Shown here: in pieces, positions 1-64,000 of the stretch
Layout: each line of letters begins with the position of its first letter
Numbering within the stretch: position 1 is the stretch's first letter
Origin: Sulfurimonas sp. HSL1-2
GTDB taxonomy: Bacteria > Campylobacterota > Campylobacteria > Campylobacterales > Sulfurimonadaceae
Assembly (NCBI RefSeq): GCF_039645565.1
Contig: NZ_CP147914.1
Coordinates: 2,167,573-2,231,572 of the forward strand
Length of the DNA stretch: 64,000 nt
Direction of reading: 5' to 3'
Position numbers and translations under genes: made by a program
Notes under the pieces: generated by a model
Told to the model about the DNA's origin: nothing
Database searches by the model: none
Seen by the model: only the letters and a program-made list of their open reading frames with translations

Positions 1-1
1 T

Positions 2-292
2 TTCGAGTCAATGTTTCTCAGCAATCAGGAACTTGCCCGTGTTCTTCTGCTTTCACTTAGTAAGAAAATACGTATGCTTGAATCAGTCATTGAACGTGGC
101 CTGGTCATGGACGCATCCGAACGCGTTATCAACTTTATCCGGAAATCTCCTGAGCTGCTTAAAACAATGCGTCATTACGAAATTGCGAATATTCTGAACC
201 TGACACCGGAGACCTTCTCGCGAACACTCAAAAAGTTGCAGCATGAAGGTAAAGTCGTCAACAGTGTGGAGGGGTGGGAGGTTCTCCCATAG
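2..292 (+). CDS. Crp/Fnr-family transcriptional regulator, C-terminal part (5' end outside window)
   Basis: The frame is open from the first bases of the window, so this is the 3' end of a longer gene. About 96 residues are visible. The first half looks like the dimerisation helix that follows a cyclic-nucleotide-binding-fold domain, and the rest is a Crp-type winged helix-turn-helix (roughly HYEIANILNLTPETFSRTLKKL), closest to the HTH_Crp family. The sensory domain is not visible, so the effector (NO, O2, redox) cannot be read. It faces a globin gene convergently, and four Crp/Fnr-type boxes lie within the next 8.3 kb, so it is the natural candidate for the local regulator (HcpR-, NssR- or Fnr-like). 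That link is inference. Confidence 0.85.
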   Translation, partial: FESMFLSNQELARVLLLSLSKKIRMLESVIERGLVMDASERVINFIRKSPELLKTMRHYEIANILNLTPETFSRTLKKLQHEGKVVNSVEGWEVLP

Positions 293-302
293 AAGACACT
301 CC

Positions 303-330
303 TTTACGCCGCAGCGTAAAGCTCCTTTTC
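303..330 (+). terminator. Likely intrinsic terminator of the Crp/Fnr gene
   Basis: Stem TTTACGC, loop CGCA, stem GCGTAAA, then GCTCCTTTTC. It starts 10 bases after the regulator's stop codon and lies inside the 3' end of the convergent globin gene. Confidence 0.5.
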
Positions 331-732
331 GCGGGCGATCAGCAAATCGCCCAAATAGAAATATGCCTCTTTCCAAGCTGTAAGCACCTCGTCGGTAGCA
401 GCATCACCAAGTACATCCTTTACGGCGCCCAGCAGTGAAACACCGACCATCGGATAATGTTCCGGCTTCACACCGGTACGCACATGCGCCTGCGCCATCT
501 TATCCAGTGCATCACCCAGGATATCGAGGCGCTCGATATTGGCGGCATATGCGCCAACTGCCGCCGCCAGTTTTTTGTGCTGATCAGGAGAAGCATCGCT
601 AAACAGTGCTTTCGTCTCCGGATGGGACTCAAATAAGATCTCGTACATTCTCGCCGTAATCGCCTCTGCATTTTCTGCGACCGGTTTTGCGGTTGCTTTT
701 ACAATCTCAATTGTCTCTTTTGATAGACTCAT
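304..732 (-). CDS. Single-domain globin (Cgb/Vgb-like haemoglobin)
   Basis: A 142-residue protein beginning MSLSKETIEIVKAT. An all-helical globin domain spans the length, with the distal-side pattern typical of bacterial single-domain haemoglobins and flavohaemoglobin N-termini (HPETKALF near residue 38) and a likely proximal His in the AQAHVRTGVKPEHYPMVG segment. No FAD/NAD reductase domain follows. In Campylobacter the related Cgb converts NO to nitrate under NssR control. The start at 732 has an AAAGGA ribosome-binding site 6 bases upstream; a 25-residue upstream extension in the same frame has no such site. The neighbours (NO reductase, hemerythrins, cytochrome c-prime) support a role in NO or O2 scavenging. 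Confidence 0.9.
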   Translation of the reverse strand: MSLSKETIEIVKATAKPVAENAEAITARMYEILFESHPETKALFSDASPDQHKKLAAAVGAYAANIERLDILGDALDKMAQAHVRTGVKPEHYPMVGVSLLGAVKDVLGDAATDEVLTAWKEAYFYLGDLLIAREKELYAAA

Positions 733-934
733 GTCAAATCCTTTATATGTCAAAATGTAGCATCGATGTTTGATGATTTTATCAGTGATGGCTGTATTTT
801 TGTGCAATAAAATTGTATATATTTTATGCTATAATCTTAATATTTTCTTAAAAAATGCCAAGGGAAAGCCTGGCGCGAATGTCAGTTGTTGAAGTTAAAA
901 AATGATGGGCACCGTCCGACAGATAAGCATTTAA
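733..934. other. Intergenic region between globin and NO reductase, with possible RNA structure
   Basis: About 200 AT-rich bases without a convincing gene. It contains a GCCA-A-GG / CC-TGGC hairpin (857-874) and a long-range pairing of AGTTAAAAAATG (893-904) with CATTTAACT (928-936). A TATAAT-like element on the plus strand near 829-834 has no obvious target. The globin promoter must lie here, but I found no clean Crp/Fnr box for it. Confidence 0.3.
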
Positions 935-960
935 CTGCAAGGGGCCTAGCCCCTATGCAG
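935..960 (-). terminator. Hairpin at the 3' end of the NO reductase gene
   Basis: An 11-bp stem with one bulged A (955) and a 3-base loop (946-948). The stop codon (946-948) forms the loop. The following T-run on the minus strand is weak (TTAAATG), so this may be a weak terminator or an mRNA 3'-end stabiliser. Confidence 0.4.
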
Positions 961-3180
961 CACCTTGCTGAAATAGATTTTTCTCGTTGTATCATAGAGA
1001 ATGACCAATCCTCCAAGTATCATCGTACCGTCTGGAAGAATGCGGAACCACATCCATCCGCTGAGCGCCTCTATCGTTTCACGGCTGCGTGCTGCGTAAT
1101 AACCAAATTCATGTGCAGTTGACGTCTGTTCAAATCCTATGATCAATGTCGGCAGCGCATAAAGCACCACCCCGACGGTCAACAGCCAAAATCCCCAAAG
1201 GCTAGGCCGATCATCCCATTCAAGATTCTTTGCCAGTGCATTGGCGCGTGCCGTCATATAGATAAACGCTATCGCTATGTATCCGAAGGCCCCGAGCAGT
1301 GCCACATGCCCATGCGGCATGATCAAGTAGGTGCCGTGAGAGTAATAGCTGATTGTGGGCGTATTGATGACCATACCCAAAAAGCCAGCACCAAACCAGT
1401 TTAGAAATGCCGAACCCGCAAGCCACAGGAATGGTACATTGAAGACGAATTCCTTTCCAAGGCTCTTAATATGACTACGCTCTTTGATTGCCTCAATCAT
1501 CAGAAGCGCTAGCGGCAGCGGCTCCATCGCCGAAAAGATGCCCCCTACAGCAATCCAGTATTCGTCAAGTCCCTGCCACCAGTAGTGATGTCCGACCCCG
1601 AGCGTACCGCTCATCATAATCAGTCCAAGCTCAAAAAGCATCACGCGTTCTGCCGTACGTTTCGAAACCAGCCCAAGCGCTACGGTCAAGAATGCCAACA
1701 CACCCGCTGCGAAGAGTTCAAATGTCAATTCTACCCAGAGGTGAACAACCCACCATCGGTAATAATCGTCAACAGTGTAGTTAGGCATGATATCTGTTAA
1801 TGGCATCATCCCCGCGATATAAAGTGTTGCAATTCCGAAAGCCGACCAGATAATGGTTCCGACCAACAAATTATTTTTACGGGCCTTGCGAACAGTAGAG
1901 TAGACCATACCGAACCAAAGTACGAGACCGATAACAAGTCCGATATCCCAGACCCGTCCCAAATTAAGTAGCTCTCGCCCTTCGTTTCCGAACCAGAACC
2001 AGACATCACGCATCTGGCCGGTCGCACCAAGATATATCCCTATAAGACCGCCACCGCCGACAACTAGCAAGGCAACCCATAACACGTCCACGAGTCTGGG
2101 GAATTTCAGGTCTTCTCCGCCGACAAGCGGCGCGATCAAGAGACCGCCCACCAACCAGCCAACGGCTACCCACACAATGGCGAGATTGGTATGCAGCGCA
2201 CGCATGACATTAAACGGAAGAATGTCCTGGGATAGAATAAAGTTTTCCGTCGGATCAACATAAATATGTGCCAAATACCCGCCGAGGACAAGCTGAAGCA
2301 GGATAAAGAGCGCCACTATCGGGACGTACTTGAGAAGTTTTTCCTGCGATGGAAACAGCTTCGTGATCTTAAGCGCCGGCTCGAGATGTTTCTCTTCATC
2401 CGCTTCGCCTTTGAACAAAAATTCGTATGCCAGATAAATGACACCGATCGTCATTGCCCACAAGATCAAAAATTCCCAAAGTGAATAAAAATGCGATACC
2501 CATTGAACATCCTGATCAATGAGCGGTTCAGATGGCCAGTTATTTGACCAGGTCCGGTCCGTACCCGGGCGCAAGGAAGATGCGACTAATTGCGACCAGT
2601 CGACAAAAGCGGCAATTTTTTTCGCTTCATCTTGGCGGATAACGCCCGCACGCCATGCGCGTTCATGGTCACCGTTGACAAGAAAGTTCACGAGGTAATC
2701 TACGTTATGTTCATAGGCTTTGGCCGAAGCCTCCGTATAAACAACACCTGCTTCATCAAGCAATGTCTGTTTTTTGAAGTCGCGTATGGTACGTGCTTTT
2801 ACACCAGCCAACTCCGTATCATCAAGTCTATCCAATGGCTTCCCGAACAATGAACGCGCATAGGACCTATATAGTGATTCAGCCCGCTTATGCATAAACT
2901 CCGTCGAGAAATCCGGACCGAGATAGGCACCCATACCAAGCAGCGTGCCGTAATCCATTAAATCAAACTGCTGAAAGTAGCCTTTGCCGGCGACGACGTC
3001 ATCATAGGTATAAAGTACTTTTCCGCTCTCGCTGACCACCTGTTTGGGAATCGGTGGCACCTCTTTTTGCAATGTAGCCGTGTAATAAATCAGTATCGTG
3101 ACCATGAAGGTACCGATAATCCAGAAAAAAGCATACAAACTCTTTCTGCTCATCAGTTTTTCCATAAACGATGTTTCCAT
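946..3180 (-). CDS. norZ: Quinol-dependent nitric oxide reductase (qNOR)
   Basis: A 744-residue inner-membrane protein that reduces two NO to N2O using quinol. A single N-terminal membrane helix and a large periplasmic domain precede a 12-helix NorB-like core, the fused qNOR layout, with no separate NorC. Counting from the first in-frame start, the visible metal ligands are H332 (LHTN), H482 (HLWVE), H533/H534 (GHHYWW) and H626/H628 (HGH), matching haem b, FeB and haem b3 ligands. A WSNNWP motif typical of the family is at about residue 213. The ATG at 3180 is preferred because AAGGAG ends 6 bases before it; ATG 3183 and TTG 3186 are too close. It is preceded by a perfect TTGAT-N4-ATCAA box and sits next to an Rrf2 regulator. 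Confidence 0.93.
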   Translation of the reverse strand: METSFMEKLMSRKSLYAFFWIIGTFMVTILIYYTATLQKEVPPIPKQVVSESGKVLYTYDDVVAGKGYFQQFDLMDYGTLLGMGAYLGPDFSTEFMHKRAESLYRSYARSLFGKPLDRLDDTELAGVKARTIRDFKKQTLLDEAGVVYTEASAKAYEHNVDYLVNFLVNGDHERAWRAGVIRQDEAKKIAAFVDWSQLVASSLRPGTDRTWSNNWPSEPLIDQDVQWVSHFYSLWEFLILWAMTIGVIYLAYEFLFKGEADEEKHLEPALKITKLFPSQEKLLKYVPIVALFILLQLVLGGYLAHIYVDPTENFILSQDILPFNVMRALHTNLAIVWVAVGWLVGGLLIAPLVGGEDLKFPRLVDVLWVALLVVGGGGLIGIYLGATGQMRDVWFWFGNEGRELLNLGRVWDIGLVIGLVLWFGMVYSTVRKARKNNLLVGTIIWSAFGIATLYIAGMMPLTDIMPNYTVDDYYRWWVVHLWVELTFELFAAGVLAFLTVALGLVSKRTAERVMLFELGLIMMSGTLGVGHHYWWQGLDEYWIAVGGIFSAMEPLPLALLMIEAIKERSHIKSLGKEFVFNVPFLWLAGSAFLNWFGAGFLGMVINTPTISYYSHGTYLIMPHGHVALLGAFGYIAIAFIYMTARANALAKNLEWDDRPSLWGFWLLTVGVVLYALPTLIIGFEQTSTAHEFGYYAARSRETIEALSGWMWFRILPDGTMILGGLVILYDTTRKIYFSKVLHRG

Positions 3181-3222
3181 CATCAACTCCTTAAATCATA
3201 CCTTTAGGTAGTATTTAATGGA

Positions 3223-3264
3223 ACTATAATGCTTTGCCAATTTCACTGCATTGATATCGATCAA
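3223..3264 (-). promoter_or_regulatory. Crp/Fnr-box promoter of the NO reductase gene
   Basis: The perfect palindrome TTGATATCGATCAA lies at 3251-3264 (centre 3257.5). On the minus strand a -10 element TATAGT occupies 3228-3223, giving a predicted start near 3216, 41.5 bases from the box centre. This is the class II activator position for Fnr/Crp proteins. Confidence 0.7.
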
Positions 3265-3281
3265 GATCGGGAATGTTTTAT

Positions 3282-3671
3282 CTAGGAGATACTGCTAAGC
3301 GTTGTTTCTTGAAGCATTCTGCGGATCTGCTCTCTGGGCTTTGCCCATTGCTCATGAAGAGCACACGGTTTATCTGAATCACACCTGTCACGGCCCATGA
3401 TACAGTTGACGTAATTATATCCAGGCTCCACAGCTTCAACAATGTCGCTGAGCATGATCGTTTCGGCCGAACGCGAAAGACGATATCCGCCCTCTCTTCC
3501 CTGCTCGGTGATTACCAGATTGGATCGGTACAGCATTCGAAGTGTTTTGGAGGTATATTGAAATGGTATGTTCAGGCGTTCATGCAATGTCTTCACACTG
3601 ACAACACTTTTTGCACTGGCGAGCTGGGCCATGATAGACAATGCATATTCAGCTGTTTTACTCAGTTTCAT
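3282..3671 (-). CDS. Rrf2-family transcriptional regulator, NsrR/IscR-like
   Basis: A 129-residue protein with an N-terminal winged helix (MKLSKTAEYALSIMAQLA) and three cysteines in a C-x6-C-x5-C arrangement (residues about 90-103), the usual Fe-S cluster ligands of NsrR, IscR and RsrR. It lies just upstream of the NO reductase gene in the same direction, which favours an NsrR-type NO sensor, but IscR-like roles are possible. No ribosome-binding site precedes the ATG, and a TATAAT -10 element (3685-3680) would place the transcript start 2-3 bases before it, so the mRNA may be leaderless. Confidence 0.85.
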   Translation of the reverse strand: MKLSKTAEYALSIMAQLASAKSVVSVKTLHERLNIPFQYTSKTLRMLYRSNLVITEQGREGGYRLSRSAETIMLSDIVEAVEPGYNYVNCIMGRDRCDSDKPCALHEQWAKPREQIRRMLQETTLSSIS

Positions 3672-3679
3672 GGTTTCTG

Positions 3680-3685
3680 ATTATA
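3680..3685 (-). promoter_or_regulatory. -10 element of the Rrf2 regulator (near-leaderless)
   Basis: TATAAT on the minus strand, 9 bases before the start codon at 3671. The predicted transcript start is about 3673. Confidence 0.45.
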
Positions 3686-3760
3686 CCGAAGAGATTCACC
3701 TGCATATAATCTTTTTGCTTTTCCTAACAATCACCTATGCTGCAGCGTCGCAGGCTCTTC

Positions 3761-5059
3761 TCACGATTTCATACTCATGTCGGAAAATGCGGAAAGATCC
3801 ATCGGGGTACCGGACTTTCGCTTCCGGCGGTAAACATTCGCTGCACTGAGCAGATTCATCCCCAGCAGCATAAAACTCAATAACATGGCGAGCGCAGCCC
3901 ATGGCAACAGCACATCAAATTCAAAGCTGCCGAACAAAAACAAAAACGACATCAAGGCAAGATAGACATGGAGCTTTGCGCGTTTTGGCGATATGATCTC
4001 CGTCATGACAGGCGCATCGAAATATCCCTGGCTGTTCAGATGAAACCAGACCAGGAATGGTACGATCTTGTACATCATCCCGAAAACCACACTGAGTGCA
4101 AATCCCCCATAGGCGACCAGCATCATAGGAATGAGGGCCGACTCACCGCTTACGGTATAACAAAACCACCCCAAAACCGCTAAAAGCAGCAGCGCCATGC
4201 CCATTCGCCAGAACCATACCGTAGCATCCGCTACGGGACGTTTCCGCTGCGACAGGCGCCGGAATGTGATCACAGCAAATCCTAACAATGTCACTGCAAT
4301 GAATGTATCGAAAACAGCTGCATACGGCAATGAGAAGATTAACCAGATCATTTTCAGCATGAGTGACGCAAAGAGTATTGCCCAGGCCCACTTTTTGCAG
4401 AATCCTGGGTACGGGGGTGTCACATAGAACATCTCGATGACCTGGAATGCCACCGCTATGATGAGCATCCCCATCCATCCCACCAGGGCAAAACTATAAT
4501 GGGAGGCGCGGATTGCCTCATGCGAAACAGACATTTCTCCCTGTGCAAACATGTAAAGCATTGCCAATGCCAAAAGTACTGCTACTGCAAAAGAGGCAAG
4601 TGCGATCTGCATCCCGCGTACGGTATCTTTGGCATCTCGCTGCCGTAGCAGGGGAGGAAGCATCAGCAGTGCCAGCCAGAACACGGCACTCCCCAGCAAC
4701 AAGCCTGCCAGAGCGTATGCCGCAGGTTCAAAGCTTATGAACGCCCAGACAAGCATCATGGTCCCCGTGGTCAGCAACAGATGAACCGCAGTGGCATGGC
4801 GAGTCGGTACTTTGATGACGACCCCGGCGAGTACCGGCAGCATCTGGAAGAGTGATCCCGTCATTGCCATAGCGATGACGCCAAGGAATAGCAGATGGAC
4901 TGCCGCAGCTGCCGACGGGCCGTGCGGCACGAGCATATCACTGCCGGAATAGAACATGAAAAGCGAGAAGAGCACTCCGAAGAAGGGCACCATGAGGAAA
5001 AAACGCAGGATGACGCCGATCGGTGGCGCCTGTTCCAAAGAGAGCCCCTGGCTAAACAT
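3761..5059 (-). CDS. Polytopic membrane protein, haem-copper-oxidase subunit I-like, NO-associated
   Basis: About 432 residues with roughly 12 hydrophobic helices. Conserved-looking patches are HLLFLGVIAMAMTGSLFQML in an early helix, HYSFALVGWMG in the middle and GMMYKIVPFLVWFHLN near the end. The histidines in these helices resemble the COX1-like/NnrS-like superfamily, but the GHTGR signature of true NnrS is absent. The start at 5059 is chosen because ATGTTTAG overlaps the stop of the DUF2249 gene by 8 bases; the longer form would overlap it by 44. It is the last gene of a hemerythrin-DUF2249-membrane protein unit under a Crp/Fnr box. Such trios are common near NO reductases in denitrifiers; the biochemical function is unknown to me. 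Confidence 0.7.
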   Translation of the reverse strand: MFSQGLSLEQAPPIGVILRFFLMVPFFGVLFSLFMFYSGSDMLVPHGPSAAAAVHLLFLGVIAMAMTGSLFQMLPVLAGVVIKVPTRHATAVHLLLTTGTMMLVWAFISFEPAAYALAGLLLGSAVFWLALLMLPPLLRQRDAKDTVRGMQIALASFAVAVLLALAMLYMFAQGEMSVSHEAIRASHYSFALVGWMGMLIIAVAFQVIEMFYVTPPYPGFCKKWAWAILFASLMLKMIWLIFSLPYAAVFDTFIAVTLLGFAVITFRRLSQRKRPVADATVWFWRMGMALLLLAVLGWFCYTVSGESALIPMMLVAYGGFALSVVFGMMYKIVPFLVWFHLNSQGYFDAPVMTEIISPKRAKLHVYLALMSFLFLFGSFEFDVLLPWAALAMLLSFMLLGMNLLSAANVYRRKRKSGTPMDLSAFSDMSMKS

Positions 5060-5300
5060 CCAGAGACTCCAGGTCGACCGCAGGATCCCTGGCAATCAGA
5101 ATATGCCAAATGCCGTTTTCATCTTCATAAGAGCGGTAACGTCCCCCCTGCTTCCCGAGAATATCAAAAAGTGGCAGCGGGTTTTTTCGATGAATCATGT
5201 GGAGCACTTCGCCCTGTGTGAGTGCGGCAAAAGCCGCAATCGCCTTTTCCAACGGCACAGGATGTTCGAAAATCCGCACATCCAGTTCGATCACATGCAT
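5052..5300 (-). CDS. DUF2249 domain protein
   Basis: An 82-residue protein starting MHVIELDVR. It resembles DUF2249, a TusA/SirA-like small alpha/beta fold often found beside hemerythrins in denitrification and NO-stress loci (EHPVPLEKAIAAFAAL, then VLHMIHRKNPLPLFDIL, then a C-terminal WHILIARD strand). The start codon overlaps the stop of the upstream hemerythrin (TAATG), and its own stop overlaps the next gene, so the three are translationally coupled. The function is not established; a ligand-binding or metal-handling partner of the hemerythrin is an inference from linkage. Confidence 0.8.
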   Translation of the reverse strand: MHVIELDVRIFEHPVPLEKAIAAFAALTQGEVLHMIHRKNPLPLFDILGKQGGRYRSYEDENGIWHILIARDPAVDLESLDV

Positions 5301-5731
5301 TACAGCGCTTTCATCTCGTCAATGATCAGCGACGCATCGCCTTGCAGGGTATGGTCGCAGGCTGGGTAAAGCATCTGCTCCTCTTTCATGTTATGCTGCT
5401 GCAGCAGAATCATCATCGACTCCGCCATCCCGAGAAAACCATTCGAATCTCCGTTATCCAATGCCGTACGCATCCGCTCCAGAAGCCCACGAACCTGCTC
5501 GTGTTCCATACGCATCACATGTGTCGGGCCGCCCTGCATACCGGAACGCTGCTCAAATGCCGGGAAGAGAATCTCCTCTTCCATGGCGAAATGGTGAAGG
5601 GTCTCGCTGTTAAATCGTTCAAATGCCCCTCTGGCCGCTGCCAGATCGCCTTTGGCAACAGCTGATTCCGTCTCGGCAAACGCAGAATCACATTTTCGGT
5701 GGTCATCTCGCAGAAATTCAAGAATCATCAT
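5300..5731 (-). CDS. Hemerythrin-domain protein (copy 1)
   Basis: A 143-residue four-helix hemerythrin (HHE cation-binding) domain. Ligand-type residues are seen in DDHRKCD near residue 10, LHHFAMEEEILFP near 45-57, MRMEHEQVRGLL near 80 and QQHNMKEEQMLYP near 115-125, giving the His/Glu set of a di-iron site. It probably binds O2 or NO in the cytoplasm, since no signal peptide is visible. It is the first gene of a unit with DUF2249 and a membrane protein, and its promoter has a perfect TTGAT-N4-ATCAA box. It is a diverged paralogue of the gene at 5802-6233. Confidence 0.88.
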   Translation of the reverse strand: MMILEFLRDDHRKCDSAFAETESAVAKGDLAAARGAFERFNSETLHHFAMEEEILFPAFEQRSGMQGGPTHVMRMEHEQVRGLLERMRTALDNGDSNGFLGMAESMMILLQQHNMKEEQMLYPACDHTLQGDASLIIDEMKAL

Positions 5732-5749
5732 ACATCCTTTTTTACTGCG

Positions 5750-5792
5750 ATCTTACCCCCTTTTGGACCTTTCGCTCATTGATGTGAATCAA
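5750..5792 (-). promoter_or_regulatory. Crp/Fnr-box promoter of the hemerythrin-DUF2249 unit
   Basis: The perfect palindrome TTGATGTGAATCAA lies at 5779-5792 (centre 5785.5). The minus-strand -10 candidate TAAGAT (5755-5750) predicts a start near 5743, about 42 bases from the box centre. The AAGGAT ribosome-binding region precedes ATG 5731. Confidence 0.65.
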
Positions 5793-5801
5793 GATGCTCC
5801 G

Positions 5802-6233
5802 TCATGGCCGCAAACAGCACCCCTCGATCTCTATGCCGTCTTTTTCCGCATCTTCAGCCATGAGCCGATCGCAAAGCGGATAGAGCAGCTGCTCTTCTTT
5901 CATGTTATGCTGCTGCATCAGTATCATGAAAGACTCTCCCCACCCTAGAAACGTCGAAAAATCTCCAACTGCGAGCAGCTGCTGCATCTTCTCGAGCAAC
6001 GCCCTGATCTGCATATGTTCAAAACGGATCGGATCCAGTCCCGCCTGTTCTTCCGCCTCGAGCCTTGAAAAGACACGAAGCTCCTCATGTTCCATATGCG
6101 AGACGGTCTCTTCCACAAACTGTCCGAACAGTTTTTCGGCCCTTTCTATGTCGCCGCCGACAACCGCCCTTTCAGCTTCCGCATAGAGCGAATCACACTG
6201 TCGGTGTTCAGCTTTGAATTCATCCATGATCAT
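5802..6233 (-). CDS. Hemerythrin-domain protein (copy 2)
   Basis: A 143-residue hemerythrin-family protein starting MIMDEFKAEHRQCDSLY. The di-iron ligand motifs are kept: AEHRQCD, VSHMEHEELRVF, IRFEHMQIRALL and QQHNMKEEQLLYP. It has a Cys-Cys pair near its C-terminus (EGCCLRP), absent from copy 1. Only 12 bases separate it from the upstream ribonucleotide reductase gene, so it is probably co-transcribed with that gene rather than with copy 1, which has its own promoter. A role in O2 or NO binding or in iron delivery is inferred. Confidence 0.87.
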   Translation of the reverse strand: MIMDEFKAEHRQCDSLYAEAERAVVGGDIERAEKLFGQFVEETVSHMEHEELRVFSRLEAEEQAGLDPIRFEHMQIRALLEKMQQLLAVGDFSTFLGWGESFMILMQQHNMKEEQLLYPLCDRLMAEDAEKDGIEIEGCCLRP

Positions 6234-6245
6234 ACGTTCATCCTT

Positions 6246-8219
6246 TTAAATCTCACAACTGTCATTTGAACAGAAACGGCTCTCAATCCCGTCGCTGTCG
6301 GAAAACAACCTCCAGTCGATCCGTGGCATTGCTGCCAGCTTTTCGTCATAGGTCTCTTTGCTGATCCCTTCGTAGGGCATCTGTTTATAGGCCCCGGTCT
6401 CAGAGTGCGGAAGCATGGAAACCGATTTAATGACCGGGGCGAACTGCGCCAGCATATGCTCAACCTGATGCGCTTCGGATTCGGGATCAAAATAGACGGT
6501 ACAGCTCACCATGTTGTCACTCCACTCCCGCTGCAGCATGGCGAGAAACGCAAACTGCTCCCAGGCGGAAACTTCGGTGGCCTTTCGTGTCTTTCCCTGG
6601 TCTATCGGAAATTCGAAGACGGTCGTGTTTTCACTGTAGACGTCAGGTTCATGCGGAATGCCCGCTGCTTTGAGTACACGACAGACGGCGGAATCATTCC
6701 CGACGCGCATCCGGCGCAATGCATACTGGAATGTCGGGAAATGCATGCCGGAACTGACTCCGGCCAGTTGCGAGATTGTGCCTGATGGTTTGATTGTCGT
6801 TACCCGAATCGACGGCGGCACACCGGCATCCGAAGCCAGCTTACGATTTATCGACCGCACAATCTTGTATCCTTTGCGCAGACGGCGGGTCAGTTCGGTT
6901 GCCCCAAGATCATCGAGCATGTCTGCTACGCCGGAAAGGCTCACCCCAATACGTCGGTTGCGAACGACAATAGCATTGGTTTCGGAACGATGTGTCGGCA
7001 TCAATGCTACCGTTGAAGCATAAAATGTCGCGTATTCGAGCACCTTGAAAAAATCGTTTTCTTCTGCGCATCGGGATGGAAAAACTTCTGCAAGGTTGCA
7101 GAGCTCATAGCTCTCAAGCGGGATTTCACTGCACGGATTGGCCAGCCACGCCTGATCATCTGACTCTTTACCGTAACGAGCATACTTCTGCACATTGATC
7201 AGGTTCATGATTCCCGGTTCTCCGTTGGCTATGATATGCTTGGCAATCATCGGAAGTTTTGCGAAATCCTCGGTTTTTTCCAGGACTACCGTATTGTTTG
7301 ACATCCATCCGATCTCGGCGCGTTCGGGATAACGCTCATAATCCTTGAGCTCCAAAAAACTCCCATCATCTGCCGATCCCAAAGCAATTTCAGCGCTGCG
7401 GCGCACGTTGCCGGCAACGACACAGGCACCGATTGCGTTGAAGATGTCCGCCGTACAGCGCGTCGTTTCCGTTTCCCCCGAGCAATACGCGTCCAGGTAG
7501 CTTTCTATCCTTCGATGCAGTGTACTTAACGGTTCCGGCCCCGAAGCGGTACCGCCGAAACCCTTGATCGATGAGCCTGCCGGGCGGATCGAGTCGTAAT
7601 CAAATTTGAACCAGGCTCCTCCTTTGGTGTAACTTTCGATCAGCAGCCTGACCGACGCAACCCACCCTTCACGGCTGTCGGGAATGACAAAAGGTACCGG
7701 GCGCGATTTGTCTGGCAGCGCGACGTTTGCACCATCCCAGGCCGTATTGAATCCGACACCAACACCGCACATCAGCATGTCCATGGTCCAGTCAGCGGCC
7801 GCGGAAAGATCTGCAGTGTCCACAGCGCCGCAGTTGTTAAGCGCGGCACCGCCGCGGGTATAGACGTATTCCGTTCCCATCGCCCAAAGTCCGCGCCCCG
7901 GAGGGAGCCATTTCATCTCGAACATCGCTGAAGCCATTTCCGCCGCATACGCCTGCCAATACCCCTCATCCCAATGCAGTCGACTGTTCACGTAATGCTG
8001 TTTTCTGACAGACATCACGCCGTTCATCACCCGGATGACCGTATCGGCCCAATGTTCCTGCGATCCGTCTTCTTTACGCCTGCTGTAGGTACGGTAATAG
8101 GTAGCCTCCCCAAAACCGCCGAACCCGAATGCCGGCGTTCTTTGCTGAAGCATATCGATGATCTGTTGTTTGAGTTCGAACCGCTCCGAAATCATGATCT
8201 CATTTTCACTGTCTTGCAT
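6246..8219 (-). CDS. nrdJ: Adenosylcobalamin-dependent ribonucleoside-triphosphate reductase, class II (copy 1)
   Basis: A 657-residue monomeric class II reductase (RTPR family) that makes deoxynucleotides using adenosylcobalamin and needs no oxygen. Residues that line up with the Lactobacillus leichmannii enzyme are C130 (LNNC), C363 and E365 in NPCSE with C374 eleven residues on, and the C-terminal redox pair C650/C655 (C-x4-C). The start at 8219 (MQDSEN) is preferred over 8264 because GGGAG lies 8 bases upstream and it matches the paralogue's start. This also leaves room for the promoter at 8249-8289. The gene is more AT-rich than its near-identical paralogue at 9650-11623. No cobalamin riboswitch was seen upstream. 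Confidence 0.9.
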   Translation of the reverse strand: MQDSENEIMISERFELKQQIIDMLQQRTPAFGFGGFGEATYYRTYSRRKEDGSQEHWADTVIRVMNGVMSVRKQHYVNSRLHWDEGYWQAYAAEMASAMFEMKWLPPGRGLWAMGTEYVYTRGGAALNNCGAVDTADLSAAADWTMDMLMCGVGVGFNTAWDGANVALPDKSRPVPFVIPDSREGWVASVRLLIESYTKGGAWFKFDYDSIRPAGSSIKGFGGTASGPEPLSTLHRRIESYLDAYCSGETETTRCTADIFNAIGACVVAGNVRRSAEIALGSADDGSFLELKDYERYPERAEIGWMSNNTVVLEKTEDFAKLPMIAKHIIANGEPGIMNLINVQKYARYGKESDDQAWLANPCSEIPLESYELCNLAEVFPSRCAEENDFFKVLEYATFYASTVALMPTHRSETNAIVVRNRRIGVSLSGVADMLDDLGATELTRRLRKGYKIVRSINRKLASDAGVPPSIRVTTIKPSGTISQLAGVSSGMHFPTFQYALRRMRVGNDSAVCRVLKAAGIPHEPDVYSENTTVFEFPIDQGKTRKATEVSAWEQFAFLAMLQREWSDNMVSCTVYFDPESEAHQVEHMLAQFAPVIKSVSMLPHSETGAYKQMPYEGISKETYDEKLAAMPRIDWRLFSDSDGIESRFCSNDSCEI

Positions 8220-8248
8220 CTCTCTTCTCCCTGAATGATCACCGGCAA

Positions 8249-8289
8249 GTATATTTTGATTCACAAGATCACTCCATGACTTTCGTCAA
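8249..8289 (-). promoter_or_regulatory. Crp/Fnr-type box promoter of nrdJ copy 1
   Basis: On the minus strand TTGACGAAAGTCAT (8289-8276, centre 8282.5) matches TTGAC-N4-GTCAA at 9 of 10 positions. TATACT (8254-8249) predicts a start near 8242, about 41 bases from the box centre and 23 bases before the chosen ATG. Confidence 0.6.
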
Positions 8290-8295
8290 GTCAGA

Positions 8296-8337
8296 TTGAC
8301 GCATGTCAAAGCGCTGCCCGTAAACAGTGGTTATACT
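8296..8337 (+). promoter_or_regulatory. Crp/Fnr-type box promoter of the small ORF at 8361
   Basis: The perfect palindrome TTGACGCATGTCAA lies at 8296-8309 (centre 8302.5), with TATACT at 8332-8337. The predicted start is 8344, 41.5 bases from the box centre. The half-sites are the TTGAC/GTCAA variant described for HcpR-type regulators. Confidence 0.65.
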
Positions 8338-8360
8338 AAATTAAAAGTTGAAAGGTTCCT

Positions 8361-8624
8361 ATGCAACAACTGCTCATTACCGTGGAAATCCAGTCTGTCG
8401 GCGATCAGTGGCAGCTCGATGTCATAAACACCATTACGCGAAAGCATTTCATTTGCCACAACCTCGACGAAATGAACGAGAATATTCAGATGCTATTTGA
8501 TCTGTATGAAGGATACGAACTACAGGTGGAGTGGCTGAAAACGCCATTGGCAAGACCGGATCATATTAATGAAGTGCGACAGGAGATCGACAAGATGCAG
8601 CATTCACTTGAACAGGCTGATTAG
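8361..8624 (+). CDS. Small hypothetical protein under a Crp/Fnr-type box
   Basis: An 87-residue protein I do not recognise, starting MQQLLITVEIQSVGDQWQLD. The N-terminal 35 residues look like a beta-rich segment with one Cys and adjacent His residues (KHFICHNL). The rest is acidic and helical, ending QEIDKMQHSLEQAD. There is no signal peptide or membrane helix. AAAGG precedes the ATG by 6 bases. It diverges from nrdJ copy 1 and has its own well-placed Crp/Fnr-type box and TATACT -10, so it is very likely expressed with the NO/anaerobic set. No function is assigned. Confidence 0.75.
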   Translation: MQQLLITVEIQSVGDQWQLDVINTITRKHFICHNLDEMNENIQMLFDLYEGYELQVEWLKTPLARPDHINEVRQEIDKMQHSLEQAD

Positions 8625-8695
8625 CAAGAGTCTACATACCTTATCTGCCCAAAAATAGTGTGCTAAATCGTCATCCCTCCTGCTTTACAGTCTCA

Positions 8696-9118
8696 TCACC
8701 ACTGTCGTATCTTCTGATGGCATCCAACACATTCATTCAGTATATGCGCATAGTAGGCGGCAGTATTACTGTAGTCTTTCGGCCCGCCTAGACTCGAAGA
8801 AAGTTTGTCGATATTATCCCGAATTCTGAGCGCTGTATATTTGGCGTAACTTCGAGCAAATTTTGGGTCGTCAGGCATATGATAAACGAGTGCATCCCCA
8901 TGCCGTTCCACAAAATCCTTAGAGCTTCTGTCAAGCAACTGCGCACCTTTGCGCATCTCCCAAGGTTTGTTATATAAAATTCCGTGCTGGATCAATTCAA
9001 GCGCCGATGCAAAGCTTTGCATCGCTTTTTTGAGTTCTTCTTTTTGAACATCTTTACTTTGTTCACCGTATAACATGCTACACACCAATAGTATGGCTAC
9101 TACGCTCCACAATTTCAT
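8696..9118 (-). CDS. Cytochrome c-prime-like monohaem protein
   Basis: About 140 residues: a signal peptide (MKLWSVVAILLVCSMLYG), a helical body, and a single haem-binding motif CVGCH only seven residues from the C-terminus. A CxxCH at the extreme C-terminus of a four-helix protein is the mark of cytochrome c-prime and cytochrome c556, which bind NO at the haem. The start at 9118 is favoured by GGAGG 5 bases upstream; the first ATG at 9130 overlaps that site. It is probably periplasmic. Its presence among globin, qNOR and hemerythrin genes supports an NO-binding role, but low-spin c556 electron carriers share this layout. Confidence 0.8.
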   Translation of the reverse strand: MKLWSVVAILLVCSMLYGEQSKDVQKEELKKAMQSFASALELIQHGILYNKPWEMRKGAQLLDRSSKDFVERHGDALVYHMPDDPKFARSYAKYTALRIRDNIDKLSSSLGGPKDYSNTAAYYAHILNECVGCHQKIRQW

Positions 9119-9130
9119 ATCAACCTCCAT

Positions 9131-9649
9131 TGATAATAATTATTAATAGTAGCCGCATTGCTTTTAAGGGTGTCTGACACAAAAATCATAATTCTATTAG
9201 TTGAAATATTTTCGTTGGGAAAGATTCAAAATTATCGGGAGAAAGGCTTTTGGCTATATCCATATACATTTTACATTAGAAATTTATCTCTAAGTACTTT
9301 TGATATCCATGTCATAAATGTGCCCATATCGTGCCAAAGAATGACCACTTTTGAAGAAATGTGAGAGTAAGTGATAGAGCTGCAAAAGCCCTTTGTCATG
9401 GTCTTTTGTAGTTTATTTCATTTCATTCGAGATAATCCAGTATCCGGAGCCACTTTCATTAGACGCTTTTTCCCAAACTCATCGTTGTCATGGCACTCAC
9501 GTACATGAGTACGCTTCGTACTATTCCGCCTTGATTTTAGAAAAAATCGCCTATGAAAGTTCTACTGTGTAGAACACCCTCTTTTTACAGACTTTCTTTT
9601 CTACCCGTGATCCATTTCGTATCGTTTGCCCGTATGCGGTAGACCCCGC
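9131..9649. other. AT-rich gene-poor interval
   Basis: About 520 bases between the cytochrome c-prime-like gene and the second nrdJ. No convincing gene; the one plus-strand ORF (9158-9364) is AT-rich, has no ribosome-binding site and resembles no family I know. Visible elements are the palindrome TAATAATTATTA in the cytochrome promoter (about 9134-9145), the inverted repeat GTGTCTGACAC (9170-9180), and a 7-bp hairpin GTTCTAC/GTAGAAC (9559-9575) that could end transcription from either side. Base composition changes sharply at its right edge. Confidence 0.5.
9559..9586. terminator. Possible bidirectional terminator hairpin
   Basis: Stem GTTCTAC (9559-9565), loop TGT, stem GTAGAAC (9569-9575), followed on the plus strand by ACCCTCTTTTT and on the minus strand by TTTCAT. 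It lies about 75 bases downstream of nrdJ copy 2. Confidence 0.35.
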
Positions 9650-11623
9650 TTAAAGCTCGCAGGTGTCGTTCGAGCAGAAACGGCTCTCGATCCCGTCGCT
9701 GTCGGCAAAAAGGTTCCAGTCGATCTGCGGCATGGCGGAGAGCTTCTCCGCATAGGTTTCACGGGAAATCCCTTCATAGGGCATCTGCTTATAGGCGCCG
9801 GTCTCGGAGTGCGGCAGCATGGAAACCGACTTTATAACCGGGGCGAACTGCGCCAGCATATGCTCGACCTGGTGCCCCTCCGTTTCGGGGTCGAAATAAA
9901 CGGTACAGCTGACCATGTTGTCGCTCCATTCGCGCTGGAGCATCGCCAGAAACGCGAACTGCTCCCAGGCGGAAACCTCCGTCGCCTTACGCGTCTTCCC
10001 CTGATCGATCGGGAATGCGAAGACCGTCGTGTTGTCGCTGTAAGCGTCTGCTTCGTGGGGAACCCCCGCCGCTTTGAGGACACGGCAGACGGCGGAGTCG
10101 TTTCCGACACGCATCCGCCGTAAAGCGTACTGAAAGGTCGGGAAGTGCATCCCAGAACTTACCCCCGCCAGCTGTGAGATCGTGCCCGACGGTTTGATCG
10201 TCGTCACGCGGATCGAAGCCGGCACCCCCGCATCCGCCGCCAGTTTCTGGTTGACGGTGCGCACGACCTTGTACCCCTTGCGCAGCCGCCGTGTCAGTTC
10301 GGTCGCCCCAAGCGCATCGAGCATATCCGCTACGCCGGAGAGACTGATGCCGATGCGACGGTTGCGCACGACGATGGCATTGGTCTCGGGCCGGTGCGTC
10401 GGCAGCAGGGCGACCGTGGACGCGTAAAACGTCGCGTATTCGAGCACCTTGTAAAAGTCGTTCTCGTCCCCGCAGCGCGACGGGAAGACCTCCGCGAGGT
10501 TACACAGCTCGAAGCTCTCCAGCGGAATTTCGGAACAGGGGTTCGCCAGCCAGGCATTGTCGTGTGCGTCTCTGCCGTAGCGTGCGTACTTCTGCACGTT
10601 GATCAGATTCATGATCCCCGGCTCCCCGTTGGCGATGATCTGCTTGGCAATCATCGGCAGCTTTTTGAAATCGTCCGTCTTTTCCAGGACGACCGTATTG
10701 TTGGACATCCATCCGATCTCGGCACGCTCGGGATGGCGTTCGTAGTCTTTGAGCTCCAGGAAGGTGCTGTCGTCCGCCGAGCCCAGGGCGATCTCGGCGC
10801 TGCGCCGGACATTGCCGGCGACAACGCAGGCACCGATGGCATTGAAGATGTCCGCCGTACAGCGCGTCGCGTCCGTCTCCCCCGCACAGAAGGCATCCAG
10901 ATAACTCTCGATCCTTCGATGCAGCGTCTTGAGCGGTTCCGGTCCCGAAGCGGTGCCGCCGAAGCCCCTGATCGGCGCACCGGCAGGGCGGATCGTATCG
11001 TAATCGAACGCGAACCATGCCCCGCCCCTGGTGTAGCTTTCGATCAGCAGCCTGACCGATGCGACCCACCCTTCGCGGCTGTCGGGGATGACAAAGGGCA
11101 CCGGTCGGGACTTGTCCGGCACGGCGACACCGCTGCCTTTCCAGGCCGTGTTGAAACCGACGCCGACACCGCACATCAGCATATCCATGGTCCAGTCGGC
11201 CGCGGCGGCGAGATCGGCAGTGTCCACCGCACCGCAGTTGTTGAGCGCGGCACCGCCACGGGTATAGACGTATGCCGTTCCCATCGCCCAGAGCCCCCTC
11301 CCCGGCGGCAGCCATTTCATCTCGAACATCGCTTCGGCCATTTCGGCGGCATAGGATTGCCAATACGTTTCATCCCAATGCAGCCTGCTCGTCGCATAAT
11401 GGTGCTTTCGAACGGACATCGCCCCGTTCATCACCCGGATGACCGTATCGGCCCAATGTTCCTGCGACCCGTCCTCTTTTCGACGGCTGTAGGTCCGGTA
11501 GTAGGTTGCCTCCCCAAAGCCGCCGAAACCAAAATCCGGTCTACGCTGACGCAGCGCGGCACAGACCTTTGCCTTCAGCTCGAATCGTTCCGTGATCATC
11601 ATCTTATCGTCACTGTCGTTCAT
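9650..11623 (-). CDS. nrdJ: Adenosylcobalamin-dependent ribonucleoside-triphosphate reductase, class II (copy 2)
   Basis: A 657-residue paralogue of the gene at 6246-8219, nearly identical along its whole length. It keeps LNNC, NPCSE with the second Cys eleven residues on, and the C-terminal FCSNDTC pair, so it should be active. Differences are mostly conservative and concentrated in the first 30 residues and scattered loops; third codon positions are much richer in G and C. The start at 11623 has AAGGAGG 7 bases upstream. A TATACT -10 element lies at 11658-11653, but I see no TTGAY-N4-RTCAA box, unlike copy 1. This is probably the housekeeping copy. Confidence 0.9.
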   Translation of the reverse strand: MNDSDDKMMITERFELKAKVCAALRQRRPDFGFGGFGEATYYRTYSRRKEDGSQEHWADTVIRVMNGAMSVRKHHYATSRLHWDETYWQSYAAEMAEAMFEMKWLPPGRGLWAMGTAYVYTRGGAALNNCGAVDTADLAAAADWTMDMLMCGVGVGFNTAWKGSGVAVPDKSRPVPFVIPDSREGWVASVRLLIESYTRGGAWFAFDYDTIRPAGAPIRGFGGTASGPEPLKTLHRRIESYLDAFCAGETDATRCTADIFNAIGACVVAGNVRRSAEIALGSADDSTFLELKDYERHPERAEIGWMSNNTVVLEKTDDFKKLPMIAKQIIANGEPGIMNLINVQKYARYGRDAHDNAWLANPCSEIPLESFELCNLAEVFPSRCGDENDFYKVLEYATFYASTVALLPTHRPETNAIVVRNRRIGISLSGVADMLDALGATELTRRLRKGYKVVRTVNQKLAADAGVPASIRVTTIKPSGTISQLAGVSSGMHFPTFQYALRRMRVGNDSAVCRVLKAAGVPHEADAYSDNTTVFAFPIDQGKTRKATEVSAWEQFAFLAMLQREWSDNMVSCTVYFDPETEGHQVEHMLAQFAPVIKSVSMLPHSETGAYKQMPYEGISRETYAEKLSAMPQIDWNLFADSDGIESRFCSNDTCEL

Positions 11624-11809
11624 CCCATCCCTCCTTGCAAGCATCTTTCACAAGTATAGTAGGATTTTCATACCACTGCCGTTAGTTCAGTCACAATGTC
11701 AGACAACGGCTTATGCCGACGATCGTCAGGCTTGGCAGTTTTAAAGAAGAAGGGGCTTAAATAGGGCAAGAGAAAAGGTCGGGTACAGCCGGGCGGAATG
11801 CTGTCGGGA

Positions 11810-13519
11810 CTACCCTTCGTAGCTGCGTGCGATACGCTGGAAATCCTCCGAACGCGCCATCAGCTCCGTGAAGCTTCCCGTGTCCGTGATCTCGCCGGCT
11901 TTAAAGAAGTAGAGCCTGTCGGCGTGCTCTACCGTCGTGAGGCGGTGGGCGATCATGATGGTGATTTTGTCTTTCGAATAGGATGCCAGGGCCTTCTGGA
12001 TGCGGTATTCGCTCTCATTGTCCAGTGCACTGGTCGCTTCATCGAGGATCAGGACCGATGCGTTCTTGTAGATCGCCCTTGCGATGGCGATACGCTGGCG
12101 CTGGCCGCCCGAAAGGTTGACACCCCCCTCTTCCATCGGGGTATGTATCCCCTCCGGCAATCCCTGGGCAAAGTCGTAGGCGTCGGCCAGTTTCAGCGCC
12201 TCGATGACCCGCGCTTCGTCCAGTTCCAGTCCGTACGCGACGTTTTCGGCAAGGCTGTCCTGCATGACGTAAACGCGCTGGGAGACGACGGCCATCTGCC
12301 TGAGCAGGGAGCGGTGATCATACTCCCGTACATCCCGGCCGTTGATGCGCAGCACCCCTTCGGACGGGTCGTAAAACCGCAACAGCAGGTTGACCAGCGA
12401 GCTCTTCCCGCCCCCGCTGTCGCCGACAAGGGCGATCTGCTCGGAGGGGTGGATTGAGAGCGACACCCCCCGCAATGCGCGCTTCTCCCCGTAATCAAGC
12501 GATACCTGGCTGAATTCAATCTCCCGGATCGGCTCTTCCAGGAGCGCTGTTCCCTCTTCGATCATGCTTTTGCGGTCAAGCACGTTGAAGATCCGTTCGC
12601 TGGCGGCAATGGCGTTCTGGATCTTCCCGTAGATGGAGCTGACGCGCCGCATCGGCTGGAAGGTCAGCCCCACGGCCGTCAGAAACGCCGTGAACTCCCC
12701 TACGGTCATCTGGTTGTTGAAGACCTGCTGCCCGGCGATAAAGATGACGGCGGCCAGCCCCGTGGCCCCCAGGACCTCCATCATCGGGGAAACGATTTCA
12801 TTCGTATAGACCGCCTTCATGTTCAGCTTGAAGAACTTGTTGTTCTCCGCGTCGAAGCGCCCCATCTCGTAGGCTTCGGTCCCGTTGGCCTTGATGATCT
12901 CGGCGTTGTTGAAGACCTCTGTCAGACGGGTGACGACGTCGGCGTTCTTCTCCTGCGAACGGTGCGAAAGGCGGCGCAGGCGCTTGGCGATGAGGATCAG
13001 CGGATAGATCGCCAACGGGAGCACGACCAGGGAGTAGAACGCCAGTTCGGCATTGAGATAGATGACGTAGACGACGAGGCCGACTGCCGTCAGCAGCTCC
13101 CGAACCAGTTCGGGCAGCATGTTTGAGACGAAATACTGCACCCGGTTGATATCGTTGGTGATGCGGCTGATCAGCTCCCCGCTGCGGTTGGCGTGCAGGA
13201 AGGCCATGTCCAGGTGCAGCATATGGTCAAGCAGCTGCGAACGCAGCCGGGTGATGATATGCTGGCCGATATAGTTCATGAATACGGCCTGCAGGTAGCG
13301 CCCGACCGATTTGACGACGTAGATGACGATCATCATCAAAGGGATGTAGTAAAGCATCTGCGGGTCTTTCTCGATGAACATCTTGTCCATCAGCGGCTGC
13401 ATGATCTGTGCCGTCGCCACCGTGGCGAGTACCGTCATAATGATCCCGATGAGGACGATGACGTAGTAGCCTTTATACCCCTTGATATACGGCCAGAACC
13501 GTCGGAACGTCTGTTTCAT
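11810..13519 (-). CDS. msbA: ABC exporter, MsbA-like, fused membrane and ATPase domains
   Basis: 569 residues. The N-terminal half has about six membrane helices with the type I exporter coupling sequence; the C-terminal half is an ATPase with Walker A GDSGGGKSS, signature LSGGQRQRI, Walker B VLILDEATSALD and a switch His (IAHRL). As a half-transporter it should act as a homodimer. Placement beside lipopolysaccharide genes, and its start overlapping the end of the sulfatase-fold gene by 4 bases (ATGA), favour lipid A or LOS precursor flipping. Drug or lipid-linked oligosaccharide export cannot be excluded from sequence alone. Confidence 0.85.
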   Translation of the reverse strand: MKQTFRRFWPYIKGYKGYYVIVLIGIIMTVLATVATAQIMQPLMDKMFIEKDPQMLYYIPLMMIVIYVVKSVGRYLQAVFMNYIGQHIITRLRSQLLDHMLHLDMAFLHANRSGELISRITNDINRVQYFVSNMLPELVRELLTAVGLVVYVIYLNAELAFYSLVVLPLAIYPLILIAKRLRRLSHRSQEKNADVVTRLTEVFNNAEIIKANGTEAYEMGRFDAENNKFFKLNMKAVYTNEIVSPMMEVLGATGLAAVIFIAGQQVFNNQMTVGEFTAFLTAVGLTFQPMRRVSSIYGKIQNAIAASERIFNVLDRKSMIEEGTALLEEPIREIEFSQVSLDYGEKRALRGVSLSIHPSEQIALVGDSGGGKSSLVNLLLRFYDPSEGVLRINGRDVREYDHRSLLRQMAVVSQRVYVMQDSLAENVAYGLELDEARVIEALKLADAYDFAQGLPEGIHTPMEEGGVNLSGGQRQRIAIARAIYKNASVLILDEATSALDNESEYRIQKALASYSKDKITIMIAHRLTTVEHADRLYFFKAGEITDTGSFTELMARSEDFQRIARSYEG

Positions 13520-15522
13520 TCACTCCCCTTTTCCCATACGGGTTTCGCCGCTTTATATGCCTGCCGCACCAGGTACTCGGTCACCGCGAGTGCGGCGTTG
13601 TACTTCTGTTCGCAGGCACGCTGCTGTGCGTTGGCGGCATGGCCGGTTTTGAACGCTCCCCCGGCCGAGACGATGACCCCCGCGTCGTTATAGCCGCAGT
13701 GCAGCGCCGCAGGATCGTAGAGGTCCTCCCCGACGGCTATATAGGCCGTGTTGGAAAGGGTGCGGCCGTAAAGCGTCGGAAAGAGGTCGTTATGCGATGC
13801 ACTGACGTTGCGGTCGAACGGTTCGGCCTTCAGATACGGCGGCAGGTAGAGGTAGAACGGTACCTGCTTGCCTTCCTGCGGGGGGTTGTCGTAATGCATG
13901 ATCCCCTCGATGGTGTTGTTATCCGCGGTGATCGCGACAACGGTCCGTTCCCCCAGATCGGAGGCTTTGACCCCGTCCATGAAACGCCCGGCCATATCGA
14001 GGGCGTACTGGTAGTCCTGCAGCCGCCGGTGCGCCAGCTCCATATCCCCGGTAATGTGCGCCTGCAGTGCTTCCGTGAACTGCAGCGGCTTGGAGTCGTA
14101 GCTTTTGGAGAGGATATAGGGGGGATGGTTGTTCGTCGTCAGAATGTAGACAAACTGCGGCTTTTCCGCCTGCTCCAGCTTGTGCAGCACGAAGTCGTAG
14201 GTGTACCGGTCGTAGACGCCGTAATCATGCTCCTCCGCCCCGGGATAGAGCGCTTCGATGTCGCTTTTCCCCTCGACACGGTCGAACCCCTGGCGTTTGA
14301 AAAAAGTGCCGACGTTACGCCACGAGAGGTCCCCGCCATAGACGAAGTTCGTCTCGTAGCCCGCCGCTTTGTAGACCCTCGCTGCCGCCTGCGGGAATGC
14401 CGTACCCTGGTAACGGCTCTGCCCGTAGGCGATGCTGCCGGGACGGGCGACGACGTTGAGCAGAAACGGTTCCATCGATGCGATCGTCCCATTGGCACCG
14501 GAGATGAAATCGGTAAAGAGGATATCCTCGTCAAAGTGTTTTTTGAGCCGGCGCAGGATATCGAAATCAGGGCTCTGGTACTGCAGGATCGGTGCCCCGA
14601 AACTCTCCACCATGACGACGACGACATGGGGCGGTTTCGCTGCGGCAGCGCTATTGTTCGGCGTCGTACGCCGCAGGTTCGACACGAGATCGGCCGTATT
14701 GATCTGCTCCCGCCCGAGATAGTCCCTGAAGGCCTGCGGAACATTGCCTTTGTAGCCGCTGCGTTTGATCAGGTCGTAGCCGCCGTTTTTGTCTTTGAGA
14801 TACTGTTTGAGCGCTTTCTCGAACGCAAAGACGCCGCTGCGCGGGATGGCGTTTACAAAGACGTCCGTCGAAACCTCCGGGATGTCTTTAAGCAGGGGGA
14901 AAAGCCCGAGGCTGCCCCGCGCACCCACCCCGACCAGCAGCAGCAAAATCAGGTAGACGGCTGCCGCGCTGAGCGGACCGGCCGCCGCGCCCGTCGGGCG
15001 GACATCACGGAAAAAACGGCCGACGAGCCAGACCAGGGCCACGGCGTAAAAAAGTACCAGGCCGATGATCAGGGTGACGTTGTAGTTTTTAAGGCCGATC
15101 TGCACGAGGGCCCAGGTATCGTCGTCGAAGAAGCCGAAAAGCATGATCGTAATGTGCTCGCCAAAGTAGGAGTAGAAGCCGAAATCAATCCCGACCAGGG
15201 CGCTGACGATCAGGTAGGTGAGCGTAAAGTAGCCCCGGAAGAGCCGTCTCAGCCACGGCAGCGGTACGATGGAGCGGGCCAGGTGGTTGAGGATGATCAG
15301 CAGCAACGGAAGGGCTGAGAGGTAGCAGACGAGCACCAGGTCAATACGCAGGCCGAGGAAGAATGCTTCGGTCAGTTCCTGCGCGGGGAAAGACACCTTC
15401 GCCGGGGAGAACTGCCAGAAAAAGAGCAGGCGGAAGAGGGAGAGCAGCCCCAGAAAAAGGAGCTGGAGTTTCACCGTCTGCCGCAGCAGGCCGAAATAGT
15501 ATTGCGTCGGCGATTCGTTCAA
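13516..15522 (-). CDS. LtaS/EptA-type membrane sulfatase-fold transferase
   Basis: 668 residues with about five N-terminal membrane helices (to about residue 210) and a periplasmic sulfatase/alkaline-phosphatase-superfamily domain. Visible metal-site elements are VVVMVESFGAP (first Asp/Glu position), a nucleophile Thr in GANGTIASM, and further His/Asp patches (AITADNN, SASHNDLFPT). Relatives transfer glycerol phosphate or phosphoethanolamine to lipids and glycans. In a Gram-negative LOS locus, phosphoethanolamine or phosphoglycerol decoration of lipid A, core or glycan is most likely. The start is TTG at 15522, with a TATAAT -10 at 15552-15547. It is coupled to the ABC exporter gene. Confidence 0.8.
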   Translation of the reverse strand: MNESPTQYYFGLLRQTVKLQLLFLGLLSLFRLLFFWQFSPAKVSFPAQELTEAFFLGLRIDLVLVCYLSALPLLLIILNHLARSIVPLPWLRRLFRGYFTLTYLIVSALVGIDFGFYSYFGEHITIMLFGFFDDDTWALVQIGLKNYNVTLIIGLVLFYAVALVWLVGRFFRDVRPTGAAAGPLSAAAVYLILLLLVGVGARGSLGLFPLLKDIPEVSTDVFVNAIPRSGVFAFEKALKQYLKDKNGGYDLIKRSGYKGNVPQAFRDYLGREQINTADLVSNLRRTTPNNSAAAAKPPHVVVVMVESFGAPILQYQSPDFDILRRLKKHFDEDILFTDFISGANGTIASMEPFLLNVVARPGSIAYGQSRYQGTAFPQAAARVYKAAGYETNFVYGGDLSWRNVGTFFKRQGFDRVEGKSDIEALYPGAEEHDYGVYDRYTYDFVLHKLEQAEKPQFVYILTTNNHPPYILSKSYDSKPLQFTEALQAHITGDMELAHRRLQDYQYALDMAGRFMDGVKASDLGERTVVAITADNNTIEGIMHYDNPPQEGKQVPFYLYLPPYLKAEPFDRNVSASHNDLFPTLYGRTLSNTAYIAVGEDLYDPAALHCGYNDAGVIVSAGGAFKTGHAANAQQRACEQKYNAALAVTEYLVRQAYKAAKPVWEKGSE

Positions 15523-15546
15523 GCGTCAATACCCTTTTTAAGGCGT

Positions 15547-15577
15547 ATTATACAGTGTTGCACCGCTTTGGTATACT
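15547..15577. promoter_or_regulatory. Divergent promoters between the two sulfatase-fold genes
   Basis: TATAAT on the minus strand (15552-15547) faces the LtaS-like gene and TATACT on the plus strand (15572-15577) faces the YejM-like gene. The two -10 elements are only 19 bases apart, so the polymerases would compete. Confidence 0.5.
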
Positions 15578-15596
15578 TTCACCAAAAAGCGACACT

Positions 15597-17420
15597 ATGA
15601 CACCGCAGCATCTCTCCCTTTTTTTCAAAGCCAATCTGCTCCTGACCGCGCTGCTTTCACTGGCCTTTGCCCTTTTTAACAGCCACTATACCGCATCCGC
15701 CTTCGTTTTCACGCTGGCTGCCCTGCTCTCGACGACGGCGACACTCTACCTCATCTACTGGCTGCTCCTGCGGCTCTTTTTCCGCTTTGCCCGTGTGACG
15801 GCGATCCTGCTGTCTGTACTGTTTTTCCTGACCGATCTGCTGCTCATGACCGACTTCGCCATCTACCGTATCTGGAATTTCCATATCAACGGCATGGTGC
15901 TCAACATCCTCTTTTCCCCGGCCGCCTACGACAGTCTCCAGATGACGGGCCAGGCCGTCGCGATCGTCCTCATTGTCATCGCTGCCCTGGCGGCGCTGCT
16001 GCTGGTCGGACTGAAACGGATCGCTCGGATTCCTGCGCAGAGGGCTTTGCAGGTCAACCGCCGGCTGAACCGCACCCTCGTACCCCTGCTTTTCCTCGTC
16101 ATCCTCGGCGAAAAACTGACCTATGCCGTCGCCAACCTGCACCTCAATGGCGACATCCTCGAACGCACGAAGGTCGTTCCCCTCTACCAGCCGCTGCTGA
16201 TGGACGACCTCCTTATCGGCACGTTCGGGATGGAAAAAGCGCAGAACGAGGGGATCAACGTCAACATCAAGAAGATCACCAACATCCGCTACCCGCTGCA
16301 CCCCATCAGCGTCACCCACCCCAAAACGCCCAATATCTTCATCTTCGGGGTCGATGCCCTCCGCCCCGACGTTGTTAACGACGACAACATGCCGAACATG
16401 GCCGCTTTCAAACGCGACGCCGTCGATTTCGAAAACCACTACAGCGGCGGCAACAATACCCGTTTCGGCTTCTTCTCGATCTTCTACGGCATCAACTCCA
16501 GCTACTGGTTCGGCTTCCTCAATGCCAAAAAGGGGCCGGTACTCTTTGAGACCCTCAAGAAACTGGACTACCAGATCAGCATCGACTCCAGTGTCAACAC
16601 GGCGTGGCCGGAATTCCGGCAGACGATCTTTTACGACGTCCAGGACGCCATCAAGGATGACTACAACAGCAGCAAGACCGAAAACGACCTGGCCACTGTT
16701 AACTATTTCAACGAGTGGCTGGGACGCCAGGAGCTGGGCAAACCGATGTTCGCCTTCGTCTGGCTCGATTCGGTCCACAGCCGCGCCTACGATGACGCAT
16801 TCCGGAAATACACCCCCGACCAGGTCAGCAGCCAGTACCTGACGGCGACCGCCGAGGAGCGGACCGAGCTCTTCAACATGTACAAAAATGCCGCCTACGA
16901 GGTCGATGAGCGCTTTTCGCGCTTCATTGCCGCCCTCAAGGCAAAGGGACTCTACGACGACGCCGTCATCATCGTCCTTTCCGACCACGGGCAGGAGTTC
17001 TTCGAGCACGACCACTACGGCCACAACTCCGCCTACGACCGCGAACAGGTCGGAACGCCGCTCTATATCCGCCTGCCGGGCACGGCGCCGAAGAAGGTGA
17101 CCCGCCTCACCTCGCATCTCGATATCGCCCCGACACTGATGGCGATGCTGGGGGCGGACAACCCATCAAGCGACTATGCACACGGCTACGACCTTTTCGC
17201 CCCGGACTACCACCGTGAATGCGCCTTCGTCGGGAACTGGAACGAAAACGCCATCATCTGCGAAGACGAGACTTTCGTCATCTCCGACGTCCTTGCAAAG
17301 GCATTCAACAACGAGATACGCGATACGAAGAGTTACGAAAAAATCAAACTGAAAGAGAAAAAGCGGATGAACGAGGTCCTGATCAGGAGCCTTGAGGAGA
17401 ACCGGCAGTTCAGCCGGTAA
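15597..17420 (+). CDS. YejM/PbgA-like membrane sulfatase-fold protein
   Basis: 607 residues with about five N-terminal membrane helices (within residues 1-180) and a periplasmic sulfatase-fold domain. Motifs: FIFGVDALRPDVV (metal-binding Asp), GGNNTRFGFFSIFYG (candidate nucleophile Thr), VLSDHGQEFFEHDHYGHNS (metal ligands). Size and layout match the DUF3413/YejM family; in enterobacteria PbgA/YejM senses lipopolysaccharide and controls LpxC stability. Here the active-site residues look intact, so a transferase role is equally possible. The start at 15597 is preceded by a TATACT promoter and only a weak ribosome-binding site. It converges with the acyltransferase gene. Confidence 0.8.
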   Translation: MTPQHLSLFFKANLLLTALLSLAFALFNSHYTASAFVFTLAALLSTTATLYLIYWLLLRLFFRFARVTAILLSVLFFLTDLLLMTDFAIYRIWNFHINGMVLNILFSPAAYDSLQMTGQAVAIVLIVIAALAALLLVGLKRIARIPAQRALQVNRRLNRTLVPLLFLVILGEKLTYAVANLHLNGDILERTKVVPLYQPLLMDDLLIGTFGMEKAQNEGINVNIKKITNIRYPLHPISVTHPKTPNIFIFGVDALRPDVVNDDNMPNMAAFKRDAVDFENHYSGGNNTRFGFFSIFYGINSSYWFGFLNAKKGPVLFETLKKLDYQISIDSSVNTAWPEFRQTIFYDVQDAIKDDYNSSKTENDLATVNYFNEWLGRQELGKPMFAFVWLDSVHSRAYDDAFRKYTPDQVSSQYLTATAEERTELFNMYKNAAYEVDERFSRFIAALKAKGLYDDAVIIVLSDHGQEFFEHDHYGHNSAYDREQVGTPLYIRLPGTAPKKVTRLTSHLDIAPTLMAMLGADNPSSDYAHGYDLFAPDYHRECAFVGNWNENAIICEDETFVISDVLAKAFNNEIRDTKSYEKIKLKEKKRMNEVLIRSLEENRQFSR

Positions 17421-17424
17421 AGTC

Positions 17425-17997
17425 TCAGGACACGTCCGGCAGATCGCGAGCGAACAGCACCCCTATGCGCTCGGCCTCCGGCAGGGAAAGAAAGCGCTCA
17501 TAGTGACGCATGACAGCCTCTCTGTCCCGTGAACCAATCCTGTTGTTCCCGACGTAGATTCCCCACGGTTCCAGATCCTTGGTAACCACCGAACCCGCAC
17601 CCACTGCGGCTCCCTCACCGATCGTCACCCCCGGCAGGATAACGCTGTTGCCCCCGATAACGACAAACTTGCCAATATGGATCTTACCCGTCTTCACATT
17701 CCTAAATTCATTCGCAATCGTCGAATTTCCAAAACCCCACTCCTTGAAGTCGTCCGTTCCGGTAATGAGACGGCAACCTGATGAAACCGCGCTCAGCTCC
17801 TCCATCACCAGCTCCCCACCACCGCTAACCGATGTAAAAGAGGCGATATGGACATAATTACCGATCCGTACCCGTTCTTTCGCATAGATCAGGACGAAAT
17901 CATCGATGATCACGTACTTGCCAAAGTCAATGTTCTCAATCCCAATGATTTTGGTAAACTCAAATGTTTTTACGAAAGGAATCTTATACTTCCCCAT
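17425..17997 (-). CDS. Left-handed beta-helix (hexapeptide) acyltransferase
   Basis: A 190-residue acyltransferase of the hexapeptide-repeat family, with imperfect [LIV]-G-x4 repeats from about residue 30 to 160 ([20 protein letters not shown], then [17 protein letters not shown]). It probably transfers an acetyl or other acyl group to a nucleotide-linked amino sugar made by the aminotransferase upstream, with which it forms a unit: its ATG lies 2 bases after that gene's stop. Similar pairs make N-acyl Qui3N, Fuc3N or Qui4N. The longer in-frame start would overlap the aminotransferase by 82 bases and is rejected. The acyl donor and sugar are not readable. Confidence 0.8.
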
Positions 17998-17999
17998 GA

Positions 18000-19079
18000 C
18001 TACACTTTCAGCGTCTTTTCGATAAGAGAAATGATACGTTCCTGATCTTGTAATTCCAATCCCGGATAGAGCGGTAGACACAGGATACGGCTAGCGATAT
18101 CCCGTGAAACCGGCATAACCTGATGATTCGAAATGTAATTCACTGTGTCCAGGGAAGGATAGAAATATCTTCTTGGATAAATCTTCGCTTCGTTCAATGC
18201 CTTTTGTAACTCTAAAGTCTTCGCTTCGCTTTTCATGACAATAGGAAAATAACTGAAATTTCTGCTGCTCTGTAGATTTTGTTCCTGAAAATCGACTAAG
18301 CCCTCCAAAGCGTTCTGGTATCGGTAATGAACCTCTTCTCTTTTTTCCAGAATCAAATCAATATCATCCAGAACACACAGACCCATCGCTGCTTCGAGTT
18401 CATTCATCTTCGCATTCGTCCCCAATGCCTTGATTGAATCAGGACCGTCAATACCGAAGTTGATAAGAAAACGGGCCTCTTCCACTAAAGAATCATCATT
18501 GACAATAAGTGCACCGCCTTCAACAGTATGAAACAATTTGGTAGCATGGAAGCTAAGTGTCGAAACATCACCGTGCTTCAGGAGGCTTTCCCCTTGATAC
18601 CGGACCCCAAAAATATGGGCCCCATCGTAGATGACTTTCAGATTATATTGTCGGGCAATATTATTGATCGCTTCAACATCACACGCATTCCCAAAGACAT
18701 GCGTGGGGACAATGGCAGAGGTCTGATCGCTGATCACACTTCCAATCTTCCCAGGGTCAATGTTAAATGACCGCGAACCAATATCCGCAAAAATCGGCTG
18801 CAAGCCATTGGATACCAGGGAACTCGTCGTAGCAACAAAACTGAATGGTGTCGTCACTACCTCCCCTTCAAGCTTCAAAAGCCGGTATGCGATCTCCAAC
18901 GCAATCGTTCCATTGGCAACGAGGATCATATTTTTCACACCTAAATAATCTTCCAGCCGTCTTTCAAGTTCCTTAACAAGCGGCCCATTATTCGTGACCC
19001 ACCCACTCTCGTAAATTTTGTCGATGTACGAAATATACTTCTTTTTATCCGGTAACCATGTTTTCGTTACATTAATCAT
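18000..19079 (-). CDS. DegT/DnrJ/EryC1/StrS-family sugar-nucleotide aminotransferase
   Basis: A 359-residue PLP enzyme. The PLP-binding lysine is in [16 protein letters not shown] (about residue 185), and [10 protein letters not shown] carries the Asp that contacts the pyridine nitrogen. It should aminate a 3- or 4-keto-6-deoxyhexose nucleotide, giving for example dTDP-Qui4N or Fuc3N (VioA/FdtB-like). The downstream acyltransferase and upstream GT56 enzyme fit that pathway. Its first 8 bases overlap the end of the GT56 gene. The gene is clearly more AT-rich than the surrounding LOS genes, suggesting exchange. Confidence 0.88.
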
Positions 19080-20133
19080 TCAAAGGTGCCTTTAAAACAT
19101 TTTTCCACTGGGCAATACAGGCTGCTTCCGAAAAGTGCGCCTCCACTTCCCGTCGGTTTTGTGCTTTCGCCGCCTCGTCGAGGGGCTCGAGATTGACCTG
19201 TGCGATATCGAACACCTCTATGCCCTTGTCGCGCAGCATCTGCCAGGTGGTTACATCCCGGCGCAGATAAACTTTTTTCCCATAACCAAGCAGGGCGATA
19301 ATGTTTCCAAGCGCCTGCTGCCTGCTGTGGTCGAACAGGGCGATATCGATCTTAGCGAGAAGGTCCATATAGGCGTCGAAGGGCATAAAATCCACGAGGG
19401 GGACGAATTTGTCGCCGAACAGTTCCCGGCCGCGGGCAATGACCCTTTCACGATACGTTTTATTGCCGTAGGAGAGCGGGCAGACCACCTTGATTTGCTG
19501 CGAAGCATAGGGGACCAGTTTCGCAAACGCTTCGAAGTGGTGATTAGAAGCCGTCGCCGAATTCCCCACCTGGATATAGACAGTATCTTCTGTTTTTTCC
19601 GGCAGCTCCATCGGCTTATAGACCGGGTAGAAGATGCAGTCGTGAAAGCTGCCTGTCGCCCCGTACCACTCACGGGCCAGCTCGTATTCGCCCCGGTTAA
19701 ACTGGACGATACCCCCCAGCCGGCTAATCACCTTCTGCTTTTTGTAAAGATGAAACCTCTTCATTATCTTCCGTCTTTTCGCATGGTAGTCATAAAGATC
19801 ACCACCCCAGATGATCCAATATGTTTTACGCGAAAAGCGCGGATGAAAAAACAGGAAATCGATGATCTGCCTCACAAGCAGGCTATGCAGAAAGACTTTT
19901 TCCGCCTGCTCAAAATACGGAGTCAGTTTTCGTGAAAGCAGGAAAAGATTGTGTTTGTGTGCCAAGGAACGTTTCAGAAGCACGACGTTCTCCGCATCAG
20001 GGAGTGGGTGTTTAGCCTCTGAAACGCCTCCGAGCACGACAAACAAATGCTCCTGCGGGTCAAAGTTTTGGTTGATCAGTTCGATAAAGGGTGCGATGAA
20101 CTTCTCGTTCTTCATGATATGCAGATACTTCAT
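19072..20133 (-). CDS. GT56-like glycosyltransferase (WecF-like)
   Basis: 353 residues resembling the GT56 family, whose enterobacterial member WecF transfers 4-acetamido-4,6-dideoxygalactose (Fuc4NAc) from a dTDP donor. The N-terminus MKYLHIMKNEKFIAPFIELI, the YWIIWGGDLYD segment and the VQVGNSATASNHH motif are typical. WecF normally works in enterobacterial common antigen synthesis on a lipid carrier; here it sits with a sugar aminotransferase and an acyltransferase, so a dTDP-acylamino-dideoxyhexose destined for LOS or a surface glycan is likely. It overlaps both neighbours by a few bases, indicating translational coupling. Confidence 0.8.
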   Translation of the reverse strand: MKYLHIMKNEKFIAPFIELINQNFDPQEHLFVVLGGVSEAKHPLPDAENVVLLKRSLAHKHNLFLLSRKLTPYFEQAEKVFLHSLLVRQIIDFLFFHPRFSRKTYWIIWGGDLYDYHAKRRKIMKRFHLYKKQKVISRLGGIVQFNRGEYELAREWYGATGSFHDCIFYPVYKPMELPEKTEDTVYIQVGNSATASNHHFEAFAKLVPYASQQIKVVCPLSYGNKTYRERVIARGRELFGDKFVPLVDFMPFDAYMDLLAKIDIALFDHSRQQALGNIIALLGYGKKVYLRRDVTTWQMLRDKGIEVFDIAQVNLEPLDEAAKAQNRREVEAHFSEAACIAQWKNVLKAPLND

Positions 20134-20888
20134 CTGCTCTCCCCGGCTTTTTCCTGCAGTTCCAGCAGCATGACATATTTCATGTACGTGTGGTAGCCTG
20201 AATTGATGGAGACCGTCCAGCCCGGGATGCCGTGGAACATTCCCCCCTTCATCACGAGCTTTTTGAAGCAGTTGGAAAAGCCGTGTGTGAAAGGGTCATA
20301 CCAGGATGCCCGCTTCCCTTTCTCGTAGAGCATCTTTGCCCCCCGCGCGGCAAACTTCTCCGTCGTGCGCATGAGGTGGGCATAATCATCAAAGGAGTAG
20401 TGCAGCATGTCCGCATCCAGCTCTTTGACGTTTGATGTTTCGACCCGCGCATGTCCTATCGCCTGCGAATAGCCGCACTTCCTCCGGTCGTAAAGCCGGG
20501 CGACGCGGTCGGGGTACCAGACCTTGATGAAGTGCTTCCCTACGAAGGTCTTGCGCTTGAATGAAAAGGCGTCATAGGGGGTCTGATCGAGGTCAAGTGC
20601 CGCAATCGCCGCGACGGCATTCGCGTCCAGACGCTCATCCGCATCGATGCTGAGGATCCAGTCATTCGTCGCCAGCGGGGCGCCGAAGGCTTTCTGGGGA
20701 CCGTCACCGAGGTAGGGCTGCACCACGACTTTCGCACCGAGGCTTTCGGCGATCTCGCGGGTACGGTCGCTGCTCTGCGAATCGACGACAAGCACCTCAT
20801 CGCACACGGGCAGCACCGAACGGATTACCGCTTCAATGTTGTTTTCCTCGTTGAGTGTTATAATATTGGCCGTAATCTGTTTTTTCAT
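20130..20888 (-). CDS. GT2 glycosyltransferase, WaaE/KdtX-like
   Basis: 252 residues of the GT-A fold, family 2. The N-terminus ITANIITLNEENNIEAVI and LVVDSQSSDRT bind the nucleotide, and WILSIDADERL carries the DxD metal site. The closest relatives are the LOS inner-core beta-glucosyltransferases (WaaE/KdtX). It is the first gene of a coupled minus-strand unit (GT2, GT56, aminotransferase, acyltransferase) and diverges from the kinase gene. The sugar specificity cannot be determined. Confidence 0.82.
   Translation of the reverse strand: MKKQITANIITLNEENNIEAVIRSVLPVCDEVLVVDSQSSDRTREIAESLGAKVVVQPYLGDGPQKAFGAPLATNDWILSIDADERLDANAVAAIAALDLDQTPYDAFSFKRKTFVGKHFIKVWYPDRVARLYDRRKCGYSQAIGHARVETSNVKELDADMLHYSFDDYAHLMRTTEKFAARGAKMLYEKGKRASWYDPFTHGFSNCFKKLVMKGGMFHGIPGWTVSINSGYHTYMKYVMLLELQEKAGESR
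20859..20864 (+). promoter_or_regulatory. -10 element for the Kdo-kinase-like gene
   Basis: TATAAT inside the start of the divergent GT2 gene; predicted transcript start about 20871, leader about 31 bases. Confidence 0.4.
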
Positions 20889-20901
20889 CGTGTCCCCGAA
20901 A

Positions 20902-21705
20902 ATGATGAAAATCTTAACCGAATCACTATTACACCGTCATAAAAAGGGGTCTCGGTTGCCTGTTAACTACACCATCCATTCCGACTATACCGACTTTGAA
21001 AACGAGCTGCTCGCGGTCAAGGAGCAGTTTGCCTCTTCCAGTGAAAGCATCCACAAAGCGCGCAACGAACTGCGCATCGTCCCCCTGCACGGCATGCAGA
21101 CCGTCATCAAGGCGTTCAAGGTCCCCCACCTGCTCAACCGTTTCGTCTATGCCTATCTACGCGATTCGAAAGCGAAGAAGTCCTACAACAACGCCGTCCG
21201 GCTGCAGGCACTGGATGTCCCGACCCCCCAGCCCATCGGCTATATCGAATTCTTCGAGCGCGGGCTCTTCGCGCAAAGCTTCTTCATCTCGAAGTACGAG
21301 CCCTACGATTTTACGATCCGGGAGGTACTGCATCATGAGGTAAAGGATAAGGATGTGGAGGCGATCCTCCGTGCCTTTACGGCCTTTACCTGCAGCCTCC
21401 ACGAAAAAGGGGTCTGGCACGAGGATTACTCCCCCGGGAATATCCTGATACGTAAAGAAAACGGGGCCTACACCTTTATGCTCGTCGATATCAACCGCAT
21501 GCAGTTCCGCCCCATCGGCCCTCTTGAAGGGCTGAAAAACTTCAGCAAGCTCTGGGCTCAGCCCGATGACCTCGCCCTGATGGGGAGGGTCTACGCCGAA
21601 CTGCGCGGCATCGACGAGGCCCTGGCGCTGAAAGCCATCGCCGCTTTCGACCGCAAGACCAAAGCCGTCGTCAACTTCAAAAAGCGCCTCAAAGGGAAGA
21701 AGTAG
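20902..21705 (+). CDS. LPS core kinase, KdkA/WaaP-like
   Basis: 267 residues of the eukaryotic-like kinase superfamily found in lipopolysaccharide modification. The catalytic loop is HEDYSPGNIL (about residue 175), and the metal-binding Asp is in MLVDINRM. The candidate ATP-anchoring Lys is in VIKAFKV. KdkA phosphorylates Kdo and WaaP phosphorylates heptose; both act on nascent core at the cytoplasmic face. The ATG at 20902 (or 20905) is used because the longer frame overlaps the divergent GT2 gene; the ribosome-binding site is poor in either case. It converges with the GT90 gene. Confidence 0.8.
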   Translation: MMKILTESLLHRHKKGSRLPVNYTIHSDYTDFENELLAVKEQFASSSESIHKARNELRIVPLHGMQTVIKAFKVPHLLNRFVYAYLRDSKAKKSYNNAVRLQALDVPTPQPIGYIEFFERGLFAQSFFISKYEPYDFTIREVLHHEVKDKDVEAILRAFTAFTCSLHEKGVWHEDYSPGNILIRKENGAYTFMLVDINRMQFRPIGPLEGLKNFSKLWAQPDDLALMGRVYAELRGIDEALALKAIAAFDRKTKAVVNFKKRLKGKK

Positions 21706-21711
21706 GCCCTT

Positions 21712-22740
21712 TTATACCCCGAACAGCGCCGGGACCGGACGGACGGCGCGCCGTCTCCGCCCTGCACTCCGGCGTTCCGCCTCCAGCTGCCCCGAACGCT
21801 CAAAATACTTCTCCAGTACCGAAACCGAAAGAATAGCCTCACGCGCTCTGTCCCGGAACCGGGCCACGTGGCGGTGGGCGTTGGCGATGATGGCCTTCGC
21901 CTCCTCGGGATGTTCACTGTAATAGGCGATCTTCTCCTCCAGGTCGGAATAATCATCTTTGAGCAGGACATAGTGGTAATCGGGGATGAGGGTGCCTTCC
22001 ATGAACCAGGTCTCGTATTTGGGCCGGGCCATAAACGCCAGCGAGTTGGAGGACATGATCCATTTGAGGTTCGAGGCGACATCATTGCCTTCGATGGAGA
22101 CGATGAATTTGTACTGCAACTGCTCTTTGAGCGTCATTCGCCCCTTCTGCCAGGGCACGTCCCGCTCGAACTTCGTATTCGTCTGTCCGATATCGCAAAA
22201 CGGGTGATCGTAATAACGCTGCACGAACGCCTTGCGGTGCTCTCCGTACGCCTTGCCGCGCCAGACAGCCATACTCTTTTTCGCCTCGAACGGCACCCTG
22301 TCGTTCACGAAGACAAAGTGACGTACTTTGTTCAGGTTCATCAGCACCGAATTGCGGTTGTCCCCGTCGATAGGGCGGCTTTTGACCAGGGTCGGCTGCG
22401 GCGGCACGTGGGTGATATCCCCGAAGAGGTAGGCGCTGCGGTACTCGGGGCGGAAATAGCGCCACCAGCCGTAAAGATCGAAAAAGTAGGTCTTTTTTTT
22501 CGCCTTTCTGAAAGCATCGAGTGTGTCGGCGTCGCTTCCCAGACGAAACGGCGTGTCGCAGCGGTTATAGTAGTGCAACCGCTCCTGCACTTCCGCATCC
22601 GCTTTCCCTCTCTCCAGCAGAGAATCGCGGTGCTGACGGAAGAGGATACCCGGAAGCGGGTAGGCGAGCACGTTACGCATATAGTAGGTAAACTTGCTGT
22701 TTCTGTCTGCATCGATCCGGAGGTAACGGCGGTTAAGCAT
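21712..22740 (-). CDS. GT90 family (LpsA/CAP10-like) glycosyltransferase
   Basis: 342 residues matching the CAP10/LpsA family (glycosyltransferase family 90). Indicative segments are MAVWRGKAYG and the GNDVASNLKWIMSSNSL region near residue 215-232, followed by LIPDYHYVLLKDDYSDL. Bacterial members add glucose, galactose or xylose to lipopolysaccharide. The start at 22740 (MLNRRY) has AAGGA upstream; the TTG and GTG codons just before it are alternatives. No membrane helix or signal peptide is seen, consistent with a cytoplasmic enzyme working on LOS. Confidence 0.82.
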   Translation of the reverse strand: MLNRRYLRIDADRNSKFTYYMRNVLAYPLPGILFRQHRDSLLERGKADAEVQERLHYYNRCDTPFRLGSDADTLDAFRKAKKKTYFFDLYGWWRYFRPEYRSAYLFGDITHVPPQPTLVKSRPIDGDNRNSVLMNLNKVRHFVFVNDRVPFEAKKSMAVWRGKAYGEHRKAFVQRYYDHPFCDIGQTNTKFERDVPWQKGRMTLKEQLQYKFIVSIEGNDVASNLKWIMSSNSLAFMARPKYETWFMEGTLIPDYHYVLLKDDYSDLEEKIAYYSEHPEEAKAIIANAHRHVARFRDRAREAILSVSVLEKYFERSGQLEAERRSAGRRRRAVRPVPALFGV

Positions 22741-22876
22741 CACCAATCATCCTTCATCCCCGGCAGCGGGGCATTGTGATTTTTGGCAATGTTACAGTAC
22801 CATACGACATCCTTACGACACGATCCGGTTACCCTTCGGATACGTCCGGAATATGCAGTGAGAGAGGACAGTTACG

Positions 22877-23929
22877 ATGGAGCATCCCGGAGCGCTTATC
22901 GCCCACGCCAACTTTGCCAAAGGGTTCCGCGGGGGCGAGCGGCAGACGCAGCTGCTGATCGAAACGCTCGCAGCGCGGGGCTACCGCCAGCGGCTGCTGG
23001 TACGCAAAGGCTCGGACCTGGGGCGGCGCTGCCGGGGCATCGACAACCTCACCGTCATCGAGATCGGCAAGCCCTACGCTTTTCACCTGGCCCGTCTCAA
23101 AGGGGCGGCCCTGCTGCATGCGCACGAGACGAAGGCGGCGCAGTTCGCCCTCTTCGGCAGACGCCTCCTCGGCATTCCCTACATTGTCACCCGCCGGGTC
23201 GACCACGCCATCAAAAACAATGCCTTCAACCGGGCCATTTATGCCCATGCCGCGCAGTGCGTCGCCCTTTCCGGAGCCATCAAAACGGAGATACATAAAC
23301 TCGTTCCCGACACCGACGTCGCGATCATCCCCAGCGCCTGGAGCCGCCTCGCATTCGACGGGGAGAGTGTCAGCAGACTGAAACGCCGGTTTGAGGGGAA
23401 ATTCGTCGTGGGGCATATCGGCGCGCTCGTCGATGCACACAAGGGCCAGGCCGTGCTCATCGAAGCGGCCCGTCTCCTGGCGCAGACACACCCGGACGTC
23501 CAAGTGGTGCTGCTTGGCGGTGGTCAGGACGAAGCACAGCTGAAAGCAGCGGCGGCCGACCTCGCAAACGTCACCTTCGAGGGGTTCGTCAACAACGTCG
23601 GCGACTACCTCAAATGCTTCGACCTCTTCGCCTTCCCCTCACGCTATGAAGGACTGGGCTCCATTCTCTTCGACGCCATGCAGTTCGACGTCCCCATCGT
23701 CGCCTCGGACGTCGGCGGTATCCCCGACATCATACACCATGAAGAGAACGGGCTGCTCGTTCCACCGGGCGACGCCGATGCGTTGGCTGCCGCCGTTGAA
23801 CGTCTCTACCTGGATGCCGCACTGCGGGAGCGCCTTGTCGAAGCGGCACGTACTCAGCTTGAGCATTTTTCGCCCGGCGCGATGACCGACAGGTACGAGC
23901 AGCTCTACCGTTCCTGCTACAATCAGTAG
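22877..23929 (+). CDS. GT4 glycosyltransferase
   Basis: 350 residues of the GT-B fold. The N-terminal domain contains FAKGFRGGERQTQLL, and the C-terminal family-4 domain has VGHIGALVDAHKGQ, PSRYEGLGSILFDAM (the E-x7-E type donor site) and VGGIPDIIHHEENGLLVPPG. It probably builds LOS core or side chain. AGGA precedes the ATG by about 8 bases. It is the only plus-strand gene between GT90 and GT9 and converges with the GT9 gene with 4 bases between stops. Confidence 0.87.
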   Translation: MEHPGALIAHANFAKGFRGGERQTQLLIETLAARGYRQRLLVRKGSDLGRRCRGIDNLTVIEIGKPYAFHLARLKGAALLHAHETKAAQFALFGRRLLGIPYIVTRRVDHAIKNNAFNRAIYAHAAQCVALSGAIKTEIHKLVPDTDVAIIPSAWSRLAFDGESVSRLKRRFEGKFVVGHIGALVDAHKGQAVLIEAARLLAQTHPDVQVVLLGGGQDEAQLKAAAADLANVTFEGFVNNVGDYLKCFDLFAFPSRYEGLGSILFDAMQFDVPIVASDVGGIPDIIHHEENGLLVPPGDADALAAAVERLYLDAALRERLVEAARTQLEHFSPGAMTDRYEQLYRSCYNQ

Positions 23930-23933
23930 CCCC

Positions 23934-24947
23934 TCAGCAGCACAGCAGCTGCTCGACGTTCGCCACGACCTCCGTAACGGGAATCGTATCAATCGGAGCG
24001 CCGGCCTCGCCGATCAGGGCAACGGCCCTGTCATGTTTGTGAAACCACTCATCGATCGTCCCTTGCGCCGTGTATGACTCGTCGCTGTAAAGAATGACAC
24101 TCCGCTTTTTGTAGACCTGTGCAATGTGGGAAGGACCGCAATCGTTCGCGATGACGCACTTTGCGCGTTTCACTTTTTCGACAAGAGGCCGGATCTCCAG
24201 ATTGTCATAGACCGCAAAACCGCTTTGCTCAATTGCCTGCCGCATCCCTTTTTCTTTGGCGCCCAGCACAAAAGCAATTTTGAGAACGGGGTGGCGTGCA
24301 GAGAGCACCCGCGCTGCATCGAGATAGTTTGCAAGCGGCCAGATCTTGTGTTCACCGCCGGCACCGGGCATGATCAGGATCTCATTCCCCTCGCTAAAAT
24401 GTGTCTCTTCCATCGCCCTGTCGAGCAGACGCAGATAGTTCTGCGCCCGGTAAACGCCTGTCTCATGCGTCCGTGTCCGTGTAAAGAGCTTCGTGCTTAT
24501 CGGGGAGGCAAATCCTATTTTCGTCTGAACACTCCCGAGGCCGACAAGGGTATTGACGAAACCCGACTGGCGCCGGAGATTAAGGGTGATCTCCGGTGCC
24601 AGCGCAAAGTAGCGTGATGCGAGTTCCAATTTGCCCGATTCAAGGATCACCTCATCCGCCAACCCGAGTTCTTTTAACAGGTTGGAGATCTTGTGCTTCG
24701 AAACAAGATGGATCTTCCGGCCCGGATAGACCTTTCGTAACGCTTCCAGCAGCGGGATATGGCAGATCTGCGCACCGAAAAAATCCCGGTTCTGCAGAAA
24801 AACCACGATATTTTTCGCCCGCGAAACGGATTGACGCTGTTTTCCGTCAGCCGGACGGTACGCCTGTGTTACGCTCTCAGCCGTCGGTGCCGTGAAGAAT
24901 TTGAAAGGTTCCCGGAAACCGTTCCGGGCGAAAGGGGGGAAGTGCAT
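23934..24947 (-). CDS. GT9 (ADP-heptose:LPS heptosyltransferase family) protein
   Basis: About 337 residues. The N-terminal Rossmann domain (IVVFLQNRDFFGAQICHIP) and the C-terminal ILIMPGAGGEHKIWPLANYL and CVIANDCGPSHIAQVY motifs mark the GT9 family. It is more distant from WaaC/WaaF than the gene at 29732, so the sugar may be heptose or another. I prefer the start at 24947 (MHFPPF), with AGGAG and GAGG upstream; an earlier ATG at 25019 has its purine run directly abutting the codon. A 35-residue disordered-looking stretch lies before the first strand in either form. Confidence 0.78.
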   Translation of the reverse strand: MHFPPFARNGFREPFKFFTAPTAESVTQAYRPADGKQRQSVSRAKNIVVFLQNRDFFGAQICHIPLLEALRKVYPGRKIHLVSKHKISNLLKELGLADEVILESGKLELASRYFALAPEITLNLRRQSGFVNTLVGLGSVQTKIGFASPISTKLFTRTRTHETGVYRAQNYLRLLDRAMEETHFSEGNEILIMPGAGGEHKIWPLANYLDAARVLSARHPVLKIAFVLGAKEKGMRQAIEQSGFAVYDNLEIRPLVEKVKRAKCVIANDCGPSHIAQVYKKRSVILYSDESYTAQGTIDEWFHKHDRAVALIGEAGAPIDTIPVTEVVANVEQLLCC

Positions 24948-25069
24948 TGCCTCTGCTCCTGCCCTGCCCATAACGGCGGGACATTTTAGAATAGGCAATA
25001 CTACAGGAGCAAAGGACATGCTCCCGTCACGAAACGGTTACGCTTCGGTAACGCTCATCACGCCGTATC

Positions 25070-27007
25070 TTAGGCGTTTTCCGCTTGACCCAGTGTTTTC
25101 ACCAGGGTGTCGAAATTCTGCTGCAGACGCGCCAGCTGCCGACGGATACGCATGCGCGAGAGCAGACGGACGTTGCGGTAGAGCCAGAACTTCGGCCCGC
25201 AGTGCCTTGAGCCGAGACCGTCAACAATGATCAGTTTTCCCCCCTCCGCACTTTGCCGGTAGATGATATTGCTCAGTGCGACATCGGCGAAGAGGATGGA
25301 ATTCTCCAGCAGATAGGCCCCCAGCGCTTTCAACATCTGACGCCCCTCCTGCTCGGTAACGGCACCCGAACGGAGCGCTTCGTCAAAGGTGACAGGCGCC
25401 GTACCGTCCGCATTGGTGATACGGTCGAACATCAATCCTTTCCCCTCGGACGTTTCGATCCATCCGCGGCATTTGGGGAGATGATGGAAAGAGACTTCCC
25501 ACCACCGCAGGTTCCGGTAGTATACCGCCTCGATACGGTTCTGCTCCCTTCCCTTGACCCCTTTGCGGTTGACCTTGATGACCTTCGACGGGTCTTCGGG
25601 GTGGACATAGCACAACCGTTCATTCCCGCTGCCCAGGAGCTGGGCCCGGCTCAGATCAAGCTGCTGCGCGTTGCTTTTTTTTTTGACGCCGACGCTTTCC
25701 ATGGCCTGCATCAGCGTCTGCGAACAGTGCTCCAGAGGACGGGAGGTATTCAGGTAAAGGTAACGCGCCGACGGTTTTTCCAGGTAGAGGCGGAACATCA
25801 GCGTCCGGTAGCGATCGATATCTTCCGCTGAAAGCTCCTCCTTCCGGGCATGGATCACGGAAGCGGGGGCGTCAAGCTGAACGAGCAGCCCCGGCGTCGG
25901 CAACAGACCGAGCCACCGCTGCCATCCCTCCCGCAGTCCGCTATCATGGCCTTCGAAACGGCTGTTTTTCAGCAGAAAGTCAAAATAGTACCGGTCGGCG
26001 AGCAGGTAGCCTTTCAGCTGTGTCTGCAGCCACAGCAGCGGATAGCGGAGCAGTGCGATCCCCAGTACCACGCCGCCGCAATAGTCGTCGACCTGGTTCT
26101 TCTCCGGCTTCATCCCCATCGCTTTTATCGTCCGCAGGCGCATCACGGGCAGGGCCGCTTTGTAGAGCAGCGACTTCCGGAACATCTTTTTGAAGCGGTA
26201 ATACGAGGTCTTGCCTGTGGCGCCGCATGCCGCTTCAATCAGTGTGGTCTTGCCGACGCCGTCAGGTCCGATGAACGGGATCAGCCTGCGGTTGGTGCGT
26301 TTTTTCATCCGGAAACGGTGCCACTCTTCAAAGAAGCGTGCGCGTTTCTCCTCCCAATAGCGTGTTTTATCACCTCGAGCCCGCAGAATGCCCAGCGCCA
26401 TCAGTTCGCGGTTCGCCTCATGGGCGACGGCCTTGATGCCCTGCGACGGCAATCTCCGGAAGAGTGCCGTGATAACGTCCTCTCCACGCGCTTCCGCTTC
26501 CTGCAGATAATAGGCAACGCGCCGCGCCACCTCTTCCGCATCGAGGCGCTTGTTTTTGGTGTAGAGGTGCGAAAGGTAGTAGAGGGCTTCTATGGGAAAA
26601 GGAAGTGTCATTCTTCCCGCTTCCACTGCACCGAGCATATGTGCGAGATCCTCCCAGAATATCCGCTTGAGCGATGCGCCTTCGGGGTCATGGACCTGCA
26701 GGTGGTTCCAGATCTCCAGCGTAATGAACGCGGGCGATTCCGTATCGTAAAGAAGCAGTTTCAGTTTCCCGCTCTTCGTCTGGTCAATACCGAACGCGAT
26801 AGTGGCTTCGCTCGCCATCTCAAACAGCAGTGTCAGGAAAGCTTTGCGCTGCTCCTGCGGAAGAATAAAGTCATAATCACCGTGAAATGCGTACTCCTCG
26901 CTGATGGGACGGTGACGCAGCTGGACCAGCGTCAGCCCCTGGCGTCTCACCTCATCCAGCACTTCCCGGAACAGTTGCAAGGTACTATTTTCACTCACAG
27001 CACTCAC
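25070..27007 (-). CDS. Three-domain fusion: nucleotidyltransferase-like / thymidylate-kinase-like / YrbL-like kinase
   Basis: 645 residues. Residues 1-230 look like a nucleotidyltransferase-fold domain (GDYDFIL near 43-49 with a DxD pair) and a helical tail. Residues 240-435 are a P-loop kinase: Walker A GPDGVGKTT at 247-255, then LLADRYYFD near 337-343 and LLVQLDAP, as in dTMP kinases. Residues 455-630 resemble the YrbL/PhoP-regulated kinase family: LLGSGNERLCYV glycine loop, VIKVNRK lysine, ILFADVALSNIIY catalytic loop and LIIVDGLGS metal site. It lies 26 bases downstream of the UDP-glucose dehydrogenase gene inside the LOS locus. Its substrate is unknown; phosphorylation of a core sugar is inferred. 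A GTG start (27007, or 26998) is used. Confidence 0.75.
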   Translation of the reverse strand: MSAVSENSTLQLFREVLDEVRRQGLTLVQLRHRPISEEYAFHGDYDFILPQEQRKAFLTLLFEMASEATIAFGIDQTKSGKLKLLLYDTESPAFITLEIWNHLQVHDPEGASLKRIFWEDLAHMLGAVEAGRMTLPFPIEALYYLSHLYTKNKRLDAEEVARRVAYYLQEAEARGEDVITALFRRLPSQGIKAVAHEANRELMALGILRARGDKTRYWEEKRARFFEEWHRFRMKKRTNRRLIPFIGPDGVGKTTLIEAACGATGKTSYYRFKKMFRKSLLYKAALPVMRLRTIKAMGMKPEKNQVDDYCGGVVLGIALLRYPLLWLQTQLKGYLLADRYYFDFLLKNSRFEGHDSGLREGWQRWLGLLPTPGLLVQLDAPASVIHARKEELSAEDIDRYRTLMFRLYLEKPSARYLYLNTSRPLEHCSQTLMQAMESVGVKKKSNAQQLDLSRAQLLGSGNERLCYVHPEDPSKVIKVNRKGVKGREQNRIEAVYYRNLRWWEVSFHHLPKCRGWIETSEGKGLMFDRITNADGTAPVTFDEALRSGAVTEQEGRQMLKALGAYLLENSILFADVALSNIIYRQSAEGGKLIIVDGLGSRHCGPKFWLYRNVRLLSRMRIRRQLARLQQNFDTLVKTLGQAENA

Positions 27008-27033
27008 CTACTGCCAGCCGGTCCATATCAGCT

Positions 27034-28356
27034 TTAAACACCAATCTGGAAGTATTCGAAGCCGAGGCGCGCCATGCGCTCTTTGTCGAACTGGTTGCGG
27101 CCGTCGAAGAAGACGGGGCTTTTGAGGCGCTTGTCGATCTCGTCGAAGTCGGGGCTGCGGAACTCCTGCCACTCCGTGACGAGGATCAGCGCGTCCGCGT
27201 CTGTAAGGGCGTCGTATTTGCTGTCGACGTATTCGACGCTTTCATTGCCCTTGAGGTAGTGGCTCTCCGCCTCGTGGCGGGCTTTGGGATCGTACGCTTT
27301 GATCTTTGCGCCGCGTGTTGTCAGGGCATTGATGATCGTGATGGCGGAGGCTTCGCGCATGTCGTCCGTCTCCGGTTTGAACGCCAGGCCCCAGATGCCG
27401 AAGGTGAGGCCCGAGAGATCTTCGCCGAAACGCTTGATCACCTTGTTCGCAATGACCATTTTCTGGTCATAGTTCACGGCCTCGACGGCGTCGAGGATGC
27501 GCGGGGTATAGCCGAAATCCTTGGCCGTTTTGGCGAGTGCCTGGACATCCTTGGGGAAACAGCTGCCGCCGTAGCCGCAGCCCGGGTAGATGAAGCTGTA
27601 GCCGATGCGGCCGTCGCTCCCGATACCGTGGCGCACCTTGTTGACGTCCGCGCCGACGCGTTCGCAGATGTTGGCCATCTCGTTCATGAAGCTGATCTTC
27701 GTCGCGAGCATCGCGTTCGCGGCGTACTTGGTCATCTCGGCGCTTTTGATATCCATCCCGATGAAGCGGTCGCTCTTCTTCATGAACGGCGCATAGAGGT
27801 CATGCATCACCTGCATCGCCTGCTCGCTCTCGGCGCCGATGACGACGCGGTCAGGGTGCATGAAGTCCTCGATGGCCGCCCCCTCTTTGAGGAACTCCGG
27901 GTTGGAGACAACGTCAAAATCGATGTCGGCGCCACGTTTATCCAGCTCCGCCTGGATCGCGGCTTTGACCTTCTCCGCCGTCCCGACGGGCACCGTTGAC
28001 TTGTCGACGACGACCATGTAGTGCTGCATATGCTCGCCGATGCTCTTGGCGACGGCCAGGACGTACTGCAGGTCCGCGCTGCCGTCTTCTCCCATCGGGG
28101 TACCGACGGCGATAAAGGCGACATCCGTCGAGGCGATCGCCGCTCTGATATCGGTCGTGAACGTCAGCGTCCCCTTCTCATGGTTCTCCAGTACCATCGT
28201 CTCCAGACCCGGTTCGTAGATCGGAATGATCCCCTCGCGCAGTTTCGCGATCTTCGCCTCATCGATATCCACACAGGTGACGCTGTTGCCCATCTGTGCA
28301 AAACAGGTCCCGCTGACCAGTCCGACGTAGCCCGTTCCGATGACGGAGATTTTCAT
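27034..28356 (-). CDS. ugd: UDP-glucose 6-dehydrogenase
   Basis: 440 residues. The NAD-binding N-terminus is [16 protein letters not shown], the catalytic Cys lies in [17 protein letters not shown] (near residue 260), and the C-terminal domain has the [20 protein letters not shown] signature. It oxidises UDP-glucose to UDP-glucuronate, a precursor for uronic acids, or for 4-amino-arabinose where the Arn pathway exists. None of the Arn genes are in view, so glucuronate in LOS or capsule is the simplest reading. AAGGA precedes the ATG. It heads a minus-strand unit with the three-domain fusion gene. Confidence 0.95.
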
Positions 28357-28460
28357 GAGTGTCCTTGCTGCTGTTTTAATGGGGGATATTTTATCTCATC
28401 CCCGGTTAGAAGCCCATTGAGGCGATTACTCCGCGGTTACGAAGGCAGGGCAATACACGA

Positions 28461-28466
28461 TATAAT
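28461..28466 (+). promoter_or_regulatory. -10 element of the glycosidase-like gene (leaderless candidate)
   Basis: TATAAT six bases before the ATG at 28473; the predicted transcript start coincides with the A of the ATG and no ribosome-binding site is visible. Confidence 0.45.
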
Positions 28467-28472
28467 GCCGGC

Positions 28473-29735
28473 ATGAAACCGCCGTACGCCTGGGATTTCC
28501 ACTCCGACCAGCCCTATCAGCTCAAAGACCGTGCCCTCAAACGCCGCCTGCGCAAAGCGCAGCGCGCTTCCCTTGTCAAAACGGCGCTCTCCGGCCTGCT
28601 CTGGCTGCCGCTGGCGCTGCTGGCCATGCCTTTCCTGCGCCGCCGCCCGGTCGAAGCCTCCCGTTTTACGGGCCTTATCATCGACCCCCTCCGTGAGCCC
28701 GAAGCCACACTCGGTGCCGTCACCGAGCTTGATGTCAACGAGCTGCTGATCCGGGTGAAACTCTGGGAACCCGACGCGCTGGAAAAGATCACGGCCTTTG
28801 CCCGGAACCTCGAAGGAAGACGGCTGCTCTTCGTGCTGATGCAGGACCGCGAACACATTGAGGATGCAGCACTCCGCCGCCGGTCGCTCGAGCGCACCTT
28901 TGCCGCCCTTGCCCCCTTCGGCGACCGCTTCCAGATCGGCACGACCATCAACCGTGCGAAATGGGGATTCGCGAGCGTCAACGAATACCTGGAGTTCTTC
29001 AAAACGGCGCAGCAGCTCCGCGACGAGCGTTACCCGGAGCTGAAACTCATCGGCCCCGGTGTCATCGATTTTGAATACCACTTCGCCGCCCACGCCTTTT
29101 TCAACCTCCGCGGCATCCGCTTCGACGCCGTAGCCGCCCTCCTTTACGTCGACCGCCGCGGGGCCCCGGAAAACACCCAGACGGGGTGCGACCTCCCCTG
29201 CAAGATCAATTTCCTCTCCTCACTGGTAATGCTCTCGCCCCGGGCGAAATACCCCCTCTACCTCACCGAGACGAACTGGCCGCTGAGCGGAACGGCCCCC
29301 TACGCGCCCACCAGCGAAAAGGAGTGCGTCGACGGGGAGACCTACGCCTCGTACATGGTGCGGTACTACCTGCTCGCCCTGGCGACACAGCAGGTCGCCA
29401 CCGTCTACTGGCACCAGCTTGCCGCCCCGGGCTACGGTCTTGTCGATACCCGGGAGGGGTGGCATAAACGCCCCGGGTTTAAGGCATTCAAGACCATGGC
29501 GTCTCTGTTGAAAGAGGCGCGGCATATCGCCCTGCAGCAGCGCCGTGACCGCTTCGAGATGCTGCTGCAGCGCCCCGAGGGCCTGCTGCGGATCTTCTGG
29601 ACGAACGGGACCGAGTATACCCAGCACTTTGCCGAGCCCCGCCACTTTATCGGCCGTGACGGCAATACCTTTACGACGGATGCCCTGACCGTCTCCGGCA
29701 GCCCGGTCTATCTGATTGAAAAGGACGAAGCGTGA
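28473..29735 (+). CDS. Membrane-anchored glycoside-hydrolase-like protein
   Basis: 420 residues: a basic N-terminus, one hydrophobic segment (about residues 37-55), then a probable TIM-barrel domain. RFQIGTTINRAKWG and, late in the barrel, YPLYLTETNWPLSG look like the acid/base and nucleophile (Glu) strands of clan GH-A enzymes such as GH39/GH5, but the match is partial and I cannot name a family. LALATQQVATVYWHQLA adds an aromatic-rich active-site strand. It overlaps the waaF start (GTGA), so it is co-expressed with a heptosyltransferase, which suggests a role in LOS or glycan trimming. The transcript appears leaderless. Confidence 0.65.
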   Translation: MKPPYAWDFHSDQPYQLKDRALKRRLRKAQRASLVKTALSGLLWLPLALLAMPFLRRRPVEASRFTGLIIDPLREPEATLGAVTELDVNELLIRVKLWEPDALEKITAFARNLEGRRLLFVLMQDREHIEDAALRRRSLERTFAALAPFGDRFQIGTTINRAKWGFASVNEYLEFFKTAQQLRDERYPELKLIGPGVIDFEYHFAAHAFFNLRGIRFDAVAALLYVDRRGAPENTQTGCDLPCKINFLSSLVMLSPRAKYPLYLTETNWPLSGTAPYAPTSEKECVDGETYASYMVRYYLLALATQQVATVYWHQLAAPGYGLVDTREGWHKRPGFKAFKTMASLLKEARHIALQQRRDRFEMLLQRPEGLLRIFWTNGTEYTQHFAEPRHFIGRDGNTFTTDALTVSGSPVYLIEKDEA

Positions 29736-30703
29736 AGCTGCTGATCATCCTGCCCAACTGGCTCGGCGACGCGGTGATGGCTACGGCCGCCATCGAATCG
29801 CTCTGCGAATGCTACCCCCGGGCGCGACTGACCCTCGTCGGCTCCTTCGTCTCCGTCGAAGCCCTCAAACACCACCCGATGTGTGTCAATGCCTATGTCG
29901 ACGAAACGAAAAAAGGCGGAAACCGCCTCGCTAACACCTACCGCTTTGCCAAAATGATCGGCCGCCATGACGCCGCGGTCAGTTTCCGCAACCAGCTGCA
30001 CGCCTCGCTGCTGCTGCGCTGGACGGGGACCCCCAAAACCGTCGCCCGCAAGAGCTGGCATGCACAGCTGCTGCTCAGCGACGCGGTTGCCCTCTCCCGC
30101 GGTGAGCATCTGACAGCGCAGTACCAGCGGCTGGCCGACCGCCTCTGCGGCGGCGAAACCGCACCGGGACCGCTGCGCCTTTTCATAACACCGAAAACCT
30201 TTGACAGACCGACGCTCGGCATCAACCCGGGAGCGACCTACGGTTCGGCCAAGCGGTGGTACCCCGAAAAGTTCGCCGCCGTCGCCGCCCATTTTTCCGA
30301 CCGCTACGACATCGTTATCTTCGGGGGTCCCGGTGAAATGGCCATGGCGGAAGCGATTGAAAAGGATCTGCAGGCACGGGGGGTTGAGAACTACCGCAAC
30401 CTCGCGGGAAAAACGACCATTCCCGAACTCTGCGCCGCTATCGGGGGGCTGTCGCTCTTCGTCACCAACGACAGCGGCCCCATGCACGTCGCGGCGGCCT
30501 ACCGCGTGCCCACCGTCGCGATCTTCGGGCCGACGCGTCACAAAGAGACCTGCCAGTGGGGCAATCCCAAAAGCGCCATCGTCCGCCACGACATGGCGTG
30601 CGCCCCCTGCATGAAACGCGAATGTCCCCTTAAACACCATGAATGTATGAAATCGATCGAAGCTTATGAAGTGATTGAAGCGGCGGAGCAGCTCATCGTC
30701 TGA
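29732..30703 (+). CDS. waaF: ADP-heptose:LPS heptosyltransferase II
   Basis: 323 residues, GT9. Strong WaaF marks are ILPNWLGDAVMATAAIES at the N-terminus, INPGATYGSAKRWYPEKFA near residue 165, FVTNDSGPMHVAAAYRVP, and the C-terminal Cys-rich ACAPCMKRECPLKHHECM. It adds the second heptose to the LOS inner core at the cytoplasmic face of the inner membrane. The GTG start overlaps the stop of the preceding gene. Together with hldE and hldD downstream on the other strand, it shows that the core contains heptose. Confidence 0.92.
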   Translation: MKLLIILPNWLGDAVMATAAIESLCECYPRARLTLVGSFVSVEALKHHPMCVNAYVDETKKGGNRLANTYRFAKMIGRHDAAVSFRNQLHASLLLRWTGTPKTVARKSWHAQLLLSDAVALSRGEHLTAQYQRLADRLCGGETAPGPLRLFITPKTFDRPTLGINPGATYGSAKRWYPEKFAAVAAHFSDRYDIVIFGGPGEMAMAEAIEKDLQARGVENYRNLAGKTTIPELCAAIGGLSLFVTNDSGPMHVAAAYRVPTVAIFGPTRHKETCQWGNPKSAIVRHDMACAPCMKRECPLKHHECMKSIEAYEVIEAAEQLIV

Positions 30704-30705
30704 GC

Positions 30706-30718
30706 CCGCCGGTGGCGG
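30706..30718. terminator. Short GC hairpin between convergent waaF and yfaZ-like genes
   Basis: CCGCC-GGT-GGCGG, symmetric on both strands, but without a T-run on either side. Weak candidate. Confidence 0.25.
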
Positions 30719-30724
30719 AAAGGT

Positions 30725-31327
30725 TTAGAAGCGGAACTTGACCCCGGCGAACCAGGCCTCGTTGAAGGTGAAATCCCCCCCGGGAAGGTCGAAGTCCGTA
30801 TCGATCTTGCGATACCCCGCCGTCACCGCGGCGCGTTCGATGATCCGGATATCGAGCGACAGGTCATACTCCAGGTAGTTCTTCGCATCCTGCCAGGCAA
30901 GCACCTGCGGCGCGTAGTAAAGATCGGCGCCGACGACAAAGGGAATCGCCAGGTTCAGCGGCAGCGTATAACGTGCAAAGAGTCCGAGCGGCATGGCGTA
31001 ATAGTCATACCCTTCAATAGAGGTGTAAACGAGTTTTGCCCCGAGCCCGAGCTTGAGCGCGCGGTTGGCATCCAGGTGCTCCCCGACGGCAAAGTGCAGG
31101 TCGACAAGATCGTGATCCTTGTCGCGGAGTTCGTCGCTGTGATGGTAGGAGCCGTGCAGATAGCGTGCACCGACAAAGACGGTGTCCGGATCGACGGCAT
31201 CGTTGAACTGCCCCATATCAAGATCGAGTTTCAGATTGAGATCGTAGTTGTTCAGGTTCAGTTCCGCTTCGTGCATCGCGAACAGCGAGCAGCCCAGTGC
31301 CAACGTGGCGACCAAAGTTTTCAGCAT
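30725..31327 (-). CDS. YfaZ-like outer-membrane beta-barrel protein
   Basis: 200 residues: a signal peptide (MLKTLVATLALGCSLFAM), alternating beta strands with many aromatic girdle residues, and a C-terminal strand ending in Phe (AGVKFRF), as expected of an outer-membrane barrel inserted by BamA. The overall pattern resembles the YfaZ family of unknown function. It begins 7 bases inside the 3' end of hldE, so it is probably co-transcribed with the heptose genes. Confidence 0.78.
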   Translation of the reverse strand: MLKTLVATLALGCSLFAMHEAELNLNNYDLNLKLDLDMGQFNDAVDPDTVFVGARYLHGSYHHSDELRDKDHDLVDLHFAVGEHLDANRALKLGLGAKLVYTSIEGYDYYAMPLGLFARYTLPLNLAIPFVVGADLYYAPQVLAWQDAKNYLEYDLSLDIRIIERAAVTAGYRKIDTDFDLPGGDFTFNEAWFAGVKFRF

Positions 31328-32757
31328 GTTGTTCCCTCCTGGATTTTGGCTATGGTCTTCGTCGTACTTTTGCCTTCGACGAAATCGACGAGTTTGAGCT
31401 CACCTGCAAATTCGGTTCCGACGACGGCTTTGCCTTCGTAATCCCCCCCTTTGACAAGGACGTCGGGGCGGAGCATCTTGATCAGCTCGTAGGGCGTATC
31501 GTCACCGAACTTGACGACATAGTCCACCGACTCAAGCGCGGCGAGGATATAGGCGCGGTCATTTTCGCTGTTGACCGGGCGCGACGGCCCTTTGAGCGCA
31601 CGGACGGAAGCGTCGGAATTGAGCCCGACGATCAGGACGTCGCCGAAGCTCTTGGCCACCTGCAGGTACTTGACGTGGCCGACGTGCAGGATGTCGAAAC
31701 AGCCGTTGGTGAAGACGATGCGTTTGCCCCCCGCACGGCAGCGGTTGACGATCCGGTCGATCTCTTCGAAGCTCTTGATGTGCGCATCGGAGCTGCTCTG
31801 GTGCAGCATCGCCTCGTACTCTTCGATCTCGTCCAGGGTCACCGTCGCCGAACCGATCTTGCCGACGACGACGCCGGCGGCAAGGTTCGCGAAGCGGGCC
31901 GCGTCGTCGATGCTGAGGCCCGAACTGAGGCCGAACGCGATGGAGGCGATCACGGTATCGCCCGCCCCCGTCACGTCGTAGACCTCCTGCGCCACGGTCG
32001 GGAAACGCTTGAGCTTCTCGTCGAAGATCGCGATCCCGTCCTCGGAGAGGGTGATCATGGAGCGGTCGAGGTCACATTCGTTCTTGAGCCACAGCAGCGC
32101 GGCCTGAAGGCTTTCACTGTCCGTGATCTCGATGCCGGTCGCCTCGATCGCCTCTTTCTTGTTGGGGGTCAGCAGGTGCGCCCCGCGGTACTTCGAGTAG
32201 TCGCGCCCCTTAGGATCGACGAGCACCTTCTTGCCCCCCCGGCGTGCGCGGGAAATAATCCCCTGGGCCAGCGCCGGGGTCAGGACCCCCTTGCCGTAGT
32301 CGGAGAGGATAATGATGTCATAGAGGAAAAGGTCCTTCTCCACCGCGGCGAGGATTTTCGCCTCGGAGCCCTCCGTAATGGCGTCCTTGGACTCCTTGTC
32401 GTAACGGAGGATCTGCTGGTTCGCGGCGATGACGCGGCTCTTTTTGCTCGTCTTGCGGCCCGCCTGCGTCACCAGTCCCTCCGTCTTCACCCCGATGCTC
32501 TTGAGCATCAGCGTCAGCTCTTTGCCGTTGGCGTCGTCCCCGATGGCCGAGGCGACGCTGACGGAGGCGCCCAGGGCGATCAGGTTGTTGATGACGTTGC
32601 CCGCCCCGCCCAGTACCGTCGTCTCGTTGGCGACGTCGACGACCTGCACCGGTGCCTCGGGGGAGATACGTTCCGCCCGGCCCCAGAGGTAGTGGTCGAT
32701 CATCAGATCGCCGATAACGAGAATATTGGGACGGCTGTTACGCAGGATCGGGATCAT
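31321..32757 (-). CDS. hldE: Bifunctional heptose 7-phosphate kinase / heptose 1-phosphate adenylyltransferase
   Basis: 478 residues. The N-terminal PfkB-type kinase domain (to about 320) contains GGAGNVINNLIALGA and the catalytic DVTGAGDTVIASIAFGL. The C-terminal nucleotidyltransferase domain begins with IVFTNGCFDILHVGHVKYL (the HxGH motif). It makes ADP-D-glycero-beta-D-manno-heptose for the LOS core. The start overlaps the stop of hldD by 4 bases (ATGA). The isomerase (gmhA) and phosphatase (gmhB) of the pathway are not in the window. Confidence 0.96.
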   Translation of the reverse strand: MIPILRNSRPNILVIGDLMIDHYLWGRAERISPEAPVQVVDVANETTVLGGAGNVINNLIALGASVSVASAIGDDANGKELTLMLKSIGVKTEGLVTQAGRKTSKKSRVIAANQQILRYDKESKDAITEGSEAKILAAVEKDLFLYDIIILSDYGKGVLTPALAQGIISRARRGGKKVLVDPKGRDYSKYRGAHLLTPNKKEAIEATGIEITDSESLQAALLWLKNECDLDRSMITLSEDGIAIFDEKLKRFPTVAQEVYDVTGAGDTVIASIAFGLSSGLSIDDAARFANLAAGVVVGKIGSATVTLDEIEEYEAMLHQSSSDAHIKSFEEIDRIVNRCRAGGKRIVFTNGCFDILHVGHVKYLQVAKSFGDVLIVGLNSDASVRALKGPSRPVNSENDRAYILAALESVDYVVKFGDDTPYELIKMLRPDVLVKGGDYEGKAVVGTEFAGELKLVDFVEGKSTTKTIAKIQEGTTC

Positions 32758-33761
32758 TTGACCTCTTCTTCAAAAAGGCGCTTGATCTCGGGGATATAGG
32801 CTTTGATCCCGTCTTCGAGTTCATAGCGCGGCGCATATCCCAGCCCCTGCTTGGTGCTCTCGATATCCGCCTCGGTGTGGAACTGGTAGCGCCCGACGAA
32901 GGGGTTCGGGATATACTCGCACGGCATAGAAGTCCCCAGCTCTTTTTGGAGCGTGTCGACGATGGACTGGAAGGAGCGCGCTTTGCCCGTACCGACGTTG
33001 TAGATCCCGCTTTCCTTGGGGTGCATCGCCAGGATGTTCGCCTGGATGATATCCTCGATATAGATGAAGTCGCGCACGATCTTGTCCGAGCCTTCGAAGA
33101 GACGCGGGTTCTTGCCGGCGAGGATCTGGTGGCCGAACTGCACGACCATCGACGCGGTCTTGTTCTTGAAAAACTCCCGCGGCCCGTAGACGTTGAAGTA
33201 GCGCAAACCGACGATGCCAATCTTCTCGCGCTTCATGTAGTCACGGCTGAGGTGGTCCATCATCAGTTTGGAGAAGCCGTAGACGTTCTGCGGCGCCTCG
33301 ACCCCGACGCGCTGCGGTGAGGGGGCGTCACCGTACGTCGCGCCCGACGAGGCGTAGATCATGTTCGCCCCCTGGCGCACCGCCATGTCGAGGAGGTCCT
33401 TGTAGGCGTTGAGGTTGGTGCGGATCATCAGGTCCTGCTCCAGCGCCGTCGTGTCGGAGATGGCCGCTTCGTGGAAGATGTAGTCGAAATCGTAATCTTT
33501 TTCCAGTTTGGCCAGCAGCGCCTTGTCGTTGATGTCGCCGCTGATCACCTCGCCGCGGAAGCCTACCAGGTTCTTGAAGTGGCCGAAGCTTTTGAGGTTG
33601 CCGTTGCTGAGCGTCTCGCCGCTGCGGAAGCTGTCGAGGACGACGACATGGGCACCCGGGTGATTCTCCTGGAAATAGAAGGCCAGGTTCGCACCGATAA
33701 AGCCTGCGCCCCCCGTGATCAGAATCGTCTTGTCTTTCAGGTCGTCATCAATATAGCGCAT
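32754..33761 (-). CDS. hldD: ADP-L-glycero-D-manno-heptose-6-epimerase
   Basis: 335 residues, short-chain dehydrogenase fold. ILITGGAGFIGANLAFY binds NADP, YASSGATYG carries the catalytic Ser/Thr and the YGFSKLMMD motif the YxxxK pair. It epimerises ADP-heptose for the LOS inner core. The start at 33761 (MRYIDDDLKDK) is used because GGGGA lies 5 bases upstream and family members begin this way; the longer frame to 33851 lacks a ribosome-binding site. It heads the hldD-hldE-yfaZ unit. Confidence 0.94.
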   Translation of the reverse strand: MRYIDDDLKDKTILITGGAGFIGANLAFYFQENHPGAHVVVLDSFRSGETLSNGNLKSFGHFKNLVGFRGEVISGDINDKALLAKLEKDYDFDYIFHEAAISDTTALEQDLMIRTNLNAYKDLLDMAVRQGANMIYASSGATYGDAPSPQRVGVEAPQNVYGFSKLMMDHLSRDYMKREKIGIVGLRYFNVYGPREFFKNKTASMVVQFGHQILAGKNPRLFEGSDKIVRDFIYIEDIIQANILAMHPKESGIYNVGTGKARSFQSIVDTLQKELGTSMPCEYIPNPFVGRYQFHTEADIESTKQGLGYAPRYELEDGIKAYIPEIKRLFEEEVK

Positions 33762-33831
33762 CGTTTTCCCCATGTTAAAAATAATGGGGATTTTACCATT
33801 TAGAACGTAACAACCCTCTAAGAGCCCCTTT

Positions 33832-33850
33832 TGTTCAACAGAAGTGAACA
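33832..33850. promoter_or_regulatory. Inverted repeat TGTTCA-N7-TGAACA
   Basis: A perfect 6-bp inverted repeat with a 7-base spacer between the divergent hldD and cytochrome c553 genes, about 55 bases upstream of the cytochrome -10 element. Possible operator; the protein is unknown. Confidence 0.35.
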
Positions 33851-33904
33851 TCTCGTTAAGTGAAACTAATAGGAATGATTAACAATGTTTAAGACTCTTC
33901 CCAG

Positions 33905-33910
33905 TATAAT
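33905..33910 (+). promoter_or_regulatory. -10 element of cytochrome c553
   Basis: TATAAT; predicted start about 33917, leader 26 bases with GGAG 8 bases before the ATG. Confidence 0.55.
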
Positions 33911-33942
33911 GAACCCCGAAATTTTCACTTGGAGACCTACTA

Positions 33943-34239
33943 ATGAAAAAAATTGCTCTGACTCTGCTTGTTGCAAGCGTTTCTCTGATGGCGGCTGACG
34001 GTGCTGCTCTGTACAAAAAATGTGCTGCATGCCACGGTGCAAGCGGCGAGAAAAAAGCCCTCGGCAAATCTCAAGTCATCCAGGGCTGGGACGCAGCTAC
34101 AACTGAAGCGGCTCTCAACGAGTACAAAGCCGGTACACGCAACGTTCACGGTATGGGTGCACTGATGAAAGGTCAGGTTGCTCCGTACTCTGAAGCAGAC
34201 ATCAAAGCTGTTGCAGCTTACATCGCTGGCCTGAAGTAA
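33943..34239 (+). CDS. Small class I cytochrome c (c553-type)
   Basis: 98 residues: a signal peptide (MKKIALTLLVASVSLMAADG), haem motif CAACH near residue 26-30 and a distal Met candidate in VHGMGALMKGQV. It is a soluble periplasmic electron carrier, most likely between cytochrome bc1 and terminal reductases or oxidases, as c553 is in Campylobacterota. Codon use favours a highly expressed gene (AAA, GCT, GTT rich). It has its own promoter and a clean terminator, so it is a single-gene unit. Confidence 0.92.
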   Translation: MKKIALTLLVASVSLMAADGAALYKKCAACHGASGEKKALGKSQVIQGWDAATTEAALNEYKAGTRNVHGMGALMKGQVAPYSEADIKAVAAYIAGLK

Positions 34240-34249
34240 TTCCGGCCCC

Positions 34250-34280
34250 GTTCCGCATTCCTGCGGAACCCCTCTTTTCT
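34250..34280 (+). terminator. Intrinsic terminator of cytochrome c553
   Basis: Stem GTTCCGCA, loop TTCC, stem TGCGGAAC, followed by CCCTCTTTTCT. Confidence 0.8.
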
Positions 34281-34396
34281 ACACACCATTTTCCATCCCA
34301 TTCCGCTTTAACGAAACAATCAACCGATACGAACGTCACCCATCATCACGTCATACCGTCAGCAGTTCATACCGCAGCGGCTGCAACGTTAAAAGC

Positions 34397-35269
34397 CTAG
34401 CGCAGCCACTGGTCCAGGATGATCAGCACCAGGAAAACAATCCCGAGATAGCCGTTGACCGTAAAGAAAGCGCGGTCGATCTTCGTGAAGTCCTTACGGA
34501 CGAGGTAGTGTTCGTAACCCAGCATCAGCGCACTGACCGCCACGGCCATCCAGGCAAAAAATCCCAGACCCGCCGCCCAGACGAACATCCACCAGAACAG
34601 CACCGTATTGAGATGGAAAAGGGTCGAGATAAAGAGGGTCGCTTTCGGACCGTAGACGGAGGGGACGGAGTGCAGCCCGTGGAGCTTGTCAAACTCGATG
34701 TCCTGCAGCGAATAGAGCAGATCGAACCCGGCGACCCAGAACAAGACCCCCAGGGAGAGCAGCACCGACCACTGCGGTACGCTCTCGCTCACGGCGATCA
34801 CACCCGCCAGCGGTGCAAGCCCCAGGGAGACGCCCAGCACGACATGAGCCAGCTCGCTGAAGCGCTTGAAATACGAATAGCTCCCCAGCACCGCCAATAC
34901 AGGGATCGCCAGCGTAAAGGCCAGCTCGTTTACCAGGTAGGCCACGATGATAAAGACGAGCGCATTGACGACGGAAAAGAGCAGGATCGTCGTGCTGTCC
35001 AGCCGGCCGTCGGCATTGGGGCGCCCCTGGGTCCGCGGGTTCTGCGCGTCGATATCGCGGTCGGCGTAGCGGTTGACCCCCATGGCGAAGTTGCGTGCCG
35101 AGATCGCCGCAAGGATCCCCAGCAGCAGCAGCGAAAAGCCGAACCATCCTTCGGCGGCGACGATCATCGCGATAAAGATGAAAGGGAGCGAAAAAATGGA
35201 GTGCTGGAACATCACCAGCTCATTGAAATCATGCAGTTTAGCGACGATGCGTTTCACCCGGCTACTCAC
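34397..35269 (-). CDS. mqnP: UbiA-family prenyltransferase (menaquinone biosynthesis, MqnP-like)
   Basis: About 290 residues, 8-9 membrane helices. The prenyl-diphosphate/Mg motif NRYADRDIDAQNPRT (N-x3-D-x3-D) is at about residue 85 and a second Asp-rich site is LLYSLQDIEFDKLHG near residue 180. In Campylobacterota, which make menaquinone by the futalosine route, the gene annotated ubiA is thought to be MqnP; UbiA itself acts in ubiquinone synthesis. The start is uncertain: TTG 35290, GTG 35269 and GTG 35257 all lack a strong ribosome-binding site; 35269 is a compromise. It overlaps the hydrolase gene upstream. Confidence 0.82.
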   Translation of the reverse strand: MSSRVKRIVAKLHDFNELVMFQHSIFSLPFIFIAMIVAAEGWFGFSLLLLGILAAISARNFAMGVNRYADRDIDAQNPRTQGRPNADGRLDSTTILLFSVVNALVFIIVAYLVNELAFTLAIPVLAVLGSYSYFKRFSELAHVVLGVSLGLAPLAGVIAVSESVPQWSVLLSLGVLFWVAGFDLLYSLQDIEFDKLHGLHSVPSVYGPKATLFISTLFHLNTVLFWWMFVWAAGLGFFAWMAVAVSALMLGYEHYLVRKDFTKIDRAFFTVNGYLGIVFLVLIILDQWLR

Positions 35270-36134
35270 TTTTTTGTTTAATTGTATCAAAAATCAGCAT
35301 AGCCGAGGCATCCGGATCAAAAGCCGGACGGCGCAGAAAGGCGAGAAAGCGCGCCCGGATACGGGAGTCGTTGAAAGCGGCGATGTGTCCTGCATCCTGT
35401 ACGAGCCAGAAAGCGCGCGGCCGAGCCGAGGCGTCAAAGAGCTGCCAGCTATGGTTGGGGGAGATGATGCTGTCCTTTGAGCCGGCGAGGTAGAGTTTCG
35501 GCACCGCCAGCGACGGGGCGATCCCGATGGGGTCGTAGCGGTCCGTCAGGGTCAGCGACGCGCCCCACTGCAGAGGCCAGCCCACAATAGAGCGGTCAAG
35601 CGCCTCCCTGCCCGCCTGGGGGAGCGAAGCGAAGGTGCTGTCGAAGACGGCCAGCGCGATGCGCTCCGTCCCCTGCCGCGCCAGGGCATTGAACAACAGC
35701 GCGCCCCCCAGCGACTGCCCGATAACAGTCACCCTGCCCCTGCGCTGTGCCTGCACGTATGCCAGGGCCGCTTCGGTGTCCTCCACCGCCCCCTCCAGCG
35801 CCGGGCTCCCCTCCGAGGTGCCGTACCCCCGGTAATCAAAGATGAACACCTCGTATCCCGCCCTTACCAGCCAATCGAACCCCAAAAAATGCGCTGAGAT
35901 ATTCTGCGCGTTTCCGTGCACGACCATCACCGTTCCCCGCGGTACGTTGCCGGGTTCGAGCCACCAGCCCGACAGCCGTGTACCGTCCCGGGAGTCGAAA
36001 TGCACCTCCCGGTAACTGAGATTGAGATCCGCCGGCGTCGCGTAGAGCCGCGAATCGGGCTGGAACACCATCGCTTCGCACCCCCACAGCGCCAACAATA
36101 CCGCGATCGCAACCGCATACCCCGCCAGTTTCAT
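35262..36134 (-). CDS. Alpha/beta hydrolase, membrane-attached or secreted
   Basis: 290 residues of the alpha/beta hydrolase fold (BEM46/serine aminopeptidase-like). The N-terminus has a hydrophobic signal or anchor ending ALWGC, possibly a lipobox though Trp at -2 is unusual. VMVVHGNAQNIS is the oxyanion region, VIGQSLGGALL the nucleophile elbow (G-Q-S-L-G), SKDSIIS the Asp and DAGHIAAFN the His of the triad. The substrate is unknown. Start 36134 has AAGGAG 7 bases upstream; longer in-frame starts run into the divergent miaA gene. Confidence 0.85.
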   Translation of the reverse strand: MKLAGYAVAIAVLLALWGCEAMVFQPDSRLYATPADLNLSYREVHFDSRDGTRLSGWWLEPGNVPRGTVMVVHGNAQNISAHFLGFDWLVRAGYEVFIFDYRGYGTSEGSPALEGAVEDTEAALAYVQAQRRGRVTVIGQSLGGALLFNALARQGTERIALAVFDSTFASLPQAGREALDRSIVGWPLQWGASLTLTDRYDPIGIAPSLAVPKLYLAGSKDSIISPNHSWQLFDASARPRAFWLVQDAGHIAAFNDSRIRARFLAFLRRPAFDPDASAMLIFDTIKQKSE

Positions 36135-36183
36135 CCCGCTTCTCCTTGTGCCTTTATACACAACTTTAACAGCGATTGTAGCG

Positions 36184-36189
36184 TATACT
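36184..36189 (+). promoter_or_regulatory. -10 element of miaA (leaderless candidate)
   Basis: TATACT six bases before the ATG at 36196; the predicted start is the A of the ATG. No ribosome-binding site. Confidence 0.5.
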
Positions 36190-36195
36190 GTCGTC

Positions 36196-37092
36196 ATGAA
36201 AACGATCGCCCTCATCGGACCCACGGCCTCGGGCAAGAGCGACCTTGCCCTTCAGGCCGCCGCCGTCACGGGCGCGCGTATCCTCTCCCTTGATTCCCTC
36301 AGCCTCTACAAAGGGATCGACATCGCCTCGGCCAAGCCCACGATCGAAGAGCGCGGAGCGATCATCCACTACGGCATCGACGTCCTGACACCGGACCAAC
36401 CCTTTGACGTCACGACCTTTATCGACCTCTACCGGCAGGCCCATGCCGACTGCGCCGCCGCCGATGTCCCGCTGATCATCGTCGGCGGCACCTCCTTTTA
36501 CCTCAAAGTCCTCTTTGAAGGGATCTCCGAGACCCCCGTCACCGATGAGAACACCCGCCAAAAGGTCGCAGCGTTGCTGCAGGAACATGCAAAGGCCTAC
36601 GGGATGCTGCAGCGCGTCGATCCGGACTATATGGCCGGAATCGACGCCAACGACCGCTACCGTACGGAAAAAATGCTCACGATCTATCTTCAGACGGGGA
36701 TGCCCCCCTCGGAGTGGTTTGCGGCCCACCCCCCCGAACCGGTCCTCACCGATGCCCCCCTCTTTGAGATCGACGTCCCCCGCGACGTATTGCGTGAGCG
36801 TATCGCGCGACGGACAGAGAAGATGGTTGCCTCCGGGCTGATCGACGAAGTCGCCCGGCTGGAGCAGCGGTACGGCCGCACGCCCAACGCAATGAAAGCG
36901 ATCGGCATCATCGAGGTCCTGGACTACCTTGACGGGAAATCGACCAAAGCGGAGATGACGCAGCTGATCATGACCCACACGGCACAGCTGGCCAAGCGGC
37001 AGCAGACCTTTAACCGGAACCAGTTTGCCGCCAAGACCCTGCTGCCGTATGAAGCGTTACTCCCGTACCTCACAGCCGCGCTTTCCGACTGA
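36196..37092 (+). CDS. miaA: tRNA dimethylallyltransferase
   Basis: 298 residues. P-loop IALIGPTASGKSDLAL at the N-terminus, ILSLDSLSLYKGIDIASAKP (the DSxxxY/xxKPT region that binds the prenyl donor), IIVGGTSFYLKVLFEGI, and the tRNA-binding RYRTEKMLTIYLQTG and TAQLAKRQQTFNRNQF motifs. It prenylates A37 of tRNAs reading UNN codons. The start at 36196 places the P-loop at the expected position; the transcript appears leaderless. Confidence 0.95.
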   Translation: MKTIALIGPTASGKSDLALQAAAVTGARILSLDSLSLYKGIDIASAKPTIEERGAIIHYGIDVLTPDQPFDVTTFIDLYRQAHADCAAADVPLIIVGGTSFYLKVLFEGISETPVTDENTRQKVAALLQEHAKAYGMLQRVDPDYMAGIDANDRYRTEKMLTIYLQTGMPPSEWFAAHPPEPVLTDAPLFEIDVPRDVLRERIARRTEKMVASGLIDEVARLEQRYGRTPNAMKAIGIIEVLDYLDGKSTKAEMTQLIMTHTAQLAKRQQTFNRNQFAAKTLLPYEALLPYLTAALSD

Positions 37093-37179
37093 AAACACGG
37101 CCGCTCCCTTTCGTTCCGATCTGCGATATAATCTATACAAATAGATAGATCAAAAGACCATTAGCCGACAGGGAAAAAG

Positions 37180-38364
37180 ATGCTTGGGAAGATCTCGTTG
37201 CTCGCGGGAGGGTGGATACTCGTCGTTCTCTTTTCATGGACGTGGGAGTTTTATCACAACAAAAAGCTCGATGAAAACACCATGCTCAAAACCGCACGGG
37301 CCTTCTTCCAGCAGATCCTTCTCACGCGGGAGTGGAATGCACGCCACGGCGGCGTCTACGTCTTCGCCGACGCATCGACACCGCCCAACCCCTACCTCAA
37401 AGGTGTACTGCGGGACATCCCCCTCGAAGACAACCGGTCGCTGACCCTCGTGAACCCCGCCTATATGACGCGCCAGCTCTCCGAACTGGCGGAAAACTAC
37501 GACGGAGTGCAGATCCATATTACCAGCCTGCGCCCGATCCGCCCCGGGAATGCGCCCTACCCCTGGGAACGCACAGTGCTTGAGTCCTTTTACGAGGGGG
37601 AAAAAGAGTACGGGGCCTTTTTCAAAGACGGGTACCGTTACATGGCACCTCTGTATACCAGGAAAAGCTGCCTTCAGTGCCACGGTGTGCAAGGCTACAA
37701 GGTCGGTGATATCCGCGGCGCCATCAGCGTCACCATCCCCCATGTCAGGGCCCCCCAGCTTCCGCTGGGAGGCGGTCACCTCCTCATTGCCCTGATCGGG
37801 CTTGTCATCATTCTACTGGTCGGCTGGCGTCTGCGGCGTGCCTACCGGACCGTTGAGGAGCAGAGTATGATCGATCCGCTCACCGGCATCGCCAACCGGC
37901 GCCATTTCATGAAACGTCTGAAAGAGGAGTACCAGCGGGAGCGGCGCGAACAGCAACCCCTGACGCTGATTATGGCGGATATTGACGCTTTCAAAGCCTA
38001 CAACGATACCTATGGCCATATTGAGGGGGACCGGTGTCTGCAGAGGGTGGCCCATACCCTGCAAAAGGCCCTCAAACGCCCCGGTGACTGTATTGCCCGG
38101 TACGGGGGCGAGGAGTTCATCATCATGCTTCCCAATACGCCTCTCACCAATGCCGAGCATTTTGCGGAAGCGCTGCGCCGCCGTATCGAGGCACTGGCAA
38201 TCCCTCATAAAAGCTCTCCTGCCGCCGGGGTCGTGACCGCCAGCTTCGGGGTCGCTGAAATCGATGTGAACGATCCAGACTATGAAGCCATTATCCGGCG
38301 GGCCGACGCTCTGCTTTACGAGGCAAAAAAGGCGGGACGGAACCGCGTCACCGCTTCCGTTTAG
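37180..38364 (+). CDS. Haem-sensor diguanylate cyclase (DUF3365-like + GGDEF)
   Basis: 394 residues. An N-terminal membrane helix, a periplasmic domain of about 170 residues ending in a c-type haem motif CLQCH (164-168) as in Tll0287/DUF3365 sensors, a second helix (about 200-217), and a GGDEF domain with the active-site GGEEF (309-313). The RxxD inhibitory site is present (R300-D303). It should make cyclic di-GMP in response to a periplasmic redox or gas signal at the haem. A TATAAT -10 lies upstream near 37129, and the weak AGGGAAAAAG precedes the ATG. Its 3' end overlaps the convergent DedA gene by 17 bases. Confidence 0.85.
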   Translation: MLGKISLLAGGWILVVLFSWTWEFYHNKKLDENTMLKTARAFFQQILLTREWNARHGGVYVFADASTPPNPYLKGVLRDIPLEDNRSLTLVNPAYMTRQLSELAENYDGVQIHITSLRPIRPGNAPYPWERTVLESFYEGEKEYGAFFKDGYRYMAPLYTRKSCLQCHGVQGYKVGDIRGAISVTIPHVRAPQLPLGGGHLLIALIGLVIILLVGWRLRRAYRTVEEQSMIDPLTGIANRRHFMKRLKEEYQRERREQQPLTLIMADIDAFKAYNDTYGHIEGDRCLQRVAHTLQKALKRPGDCIARYGGEEFIIMLPNTPLTNAEHFAEALRRRIEALAIPHKSSPAAGVVTASFGVAEIDVNDPDYEAIIRRADALLYEAKKAGRNRVTASV

Positions 38365-38899
38365 TAATGCGCCGCACCCAGACCACCATCGCAACGAAGG
38401 CGATAAAAAGCGCACCGTAGAGGGCATAACGGTGGGCCTCGGCGAAAAACAGCGTCACGGCATGCCCCAGCAGGTAGCCTGCCAGCGCAACAGCGACGGC
38501 CCAGAGCGCCGCACCTGCGGCATTGAGCAGCATGAACTTGCCGGGTGCGATCCCGCTCGCTCCGAGCAGAAAGGGGGTCACCGTCCGCAACCCGTAGAGG
38601 AAACGGAACCCTACGATCACGCTGTTCTGACGACGCTGCAGCAACGCACGCACCCGTTCGGATTTTGCCTGCCACCGGGGGCGTTTCTCCAGCAGTGCCG
38701 TCCCCTGCCTGCGCCCGATGAAAAAGTAGAGCTGGTCCCCGGCAAAACTGCCCGCAAAGGCGGAAACGATCACCCACGGAAGCTCCAGGTAGCCTGCATG
38801 GGCCAGGTAGCCGCCGATCACAAGGACCGTCTCCCCTTCCAAAAAAGTGCCCGCGGCGATCATCGCGTAGCCGTACGTCATCACCAGCGCTTCGAGCAT
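38348..38899 (-). CDS. DedA-family membrane protein
   Basis: 183 residues with about five hydrophobic segments. The TFLEGETVLVIGGYLA, FAGDQLYFFIGRRQG and GFRFLYGLRTVTPFLLG segments are DedA (SNARE-associated/VTT) hallmarks, with the conserved Glu and Arg residues. Members act as scramblases or flippases for phospholipids or undecaprenyl phosphate and affect envelope integrity. It lies 9 bases downstream of the DUF4010 gene and is probably co-transcribed with it. Confidence 0.88.
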   Translation of the reverse strand: MLEALVMTYGYAMIAAGTFLEGETVLVIGGYLAHAGYLELPWVIVSAFAGSFAGDQLYFFIGRRQGTALLEKRPRWQAKSERVRALLQRRQNSVIVGFRFLYGLRTVTPFLLGASGIAPGKFMLLNAAGAALWAVAVALAGYLLGHAVTLFFAEAHRYALYGALFIAFVAMVVWVRRITKRKR

Positions 38900-38908
38900 G
38901 ACCGCCCC

Positions 38909-40159
38909 CTAGATGAAAAAAGCGACCCCTATGGTCGACAGCCCGAGCAGCAGCAGCCAGAGCGCGGCGATCCGGCCGGCGGCAAAGCCCCCGAACCAGA
39001 CGGCATAAATCGCCTTGAGCAGGTTGTTGCTCCCCGCCGCGATCATCACCGATGAGACGATCACCGGCGTTTTCAGCCCCTCATGGCCCGTCAGCAGCGA
39101 CAGGACAAAAGGATCGATATCGGTGAAGCCGACGGCAAACGAGAGCAGCTGCAGCCCGCCCGTGCCGAAATGGGCCGTCACGAGCTGCGTCACCGCCATC
39201 ATCACGACAAAGAGGGTGGCGAAAAGGAACGCCGTCCCCAGTTCCAGCGGATTCGTATCAACACTCCCTTCCACCGGTACCGTCTCCCCGCTTTGACGCA
39301 GGGCATACGGTGCCGCGATCGCAAAGGCCGCCAGGGCAAAGAGCATAAAAGGGAGCAGAAGCGCCTCGGCCACCTCCGGGGTGAAAATCACGGCGATCAC
39401 GATCAGGCGCAGGTACATCATGGCCGAGGCGGCGACGATAGCCCCCGTCATCAATCGCCGGTTCCCGATCTCGGCGGCCTTGCGCGAGAGCACGACCGTC
39501 GTCGCGGTACTGGAGTAGAGCCCGCCGATCAGCCCGGCAATCAGGTAACCCCTCTGGCGGAAGATATATTTTTGGGCCAGGTAACCGCCGTAGGAGATCG
39601 ATGATACTATCACGACCGCGCTCCAGAGTTCGAAAGGCGACAGGGGCAAAAACGTCCCGATAGGCTGATGCGGCAGGAGCGGCAAAATGACGGCCGAGAG
39701 CAGTACCATCTTGCCGACCGTTTCCAGCTCCTCGGCGTTGAGGCTTTTGGAGAGTGCCTGCAGACGCGGCTTGGCGTTGAGCAGGAAGATCATCAGGACA
39801 AACACCAGAGAGGGGAGCCAGATCGCGAAAAGCTCCGACAGCGGCCCGATGGTATAAACGAGCAGCGCCGCGAGGTAGAAGAGTATGGAGGGACGCCCCT
39901 TGTTGAGCTGCTGGACGTAAAAGAGCGCAAAAAGCAGGGTGACCCCCGCCATCGCGACCAGATAGGGGGCCGTACCGAGCAGCCAGCAGAGATAGCCGAG
40001 GATGCCGAGAAACGTATAGGTCCGTGCCGAACCGAACGTATGTTCCTGGTCGGTGGGATGGAACCGGAGCCGGTAGGTTTTGATCTCCAGGCCGATCAGG
40101 AAACTGAACATCGCCGTCAGGGCGAAATGTGCCAGCCGGCTGTCAAAATACTGTTCCAT
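38909..40159 (-). CDS. MgtC/DUF4010-family membrane protein
   Basis: 416 residues with about 12 membrane helices. The N-terminal third (ALTAMFSFLIGLEIKTYRL) resembles MgtC/SapB-type segments and the C-terminal two-thirds matches DUF4010 (VVIVSSISYGGYLAQKYI, GGLYSSTATTVVLSRKA and GLKTPVIVSSVMIAAGSNNL). Function in this family is unknown, with ion transport or sensing suspected. The start at 40159 (MEQYFD) has GAGGAG 7 bases upstream; a codon five residues earlier is less well placed. Confidence 0.8.
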   Translation of the reverse strand: MEQYFDSRLAHFALTAMFSFLIGLEIKTYRLRFHPTDQEHTFGSARTYTFLGILGYLCWLLGTAPYLVAMAGVTLLFALFYVQQLNKGRPSILFYLAALLVYTIGPLSELFAIWLPSLVFVLMIFLLNAKPRLQALSKSLNAEELETVGKMVLLSAVILPLLPHQPIGTFLPLSPFELWSAVVIVSSISYGGYLAQKYIFRQRGYLIAGLIGGLYSSTATTVVLSRKAAEIGNRRLMTGAIVAASAMMYLRLIVIAVIFTPEVAEALLLPFMLFALAAFAIAAPYALRQSGETVPVEGSVDTNPLELGTAFLFATLFVVMMAVTQLVTAHFGTGGLQLLSFAVGFTDIDPFVLSLLTGHEGLKTPVIVSSVMIAAGSNNLLKAIYAVWFGGFAAGRIAALWLLLLGLSTIGVAFFI

Positions 40160-40208
40160 CGCTTGACTCCTCAAAAAAGCATCGCCATGTCTTTCGCCTC
40201 TTGACCCC

Positions 40209-42785
40209 TCAGATCACCGCGATGCCGAACCGTTTACGATAATAGCGCAAAACCGCCATTTTGACGACATCGTTAAAGATGAACCAGACGAAAGCGTATG
40301 CCCCGACGGCTGCAGCGGCACTCCATCCGATCGGTACCATCACACCGAACCCGTAGACGCCGACAACGATCCCGGCGGCGGCGCTGAGCAGCGATGCCGA
40401 CAGCAGCGGTGCCGACGGAAAGGGACGACGGAAAAACCATTCGTCGATACGGGTATTGAAAATCGTGCCGTGCCCGGCGACGATGAGCTTGACGAAGAAA
40501 AGCGACTGCACGAAATCGAGCGGCAGATGCATCAGTGACATCGTGACCCAGAACAGGGTAAACGAGGAGAGCACTCCGGCAATCCCCAGCCAGCTCGCCA
40601 GGACGAACACCTCCCGCATATCCCAGCGCACCGGTCTCTGCCTTACTTTGGTATTGTCATAGGCGATAGTCATGATCGGGATGTCGTTGAGCAGCGCCAG
40701 GATGATGATCATCAGCGCCGTCACCGGGTAGAAGTCGTAAAGCACGATGGCCAGCGTCATAAAGATGATGACGCGGATCGTCTCGGCGATACGGAAGATC
40801 GTATAGCTCTTCATACGCTCGAAGATCTGTCTTGCCTCCTTGATCGCATCGACGATCACATACAGGCCCGGCGCCGTCAGCACGATATCCGCCGCGGCGC
40901 GCGCCGCATCCGTCGCCCCGTCGACCGCAATACCGCAGTCGGCCTTTTTCAGTGCCGGGGCGTCGTTCACCCCGTCGCCCGTCATCCCCACGATATGGTC
41001 GGCCTTCTGCAGCGCATCGACGATGAAATACTTGTCTTCCGGGTAGACCTGGGCGAACCCGTGCGCCGCCTCGATCAGGGCGATGATCTCCGATTCGTGC
41101 TTCTTCACCGCCCCCTTCGGTATCGGCATGTTGTAAAGCTCGCGCTGCACTTTCTGCAGGATCTCCCGTACTTTCGCATCCACTTCGGCCGGGGCGGCAT
41201 GCGGCATCACAGCCTCGGTGATGGCCGAGGTCAGCACTTTCGAGAGGTAGAGGTACTCCTCGATCGATTCACCCTTGAGCGCGCGGACATCCTCGATCTG
41301 CTCCCCGATCGAGAGCAGCCGGGCGATATAGGTCGCGACGGCGATATTGTCTCCCGTCACCATCTTGACGTCGATCCCGTTCGCCTCGGCCTCCGTTACG
41401 GCCAGCTTGGAGTCGCTCCGAGGCGGGTCGAAAAAGGGGAGCAGGCCCACGAAGTGGTAGACATCCTCTTCGCATTTGCGGAACGCGACCCCCAGGGTGC
41501 GGAACCCCTTGTCCGCAAACAGCTGGACCTGTTCATTCGCCTTTTGGCGGTCGAACTCGTGTGCATCGCTCTGCTCGATGATGATCTGCGGCGCCCCCTT
41601 GGTGACGATCAGTTCGCACTCCCCGTCTTCATAGATCCCCTCGGTGCGTTTATGGACGGGGTCGAAAGGGAGGAACTTCTTGAGCTCCCACGGTTTCAGC
41701 CGATCCCGCAGCGCCCGGGTGTCGATCATGTCGAAGATCGGTCTCTCGATCGGATCGCCGTTCTCCTCCTTGCTTGCCAGGGCGGCATAGACGTACAGGG
41801 CCTCTTCATCGAAACCGTCGGCAACGTAGGGATCGGCAAGGCTCATGCGGTTCTGTGTCAGCGTCCCCGTCTTGTCCGAACAGAGCACATCCATACCGGC
41901 AAGTTCCTCTATCGCGGCAAGACGGCTGACGATAGCCTCTTTCAACGCCAGGACATGCGCCCCTATGGCCATCGTCACGGTGAGGACGGCGGGCATGGCG
42001 ACGGGAATGGCCGAGATTGTAAGTACCAGCGCAAAGATCAGCAGCTCGACCGTCGGTTCGTTGTTCTGCACACCGTGGTAAATGATGACGGCGATCATCG
42101 CCAGTGTCAGCAGTATGAGGAAATTCCCGACGCGCACGACCATTTTCTGGAAATGGCTCCGCCCTTCGCGCTCCGCCTTGGCAACGAGCCCGACCGTTTT
42201 GCCGAAATAGGTATGCGACCCCGTACCCGTGACATGGGCGACCATCTCCCCCTGCCGGACGATCGCATTGGCATAGAGGTCGTCTCCGACCTTTTTGTCG
42301 ACAGGGAGGGACTCCCCCGTCAATGCGGACTGATCGACCTGGATATAGTCGCTGCCGCTGAGCAGTTTCGCATCGGCCGGAACGATATCGCCGATTTTGA
42401 TCTTGATGATGTCGTCGGGGACGAGGTGTGAGGCATCTATCGTTTGCCATGCCGCGTCGCGCAGTACCAGCGCCCTGCGGGCCAGCTTCTTCTTGAGCAC
42501 CTCGATCGCATTGAGCGCCTTCGACTCCTGGTAGAAGTCGACTGCCGCATTGACGAGCAGCATGACCATGATGATGGCGAACTCTTCCCACCGCTGCACG
42601 CTGAGCGACAGCACCGCTGCGGTTTCAATCATCCAGGGGATCGGACCCCAGAAACGTTTTAAGAGCCGGGCGGCCCAGGAGACCTGCTTCTCTTCGATCG
42701 TATTGGGCCCGAACTGTGCGAGACGGGCTTCGGCCTCTTTGCTGCGCAGGCCGCGCTGTAGTGAGTCGGATGTGTCCGTTTCCAT
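40209..42785 (-). CDS. P-type H+-ATPase (P3A, plasma-membrane proton-efflux type)
   Basis: 858 residues with a full P-type ATPase plan: a cation-ATPase N-domain, actuator TGES (SALTGESLPVDKKVG), phosphorylation site CSDKTGTLTQN (near residue 310), MVTGDN and the hinge MTGDGVNDAPALKKADCGI. Sequence flavour (ETAAVLSLSVQRWEEF, IDEWFFRRPFPS) fits the P3A proton pump group of fungi, plants, archaea and some bacteria. It would export H+ at the cost of ATP. AAGGAG precedes the ATG by 6 bases. It lies downstream of the complex I operon but is separated from it by a terminator and has its own start region (42786-42910). Confidence 0.9.
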   Translation of the reverse strand: METDTSDSLQRGLRSKEAEARLAQFGPNTIEEKQVSWAARLLKRFWGPIPWMIETAAVLSLSVQRWEEFAIIMVMLLVNAAVDFYQESKALNAIEVLKKKLARRALVLRDAAWQTIDASHLVPDDIIKIKIGDIVPADAKLLSGSDYIQVDQSALTGESLPVDKKVGDDLYANAIVRQGEMVAHVTGTGSHTYFGKTVGLVAKAEREGRSHFQKMVVRVGNFLILLTLAMIAVIIYHGVQNNEPTVELLIFALVLTISAIPVAMPAVLTVTMAIGAHVLALKEAIVSRLAAIEELAGMDVLCSDKTGTLTQNRMSLADPYVADGFDEEALYVYAALASKEENGDPIERPIFDMIDTRALRDRLKPWELKKFLPFDPVHKRTEGIYEDGECELIVTKGAPQIIIEQSDAHEFDRQKANEQVQLFADKGFRTLGVAFRKCEEDVYHFVGLLPFFDPPRSDSKLAVTEAEANGIDVKMVTGDNIAVATYIARLLSIGEQIEDVRALKGESIEEYLYLSKVLTSAITEAVMPHAAPAEVDAKVREILQKVQRELYNMPIPKGAVKKHESEIIALIEAAHGFAQVYPEDKYFIVDALQKADHIVGMTGDGVNDAPALKKADCGIAVDGATDAARAAADIVLTAPGLYVIVDAIKEARQIFERMKSYTIFRIAETIRVIIFMTLAIVLYDFYPVTALMIIILALLNDIPIMTIAYDNTKVRQRPVRWDMREVFVLASWLGIAGVLSSFTLFWVTMSLMHLPLDFVQSLFFVKLIVAGHGTIFNTRIDEWFFRRPFPSAPLLSASLLSAAAGIVVGVYGFGVMVPIGWSAAAAVGAYAFVWFIFNDVVKMAVLRYYRKRFGIAVI

Positions 42786-42917
42786 CGTGGCTCCTTTTCA
42801 GGAATTCCGTTTGCCCTGTGTATGCCCAACGGCACGATCAGAGCCTCATGGCATCATTGTAGCACTTTAATAAAATCGCTAGTAAACGGAAACAGAACGA
42901 CGAAGCGCTGGAAAAGA

Positions 42918-42947
42918 GTTAGAAGAAAAGGCGACGGCAACGCCGCC
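42918..42947 (-). terminator. Intrinsic terminator of the complex I operon
   Basis: On the minus strand GGCGGCG, loop TTGC, CGTCGCC (one G-T pair), followed by TTTTCTTCT. It begins 7 bases after the nuoN stop codon. Confidence 0.8.
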
Positions 42948-42953
42948 CCGGGA

Positions 42954-44462
42954 TCAGTACCCGGAGTTGTAGACGAGGGTCGCGATGAATTCGATCAGCG
43001 GGTTGACCGTAATGACCGCGAAGATCGTTGCGAATGCCGCGATCCCGATGATCGTCTTGAGCGAAAGGGAAGCATTCATCATGTAGTACTCGTGTACGCC
43101 ATGGATAACCGGCTCTTTCATGAACATGAAGATGATCAGTTTCAGGTAGTAGTAGCCGGCAATGGCGGAGTTGAGCGCCATGATCAGGGCCAGGACCGTA
43201 TAGCCGCCCGTGACGGCGGAGCTGATCATATAGAGTTTACCCCAGAAGAGGCCGAACGGCGGGATACCCGCCAACGAGAGCATAAAAAGCCCCATCAGGA
43301 CCGCCGCGAAAGGCATAATCTTGACCATGCCGGCGAACTTCTCGTACGGATGGTCAGAACTCTGGCCCGGCAGCAGGTGCTTCTGGCGGTTGACCCACAG
43401 CATCGTAAAGGCGCCGAGGTTCGTGAAGCTGAACAGCACCCAGTAGAGGAAGAGCGCCGTATTCGCCTGCGTCGTCCCGATCAGGATCGCCGCAAGGACG
43501 AAACCGGCGTGCGAAATAGAGCTGTACGCGAGCATCCGCTTGACATCGGTCTGGACCAGCGCCCAGATGTTCGCCGCCGTCATCGTCACGACGACACCGC
43601 CGTAGAGGATCACCTGCAGCCAGACGACTTCGCTGTGGACCATGAACTCGAACAGACGCATCACGACGACGAAGCCCGCGATCTTCGGTACGATGGACAT
43701 GTAGCCCGCCAGTGCAGCGCTGGAACCTTCATAAACGTCCGGTGTCCAGGTATGGAACGGTACAAGGGAGACCTTGAAACCGAGGGCTGCGAGCATGAAA
43801 ACGCTGCCGATACTGGCATAACCGATGTTGCTGAAACCGTCCGCTGCCATCACTTCGGCGATCGTATGGATCTCGACGGAACCGCTGATCGCGTAGAAGA
43901 TCATCGCACCGAAGGCGTAGAAGCCGGCGGCGAGTGCCCCCATCGTAAAGTACTTGACCGCCGCTTCAAAGGACTTGGAGCGGTTGTGCAGGGCGATGAG
44001 CGTATAGAGCGCCAGCGACGCCGTTTCAAGCCCTACGAAGACGAGGATCAGGTTGTCCGTCGCGACCATGAACTGGAAGCCCGCAATCATGAACAGGAAC
44101 AGTGAGAAGTACTCCGGGTAGTTGTACTCGTGGAAACGTTTCGACGTCAGGGCCAGCGGGATGAAGAGCATGGAAGCCCCGACGATGATCAGCTGCGACA
44201 GGATGGAGATCCCGTCCATCAGCATGACGTTGAAGAATCCGAGCATCGTGCCGTTTTCCGTGAAAATGCCGGCAAAATCGACGAGGGAGCCGAAGTCCAG
44301 CAGCAGGAACAGCAGGGAGACCATAACGTAGAAGGACTTGTGCAGCCCGCTCTTCGCCAGGTCGACGACCAGGATTGCAAGTGCACCCGTGATCGCGATG
44401 AGCATCGGGGCAAGGGTGGCGAGGTTCAGCTCGCCGAAAGATACATTGACAGCTTCCAACAT
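42954..44462 (-). CDS. nuoN: Complex I subunit N
   Basis: 502 residues, about 14 membrane helices, an antiporter-like proton-pumping subunit. The signatures [19 protein letters not shown] (with the conserved helix-5 Glu), [14 protein letters not shown] and [15 protein letters not shown] are present. The start overlaps the nuoM stop by one base. It is the last gene of the operon and is followed at once by a terminator. Confidence 0.95.
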
Positions 44463-46036
44463 TATTCTGCCTCCCTTTCAACGTCCACTTCGACTTCCGT
44501 GACGGAAGCCATGGCGATTTTTGTTTCGGCCGGGTTAGGGATCGCCGCTTTTGCCTCCGGCGAGATCGCCTTCTCATGCATCAGCTGGACGATGGATTCG
44601 ACCGAGTTGTTGATCGGCGTCAGGACCGGTTTCGGGTAGACCCCGAGCCAGACCGCAAGGATGACCAGCGGGATCAGCGCGACCAGCTCTTTCTTGTTGA
44701 CGTCTTTGAGGGTCTTGTTCTCCTCTTTGGTCACGTCGCCGAAGAACGCTTTCTTGTAGGCGGAGAGCATATAGATCGCACCGACGATGATCGCCGTACC
44801 GGCGAGCAGCGTCATGATATGCGACTGGGAATAGAAGCCGAGCAGGCTCAGGAACTCGCCGACGAAGTTGATCGTGAGCGGCAGACCGACGGAAGCCATC
44901 ACCATGATCCCGAAGATCGTCGCATAGCGCGGCATCACCTGGGCCAGGCCGCCGAACTCGCTCATCAGCTTCGTATGGCGGCGGTCATAAATGACGCCGA
45001 CCAGAAGGAAGAGCGCGCCGGAGACGACCCCGTGCCCGATCATCAGGAAGACCGAACCGCTGATCCCCTCGACGTTCATTGCGAAGGTACCGAGGATGAT
45101 GACACCCATGTGGGAGATGGAGCTATACGCAACGACCTGCTTGATGTCTTCCTGTGCATAGGCGACCATCGCCGTGTAAATGATCATGATGATCGCGAGC
45201 ACCGCGACCGGAACCATAAAGAAGACGGAAGCGTCCGGGAACATCGGCAGGGAGAAACGCACGAACGCGTAGGTCCCCATTTTCAGCAGGATCGCCGCCA
45301 GGATAACCGAACCGATCGTCGGCGCCTGCCCGTGGGCGTACGGCAGCCAGGTGTGGAACGGGAACATCGGAACCTTGATCGCGAAACCGATGAAGAAGGC
45401 CACGAAGAGCCACAGCTGCAGGTTCTCCGGCAGGACCAGACGGTACCACTCGAGGATCGAGAAGCTCCACTGGCCTGTCGCCTGGAAGTAGAAGTACGCC
45501 ATGAAGAGCATACCGACGAGCATGATCAGTGAACCTGTAAAGGTGTACAGGAAGAACTTGATCGACGCGTAGATACGCAGCGGTCCGCCCCAGGCACCGA
45601 TGATATAGAGCATCGGAACAAGGGAGAGTTCCCAGAAGACGTAGAAGACGATCGCATCCAGGGCCGCGAAAACACCGACCATCGTCATCTGCAGGAACAG
45701 CAGGGTGATGATCATGTCCTTGACACGGCGGGTCTCCGTCAGCGACGCGATACCGATCAGCGTGAAGAACGAAGCCAGGATGATAATGAACAGCGAGATC
45801 CCGTCAATCCCCAGCAGGTAGTTGATGCCGAAGGCCGGGACGAGAGCGAACTGTTCCATGAACTGCATGCCCGCAACCGCCGGGTCGTAGGCGTACCACA
45901 GTACGAGAGAGAGCACGAACTCGATGGCGCTGACCGTGATCCCGTAGGCGCGGATGCTCTCTTTGGACACGATAAAGCCCAGCATACCGGCCAGTGCCGG
46001 GAAGAAAATCAGAATCGAAAGAATATGATCAAACAT
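44462..46036 (-). CDS. nuoM: Complex I subunit M
   Basis: 524 residues, about 14 membrane helices. [19 protein letters not shown] carries the conserved helix-5 Glu, [20 protein letters not shown] the Lys/His region, and [17 protein letters not shown] the second channel. A charged C-terminal extension rich in Glu and Val ([13 protein letters not shown]) goes beyond the E. coli protein. It pumps protons and interacts with NuoL and NuoN. Confidence 0.95.
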
Positions 46037-46039
46037 CGG

Positions 46040-47944
46040 TTAAGCTCCTAAACCTGGGAATACCATCTGCATCAGCGCCAGAATGTCATAGCGTTTGACG
46101 TAGAGGACTGCAAGCACGAGGAGGCCAACGGTACCGATGACCATCCAGCGCAGCATGGATGAGAGGTTCCCGTTCTGCATCGTGTGCGTCCCCTCACCTG
46201 TTTTGTAGATCGTTGTCGCAATGAAGTCGACAGTGGCGTCAACGACCTTGAGATCGACCTGTTTCCAGAAGATCTTCGAGAGCTCCGCGTACGGTTTGGA
46301 GAAGAACTCGTCGTAGAACTTCGGAATGTAGTACTGGTTGAACAGCAGTTTGTAGACTGCCGTCTGCTGCAGTTTCGGGTTGAGCAGACCTTTGCGATAG
46401 AGCAGGACTGCCACGACGATACCGCCGATGGCCATCAGCGACGTGACGGCGATCAGCATCATCTCGACGTGGTGCGTATGGAACGTAAACGTCGGCAGCA
46501 GTTCCGTGACGAAGTGGACGAACTGGTGCTCGAACCAGCCGGCAATGACGGCCAGGACCGCCAGCGGCGCCATCGCCCACAGCATGAACTTGTATGCCTC
46601 GTGCGGGTGGAAACCGTGCTCTTTGTAACGCTCTTCACCGGAGAAGAAGGTCAGCATGATCAGACGGAAAGAGTAGAACGCCGTCAGACCCGCCGTGATC
46701 CAGAGGACCGCCCAGATGATGTAGTGCTCGCTGCTGAAGGCGACTTCGAGGATCTTGTCCTTGGAGAAGAAGCCCGCCAGCGGCCAGATACCGGCCAGGG
46801 CGACGGAAGCGAGGATCATCAGGATCGCCGTCCACTTCATCACCTTGTAAAGACCGCCCATCTTGAACGGGTCGAGCTCGTCGCTCATCGCGTGCATGAC
46901 GTTACCCGCACCCAGGAAGAGGAGCGCTTTGAAGAAGGCGTGCGCCATCAGGTGGAAGAGCGCAACCCAGTAGGCACCGAGGCCCGCCGCAACGAACATA
47001 TAGCCCAGCTGCGACAGCGTCGAGTAGGCGATGATACGTTTGATATCACGGTTGACCAGCGCCATCGTGGCCGCGAACATCGCGACAAAGGCACCGAGAC
47101 CGGCGATGAAGTAGCCGACTTCCGGGATCAGGCTGTAGAGCGGGTTGGCGCGGACGACGAGGTAGACCCCCGCCGTAACCATCGTTGCCGCGTGGATCAG
47201 CGCGGAAACAGGTGTCGGACCTTCCATCGCATCTGCCAGCCAGGTGTGCAGCGGGAACTGCGCCGATTTGCCCATCGCACCGATGAAGAGGAAGATCCCC
47301 ATCAGGGTAACAATGGATGTTTCCAGGTGCGGTACGGTCGCGAATACGACGTCATACTGCAGGCTGCCTGTGTGCCAGTAGAGCAGGAAGATACCGATGA
47401 GCATGCCCAGGTCGGCGATACGGTTCATGATGAACGCCTCGTTCGCCGCCCAGGTCGCAGACTCTTTGTGGTACCAGAAACCGATCAGGGCCCAGGAACA
47501 GAGACCGACGCCTTCCCAGCCGATGAACATGCCCGCGAAGTTATCGCTCATGACGAGGATCATCATGGAGAAAACGAAGGCGGAGAGCCACGCGAAGAAG
47601 CGGTTGAACGCCTTGTCGTGGTCCATGTAGCCGATAGCGTAGACGTGAACGACCGTCGAGACCGTCGTGACGACGATCATCATCGTCGCGCTCACCTGGT
47701 CGACGACGAAGCCGAACGGGATATAGAGGCTTCCCGTCTCCATCCACGTCATCAGTTCCGTATGGATCGGTTCACCGCCCTGGAGCAGGTAAACAAACAG
47801 TGTGACGCTGGAGACGAACGATGCAAAGAGCAGCGCCGAGGTAACGACCCCGGTCCAGAGCGTTTTCGGTGACGCACCGAACAGCGCCGCGAAAAGCGAG
47901 CCGACAAACGGTGCGAACAGTGCAATATAGAGATACATTTCCAT
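46040..47944 (-). CDS. nuoL: Complex I subunit L
   Basis: 634 residues, about 15-16 membrane helices plus the long lateral helix toward the C-terminus. FIGWEGVGLCSWALIGFWY carries the conserved Glu, FPLHTWLADAMEGPTPVSAL the second motif and DIKRIIAYSTLSQLGYMF the third. It is the distal proton pump. The gap to nuoM is 3 bases and to nuoK 5 bases, so the operon is tightly packed. Confidence 0.96.
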   Translation of the reverse strand: MEMYLYIALFAPFVGSLFAALFGASPKTLWTGVVTSALLFASFVSSVTLFVYLLQGGEPIHTELMTWMETGSLYIPFGFVVDQVSATMMIVVTTVSTVVHVYAIGYMDHDKAFNRFFAWLSAFVFSMMILVMSDNFAGMFIGWEGVGLCSWALIGFWYHKESATWAANEAFIMNRIADLGMLIGIFLLYWHTGSLQYDVVFATVPHLETSIVTLMGIFLFIGAMGKSAQFPLHTWLADAMEGPTPVSALIHAATMVTAGVYLVVRANPLYSLIPEVGYFIAGLGAFVAMFAATMALVNRDIKRIIAYSTLSQLGYMFVAAGLGAYWVALFHLMAHAFFKALLFLGAGNVMHAMSDELDPFKMGGLYKVMKWTAILMILASVALAGIWPLAGFFSKDKILEVAFSSEHYIIWAVLWITAGLTAFYSFRLIMLTFFSGEERYKEHGFHPHEAYKFMLWAMAPLAVLAVIAGWFEHQFVHFVTELLPTFTFHTHHVEMMLIAVTSLMAIGGIVVAVLLYRKGLLNPKLQQTAVYKLLFNQYYIPKFYDEFFSKPYAELSKIFWKQVDLKVVDATVDFIATTIYKTGEGTHTMQNGNLSSMLRWMVIGTVGLLVLAVLYVKRYDILALMQMVFPGLGA

Positions 47945-47949
47945 TCTTA

Positions 47950-48258
47950 TTACCCTCGCATCGATGTCATAGTATCAAGGTCGATCGTACCGGTACGCTT
48001 GTACCAGATGATCAGCAGGCCGAGGCCGACGGCGACTTCGGACGCCGCGATGGCGATGACGAAGAACGCGAACATCTGCCCCGTCAGGTCACCGTAGTAG
48101 TGACCGATGGCGGCAAACGCGACGTTGACGGCGTTGAGCAGGATCTCCGACGCCATAAAGAGCATCAGGAGGTTCTTGCGGCGCATAACGCCGACGAGAC
48201 CGATCGCGAACAGTACCGTCGAAAGTACCAGGTAGTGTGTCAGTCCGATTTCCATCAT
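47950..48258 (-). CDS. nuoK: Complex I subunit K
   Basis: 102 residues, three membrane helices. LTHYLVLSTVLFAIGLVGVM at the N-terminus and LLMLFMASEILLNAVNVAF with the conserved Glu of helix 2, then VIAIAASEVAVGLGLLIIWY with the helix-3 Glu. It forms part of the quinone-linked proton path. Its start overlaps nuoJ by 4 bases. Confidence 0.96.
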   Translation of the reverse strand: MMEIGLTHYLVLSTVLFAIGLVGVMRRKNLLMLFMASEILLNAVNVAFAAIGHYYGDLTGQMFAFFVIAIAASEVAVGLGLLIIWYKRTGTIDLDTMTSMRG

Positions 48259-48830
48259 AATGTCACCTTCTTCTGGGTCTCTTCTTGATGCATCATCGCG
48301 ATCTCCTCTTCTTTCATTTTCGTGAGGCTGCGGTCCATCTTCTTACCGGCCATGACGATACCGGCGATCATCGCGACGAGCAGCATGACGGCAGCGACCT
48401 CGAAGGGGACGAGGTACTTCGTAAAGAGGACGATACCGACCGCTTTCGGGTTCTCGACACCCGCCGGTTCCGGGAAGGCCGCACTGATGTTCTCGGCCGC
48501 GATCGGCATGGTGAAGATCGTGATAACGAGCAGCGTCGCCAGGACGCTCAGCGTCAGGACGATCACCTTGGAGGTGTTATGCTCTTTGACCGCACGCGTC
48601 GTATCGAAGAACATCATACCGAAGGCGTACAGGGCCATGACCGCACCGGTATAGACGATGATCTGGACGACGCCCAGGAAGTCCGCGTTCAGCAGGAAGA
48701 AGAACGCCGAGATCATGATCATCCCCGCCGCCATGGAGCTCAGCGCGTAGAGGGCCTGGCTGCTCATAACGGTGTAGGAGAACATCGCGATGGTCAGAAC
48801 CGCGAAAAGGTAAAATGCAATAGCTTCCAT
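48255..48830 (-). CDS. nuoJ: Complex I subunit J
   Basis: 191 residues, five membrane helices. The typical VVQIIVYTGAVMALYAFGMMF segment contains the conserved pi-bulge helix 3. A hydrophilic tail of about 35 residues (KKMDRSLTKMKEEEIAM onward) follows the last helix. It couples quinone reduction to the antiporter arm. Confidence 0.95.
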   Translation of the reverse strand: MEAIAFYLFAVLTIAMFSYTVMSSQALYALSSMAAGMIMISAFFFLLNADFLGVVQIIVYTGAVMALYAFGMMFFDTTRAVKEHNTSKVIVLTLSVLATLLVITIFTMPIAAENISAAFPEPAGVENPKAVGIVLFTKYLVPFEVAAVMLLVAMIAGIVMAGKKMDRSLTKMKEEEIAMMHQEETQKKVTL

Positions 48831-48839
48831 TCAGGCTCC

Positions 48840-49454
48840 TTAATACGCCAGCGGCGTCTTCTTGACGCGCGCATCTTCGTTCGGGGTAACGGCACCGAAT
48901 CCCGGGTACTCTTTCTGCTCACCCTTGATCGCCATATCGATCGGGGTCAGCATATCCTCGAACAGGATGAAGTGTTCGCGCTGCTCGGAGGTGTTCTCGT
49001 AGCGCGGCCCGTGGACGATCGCCAGCTCCGGGCAGACTTCGGCGCAGTAACCGCAGAAAATACAGCGGCCGAGGTTGATCGTATACTCGGTCACCTCTTT
49101 ACGGCTGTTCTCGTCGATGCGCGTGTCCATGCGGATACAGTCGGAGATACAGATCTTCTCGCAAAGCCCGCAACCGATACAGCGCTCGGTACCGGATTCG
49201 AAGAGGCGCTGCATCTCATGGACGGCGCGGTAGCGCGGCCCGATCGGCAGCTTCTCTTTCGGGTACTGCACGGTATGGATGTCAAATTTGATCATCTCGC
49301 GCATGACGACCCAGAGGCCGACGAAGAGCTCGCCGCTCGCCGCCCGCTTGACCACCTGTTTGAACCGGTCCCATCCCGTTTCCGGATAGTCCTCGATATC
49401 GACCTTGAAGTAGTGCTGCTGCACGTTTCTGTCAGTAAATTGTTCCAGACTCAT
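48840..49454 (-). CDS. nuoI: Complex I subunit I (2 x 4Fe-4S)
   Basis: 204 residues. Two ferredoxin motifs, CIGCGLCEKIC (followed by SDC) and CIFCGYCAEVCP, bind clusters N6a and N6b that carry electrons toward NuoB. The ATG at 49454 is preferred over the adjoining GTG at 49457 because AAGGGG lies 6 bases before it. The C-terminal tail of about 30 residues (DMAIKGEQKEYPGFGAV onward) extends past the fold, as in other Campylobacterota. Confidence 0.95.
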   Translation of the reverse strand: MSLEQFTDRNVQQHYFKVDIEDYPETGWDRFKQVVKRAASGELFVGLWVVMREMIKFDIHTVQYPKEKLPIGPRYRAVHEMQRLFESGTERCIGCGLCEKICISDCIRMDTRIDENSRKEVTEYTINLGRCIFCGYCAEVCPELAIVHGPRYENTSEQREHFILFEDMLTPIDMAIKGEQKEYPGFGAVTPNEDARVKKTPLAY

Positions 49455-49463
49455 CACGACCCC

Positions 49464-50456
49464 TTAAAACATCATCACAATGCCGGTAATAACGACATTG
49501 ATAACCGCGAGCGGCATCAGTACTTTCCAGCAGAGCCACATCAGTTGGTCCGGACGGACATCCGGCCATGCCGCACGTGTCCAGAGGAAAAAGAAGAAGA
49601 AGAACGACACTTTGAGCAGGAGGCCCAGTGCGCCCATCACCGTACCGTCACCGTATCCGCCGAGGAAGACGATCGCCATCACGAAGGAGATGAAGAACAT
49701 GTTCGCATACTCCCCGATAAAGAAGAGGCCCCAGCGCATTCCCGAATACTCCGTACCGAAACCGTCAATGATCTCGTGGTCGTTGGCGACGAGGTGGAAC
49801 GGCGTACGTCCCGTCTCGGCGAATGCCGCGATCCAGAAGAGGATAAAGGAGATGAAGCCCATCGGGTGTGCGAAGGCCATCCAGCCGTTGGCCGCCTGGT
49901 ACTCGTTGAAATCCAGCAGGGAGAGCGAACCGATGATCATCAGGGGTACCAGCAGCGCCAGCCCGGTGACCACCTCGTAGGAGATGAAGATCGCCGCGCC
50001 GCGCGCCGCGGAGATGAGCGACCATTTATTGTTCGACGCCATACCCCCCAGCAGCGGGCCGTAGAGGCCGATGGCCATCACACCAAGGATATAAAGAATC
50101 CCGATGTTGACATCGGCGATGATCGGGTGTACCGTGTAGCCGAAGAGCGTGAACTCCGGCAGGAACGGGATCGCCGCTGCCGCCATGAATGCCGTCGCCG
50201 CCGTAATGACCGGTGCGATCTTGAAGATCGGCCCGACGACGCCGGACGGAACGATGTCCTCTTTGGTAAAGAGCTTGATCCCGTCGGCAGCGATCTGCAG
50301 CAGACCGTACGGACCGACGTGCATCGGCCCCAGACGGCGCTGCATAAACGCGAGCACTTTACGTTCGAAATAGGTTCCGAAGCCGGCCAGTGCCGAGAAG
50401 ACCAGCAGTACCACGACGATCTTGACGAGCGTCTCGATAATGAAAGCTGTATCCAT
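49464..50456 (-). CDS. nuoH: Complex I subunit H
   Basis: 330 residues, eight membrane helices. FERKVLAFMQRRLGPMHVGP is the quinone-site loop, and LLQIAADGIKLFTKED follows. RTPFHLVANDHEIIDGFGTEYSGMRW-type residues form the conserved acidic loop that couples quinone chemistry to proton movement. Next to nuoG2 with no gap. Confidence 0.96.
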   Translation of the reverse strand: MDTAFIIETLVKIVVVLLVFSALAGFGTYFERKVLAFMQRRLGPMHVGPYGLLQIAADGIKLFTKEDIVPSGVVGPIFKIAPVITAATAFMAAAAIPFLPEFTLFGYTVHPIIADVNIGILYILGVMAIGLYGPLLGGMASNNKWSLISAARGAAIFISYEVVTGLALLVPLMIIGSLSLLDFNEYQAANGWMAFAHPMGFISFILFWIAAFAETGRTPFHLVANDHEIIDGFGTEYSGMRWGLFFIGEYANMFFISFVMAIVFLGGYGDGTVMGALGLLLKVSFFFFFFLWTRAAWPDVRPDQLMWLCWKVLMPLAVINVVITGIVMMF

Positions 50457-52952
50457 TTACCCCTCCTTATGAATGGATGCTGTCGCAAAGCGGTATGCCC
50501 CGAACAGCTCCTCTGTTTTGATGTTTGGATCGAACGTCGTGACGCACATGACGCTGCCGTCGATCTTGTTGTCTTCGACCACCTTCATGCTCTGCTCGCC
50601 CGCAGCCGTTTTGACGCGGACCGTGTCGCCTGCGGCAATGCCCATCGCTGCAAGCTGTGCCGGAGAGAGGTAGATACCGCTCTCTTCGTTCAGCTGGTGC
50701 GGCTTCATCGTGAAGGCCGTGAACTGGCGTACCGGGTTGGCCGCGTAGATCACGTTTTCGCCTTCGAGTGCCAGGGCTTCGTCGATCTTTTCCACCGCTT
50801 CGTTACCTGTTGCAACGGCAACGTTGTTCAGCGCGTAGCCGCGGACTTCCGTACCGTCGTTCTCGAAACGGTTCGGCAGGCTGTCGAACTCGCGCGCCTC
50901 GAAACCGGCTTCAACCGGAAGCTGCGCCGTGTAGTTGATGGCGTACTTCGCATTCAGGCCGAGGGCGTTGGCGATATCGTTGAGTTCATACCCGCCGTAC
51001 GGCAGCGCCGCATTGGTCGGGTTGACACGCTTCTCGATACCGGTCAGCGTCCCCTCCTGCTGGTTCATCGCCGGCATATCGAGGTCGCCGTCGCCCAGTG
51101 CGCTGAGCACAAAGTCACCCTTCGTGTTGTAGCCGATGCTATAGTCGCCGGCTTCGCTGTCGAGGTCGCAGATCAGTGCCACACCCAGGGTATTGCTGAG
51201 CGGCGGGATCATCGTCAGCTCGAAGTCCGTGTACTTCTCGACAAGCGCACAGAGGCGCGCCAGGTTCTTCGCATTCGGATGCGTATAGAGGTCCGGACCT
51301 GCGATCAGCGCATAAGCGTCTTTTTTCGCAAAGTTCTTCTCCGCGAAGGCATTCCATTCGTCGGCGTCGATATCGAGCAACGCAAGCAGGCGGTTCTCGT
51401 CGACTTCGACCTCTTTGGAGACCTTTTTGGGAACCATGGTCGTCTTCTCTTCCTCGACCTCTTCCTCTTCGCCCGTCTCCTCGTTGACCTTCTTGACCAT
51501 CACCTTCTCGACGACCTTCTCTTTGATCGTCTCTTCGACCGTAATCGTTTTGAGCGTGTGGAAAGATGCCAGGTACTCCGTGACGTCGGCAGGCATTTTC
51601 TCCTTGTCCCCGAAAAGATCAAGGATCAGGTAGAGCGCCGCCTCTTCGCGCAGCGGTTTGTGGTAGGCCGTAAAGACCCCCTTGCCGATGCCTTCGATGA
51701 CCGGGTCCGCAAGCGGATGGAAATAGATCCCCGCGCCCTTGTTCATCTTGATGGCGTTGTTGAAAGCGTAGCGTGCATTCGGGTTGTCCGATTTGAGCGC
51801 CGTACCGACGGAGACGACGAAGTTCGCATCGTGCGCTTTTTTCAGGTCGCCGCCGTAGAGCTGCTGGCCGCTGACTTCGGCGTAATCGTCGAGGAACGCT
51901 TTGAAAGTACGCGCTTCCTCGTTGATGAGACGGTACCCTTTGAGTTCCTTCAGCTTCTGCAGCATCAGCGCCTCTTCGTTGCTGATCGTGCTCGTAAAGC
52001 GGATCGTATCTGCCTTTTCGAAGGCCGCGAGCGCCGCGCCGAAGGCCGCTTCGTCTTTTTCGACACCGCGGTTCTCGAAGTCGTAGCCGTAGCGTCCCGC
52101 ACCGCAGAGGGAGACGTAGTTCCACTCGTTGCTCGTGCGGTAGATCTTCTCTTCGTTGCTGTCGACGGAGGTGTGCTTCACTTCGTAATTGAGCTGGCAG
52201 CCCGCCGAACAGTGTGAACAGGTCGCCGGGATCTTCTGCTGTTCCCATGCATTGGTCGTGTAGACGAAGTCCGTATCGACCAGGGCACCGACCGGACAGA
52301 CCGCCGCACACTCGCCGCAGGAGGTACAGTCGAGCATCTCTTCGCCGGAAGTAAGACCGATGACGGATTTGTTGAGCTTGTTCCACATCGCGTAGGCGTC
52401 TTTGGGCATCGTCTCTTTGAATTCCGCATCGATCGCGTCGCCGCCGCGGGGAACAGTCTTGAGCGAGTTGTCGCCGATCATATCCTTACAGACGGTGACA
52501 CAGCGCTCACAGACGATACAGAGGCCCGGATCGTAGTGCAGGTGTCCCCAGTCTTTGATGGGGCGCTCGACGTCGGCGATGGAGTAGCTCTGCGAATCGA
52601 CACCCAGTTCCAGGGTGTAGTTCTGCAGTTCACACTCGCCGGACTGGTCGCAGACCCCGCACTGCAGCGGGTGGTTGACGTCGTAGACTTCCATGATCGC
52701 ACGGCGTTCCGTCGCGATGTTGTCCGTCGTCGTCGTAATATCCATCCCGTCCTTGGTCTTGGCGTTACAGGCGTAGACCTGCTTGCCGTCGGCCTCTACC
52801 AGACAGATACGGCACGCCAGCGTCGGGCTACAGCGCGTCAGGTAACAGATGGCAGGAATGAAAATGCCGTTGGCCCGCGCCGCGTTGAGGATGTATTCGC
52901 CCTCTTCGCACTCGATCGGCCGGCCGTCGATGGTGATAGTGATTTTACTCAT
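50457..52952 (-). CDS. nuoG: Complex I NuoG-like subunit 2 with charged insertion
   Basis: 831 residues. An N-terminal 2Fe-2S domain (Cys near CYLTRCSPTLACRICLVEADG), a His-Cys cluster (HPLQCGVCDQSGECELQNYT), two 4Fe-4S motifs (CIVCERCVTVC and CTSCGECAAVCPVGAL), then a molybdopterin-oxidoreductase-like region starting CSHCSAGCQLNYEV (N7-type cluster) with no sign of molybdenum cofactor use. Residues about 469-517 are a low-complexity insertion of alternating Glu, Lys and Val absent from NuoG 1. It is the second of two tandem NuoG genes, overlapping the first by 8 bases. Confidence 0.92.
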   Translation of the reverse strand: MSKITITIDGRPIECEEGEYILNAARANGIFIPAICYLTRCSPTLACRICLVEADGKQVYACNAKTKDGMDITTTTDNIATERRAIMEVYDVNHPLQCGVCDQSGECELQNYTLELGVDSQSYSIADVERPIKDWGHLHYDPGLCIVCERCVTVCKDMIGDNSLKTVPRGGDAIDAEFKETMPKDAYAMWNKLNKSVIGLTSGEEMLDCTSCGECAAVCPVGALVDTDFVYTTNAWEQQKIPATCSHCSAGCQLNYEVKHTSVDSNEEKIYRTSNEWNYVSLCGAGRYGYDFENRGVEKDEAAFGAALAAFEKADTIRFTSTISNEEALMLQKLKELKGYRLINEEARTFKAFLDDYAEVSGQQLYGGDLKKAHDANFVVSVGTALKSDNPNARYAFNNAIKMNKGAGIYFHPLADPVIEGIGKGVFTAYHKPLREEAALYLILDLFGDKEKMPADVTEYLASFHTLKTITVEETIKEKVVEKVMVKKVNEETGEEEEVEEEKTTMVPKKVSKEVEVDENRLLALLDIDADEWNAFAEKNFAKKDAYALIAGPDLYTHPNAKNLARLCALVEKYTDFELTMIPPLSNTLGVALICDLDSEAGDYSIGYNTKGDFVLSALGDGDLDMPAMNQQEGTLTGIEKRVNPTNAALPYGGYELNDIANALGLNAKYAINYTAQLPVEAGFEAREFDSLPNRFENDGTEVRGYALNNVAVATGNEAVEKIDEALALEGENVIYAANPVRQFTAFTMKPHQLNEESGIYLSPAQLAAMGIAAGDTVRVKTAAGEQSMKVVEDNKIDGSVMCVTTFDPNIKTEELFGAYRFATASIHKEG

Positions 52953-55212
52953 CGTTACTCGCTTTCATAATATTGACTTTCTCAAACCTGTACGCCCCCG
53001 GGTTGACGGAAAGACCGCGGTCGAAGGTCGGTTCAAGGGCAATGGTCCCTTTCAGGCTCGGATCGATGACAAAACGGCGTTCACGGGCCGCGTCGCCGCT
53101 GCCGATGACGACAAGGTCGCCGTCGCCCAGGCGCGCCGCCACGGCGAACTGTTCGCTGCCGCGCAGTTCATCGTCTTTCTCCAGCTGTGCCGTACGCGCG
53201 GTAAAGCGGTTGAACTGCAGAACCGGGTTGCAGGCGTAAACGACCGTCCCGTTGAACTCCGGCAGCTCCTCGACCTCGTCGCACTTCTGCGCCGCGGGCT
53301 TTTTGGCCTTCTCCAGGCGGTAGCCGCGCATATCCTCGCCCAACGGAGAGTAGAAGTTCTCCAGGGCGTCGAAAGCGACGGCCTTGAAGCCCTTCTCCGC
53401 CGGAAGTTCCGGCGTGAAGTCGATGGTGTAGCGCTTGCCCACACCCAGGGCGTTCGCCAGGTCGTTGAGGACGTAGCCCTTGAAGCCTACGGCGACGTTC
53501 ATCGGCAGGAGCCGGCGGTCGAGGTTGACCACCGTCCCCTCCTGCTGGTTCATTGCCGCCACGGTCAGATCCGCATCGGCGTCCGCCGCGATCACGAAAT
53601 CGCCGGCGGCGTTGTAGCCCACGACGCCGGCATTGCTGCCGCTGTCCGCATCAAGATCACAGACAAGTGAGACCCCGACCGTATTGACCTCGCTGGCGGC
53701 GACAATGACTTTATAGCCGCCGAAGCGTGCCAGGAGCCCGGCCAGTTTCGCGATGTTTTCCGCACGCGGATGGGCAAAGAGATCGCTTCCCAGGACGAGG
53801 GTTTTCGCCTTGGCGCGTTTGAACTGCTTGCCGATCAGGGCCAGTTCCTCTTCACCGACGTTGCTCTCCGCGCTGAGGTAGCCGTCGTCGAGTCCTTCGA
53901 GGAACGCTTCGGTCGTCTTGTTCGTTTCGACGCCTGCAAGCAGTGCCTGCGCCAGCAGCGCCATGACACCCTCTTCGGTCCCGACTTCGTACTTGATGAA
54001 CTGCGTCACGACGTTCTGCATCAGCGCATCCTCGAGCGGATGCATGTAGACGATCTTCGCCCCGCGGTGGCGGGCTGCCGTCGTCATCGCATAGCGCAGC
54101 GCCGGGTTGTCGGTCCCGATGCGGCTGCCGATCACGACGATGCCGTCGCTGGCCTTGAGGTCGGCCATGGTTGCCAGTTCCGCCTTGCCGTCGGCCGTAG
54201 AGCCGAAGGCGTCGACGAAGGCGCCGTAACGGCGGGCATCTTCGTTATAGAGCTTGAGGCCCGTCTTTTCCTTGAGGCGCTGCAGGATCAGCGCCTCTTC
54301 GTTGGTGATGACGGAGGAGAAGCGGATCGCCTCGGCGCCTTTGATGGCATCAAGGGCAGCGACAAACGCTTTGCCGTTCTTTTCGCCTTTCACGTCGAAA
54401 TCGAAGCCGAAACGCCCCGCCCCGCACAGGGAGGCGAACTCGAAGTTGTTCGTGACGCGGAAGATGCGCTCTTCGCCCGGCTTGGCGGCACCGGAGGTCT
54501 TCACTTCGTACTCCAGCGCACAGCCCGCGGAACAGTGGGCACAGGTGGAAGGGATACGTTCCAGTTCCCAGGCGTTGGCCTTGTACTGGAAATCCGCACT
54601 CACCAGCGCGCCGACCGGACAGACGGCGATACACTCGCCGCAGAACGTACAGTCGAGCTGCTCGCTGTTTTTCGGAATGATCGTCGATTTGTAGCCGCCG
54701 AACTTGAGCTCGATGGCATCGTCGCCGATCACTTCGTTACAGACGTGCGTACACTTCTCACACATGATACAGAGGTTCGGATCGTAGTTGATCAGCCCCC
54801 AATGCTCGATCTTGCGCGACTGCTCCTTCGCCGTAAAGTGCTGCGCAGCGACATTGAACTCCAGCGTTTTGTTCTGCAGGTCGCAGGCGCCGGACTTGTC
54901 ACACACCCCGCACTCCAGCGGATGGTTGACGTCGTAGAGACGCATGATGTTCGTGCGCTCTTCGTGCAGGACGTTGTTGTTGGTAATGACGGCCAGCCCC
55001 TCGGTCGGGGGTGTCTGGCAGCTCAGGACCATCCCGTCGACGCCCTCGGCTTCCACTACGCACAGACGGCATGACGCCGCCGGGTTCGTTTTTTCCAGGT
55101 AACACATCGTCGGGATATAGATCCCTTCGCGACGGGCGACCTTGAGGATCGTTTCGCCCTTTTTCGCGCTGACGTTGCGGCCGTCAATCGTAAAGTTGAT
55201 CATTTCACTCAT
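52945..55212 (-). CDS. nuoG: Complex I NuoG-like subunit 1
   Basis: 755 residues. 2Fe-2S domain (YLEKTNPAASCRLCVVEAEG), His-Cys cluster (HPLECGVCDKSGACDLQNKT), 4Fe-4S motifs CIMCEKCTHVC and CTFCGECIAVCPVGAL, then CAHCSAGCALEYEV. Like its neighbour it carries the full set of electron-transfer clusters for the peripheral arm. The two NuoG proteins share layout but are clearly diverged, so this is an old duplication. It lies 9 bases after the NuoF-like gene. Confidence 0.93.
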   Translation of the reverse strand: MSEMINFTIDGRNVSAKKGETILKVARREGIYIPTMCYLEKTNPAASCRLCVVEAEGVDGMVLSCQTPPTEGLAVITNNNVLHEERTNIMRLYDVNHPLECGVCDKSGACDLQNKTLEFNVAAQHFTAKEQSRKIEHWGLINYDPNLCIMCEKCTHVCNEVIGDDAIELKFGGYKSTIIPKNSEQLDCTFCGECIAVCPVGALVSADFQYKANAWELERIPSTCAHCSAGCALEYEVKTSGAAKPGEERIFRVTNNFEFASLCGAGRFGFDFDVKGEKNGKAFVAALDAIKGAEAIRFSSVITNEEALILQRLKEKTGLKLYNEDARRYGAFVDAFGSTADGKAELATMADLKASDGIVVIGSRIGTDNPALRYAMTTAARHRGAKIVYMHPLEDALMQNVVTQFIKYEVGTEEGVMALLAQALLAGVETNKTTEAFLEGLDDGYLSAESNVGEEELALIGKQFKRAKAKTLVLGSDLFAHPRAENIAKLAGLLARFGGYKVIVAASEVNTVGVSLVCDLDADSGSNAGVVGYNAAGDFVIAADADADLTVAAMNQQEGTVVNLDRRLLPMNVAVGFKGYVLNDLANALGVGKRYTIDFTPELPAEKGFKAVAFDALENFYSPLGEDMRGYRLEKAKKPAAQKCDEVEELPEFNGTVVYACNPVLQFNRFTARTAQLEKDDELRGSEQFAVAARLGDGDLVVIGSGDAARERRFVIDPSLKGTIALEPTFDRGLSVNPGAYRFEKVNIMKASNDE

Positions 55213-55221
55213 CCGGCCTCC

Positions 55222-57255
55222 TTATTGCGCGACCATCGCGATATAGTAACAGCGCATACAGCGTTCAGCTTCGGCGATCGCCTGCTCCTGGGTCAGACCG
55301 AAGTTGACCTCCATGTTGTTGACCTTGCGGATATCGACGTCGAGGACTTCACTGTGCTGGCGCGGCAGACCCGGCAGCCACCCCGTGACCTTCTCGTTCT
55401 TGTCGTAAACCCGCATCTTGCGCAGCTGATCTTCCATGACCTCGTCGTCGCTCAGCGTCACTTCGCCGCTCACGACGTAGCGCGCCATGACGGAGGCGGC
55501 GCGTTTCGCCTGCCCGACGGCGTTGACGATGGTCATCGGACCGTATTCGCAGTCGCCGGAAGCGAAGATGCCTTTGCGCGAGGTCATATAGTCCTTGCCG
55601 TTCGTCTTCAGCGTCGCCCAGGAGGTCATCTCCAGTTCCCACTCTTCGGGAAGGAACTTCAGGTCCGCGCTCTGGGAGACCGCCGGGATCAGGTAGTCGC
55701 ACTCCATCTCGAAGGAAGCCCCTTCGATCTTGACGAGCTGCGGACGCCCGCCGTCCGGATCGGGTACCAGTTCGAACTTGTCGACGGTGAGGGACTTGAG
55801 GATGTCATCCTCGTCATTCATCTTCTGCACCGCAGAGTGGAAGATGAACTCGACGCCCTCTTCGACGGCCTCGTGGTACTCTTCGTAGGTCGTGTTGCGG
55901 ATAATCGTCTTCTCATCGCGGCGGTAGAGCATGACGACACGCTTCGCACCCGCACGGATGGAGCAGCGTACGACGTCCATCGAGGTGAAACCGCCCCCGA
56001 CGCAGACGACGGTCTTGCCGGTGAGGTCGACGTAGTCCTTGTCGATGGCGTACTCTTTTTTCTGCTCTTCGGTCAGGGTGATCCCGAACTTGACGTAGAG
56101 GTTGACGCGGTCGAGGAAGTCGATCGCCCCCCAGTAGCCGGTGATTTCCGGACGCTCGTTGTCACAGTAGACCTTCTTGGAGATCCGTGTACCCGAGGCG
56201 ATCATGACGGCGTCATAGTCCGTTTCGAACTGGCGCATCATATCCGCCGTGACACGGGTGTTCAGGATGAAATTGACGCCGAGGTCCTTGACGGCCTCGA
56301 TATCCTTCTCATACTTGTCCCACGGCATGCGGTACTCCGGAACACCGACGGTGACTTCCCCGCCGAGGACCGGCAGCTCTTCGTAGACGTCGCAGTGGAC
56401 CCCTTCGAGGGCCAGATAGTACGCCGTCGTGAGGCCCGCAGGACCCGCGCCAACGATGGCAACTTTTTTGCCAGTGGATGGTTTCTGCTCTTCCGGGTGG
56501 AAGAAGCCGAAACCGTGGTCGGTCTCGTAGTCGGCACCGAGGCGCTTGAGCGCCATAATCGAGATCGGCTCGTCCAGGTTCGTACGACGGCACTCGTCCT
56601 CGCACGGATGCGGGCAGACGCGGCCGCAGGTGTGCGCCAGCGGCATCGTCTGGCGTGTTGCCATCAGGGAGTCGTCGAAACGGAGGTCACGGACACCCTC
56701 GATGTAGGCCGGGATGTCGACGTGTGCCGGACAGGCATCCGTACACGGCGCCGTGATCTTGGCGATGTAGCCGACTTCCTCGTTGTAATGCTTCGAAGGC
56801 TTCTGCCCATCGATGCAGGCACGGAAATCCGCTTCGAAATGCGTCATCAGGTCCAACAGCGGGTTCGGCACGGTTTTACCGATCTCGCATTTGGACGTCA
56901 GCTGCATATTGCGCGCAACCTCTTTGAGGTGATCCATGTCACTGAGCGCGCCTTCGCCCCGGGCGATCTTGTCCAGAAGATCGTACAGGATCCGTCCGCC
57001 CCAGCGTCCGGGGGCACAGCGCCCGCACGCCTCGGAGTAGACCTGATACTGCGCGGCATACTCGGTTGCCAGGCGTACAACATCCACGTCGGGATCGTAC
57101 AGCGCGACGCCGTCCCAGCCGATAAAGGCCTTGGCGTCGCTGTGCTCGTTGTACTGCATCGGCAGCTTGTATGCACTCTCTTCCCACGCCTCTTCGGATT
57201 TGCCGATATTGTTAATCTGCTCCGATTTCCACGTGGAGAAATAGACTTTACTCAA
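55222..57255 (-). CDS. NuoF-remnant / GltD-like FAD-NAD(P) oxidoreductase fusion
   Basis: 677 residues occupying the nuoF position. Residues 60-140 correspond to the C-terminal Fe-S domain of NuoF (CGRCAPGR at 77-84, KCEIGKTVPNP at 122-131), but the third cluster Cys is Gly83 and the FMN/NADH-binding domain is absent. Residues 165-640 are a glutamate-synthase-small-subunit-like flavoprotein: a Cys-rich dicluster domain (C171, C175, C210, C214, C218, C222), FAD site VAIVGAGPAGLTTAYY, NAD(P) site VVCVGGGFTSMDVVR and a late ASGDCEYGPMTIVNA. It probably feeds electrons into complex I from a donor other than, or in addition to, NADH through the usual FMN route. Confidence 0.85.
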   Translation of the reverse strand: MSKVYFSTWKSEQINNIGKSEEAWEESAYKLPMQYNEHSDAKAFIGWDGVALYDPDVDVVRLATEYAAQYQVYSEACGRCAPGRWGGRILYDLLDKIARGEGALSDMDHLKEVARNMQLTSKCEIGKTVPNPLLDLMTHFEADFRACIDGQKPSKHYNEEVGYIAKITAPCTDACPAHVDIPAYIEGVRDLRFDDSLMATRQTMPLAHTCGRVCPHPCEDECRRTNLDEPISIMALKRLGADYETDHGFGFFHPEEQKPSTGKKVAIVGAGPAGLTTAYYLALEGVHCDVYEELPVLGGEVTVGVPEYRMPWDKYEKDIEAVKDLGVNFILNTRVTADMMRQFETDYDAVMIASGTRISKKVYCDNERPEITGYWGAIDFLDRVNLYVKFGITLTEEQKKEYAIDKDYVDLTGKTVVCVGGGFTSMDVVRCSIRAGAKRVVMLYRRDEKTIIRNTTYEEYHEAVEEGVEFIFHSAVQKMNDEDDILKSLTVDKFELVPDPDGGRPQLVKIEGASFEMECDYLIPAVSQSADLKFLPEEWELEMTSWATLKTNGKDYMTSRKGIFASGDCEYGPMTIVNAVGQAKRAASVMARYVVSGEVTLSDDEVMEDQLRKMRVYDKNEKVTGWLPGLPRQHSEVLDVDIRKVNNMEVNFGLTQEQAIAEAERCMRCYYIAMVAQ

Positions 57256-57267
57256 CTTTTCTTCCTC

Positions 57268-57489
57268 TTATTTGCGGACAACAAGGGTCCAGTCGACTTC
57301 GTTGAACTTCAACGAATTGAGCAGTTCGTATCCCTGCTCTTTCATCAGGTCGGCACTGCGCTGTACCGGCGAGAAATCACCCACTTCGAACAGGAAGATG
57401 ATCACTTCGCCCGCAGGAGCCGTTTGCATGATCTCCATCATGCGGCCATCAAACTCATTGTGCAGATGTCTAAGGTCGTAACGTAGCAT
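57268..57489 (-). CDS. Small complex I accessory protein in the nuoE position (HP1264-like)
   Basis: 73 residues starting MLRYDLRHLHNEFDGRMMEI. It contains no cysteines, so it cannot hold the 2Fe-2S cluster of true NuoE. Length, position between nuoD and the NuoF-like gene, and general pattern recall the small proteins that replace NuoE in Helicobacter and Campylobacter operons (HP1264, Cj1574). A mixed alpha/beta fold is suggested by EVIIFLFEVGDFSPV and VDWTLVVRK. Its role is unknown to me; a docking or flavin-binding part is possible. Confidence 0.75.
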   Translation of the reverse strand: MLRYDLRHLHNEFDGRMMEIMQTAPAGEVIIFLFEVGDFSPVQRSADLMKEQGYELLNSLKFNEVDWTLVVRK

Positions 57490-57503
57490 TCATGCGCTCC
57501 TTA

Positions 57504-58742
57504 TTAACGGTCGACTTCGCCGAAGACGATATTGGTCGTTCCGATGATGGAGACGACGTCCGGGATGTAGTGGCCCGGGAGAAGATCCGTGAGGATCCCC
57601 GTGTGCCAGAACGACGGCGCGCGCAGCTTGAGGCGGTACGGGTACGGTCCGCCCTGGCTGTTGATGAAATAGCCCAGTTCCCCCTTCGGAGACTCGGTCG
57701 GGACGTACACCTCGCCGACCGGCGGGCGCATCCCCTGCGTGACGAGGACGAAGTGCTGCATCAGGGCGTAGTTCTGCGTCATGATGTCGAGCTTCGGCGC
57801 GGAGATGTACTGCGGCGCGTGCGCCATCAGTTCGGTCTGGTTGTTCTTGACCGTCTCCTCGTACATGTCGATCGTCTGGTAGAGGATCTTCGCGGATTCG
57901 CGCATCTCGGCCATGTAGATTTTGTAACGCGCGTAGTTGTCGCCCTTGTCTGACCACGGGACGTTGAACTCGACTTCGTCGTAGAGTTCGTACGGTTCCT
58001 CTTTACGGATGTCCCACTGCACACCCGAAGCGCGCAGCATCGGCCCCGTACAGCCCCAGGAGAGGGCCATCTCCGTCGAGATCGTTCCGACGTTCTCCAT
58101 ACGCATCTTCCAGATACGGTTCTGGTCGAGCAGGTCCTCGTAGTCTTTGATGTTCTGCGGCAGTTTGTCCAGGAACTTCTTGAGGTCGCCCAGGAAATTG
58201 TCCGGGATATCGAGCGGCACGCCGCCGATGCGGATCGCTGCGTGCGTCAGGCGCGCCCCGCAGTAATCCTCGACGAGGTCCATCAGGTATTCGCGCTCGC
58301 GGAAGGCGTAGAGGAAGACCGTCATCGCCCCGATGTCGAGTGCCGTTGTCGCCAGCCAGAAGAGGTGGGACATCAGGCGGTTGACCTCGAGCAGCATCAT
58401 ACGGATGACCTTCGCGCGGCGCGGCACTTCGAGGCCGATGAGCTTCTCAACCGCCAGGGCGAAGCCGTAGTTGTTGGAAGAGGAGGCGATATAGTCCATA
58501 CGGTCTGTCGTCGGCATGAACTCGTTGTAGATCATGTTCTCCGCCATCTTCTCCATCCCGCGGTGCAGGTAGCCGACGTCCGGGTGCGCCTTGACGATCT
58601 GCTCCTGCTGGAGGTGCAGCATCAATCTCAGCTGTCCGTGCGCGGAGGGGTGCTGCGGCCCGAAGTTGAGCACGAGTTCGTTGTCGTCACGCTCAAAGGT
58701 GATATTTTCAAAAAACGGTCGTAATCGGTTCGTCTGTTGCAT
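57504..58742 (-). CDS. nuoD: Complex I subunit D
   Basis: 412 residues, the 49-kDa quinone-site subunit. [18 protein letters not shown] has the conserved His residues near the quinone, [13 protein letters not shown] and [15 protein letters not shown] are family signatures, and the C-terminus ends [15 protein letters not shown]. Separate from nuoC (in E. coli they are fused). Confidence 0.97.
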
Positions 58743-58750
58743 AGCTCGCC

Positions 58751-59557
58751 TTATCTGTCTCTGTCTTCAATAACGACAGATTTTTCTTCGTGGAATTTCG
58801 AAATCATGAAGACGCCGCCCTCTTCCTGGTAATCGAGATTCTTCTTCGTTTCGCCCTCGGAGATATCCGTACCCTTCGGCACTTCGTGGCCCAGGCGTGC
58901 AAAACGCGTCGTGTCGTAGCGGTTGACTTCCGCCGGGTCGCGCAGTTCCGGCCCGATGATGTCGCGGTACTCTTTGCCGAAGATCTTGTCGACTTCGTAC
59001 CATGCTGCGAACTCGTCGCCCTGCAGCGGGTAGGTCTTGCGCAGCGGCCAGCCTTCCCAGTCGTCCGGCATGAGGATGCGTTTGGGGAACGGGTGGTTGT
59101 TCAGCTTGATGCCGAACATGTCGAACATCTCGCGCTCGCTCCAGTCGGCACTGCGGAAGAGCTTCTCGACGCTGTTGACCGCTTCGTTCTCATCAATGAA
59201 CATCTTGATGCGCAGGCGCTTGCGCTTGGACATGCTGAGCATCTGGTAGAAGACCTCGAACTGCCCTTTTTCCGCCAGCCAGTCGATGGCGCTCAGTTCG
59301 GAGAGCTGCGTATAGCCCAGCTCGTCACGGAGCAGTTCGAGGACGCCGTAGTTGTCCTCTGGCTTGATGTAAACGACCATCTGCTCGACCTGAATATAGG
59401 CCTCGCTGACATCGAATTTCGCTTTGATCGCTGCGAGGTCCGCCGCGAAGACCTCGTCTTCGCTGACGTCGCTTTTGGCGACCTGCGGTGCGACCCAGTA
59501 GCGGTCCGTATAATAGGGTTTAGCCTGTACGTCGTCTTTCGGGGTATAGCGTCTCAT
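58751..59557 (-). CDS. nuoC: Complex I subunit C
   Basis: 268 residues, the 30-kDa subunit. The core ([20 protein letters not shown] to [20 protein letters not shown], then [10 protein letters not shown]) is the standard signature. The protein is longer than most NuoC owing to N-terminal (about 45 residues) and C-terminal tails. It overlaps nuoB by one base. Confidence 0.95.
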
Positions 59558-60066
59558 TACAGCAGCCTTTTCGGTTTCTGGGCTTTGATCGCCTTTTCGC
59601 TGCGGATCTTCTTCTGCAGCATCAGGACCGCGTACTGAAGAGTCTCCGGACGCGGGGCGCAGCCCGGCAGGTAGAGGTCGACCGGAATAACGCGGTCACA
59701 CCCCTGCACGGTGGCGTAGGTATTGAACATCCCGCCCGTATTCGCGCAGGAACCCATGGAGATGACCCATTTGGGTTCCGTCATCTGGTCGTAGAGGCGG
59801 CGGATAAACTCGGCATGCTTCTTCGTCAGCGTTCCCGCGACGATCATAACTTCCGACTGGCGCGGTGAAGCGCGGAAGATCGTACCGAAACGGTCGAAGT
59901 CGTAACGGGAAGCCCCCGAAGCCATCATCTCGATCCCGCAGCACGCCAGACCGTATGTCAGGGCCCAAAGCGAGTTCGAGCGCCCCCAGTTGACCACCTT
60001 GTCGACGGTCGTCAGTGCGACGGGAAGCCCGCCGTCTTGCATGAAATTTACTTGATGTTGTGCCAT
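59557..60066 (-). CDS. nuoB: Complex I subunit B (N2 cluster)
   Basis: 169 residues. The cysteines of cluster N2 are visible: tandem Cys in [12 protein letters not shown], a third in [12 protein letters not shown] and a fourth in [11 protein letters not shown]. It passes electrons to quinone. It overlaps nuoA by 19 bases. Confidence 0.97.
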
Positions 60067-60437
60067 TCAAGTGCTCCTTTCTTCCAAGCGTACACGAAAC
60101 CGATGGCCAGCAGCAGGATGAAAAGCATCATCTCCGCAAAACCGAACCAACCGAGCAGTTTGAAGTCGATTGCCCACGGGAACATGAAAACGATCTCCAC
60201 GTCAAACAGCAAGAACAGCAGCGCGAACAGGTAGAACTGCGGCGAGATTCTGTTGGGCTGTTTGGTCACTTCCGGTCCACACTCGTAGATGGAAAGTTTG
60301 ATCTTTTCCGTATCTTTTGCCGCCATAGCGCGGCTGGCCCATCGTGCCAGGACCGTCGTGCCGTAGAAGGCGCCGAAAGTCAGCACGAAGAGGATAAAGA
60401 CCCCGAAATAGGGGTGAGCAACATCTACATGTTCCAT
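60048..60437 (-). CDS. nuoA: Complex I subunit A
   Basis: 129 residues with three membrane helices. YECGPEV carries the conserved Cys-Gly region and [15 protein letters not shown] is the family hallmark (Asp and Glu in helix 2). It is the first gene of the 14-gene operon; the start has AAAGGTAGG upstream. Its leader is described separately. Confidence 0.96.
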
Positions 60438-60447
60438 GCATCCTACC

Positions 60448-60600
60448 TTTTTTAGTGGTATCAGACCGGGGAAATCCCCGAAATTCGGGGCTTTCTCCAG
60501 GCGAGATTCAATATAAAAACAGTTGATAGCAATATAGCGAAAAGGTCATTAAATCCCCTAAATCCGGCCTTCCCAATTGGGAAGCATGTCACCGAAGGAA
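60448..60600 (-). promoter_or_regulatory. Leader/promoter region of the complex I operon
   Basis: The leader contains two overlapping hairpins that cannot form together: CGGGG(60467-60471)/CCCCG(60476-60480) and CCCCG(60476-60480)/CGGGG(60486-60490). Farther up are AT-rich -10-like elements TATATT on the minus strand (60514-60509 and 60536-60531) and a perfect 16-bp palindrome CTTCCCAATTGGGAAG (60569-60584). This suggests operator and attenuation-type control, but nothing here is a known motif to me. Confidence 0.45.
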
Positions 60601-60647
60601 ACAGGTCAAAAATGAGGGTGCGAGAGGCGTTGTTTCATTTTGTAGCA

Positions 60648-60683
60648 AAGAAAAGCAGGGGGTTGATGAAATATTCACCCCTG
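60648..60683 (-). terminator. Likely terminator of the AAA+ ATPase gene
   Basis: On the minus strand CAGGGG (60683-60678) pairs with CCCCTG (60661-60656) around a 16-base loop, followed by CTTTTCTTT. The stop codon lies in the loop. Confidence 0.5.
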
Positions 60684-62420
60684 GAGGAATCCCATCGCTT
60701 TTTCCGTATCGAAGGTACCCCGTTTCTCTTTTTCGATCTCCTCGACAAAGGCTTCCAGGGTAAAGAGCGGCTCCTCCATCGTCGCGACGTTGAAGGCGGT
60801 GTTCTTGATCACTAGGCTGATCTGCCCGCCGCTGAGATCGTACCCGGCGAGTTTTGCAATGTCGAAATCCGGCGCATACGGGGCTTTTACCGGCAGCATC
60901 TTCTCCCAGAGTATGCGGCGCTGTTCGCGGTCGGGGCGCTTGAACTCGATCTTGTAGTTGAACCGGCGCGAAAAGGCGCTGTCGATGTTCTCCAGCAGAT
61001 TCGTCGTCGCGATCAAGATCCCCTTGAACCCCTCGATCTGCTCGAGGAAGATGTTCTGCATCTGGTTGTGCATCTGCTCGGCGCTGCTGCCCGTACCCGA
61101 GGAGCGCGCGCTCAGGAACTGGTCGGCCTCGTTGAGCAGCAGCACCGGCTCCGTCTTCGTCTTCTCCGTCAGCTCTTTATAGGTGTCGAAGATCTTCCGG
61201 ACGTTCTTCTCGCTCTCTCCCACGTACATGGAGAGGATCTTCGAGCAGTCGAAGCTGAGCACCTGCCGCTTGAGCGACTTCGAGAGCGAGTAGGCCGTCA
61301 TCGTTTTCCCGGTGCCCGGAGGTCCGTAGAAGATGATGCGCGCGTCGACACCCTGCTTCTTGCTCTTGACGCCCCACTCGACGAGCCGCTGCACGACCCG
61401 CTTGTCCATCTGGTGCATCAGGTTGTCGAGCACCCGCCGCGTCGAAGGGTTGAGGACGACGTCGTCGAGGGAGGTGGTGGGGTCCACCAGTTCGAAGATC
61501 TCCTGCTCCTTGATCAGCATGTCGAGTTTGAGCTTGTGCACCTTCTTCTTTTTCTGCGGGTGCATGATGTTCTGCAGCACCTCGTCGACGATGTAGAAGG
61601 CGCGGGCAATCCCGCCGAAGGGGTTGAGCATCTCCTCGTAGTCGATGATCTCCTCGGTGAGCAGCTTGGAGCCCTCTTCGAGCAGGGAGCGGTTGCGGAT
61701 ACGGTCGTACTCGTCGCTGCTGATCAGGTCGATCAGCGCCGTCATCTCGCGCAGGGAGTTGTCGCCGGCGCTGTACTCCTCTTTGAGCAGGGCCAGGAAG
61801 ATCACCTCTTCCTTGCCTTCGAGTTCACTGGTACGGATGTACTTCTCCAGGGCGATCTCCGACGTCGTCTGGGCGATCCGCTCCCCGATCCGTTTCTCCA
61901 GGATCTCCAGCTTGTTCTGCAGCCGGTGGATGGAGAGCGACTGTTCGTTACCCTGGTGGCGCACCGTGCTGATCTTCTGGTAGAGCTCGATGCGGAAGAA
62001 CTGGTCCTGGAGGTACTCCAGGTGGTCTTCGTAGGGTTTGATCTCGGGCAGCGTCATCTCCAGCGATCCCAGTTCCAGCAGCCGCAGGAACGGGGTGCTC
62101 AGCGCAACGGAGGTGTTGAGCAGCTCCAGGTTGCAGGCCTCGCTGACCTTGAGCGGCGTGAAGCTCTGCTGGGCGATCCAGCCGAGCTCCAGCAGGTTCT
62201 TGATCTGATCGAGGTGGGCAAGGAAACCGTAATCCTCCTCCCCGAAGAGCTCCTGCAGCAGCTCCAGCACCCCGCTGTCCTCCTGCCCGGTAATATAGCG
62301 GCGCGCCATCGCCTGAAGGATCTTGGCCTCTTCAACACCGCACTTGAGCTGGGCGAAGATGGTGCTCTGCTCCACCTCCCCGCGTTCAACGAACTCCACC
62401 AGATATTTCACTTCAGTCAC
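60675..62420 (-). CDS. AAA+ ATPase with helical N-terminal region
   Basis: 581 residues. Residues 1-300 are helical and charged, with no domain I recognise. Residues 315-560 are an AAA+ module: Walker A GPPGTGKT (366-373), Walker B VLLLNEADQFL with Asn430 in place of the usual Asp but Glu431 kept, sensor 1 IATTN and an Arg-finger region FSRRFNYKIEF. Single-module Cdc48-like ATPases of this kind in bacteria often show the NEAD form. It begins 21 bases after the FadL-like gene and probably shares its transcript. It may remodel or unfold proteins; the substrate is unknown. Confidence 0.8.
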   Translation of the reverse strand: MTEVKYLVEFVERGEVEQSTIFAQLKCGVEEAKILQAMARRYITGQEDSGVLELLQELFGEEDYGFLAHLDQIKNLLELGWIAQQSFTPLKVSEACNLELLNTSVALSTPFLRLLELGSLEMTLPEIKPYEDHLEYLQDQFFRIELYQKISTVRHQGNEQSLSIHRLQNKLEILEKRIGERIAQTTSEIALEKYIRTSELEGKEEVIFLALLKEEYSAGDNSLREMTALIDLISSDEYDRIRNRSLLEEGSKLLTEEIIDYEEMLNPFGGIARAFYIVDEVLQNIMHPQKKKKVHKLKLDMLIKEQEIFELVDPTTSLDDVVLNPSTRRVLDNLMHQMDKRVVQRLVEWGVKSKKQGVDARIIFYGPPGTGKTMTAYSLSKSLKRQVLSFDCSKILSMYVGESEKNVRKIFDTYKELTEKTKTEPVLLLNEADQFLSARSSGTGSSAEQMHNQMQNIFLEQIEGFKGILIATTNLLENIDSAFSRRFNYKIEFKRPDREQRRILWEKMLPVKAPYAPDFDIAKLAGYDLSGGQISLVIKNTAFNVATMEEPLFTLEAFVEEIEKEKRGTFDTEKAMGFLQG

Positions 62421-62441
62421 TTCCTTTGTTTTGCTCGGGGC

Positions 62442-63689
62442 CTAGAAACGGTACTCCGCACCCAGTGTCACCAGGATGGCGGCCGTATTCGTGAAGGTCC
62501 CGTCGATTTCGTTGTCATTGACGGCGCCGTCGATTCTGCGGTCCTCTTTATGGTCGTAGAGGATACCGCCGCCGAGGTTCCACGCCTCGTCCAGACGGTA
62601 ACGCGCCCCGGCGGAGAAGATGACGGCATCGGCATCGGGCAGCTCGAAATTGAGCGTCTTCTCCGGGACCGGGGTCTCGTCGAGCGCGATGCCCGCCATC
62701 AGCGTCCATTCGTCAAGCCCCTGCGTCACGCCGAGACGGAAGACGTTCGTGTCTTTCCAGTTCTTCGGGATGGGGTCGTCAAAATACATGGCCAGCGCCC
62801 CGATATCGGTGTCGTAGTCGAAATCGAGGTCCTTGAAGGCGGACCAGTAATCTTTTTCGTACATGAATTCGACCGTCGTGGAGTGCGCCGTTCCCTCATT
62901 GAAGGTGTACGCCGCGGCCACCTGCAGCACCGCCGGCAGCGGCAGGCTGACCGACCCCCCCACATCGTAGAGCAGCGTACCGTTGTAGGCGCCGTCATCG
63001 GGGAAGTAGAGTTTTGCATCCCCTTCGATATCGAATTCAACGCTGCTGCGGTAGGTCGCCGCCAGCTTCAGCGCCGGTGTCGGACGGTAGCTCAGCGCCA
63101 GGTTGTACCCGAATGCGAAGCCGTCGCCCGCCATGTCCCGCGAGCCGATGGAACCGCTTTTGACGACGCCCTGCACGTAGAGCGCCCGCAGGCCGCCCCC
63201 GACGGAGAGCTCCGGCGTGATGCGGTAGGCCACCGTCGGATTGAACTCGATGGTCTGCACCGTCACCTCCCAGGCATAGCTTCGCGCCGGCTGGTCGTTC
63301 CAGCGCTTGGAGAGGCCGCCGGGAGAGAGCATGGAGGCGCCGAAGCGCCAGTCGCCGAAAGCAGGGGAGACGTAGTGCAGCGTCGGGACGAGAAAGTGCT
63401 CAGGCTCCGCATCGGAGCCGCTCGTATCCGTCCCGACAAGCCCCGCCTGCGGCGCGGACCCGTTGAAATGTACCCCCGTGAGCCCGATGTAGGTCAGGGC
63501 CGCCTCCGCCTTCTGCGCGGCATCGCCGAAGACCATATTCGCCGGGTTGTAATAGGTGGCATCCGCCCCGTTGGCGTTGGCGGCATAGGCCGCGGCCAGT
63601 GCCAGGCTGTTGATTGAGTTTTCGGGAATGCGGTATCCCCCGGCCGTCAATGCCGTAGCCGCCGTCGCCAACAGAAGCGCTCTCTTCAT
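62442..63689 (-). CDS. FadL/OmpP1-family outer-membrane transport protein
   Basis: 415 residues. Signal peptide MKRALLLATAATALTAG, an N-terminal hatch-like segment (INSLALAAAYAANANGADATYYNPANMVFGDAAQ, with the characteristic NPA) and a 14-stranded barrel pattern ending LVTLGAEYRF, a C-terminal Phe strand. FadL-type channels let hydrophobic compounds cross the outer membrane; the substrate is not predictable. A second family member starts divergently at 63877. Confidence 0.87.
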   Translation of the reverse strand: MKRALLLATAATALTAGGYRIPENSINSLALAAAYAANANGADATYYNPANMVFGDAAQKAEAALTYIGLTGVHFNGSAPQAGLVGTDTSGSDAEPEHFLVPTLHYVSPAFGDWRFGASMLSPGGLSKRWNDQPARSYAWEVTVQTIEFNPTVAYRITPELSVGGGLRALYVQGVVKSGSIGSRDMAGDGFAFGYNLALSYRPTPALKLAATYRSSVEFDIEGDAKLYFPDDGAYNGTLLYDVGGSVSLPLPAVLQVAAAYTFNEGTAHSTTVEFMYEKDYWSAFKDLDFDYDTDIGALAMYFDDPIPKNWKDTNVFRLGVTQGLDEWTLMAGIALDETPVPEKTLNFELPDADAVIFSAGARYRLDEAWNLGGGILYDHKEDRRIDGAVNDNEIDGTFTNTAAILVTLGAEYRF

Positions 63690-63876
63690 CTATCTCTCTC
63701 CTGATCCACAGAGTCTAACTATATGCTTATGGTATCCAATTGACGCCTAGAATTATCATAATACCGTGGCGTGCCGCCATCTATCGTGGCTACCTGTTCC
63801 GATACGTTTAATCTCATTTTATAGCGATCTCCTCTATAGTAACAGCTGCACTAACAACGAAGAGAGGGAATGACCT

Positions 63877-64000
63877 ATGGGAAGCATGCGTCTTCATCCG
63901 TTTTACAGCGCCGCGGCGCTGCTGCTCGCCGCGGCGGGCGCACACGGTGCCGGGTTCGGCATCATCGAGAACTCGGCCTCGGGCATGGGCACGGCCTATG
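63877..64000 (+). CDS. FadL/OmpP1-family protein, N-terminal part (cut by window end)
   Basis: About 41 residues are visible: a signal peptide (MGSMRLHPFYSAAALLLAAA) and the mature start GAGFGIIENSASGMGTAY, the typical FadL family beginning. GAGGG lies 8 bases before the ATG; an internal ATG at 63886 is an alternative. The rest lies beyond the window. Confidence 0.75.
   Translation, partial: MGSMRLHPFYSAAALLLAAAGAHGAGFGIIENSASGMGTAY

Follow-up and report, generated by a model that had tools for sequence, protein, structure and literature searches.

Multi-domain enzymes of glycan phosphotransfer are already known as a kind. WbdD is a kinase-methyltransferase that first places a phosphate on an O-antigen sugar and afterwards modifies this phosphate (PMC3482155), and the O7 terminator of Klebsiella pneumoniae is a kinase-methyltransferase chain terminator in polysaccharide assembly (PMC11231755). 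In a lasso peptide system, the kinase PsmK and the nucleotidyltransferase PsmN act on a serine of the peptide, which is phosphorylated and receives hexoses (PMC9266682). The YrbL-PhoP_reg family (PF10707) is placed in the PKinase clan of Pfam (PMC9758233), and the function of E. coli YrbL has been reported as unknown (PMC5775216).

A protein of Sulfurimonas sp. HSL1-2, encoded in a 64,000-nucleotide stretch of contig NZ_CP147914.1 referred to here as the window, is composed of known folds, namely a nucleotidyltransferase (NT) fold, a thymidylate kinase (TMK)-like P-loop kinase and a YrbL-type protein-kinase-like (PKL) domain. As in WbdD and the O7 terminator, a PKL-type kinase is fused to a second enzyme that would modify a glycan phosphate, but the partners here are TMK-like and NT domains, there is no methyltransferase by Pfam and no coiled coil, and the gene lies in an LOS-core locus. 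The PsmK/PsmN pair is similar by description, in that a kinase and an annotated nucleotidyltransferase act in turn on one acceptor, but there the acceptor is a peptide and the kinase is a different one. The C-terminal domain is a member of PF10707 by its Pfam score; however, E. coli YrbL is a single domain with Ser at the position of D575, whereas the window protein has the domain fused to two other enzymes and is encoded in an LOS locus.

An earlier note, made from the sequence of the window, had regarded this architecture as apparently undescribed. For the fusion this may stand, as no description of an NT/TMK/kinase triad or fusion was found in the open-access literature, the coverage of which is limited and includes few subscription journals. 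The same limited literature gave only an Arcobacter butzleri annotation for YrbL in LOS or for the NT/TMK/kinase combination. The NT and TMK-like pair by itself belongs to an existing, widespread family. The novelty therefore lies less in the single fusion than in the repeated pairing with a protein-kinase-like phosphotransferase.

The fusion gene and its LOS locus

The three-domain open reading frame proposed in the earlier note was confirmed at 25070..27007, with the addition that it lies on the minus strand. It is intact, starts with GTG and encodes 645 amino acids, its GC content is even throughout the domains, and its assignment draws on the translation, an ortholog in G006 and dN/dS values. 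The UDP-glucose dehydrogenase gene ugd (27034..28356, minus strand) lies 26 bp upstream and a GT9 heptosyltransferase-family gene (23934..25019, minus strand) 50 bp downstream, both assigned by Pfam. Given these short spacings on a common strand, ugd, the fusion gene and the GT9 gene are likely to form one operon. A separate Kdo/WaaP-family (KdkA-like) kinase is encoded on the plus strand at 20836..21705 (PF06293, E 3.8e-6, above the cut-off). Altogether the locus contains, by Pfam, ugd, two GT9 heptosyltransferase-family genes, GT4, GT90 and the Kdo/WaaP-family kinase, in agreement with the LOS setting proposed previously from ugd, heptose genes and a KdkA-like kinase.

The window also encodes, at 28473-29735, a 420-aa protein without a Pfam or NCBIfam match. 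The protein is conserved in two families of Campylobacterota, where its gene lies in LOS loci next to YrbL genes and genes of the heptosyltransferase family.

Domain structure of the fusion protein

The Pfam search of the fusion protein gave a YrbL-PhoP_reg match at residues 450-631 (E 9.5e-38) with a score of 130.2 bits against a cut-off of 31.5, covering profile positions 1-183 of 185. The first 440 residues gave no Pfam match above the cut-off, and NCBIfam agrees. Thus, of the three domains named in the earlier note, the domain search returned only the YrbL-like one, NT and Thymidylate_kin being below the cut-off in the fusion protein. The two N-terminal assignments were nevertheless borne out by predicted structure and by comparing profiles with those of a family in which some members do score as thymidylate kinases above the Pfam cut-off. 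The loops which had been described as intact, namely Walker A, the glycine-rich loop and the catalytic loop, are all present in the sequence.

The YrbL-family domain occupies residues about 448-640 (25088..25666, minus strand). In the full-length model (pLDDT 80, pTM 0.60) residues 448-638 resemble the Rio, PRPK and NleH kinases (Z about 12-13). The full kinase set is retained: the glycine-rich loop GSGNERLCY (459-467), the beta-3 lysine K478, the catalytic loop at 571-583 (25259..25297, minus strand; alignment of 15 YrbL domains) with D575 and N580 in ADVALSN (574-580), and the metal-binding D596 in DGLG (596-599). In sequence and in the model, the domain has the features expected of an active protein-kinase-like fold.

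The P-loop kinase domain occupies residues about 235-442 (25682..26305, minus strand), as assigned by structure alignment, hhalign and the profile of the wider-family alignment, A5. Residues 239-442 of the full-length model align to thymidylate and adenylate kinases with Z of about 12-13 and rmsd 3-4. The Walker A motif GPDGVGKTT is at 247-255 (26243..26269, minus strand), its core being invariant in alignment A1, and is followed by a DRY motif (338-340) and a lid-like RKEEL (388-392). These motifs are conserved as far as the family f9 described below. With its Walker A and DRY motifs, the domain is predicted to be an NMP-kinase/thymidylate-kinase-like fold. It shares fold, Walker A and DRY with thymidylate kinase but is below Pfam significance (the fusion protein itself has no PF02223 match) and has a basic RFKKxFR stretch. 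The acceptor pocket differs in this respect from that of thymidylate kinase, which means that transfer onto a phosphate is proposed by analogy only. A housekeeping thymidylate kinase can be rejected, as the genome's own tmk sits elsewhere.

The NT domain comprises residues 1-230 (26318..27007, minus strand). No significant sequence match was obtained for it in Pfam or NCBIfam. The AF2 model of these residues (pLDDT 86.5, pTM 0.82) gave as best PDB match the putative nucleotidyltransferase JHP933 of Helicobacter pylori (4ok0, Z 10.0 over 162 residues), followed by ANT(2'')-Ia (4wqk, Z 9.2 over 155 residues) and then by MenT toxins and LnuA. A Pol-beta-type nucleotidyltransferase fold is therefore predicted. 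The candidate catalytic residues D44 and D46 are in a GDYDF motif at 43-47 (26867..26881, minus strand), invariant in alignments A1 and A4, and the third acid, E98, is within LEIW and is likewise invariant; the corresponding DxD and D are also invariant in A5. Nucleotidyltransferases usually carry an hG[GS] motif. An atypical LRxR stretch, LRHRP, is found at this position and, because it replaces the usual motif, the role of the domain could be one of binding only. The domain is thus like ANT(2'')-Ia, JHP933 and NTP_transf_5 (PF14907) in predicted fold, DxD and third acid, but differs from them in having no significant sequence match and no canonical hG[GS]. One relative with the NT-TMK arrangement gave a weak PF14907 score.

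The presence of MenT toxins and of the AbiEii-like JHP933 among the structural matches could be read as indicating a toxin-antitoxin or defence protein, with a MenT/AbiEii-like NT domain joined to a kinase. However, ANT(2'') scores equally well, PADLOC gives only a sub-significant match to the P-loop domain (E 0.05), and every relative sits in a polysaccharide or LOS cluster. Such a role is considered very improbable, and a defence or toxin system was rejected on the PADLOC result. A viral origin was also rejected, no relative being found in a scan of viral contigs and PHROGs giving only a weak P-loop match.

Fused and split forms in Campylobacterota

In a set of 100 relatives, only the genome of the window (G000) and that of a second species (G006) had the full fusion, the G006 copy being 92% identical over its length. 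For this single pair the Nei-Gojobori dN/dS was 0.156 overall, and by domain 0.18 and 0.13 for the two halves of NT, 0.12 for the P-loop domain and 0.075 for YrbL. These values indicate purifying selection on all three domains. With an ortholog of 92% identity and a low dN/dS, a chance open reading frame and an assembly or frameshift artefact can both be rejected. A third species of the same genus, represented by a draft MAG (G003), has a broken copy (L054:9983-12072) with a frameshift and a deletion, the deletion removing the YrbL part, so that the P-loop part runs into the GT9 gene. Within eight congeneric genomes, the GT9 gene at 23934..25019 is found only in the three which have the fusion gene or the broken copy.

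A split form, with an NT and P-loop protein of 438-459 aa and a YrbL protein of 187-214 aa, is present in other genera of the family, namely in G031, G057, G008 and a MAG (L055). Taking the longest ORF start, the split genes overlap by up to 55 bp or are separated by at most 1 bp, and in one further locus (L057) the YrbL gene is 2 kb from the NT and P-loop gene. The YrbL partners in G008 and L055 do not have the canonical catalytic Asp. Contrary to the possibility that homologues would be separate, unrelated genes outside an LOS context, they are split into genes that abut and mostly overlap, within clusters for LOS or polysaccharide. One scan of genome contigs gave matches confined to Campylobacterota. 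Of 30 matches in the phylum with E near 1e-4, many were short P-loop stretches only and were disregarded.

In seven genomes of a second family, f9, a P-loop gene with a short head adjoins YrbL in four and is fused to it in three, with a GT9 gene and the homologue of 28473-29735 alongside in all seven. These short heads share homology with the NT domain, yet GDYDF, LEIW and the helical part are missing from them. The NT head is thus vestigial in f9, and the NT step is dispensable in some lineages. In the tree, the two kinds of fusion fall on separate branches and are interspersed with unfused relatives. A single inheritance of the fusion is thereby rejected, and f9 has joined P-loop and YrbL independently.

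These results bear on a soluble precursor pathway, in which the domains, as a kinase, a second kinase and a nucleotidyltransferase in turn, would make a nucleotide-activated donor from a sugar or alditol phosphate and a separate transferase, such as the GT9 protein, would attach it. Activated-sugar synthesis usually employs a kinase and a nucleotidyltransferase, of which hldE (31321-32757) is an annotated example within the window, and the GT9 gene co-varies with the fusion gene in the eight congeneric genomes. On the other hand, the NT fold is like that of antibiotic and RNA transferases (ANT, MenT) and unlike the Rossmann-like sugar-nucleotidyltransferases, and the pathway would break in f9, where the NT head is lost yet P-loop and YrbL are kept. 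Because f9 dispenses with the NT residues, this is the weaker explanation and is thought unlikely.

A regulatory or structural role, in which some domains are pseudoenzymes binding nucleotide or glycan and controlling chain length or the assembly of LOS enzymes, would accommodate the vestigial head in f9, the departure of E. coli YrbL and of the G008 and L055 partners from the canonical catalytic Asp, and the fusion of YrbL elsewhere to the 420-aa non-kinase LOS protein. It does not sit well with the window protein itself, where each catalytic residue examined is intact and the selection on all domains is strongly purifying, and it is judged to have only a small chance of being correct.

A wider NT-TMK family and its kinase partner

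Comparison by hhalign of the NT and P-loop part of the fusion with a family of NT-TMK proteins, encoded on plasmids of Agrobacterium, Leisingera and Hymenobacter and by two other Campylobacterota, gave a probability of 99.3 and E 2e-20 over 394 columns spanning both domains. The A5 profile of this wider family matches solved thymidylate kinases in the PDB (E 2e-7), and the relatives in L034, L035, L092 and L096 pass the Pfam cut-off for Thymidylate_kin. The two domains of the window protein are thus assigned, from sequence comparison, to a wider family found in the polysaccharide loci of three phyla, Pseudomonadota, Bacteroidota and Campylobacterota, the survey beyond Campylobacterota being of plasmid records only. 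All relatives are located in polysaccharide or LOS clusters.

A PKL-type gene lies directly beside the NT-TMK gene in G122, G387 and Legionella, where the relative has a head of about 125 aa without domain assignment; in two Leisingera strains it is at a distance of one gene, and in Agrobacterium of four genes. On the Hymenobacter plasmid pHsw1 (L094:6186-8657), an 823-aa 'hypothetical protein' has the order PKL kinase (with HGDFTPWN), NT, TMK. Its kinase part has no Pfam match but can be aligned to the phosphotransferases of Agrobacterium and Leisingera, for which APH is matched. The Hymenobacter protein is an independent full fusion, with another order and another kinase subfamily. Over all inspected loci, the PKL kinase was fused to NT-TMK in 6, adjacent in 11, nearby in 4 and absent in 0, this being a raw count without a null in which many loci are related and from which L058 (contig end) and G003 (broken) had to be left as unassessable. 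The converse fails, as many YrbL genes have no P-loop neighbour.

The neighbouring and fused domains point to an enzyme team adding phosphate-based groups to lipid-linked sugars of the outer membrane. Tentatively, and with doubt exceeding belief, this may be extended to a stepwise glycan-tailoring system of several phyla, in which PKL, TMK-like and NT activities work on one acceptor so that LOS or exopolysaccharide would receive a substituent of diphosphate or nucleotidyl/phosphodiester type. The window and Hymenobacter proteins would be two independent full fusions of this system.

Proposed function

Modification of a core sugar or lipid, as proposed in the earlier note, is the best reading of the locus, and a multi-step modification is plausible. 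Specifically, the fusion protein may be a cytosolic LOS-core tailoring enzyme with three normally co-operating activities that add a phosphate-based substituent, a proposal to which we give about equal belief and doubt. The PKL domain is intact and shares its fold with kinases of LPS and glycans, the P-loop motifs align to NMP kinases while a separate housekeeping tmk exists, and the NT fold has DxD and a third acid. A joint action is argued for by the abutting or overlapping split genes, by the independent P-loop-YrbL fusions in two families and by the PKL-NT-TMK fusion of Hymenobacter, and a GT9 gene adjoins in both families. WbdD, the O7 terminator and PsmK/PsmN serve as precedents for the halves of the scheme. 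Counted against the proposal are the YrbL partners without a catalytic Asp and the loss of the gene in a related species, and the loss of the NT catalytic residues in f9 argues against NT catalysis being essential to the P-loop and PKL unit.

In this scheme the YrbL-type domain would phosphorylate a core sugar at a hydroxyl, the sugar probably being heptose or one attached to heptose. By analogy with dTMP to dTDP, the TMK-like domain would extend the resulting phosphomonoester, or else a small precursor that is already phosphorylated, by another phosphate. The NT domain, where intact, would then cap or activate the product with a nucleotidyl group or one like it. The end product would be an anionic substituent of phosphodiester or diphosphate type, the order of steps and the substrates being those we infer. 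For YrbL and the 'hypothetical' NT-TMK proteins, the fusions speak for joint action on surface glycans. Orphan proteins of the three phyla Campylobacterota, Pseudomonadota and Bacteroidota thereby gain a testable assignment, glycan phosphotransfer, with one soluble polypeptide as test object.

Possible exchange of modules in sister species

The sister genomes G004 and G007 have a ugd of 95% identity but neither the fusion gene nor its GT9 gene. Sulfotransferase-family genes are found between GT4 and ugd instead (L111 and L112, about 13369-17000), the Pfam assignment being from the G007 copies, the second of which is barely above the cut-off. This suggests that LOS modification modules may be exchanged between sister species. 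Replacement of a phosphotransfer module by sulfotransferases fits, but does not prove, the addition of an anionic group by the fusion protein.

Other YrbL proteins

In E. coli K-12 YrbL (L099:4453-5085) the catalytic loop reads MSLKPQN, with Ser at the catalytic Asp position, and DNIG is found for DGLG; this protein may be inactive or atypical. In a second class of YrbL (L020:9769-10332, L055:1511-2077, L059, L061) a loop NYGMMPKN replaces the D..N pair, and some of these genes adjoin NT-TMK genes. A further YrbL fusion, in G298 and G180 (L079:397-2046, L080:397-2046), is joined to a homologue of the protein encoded at 28473-29735 and adjoins a GT9 gene.
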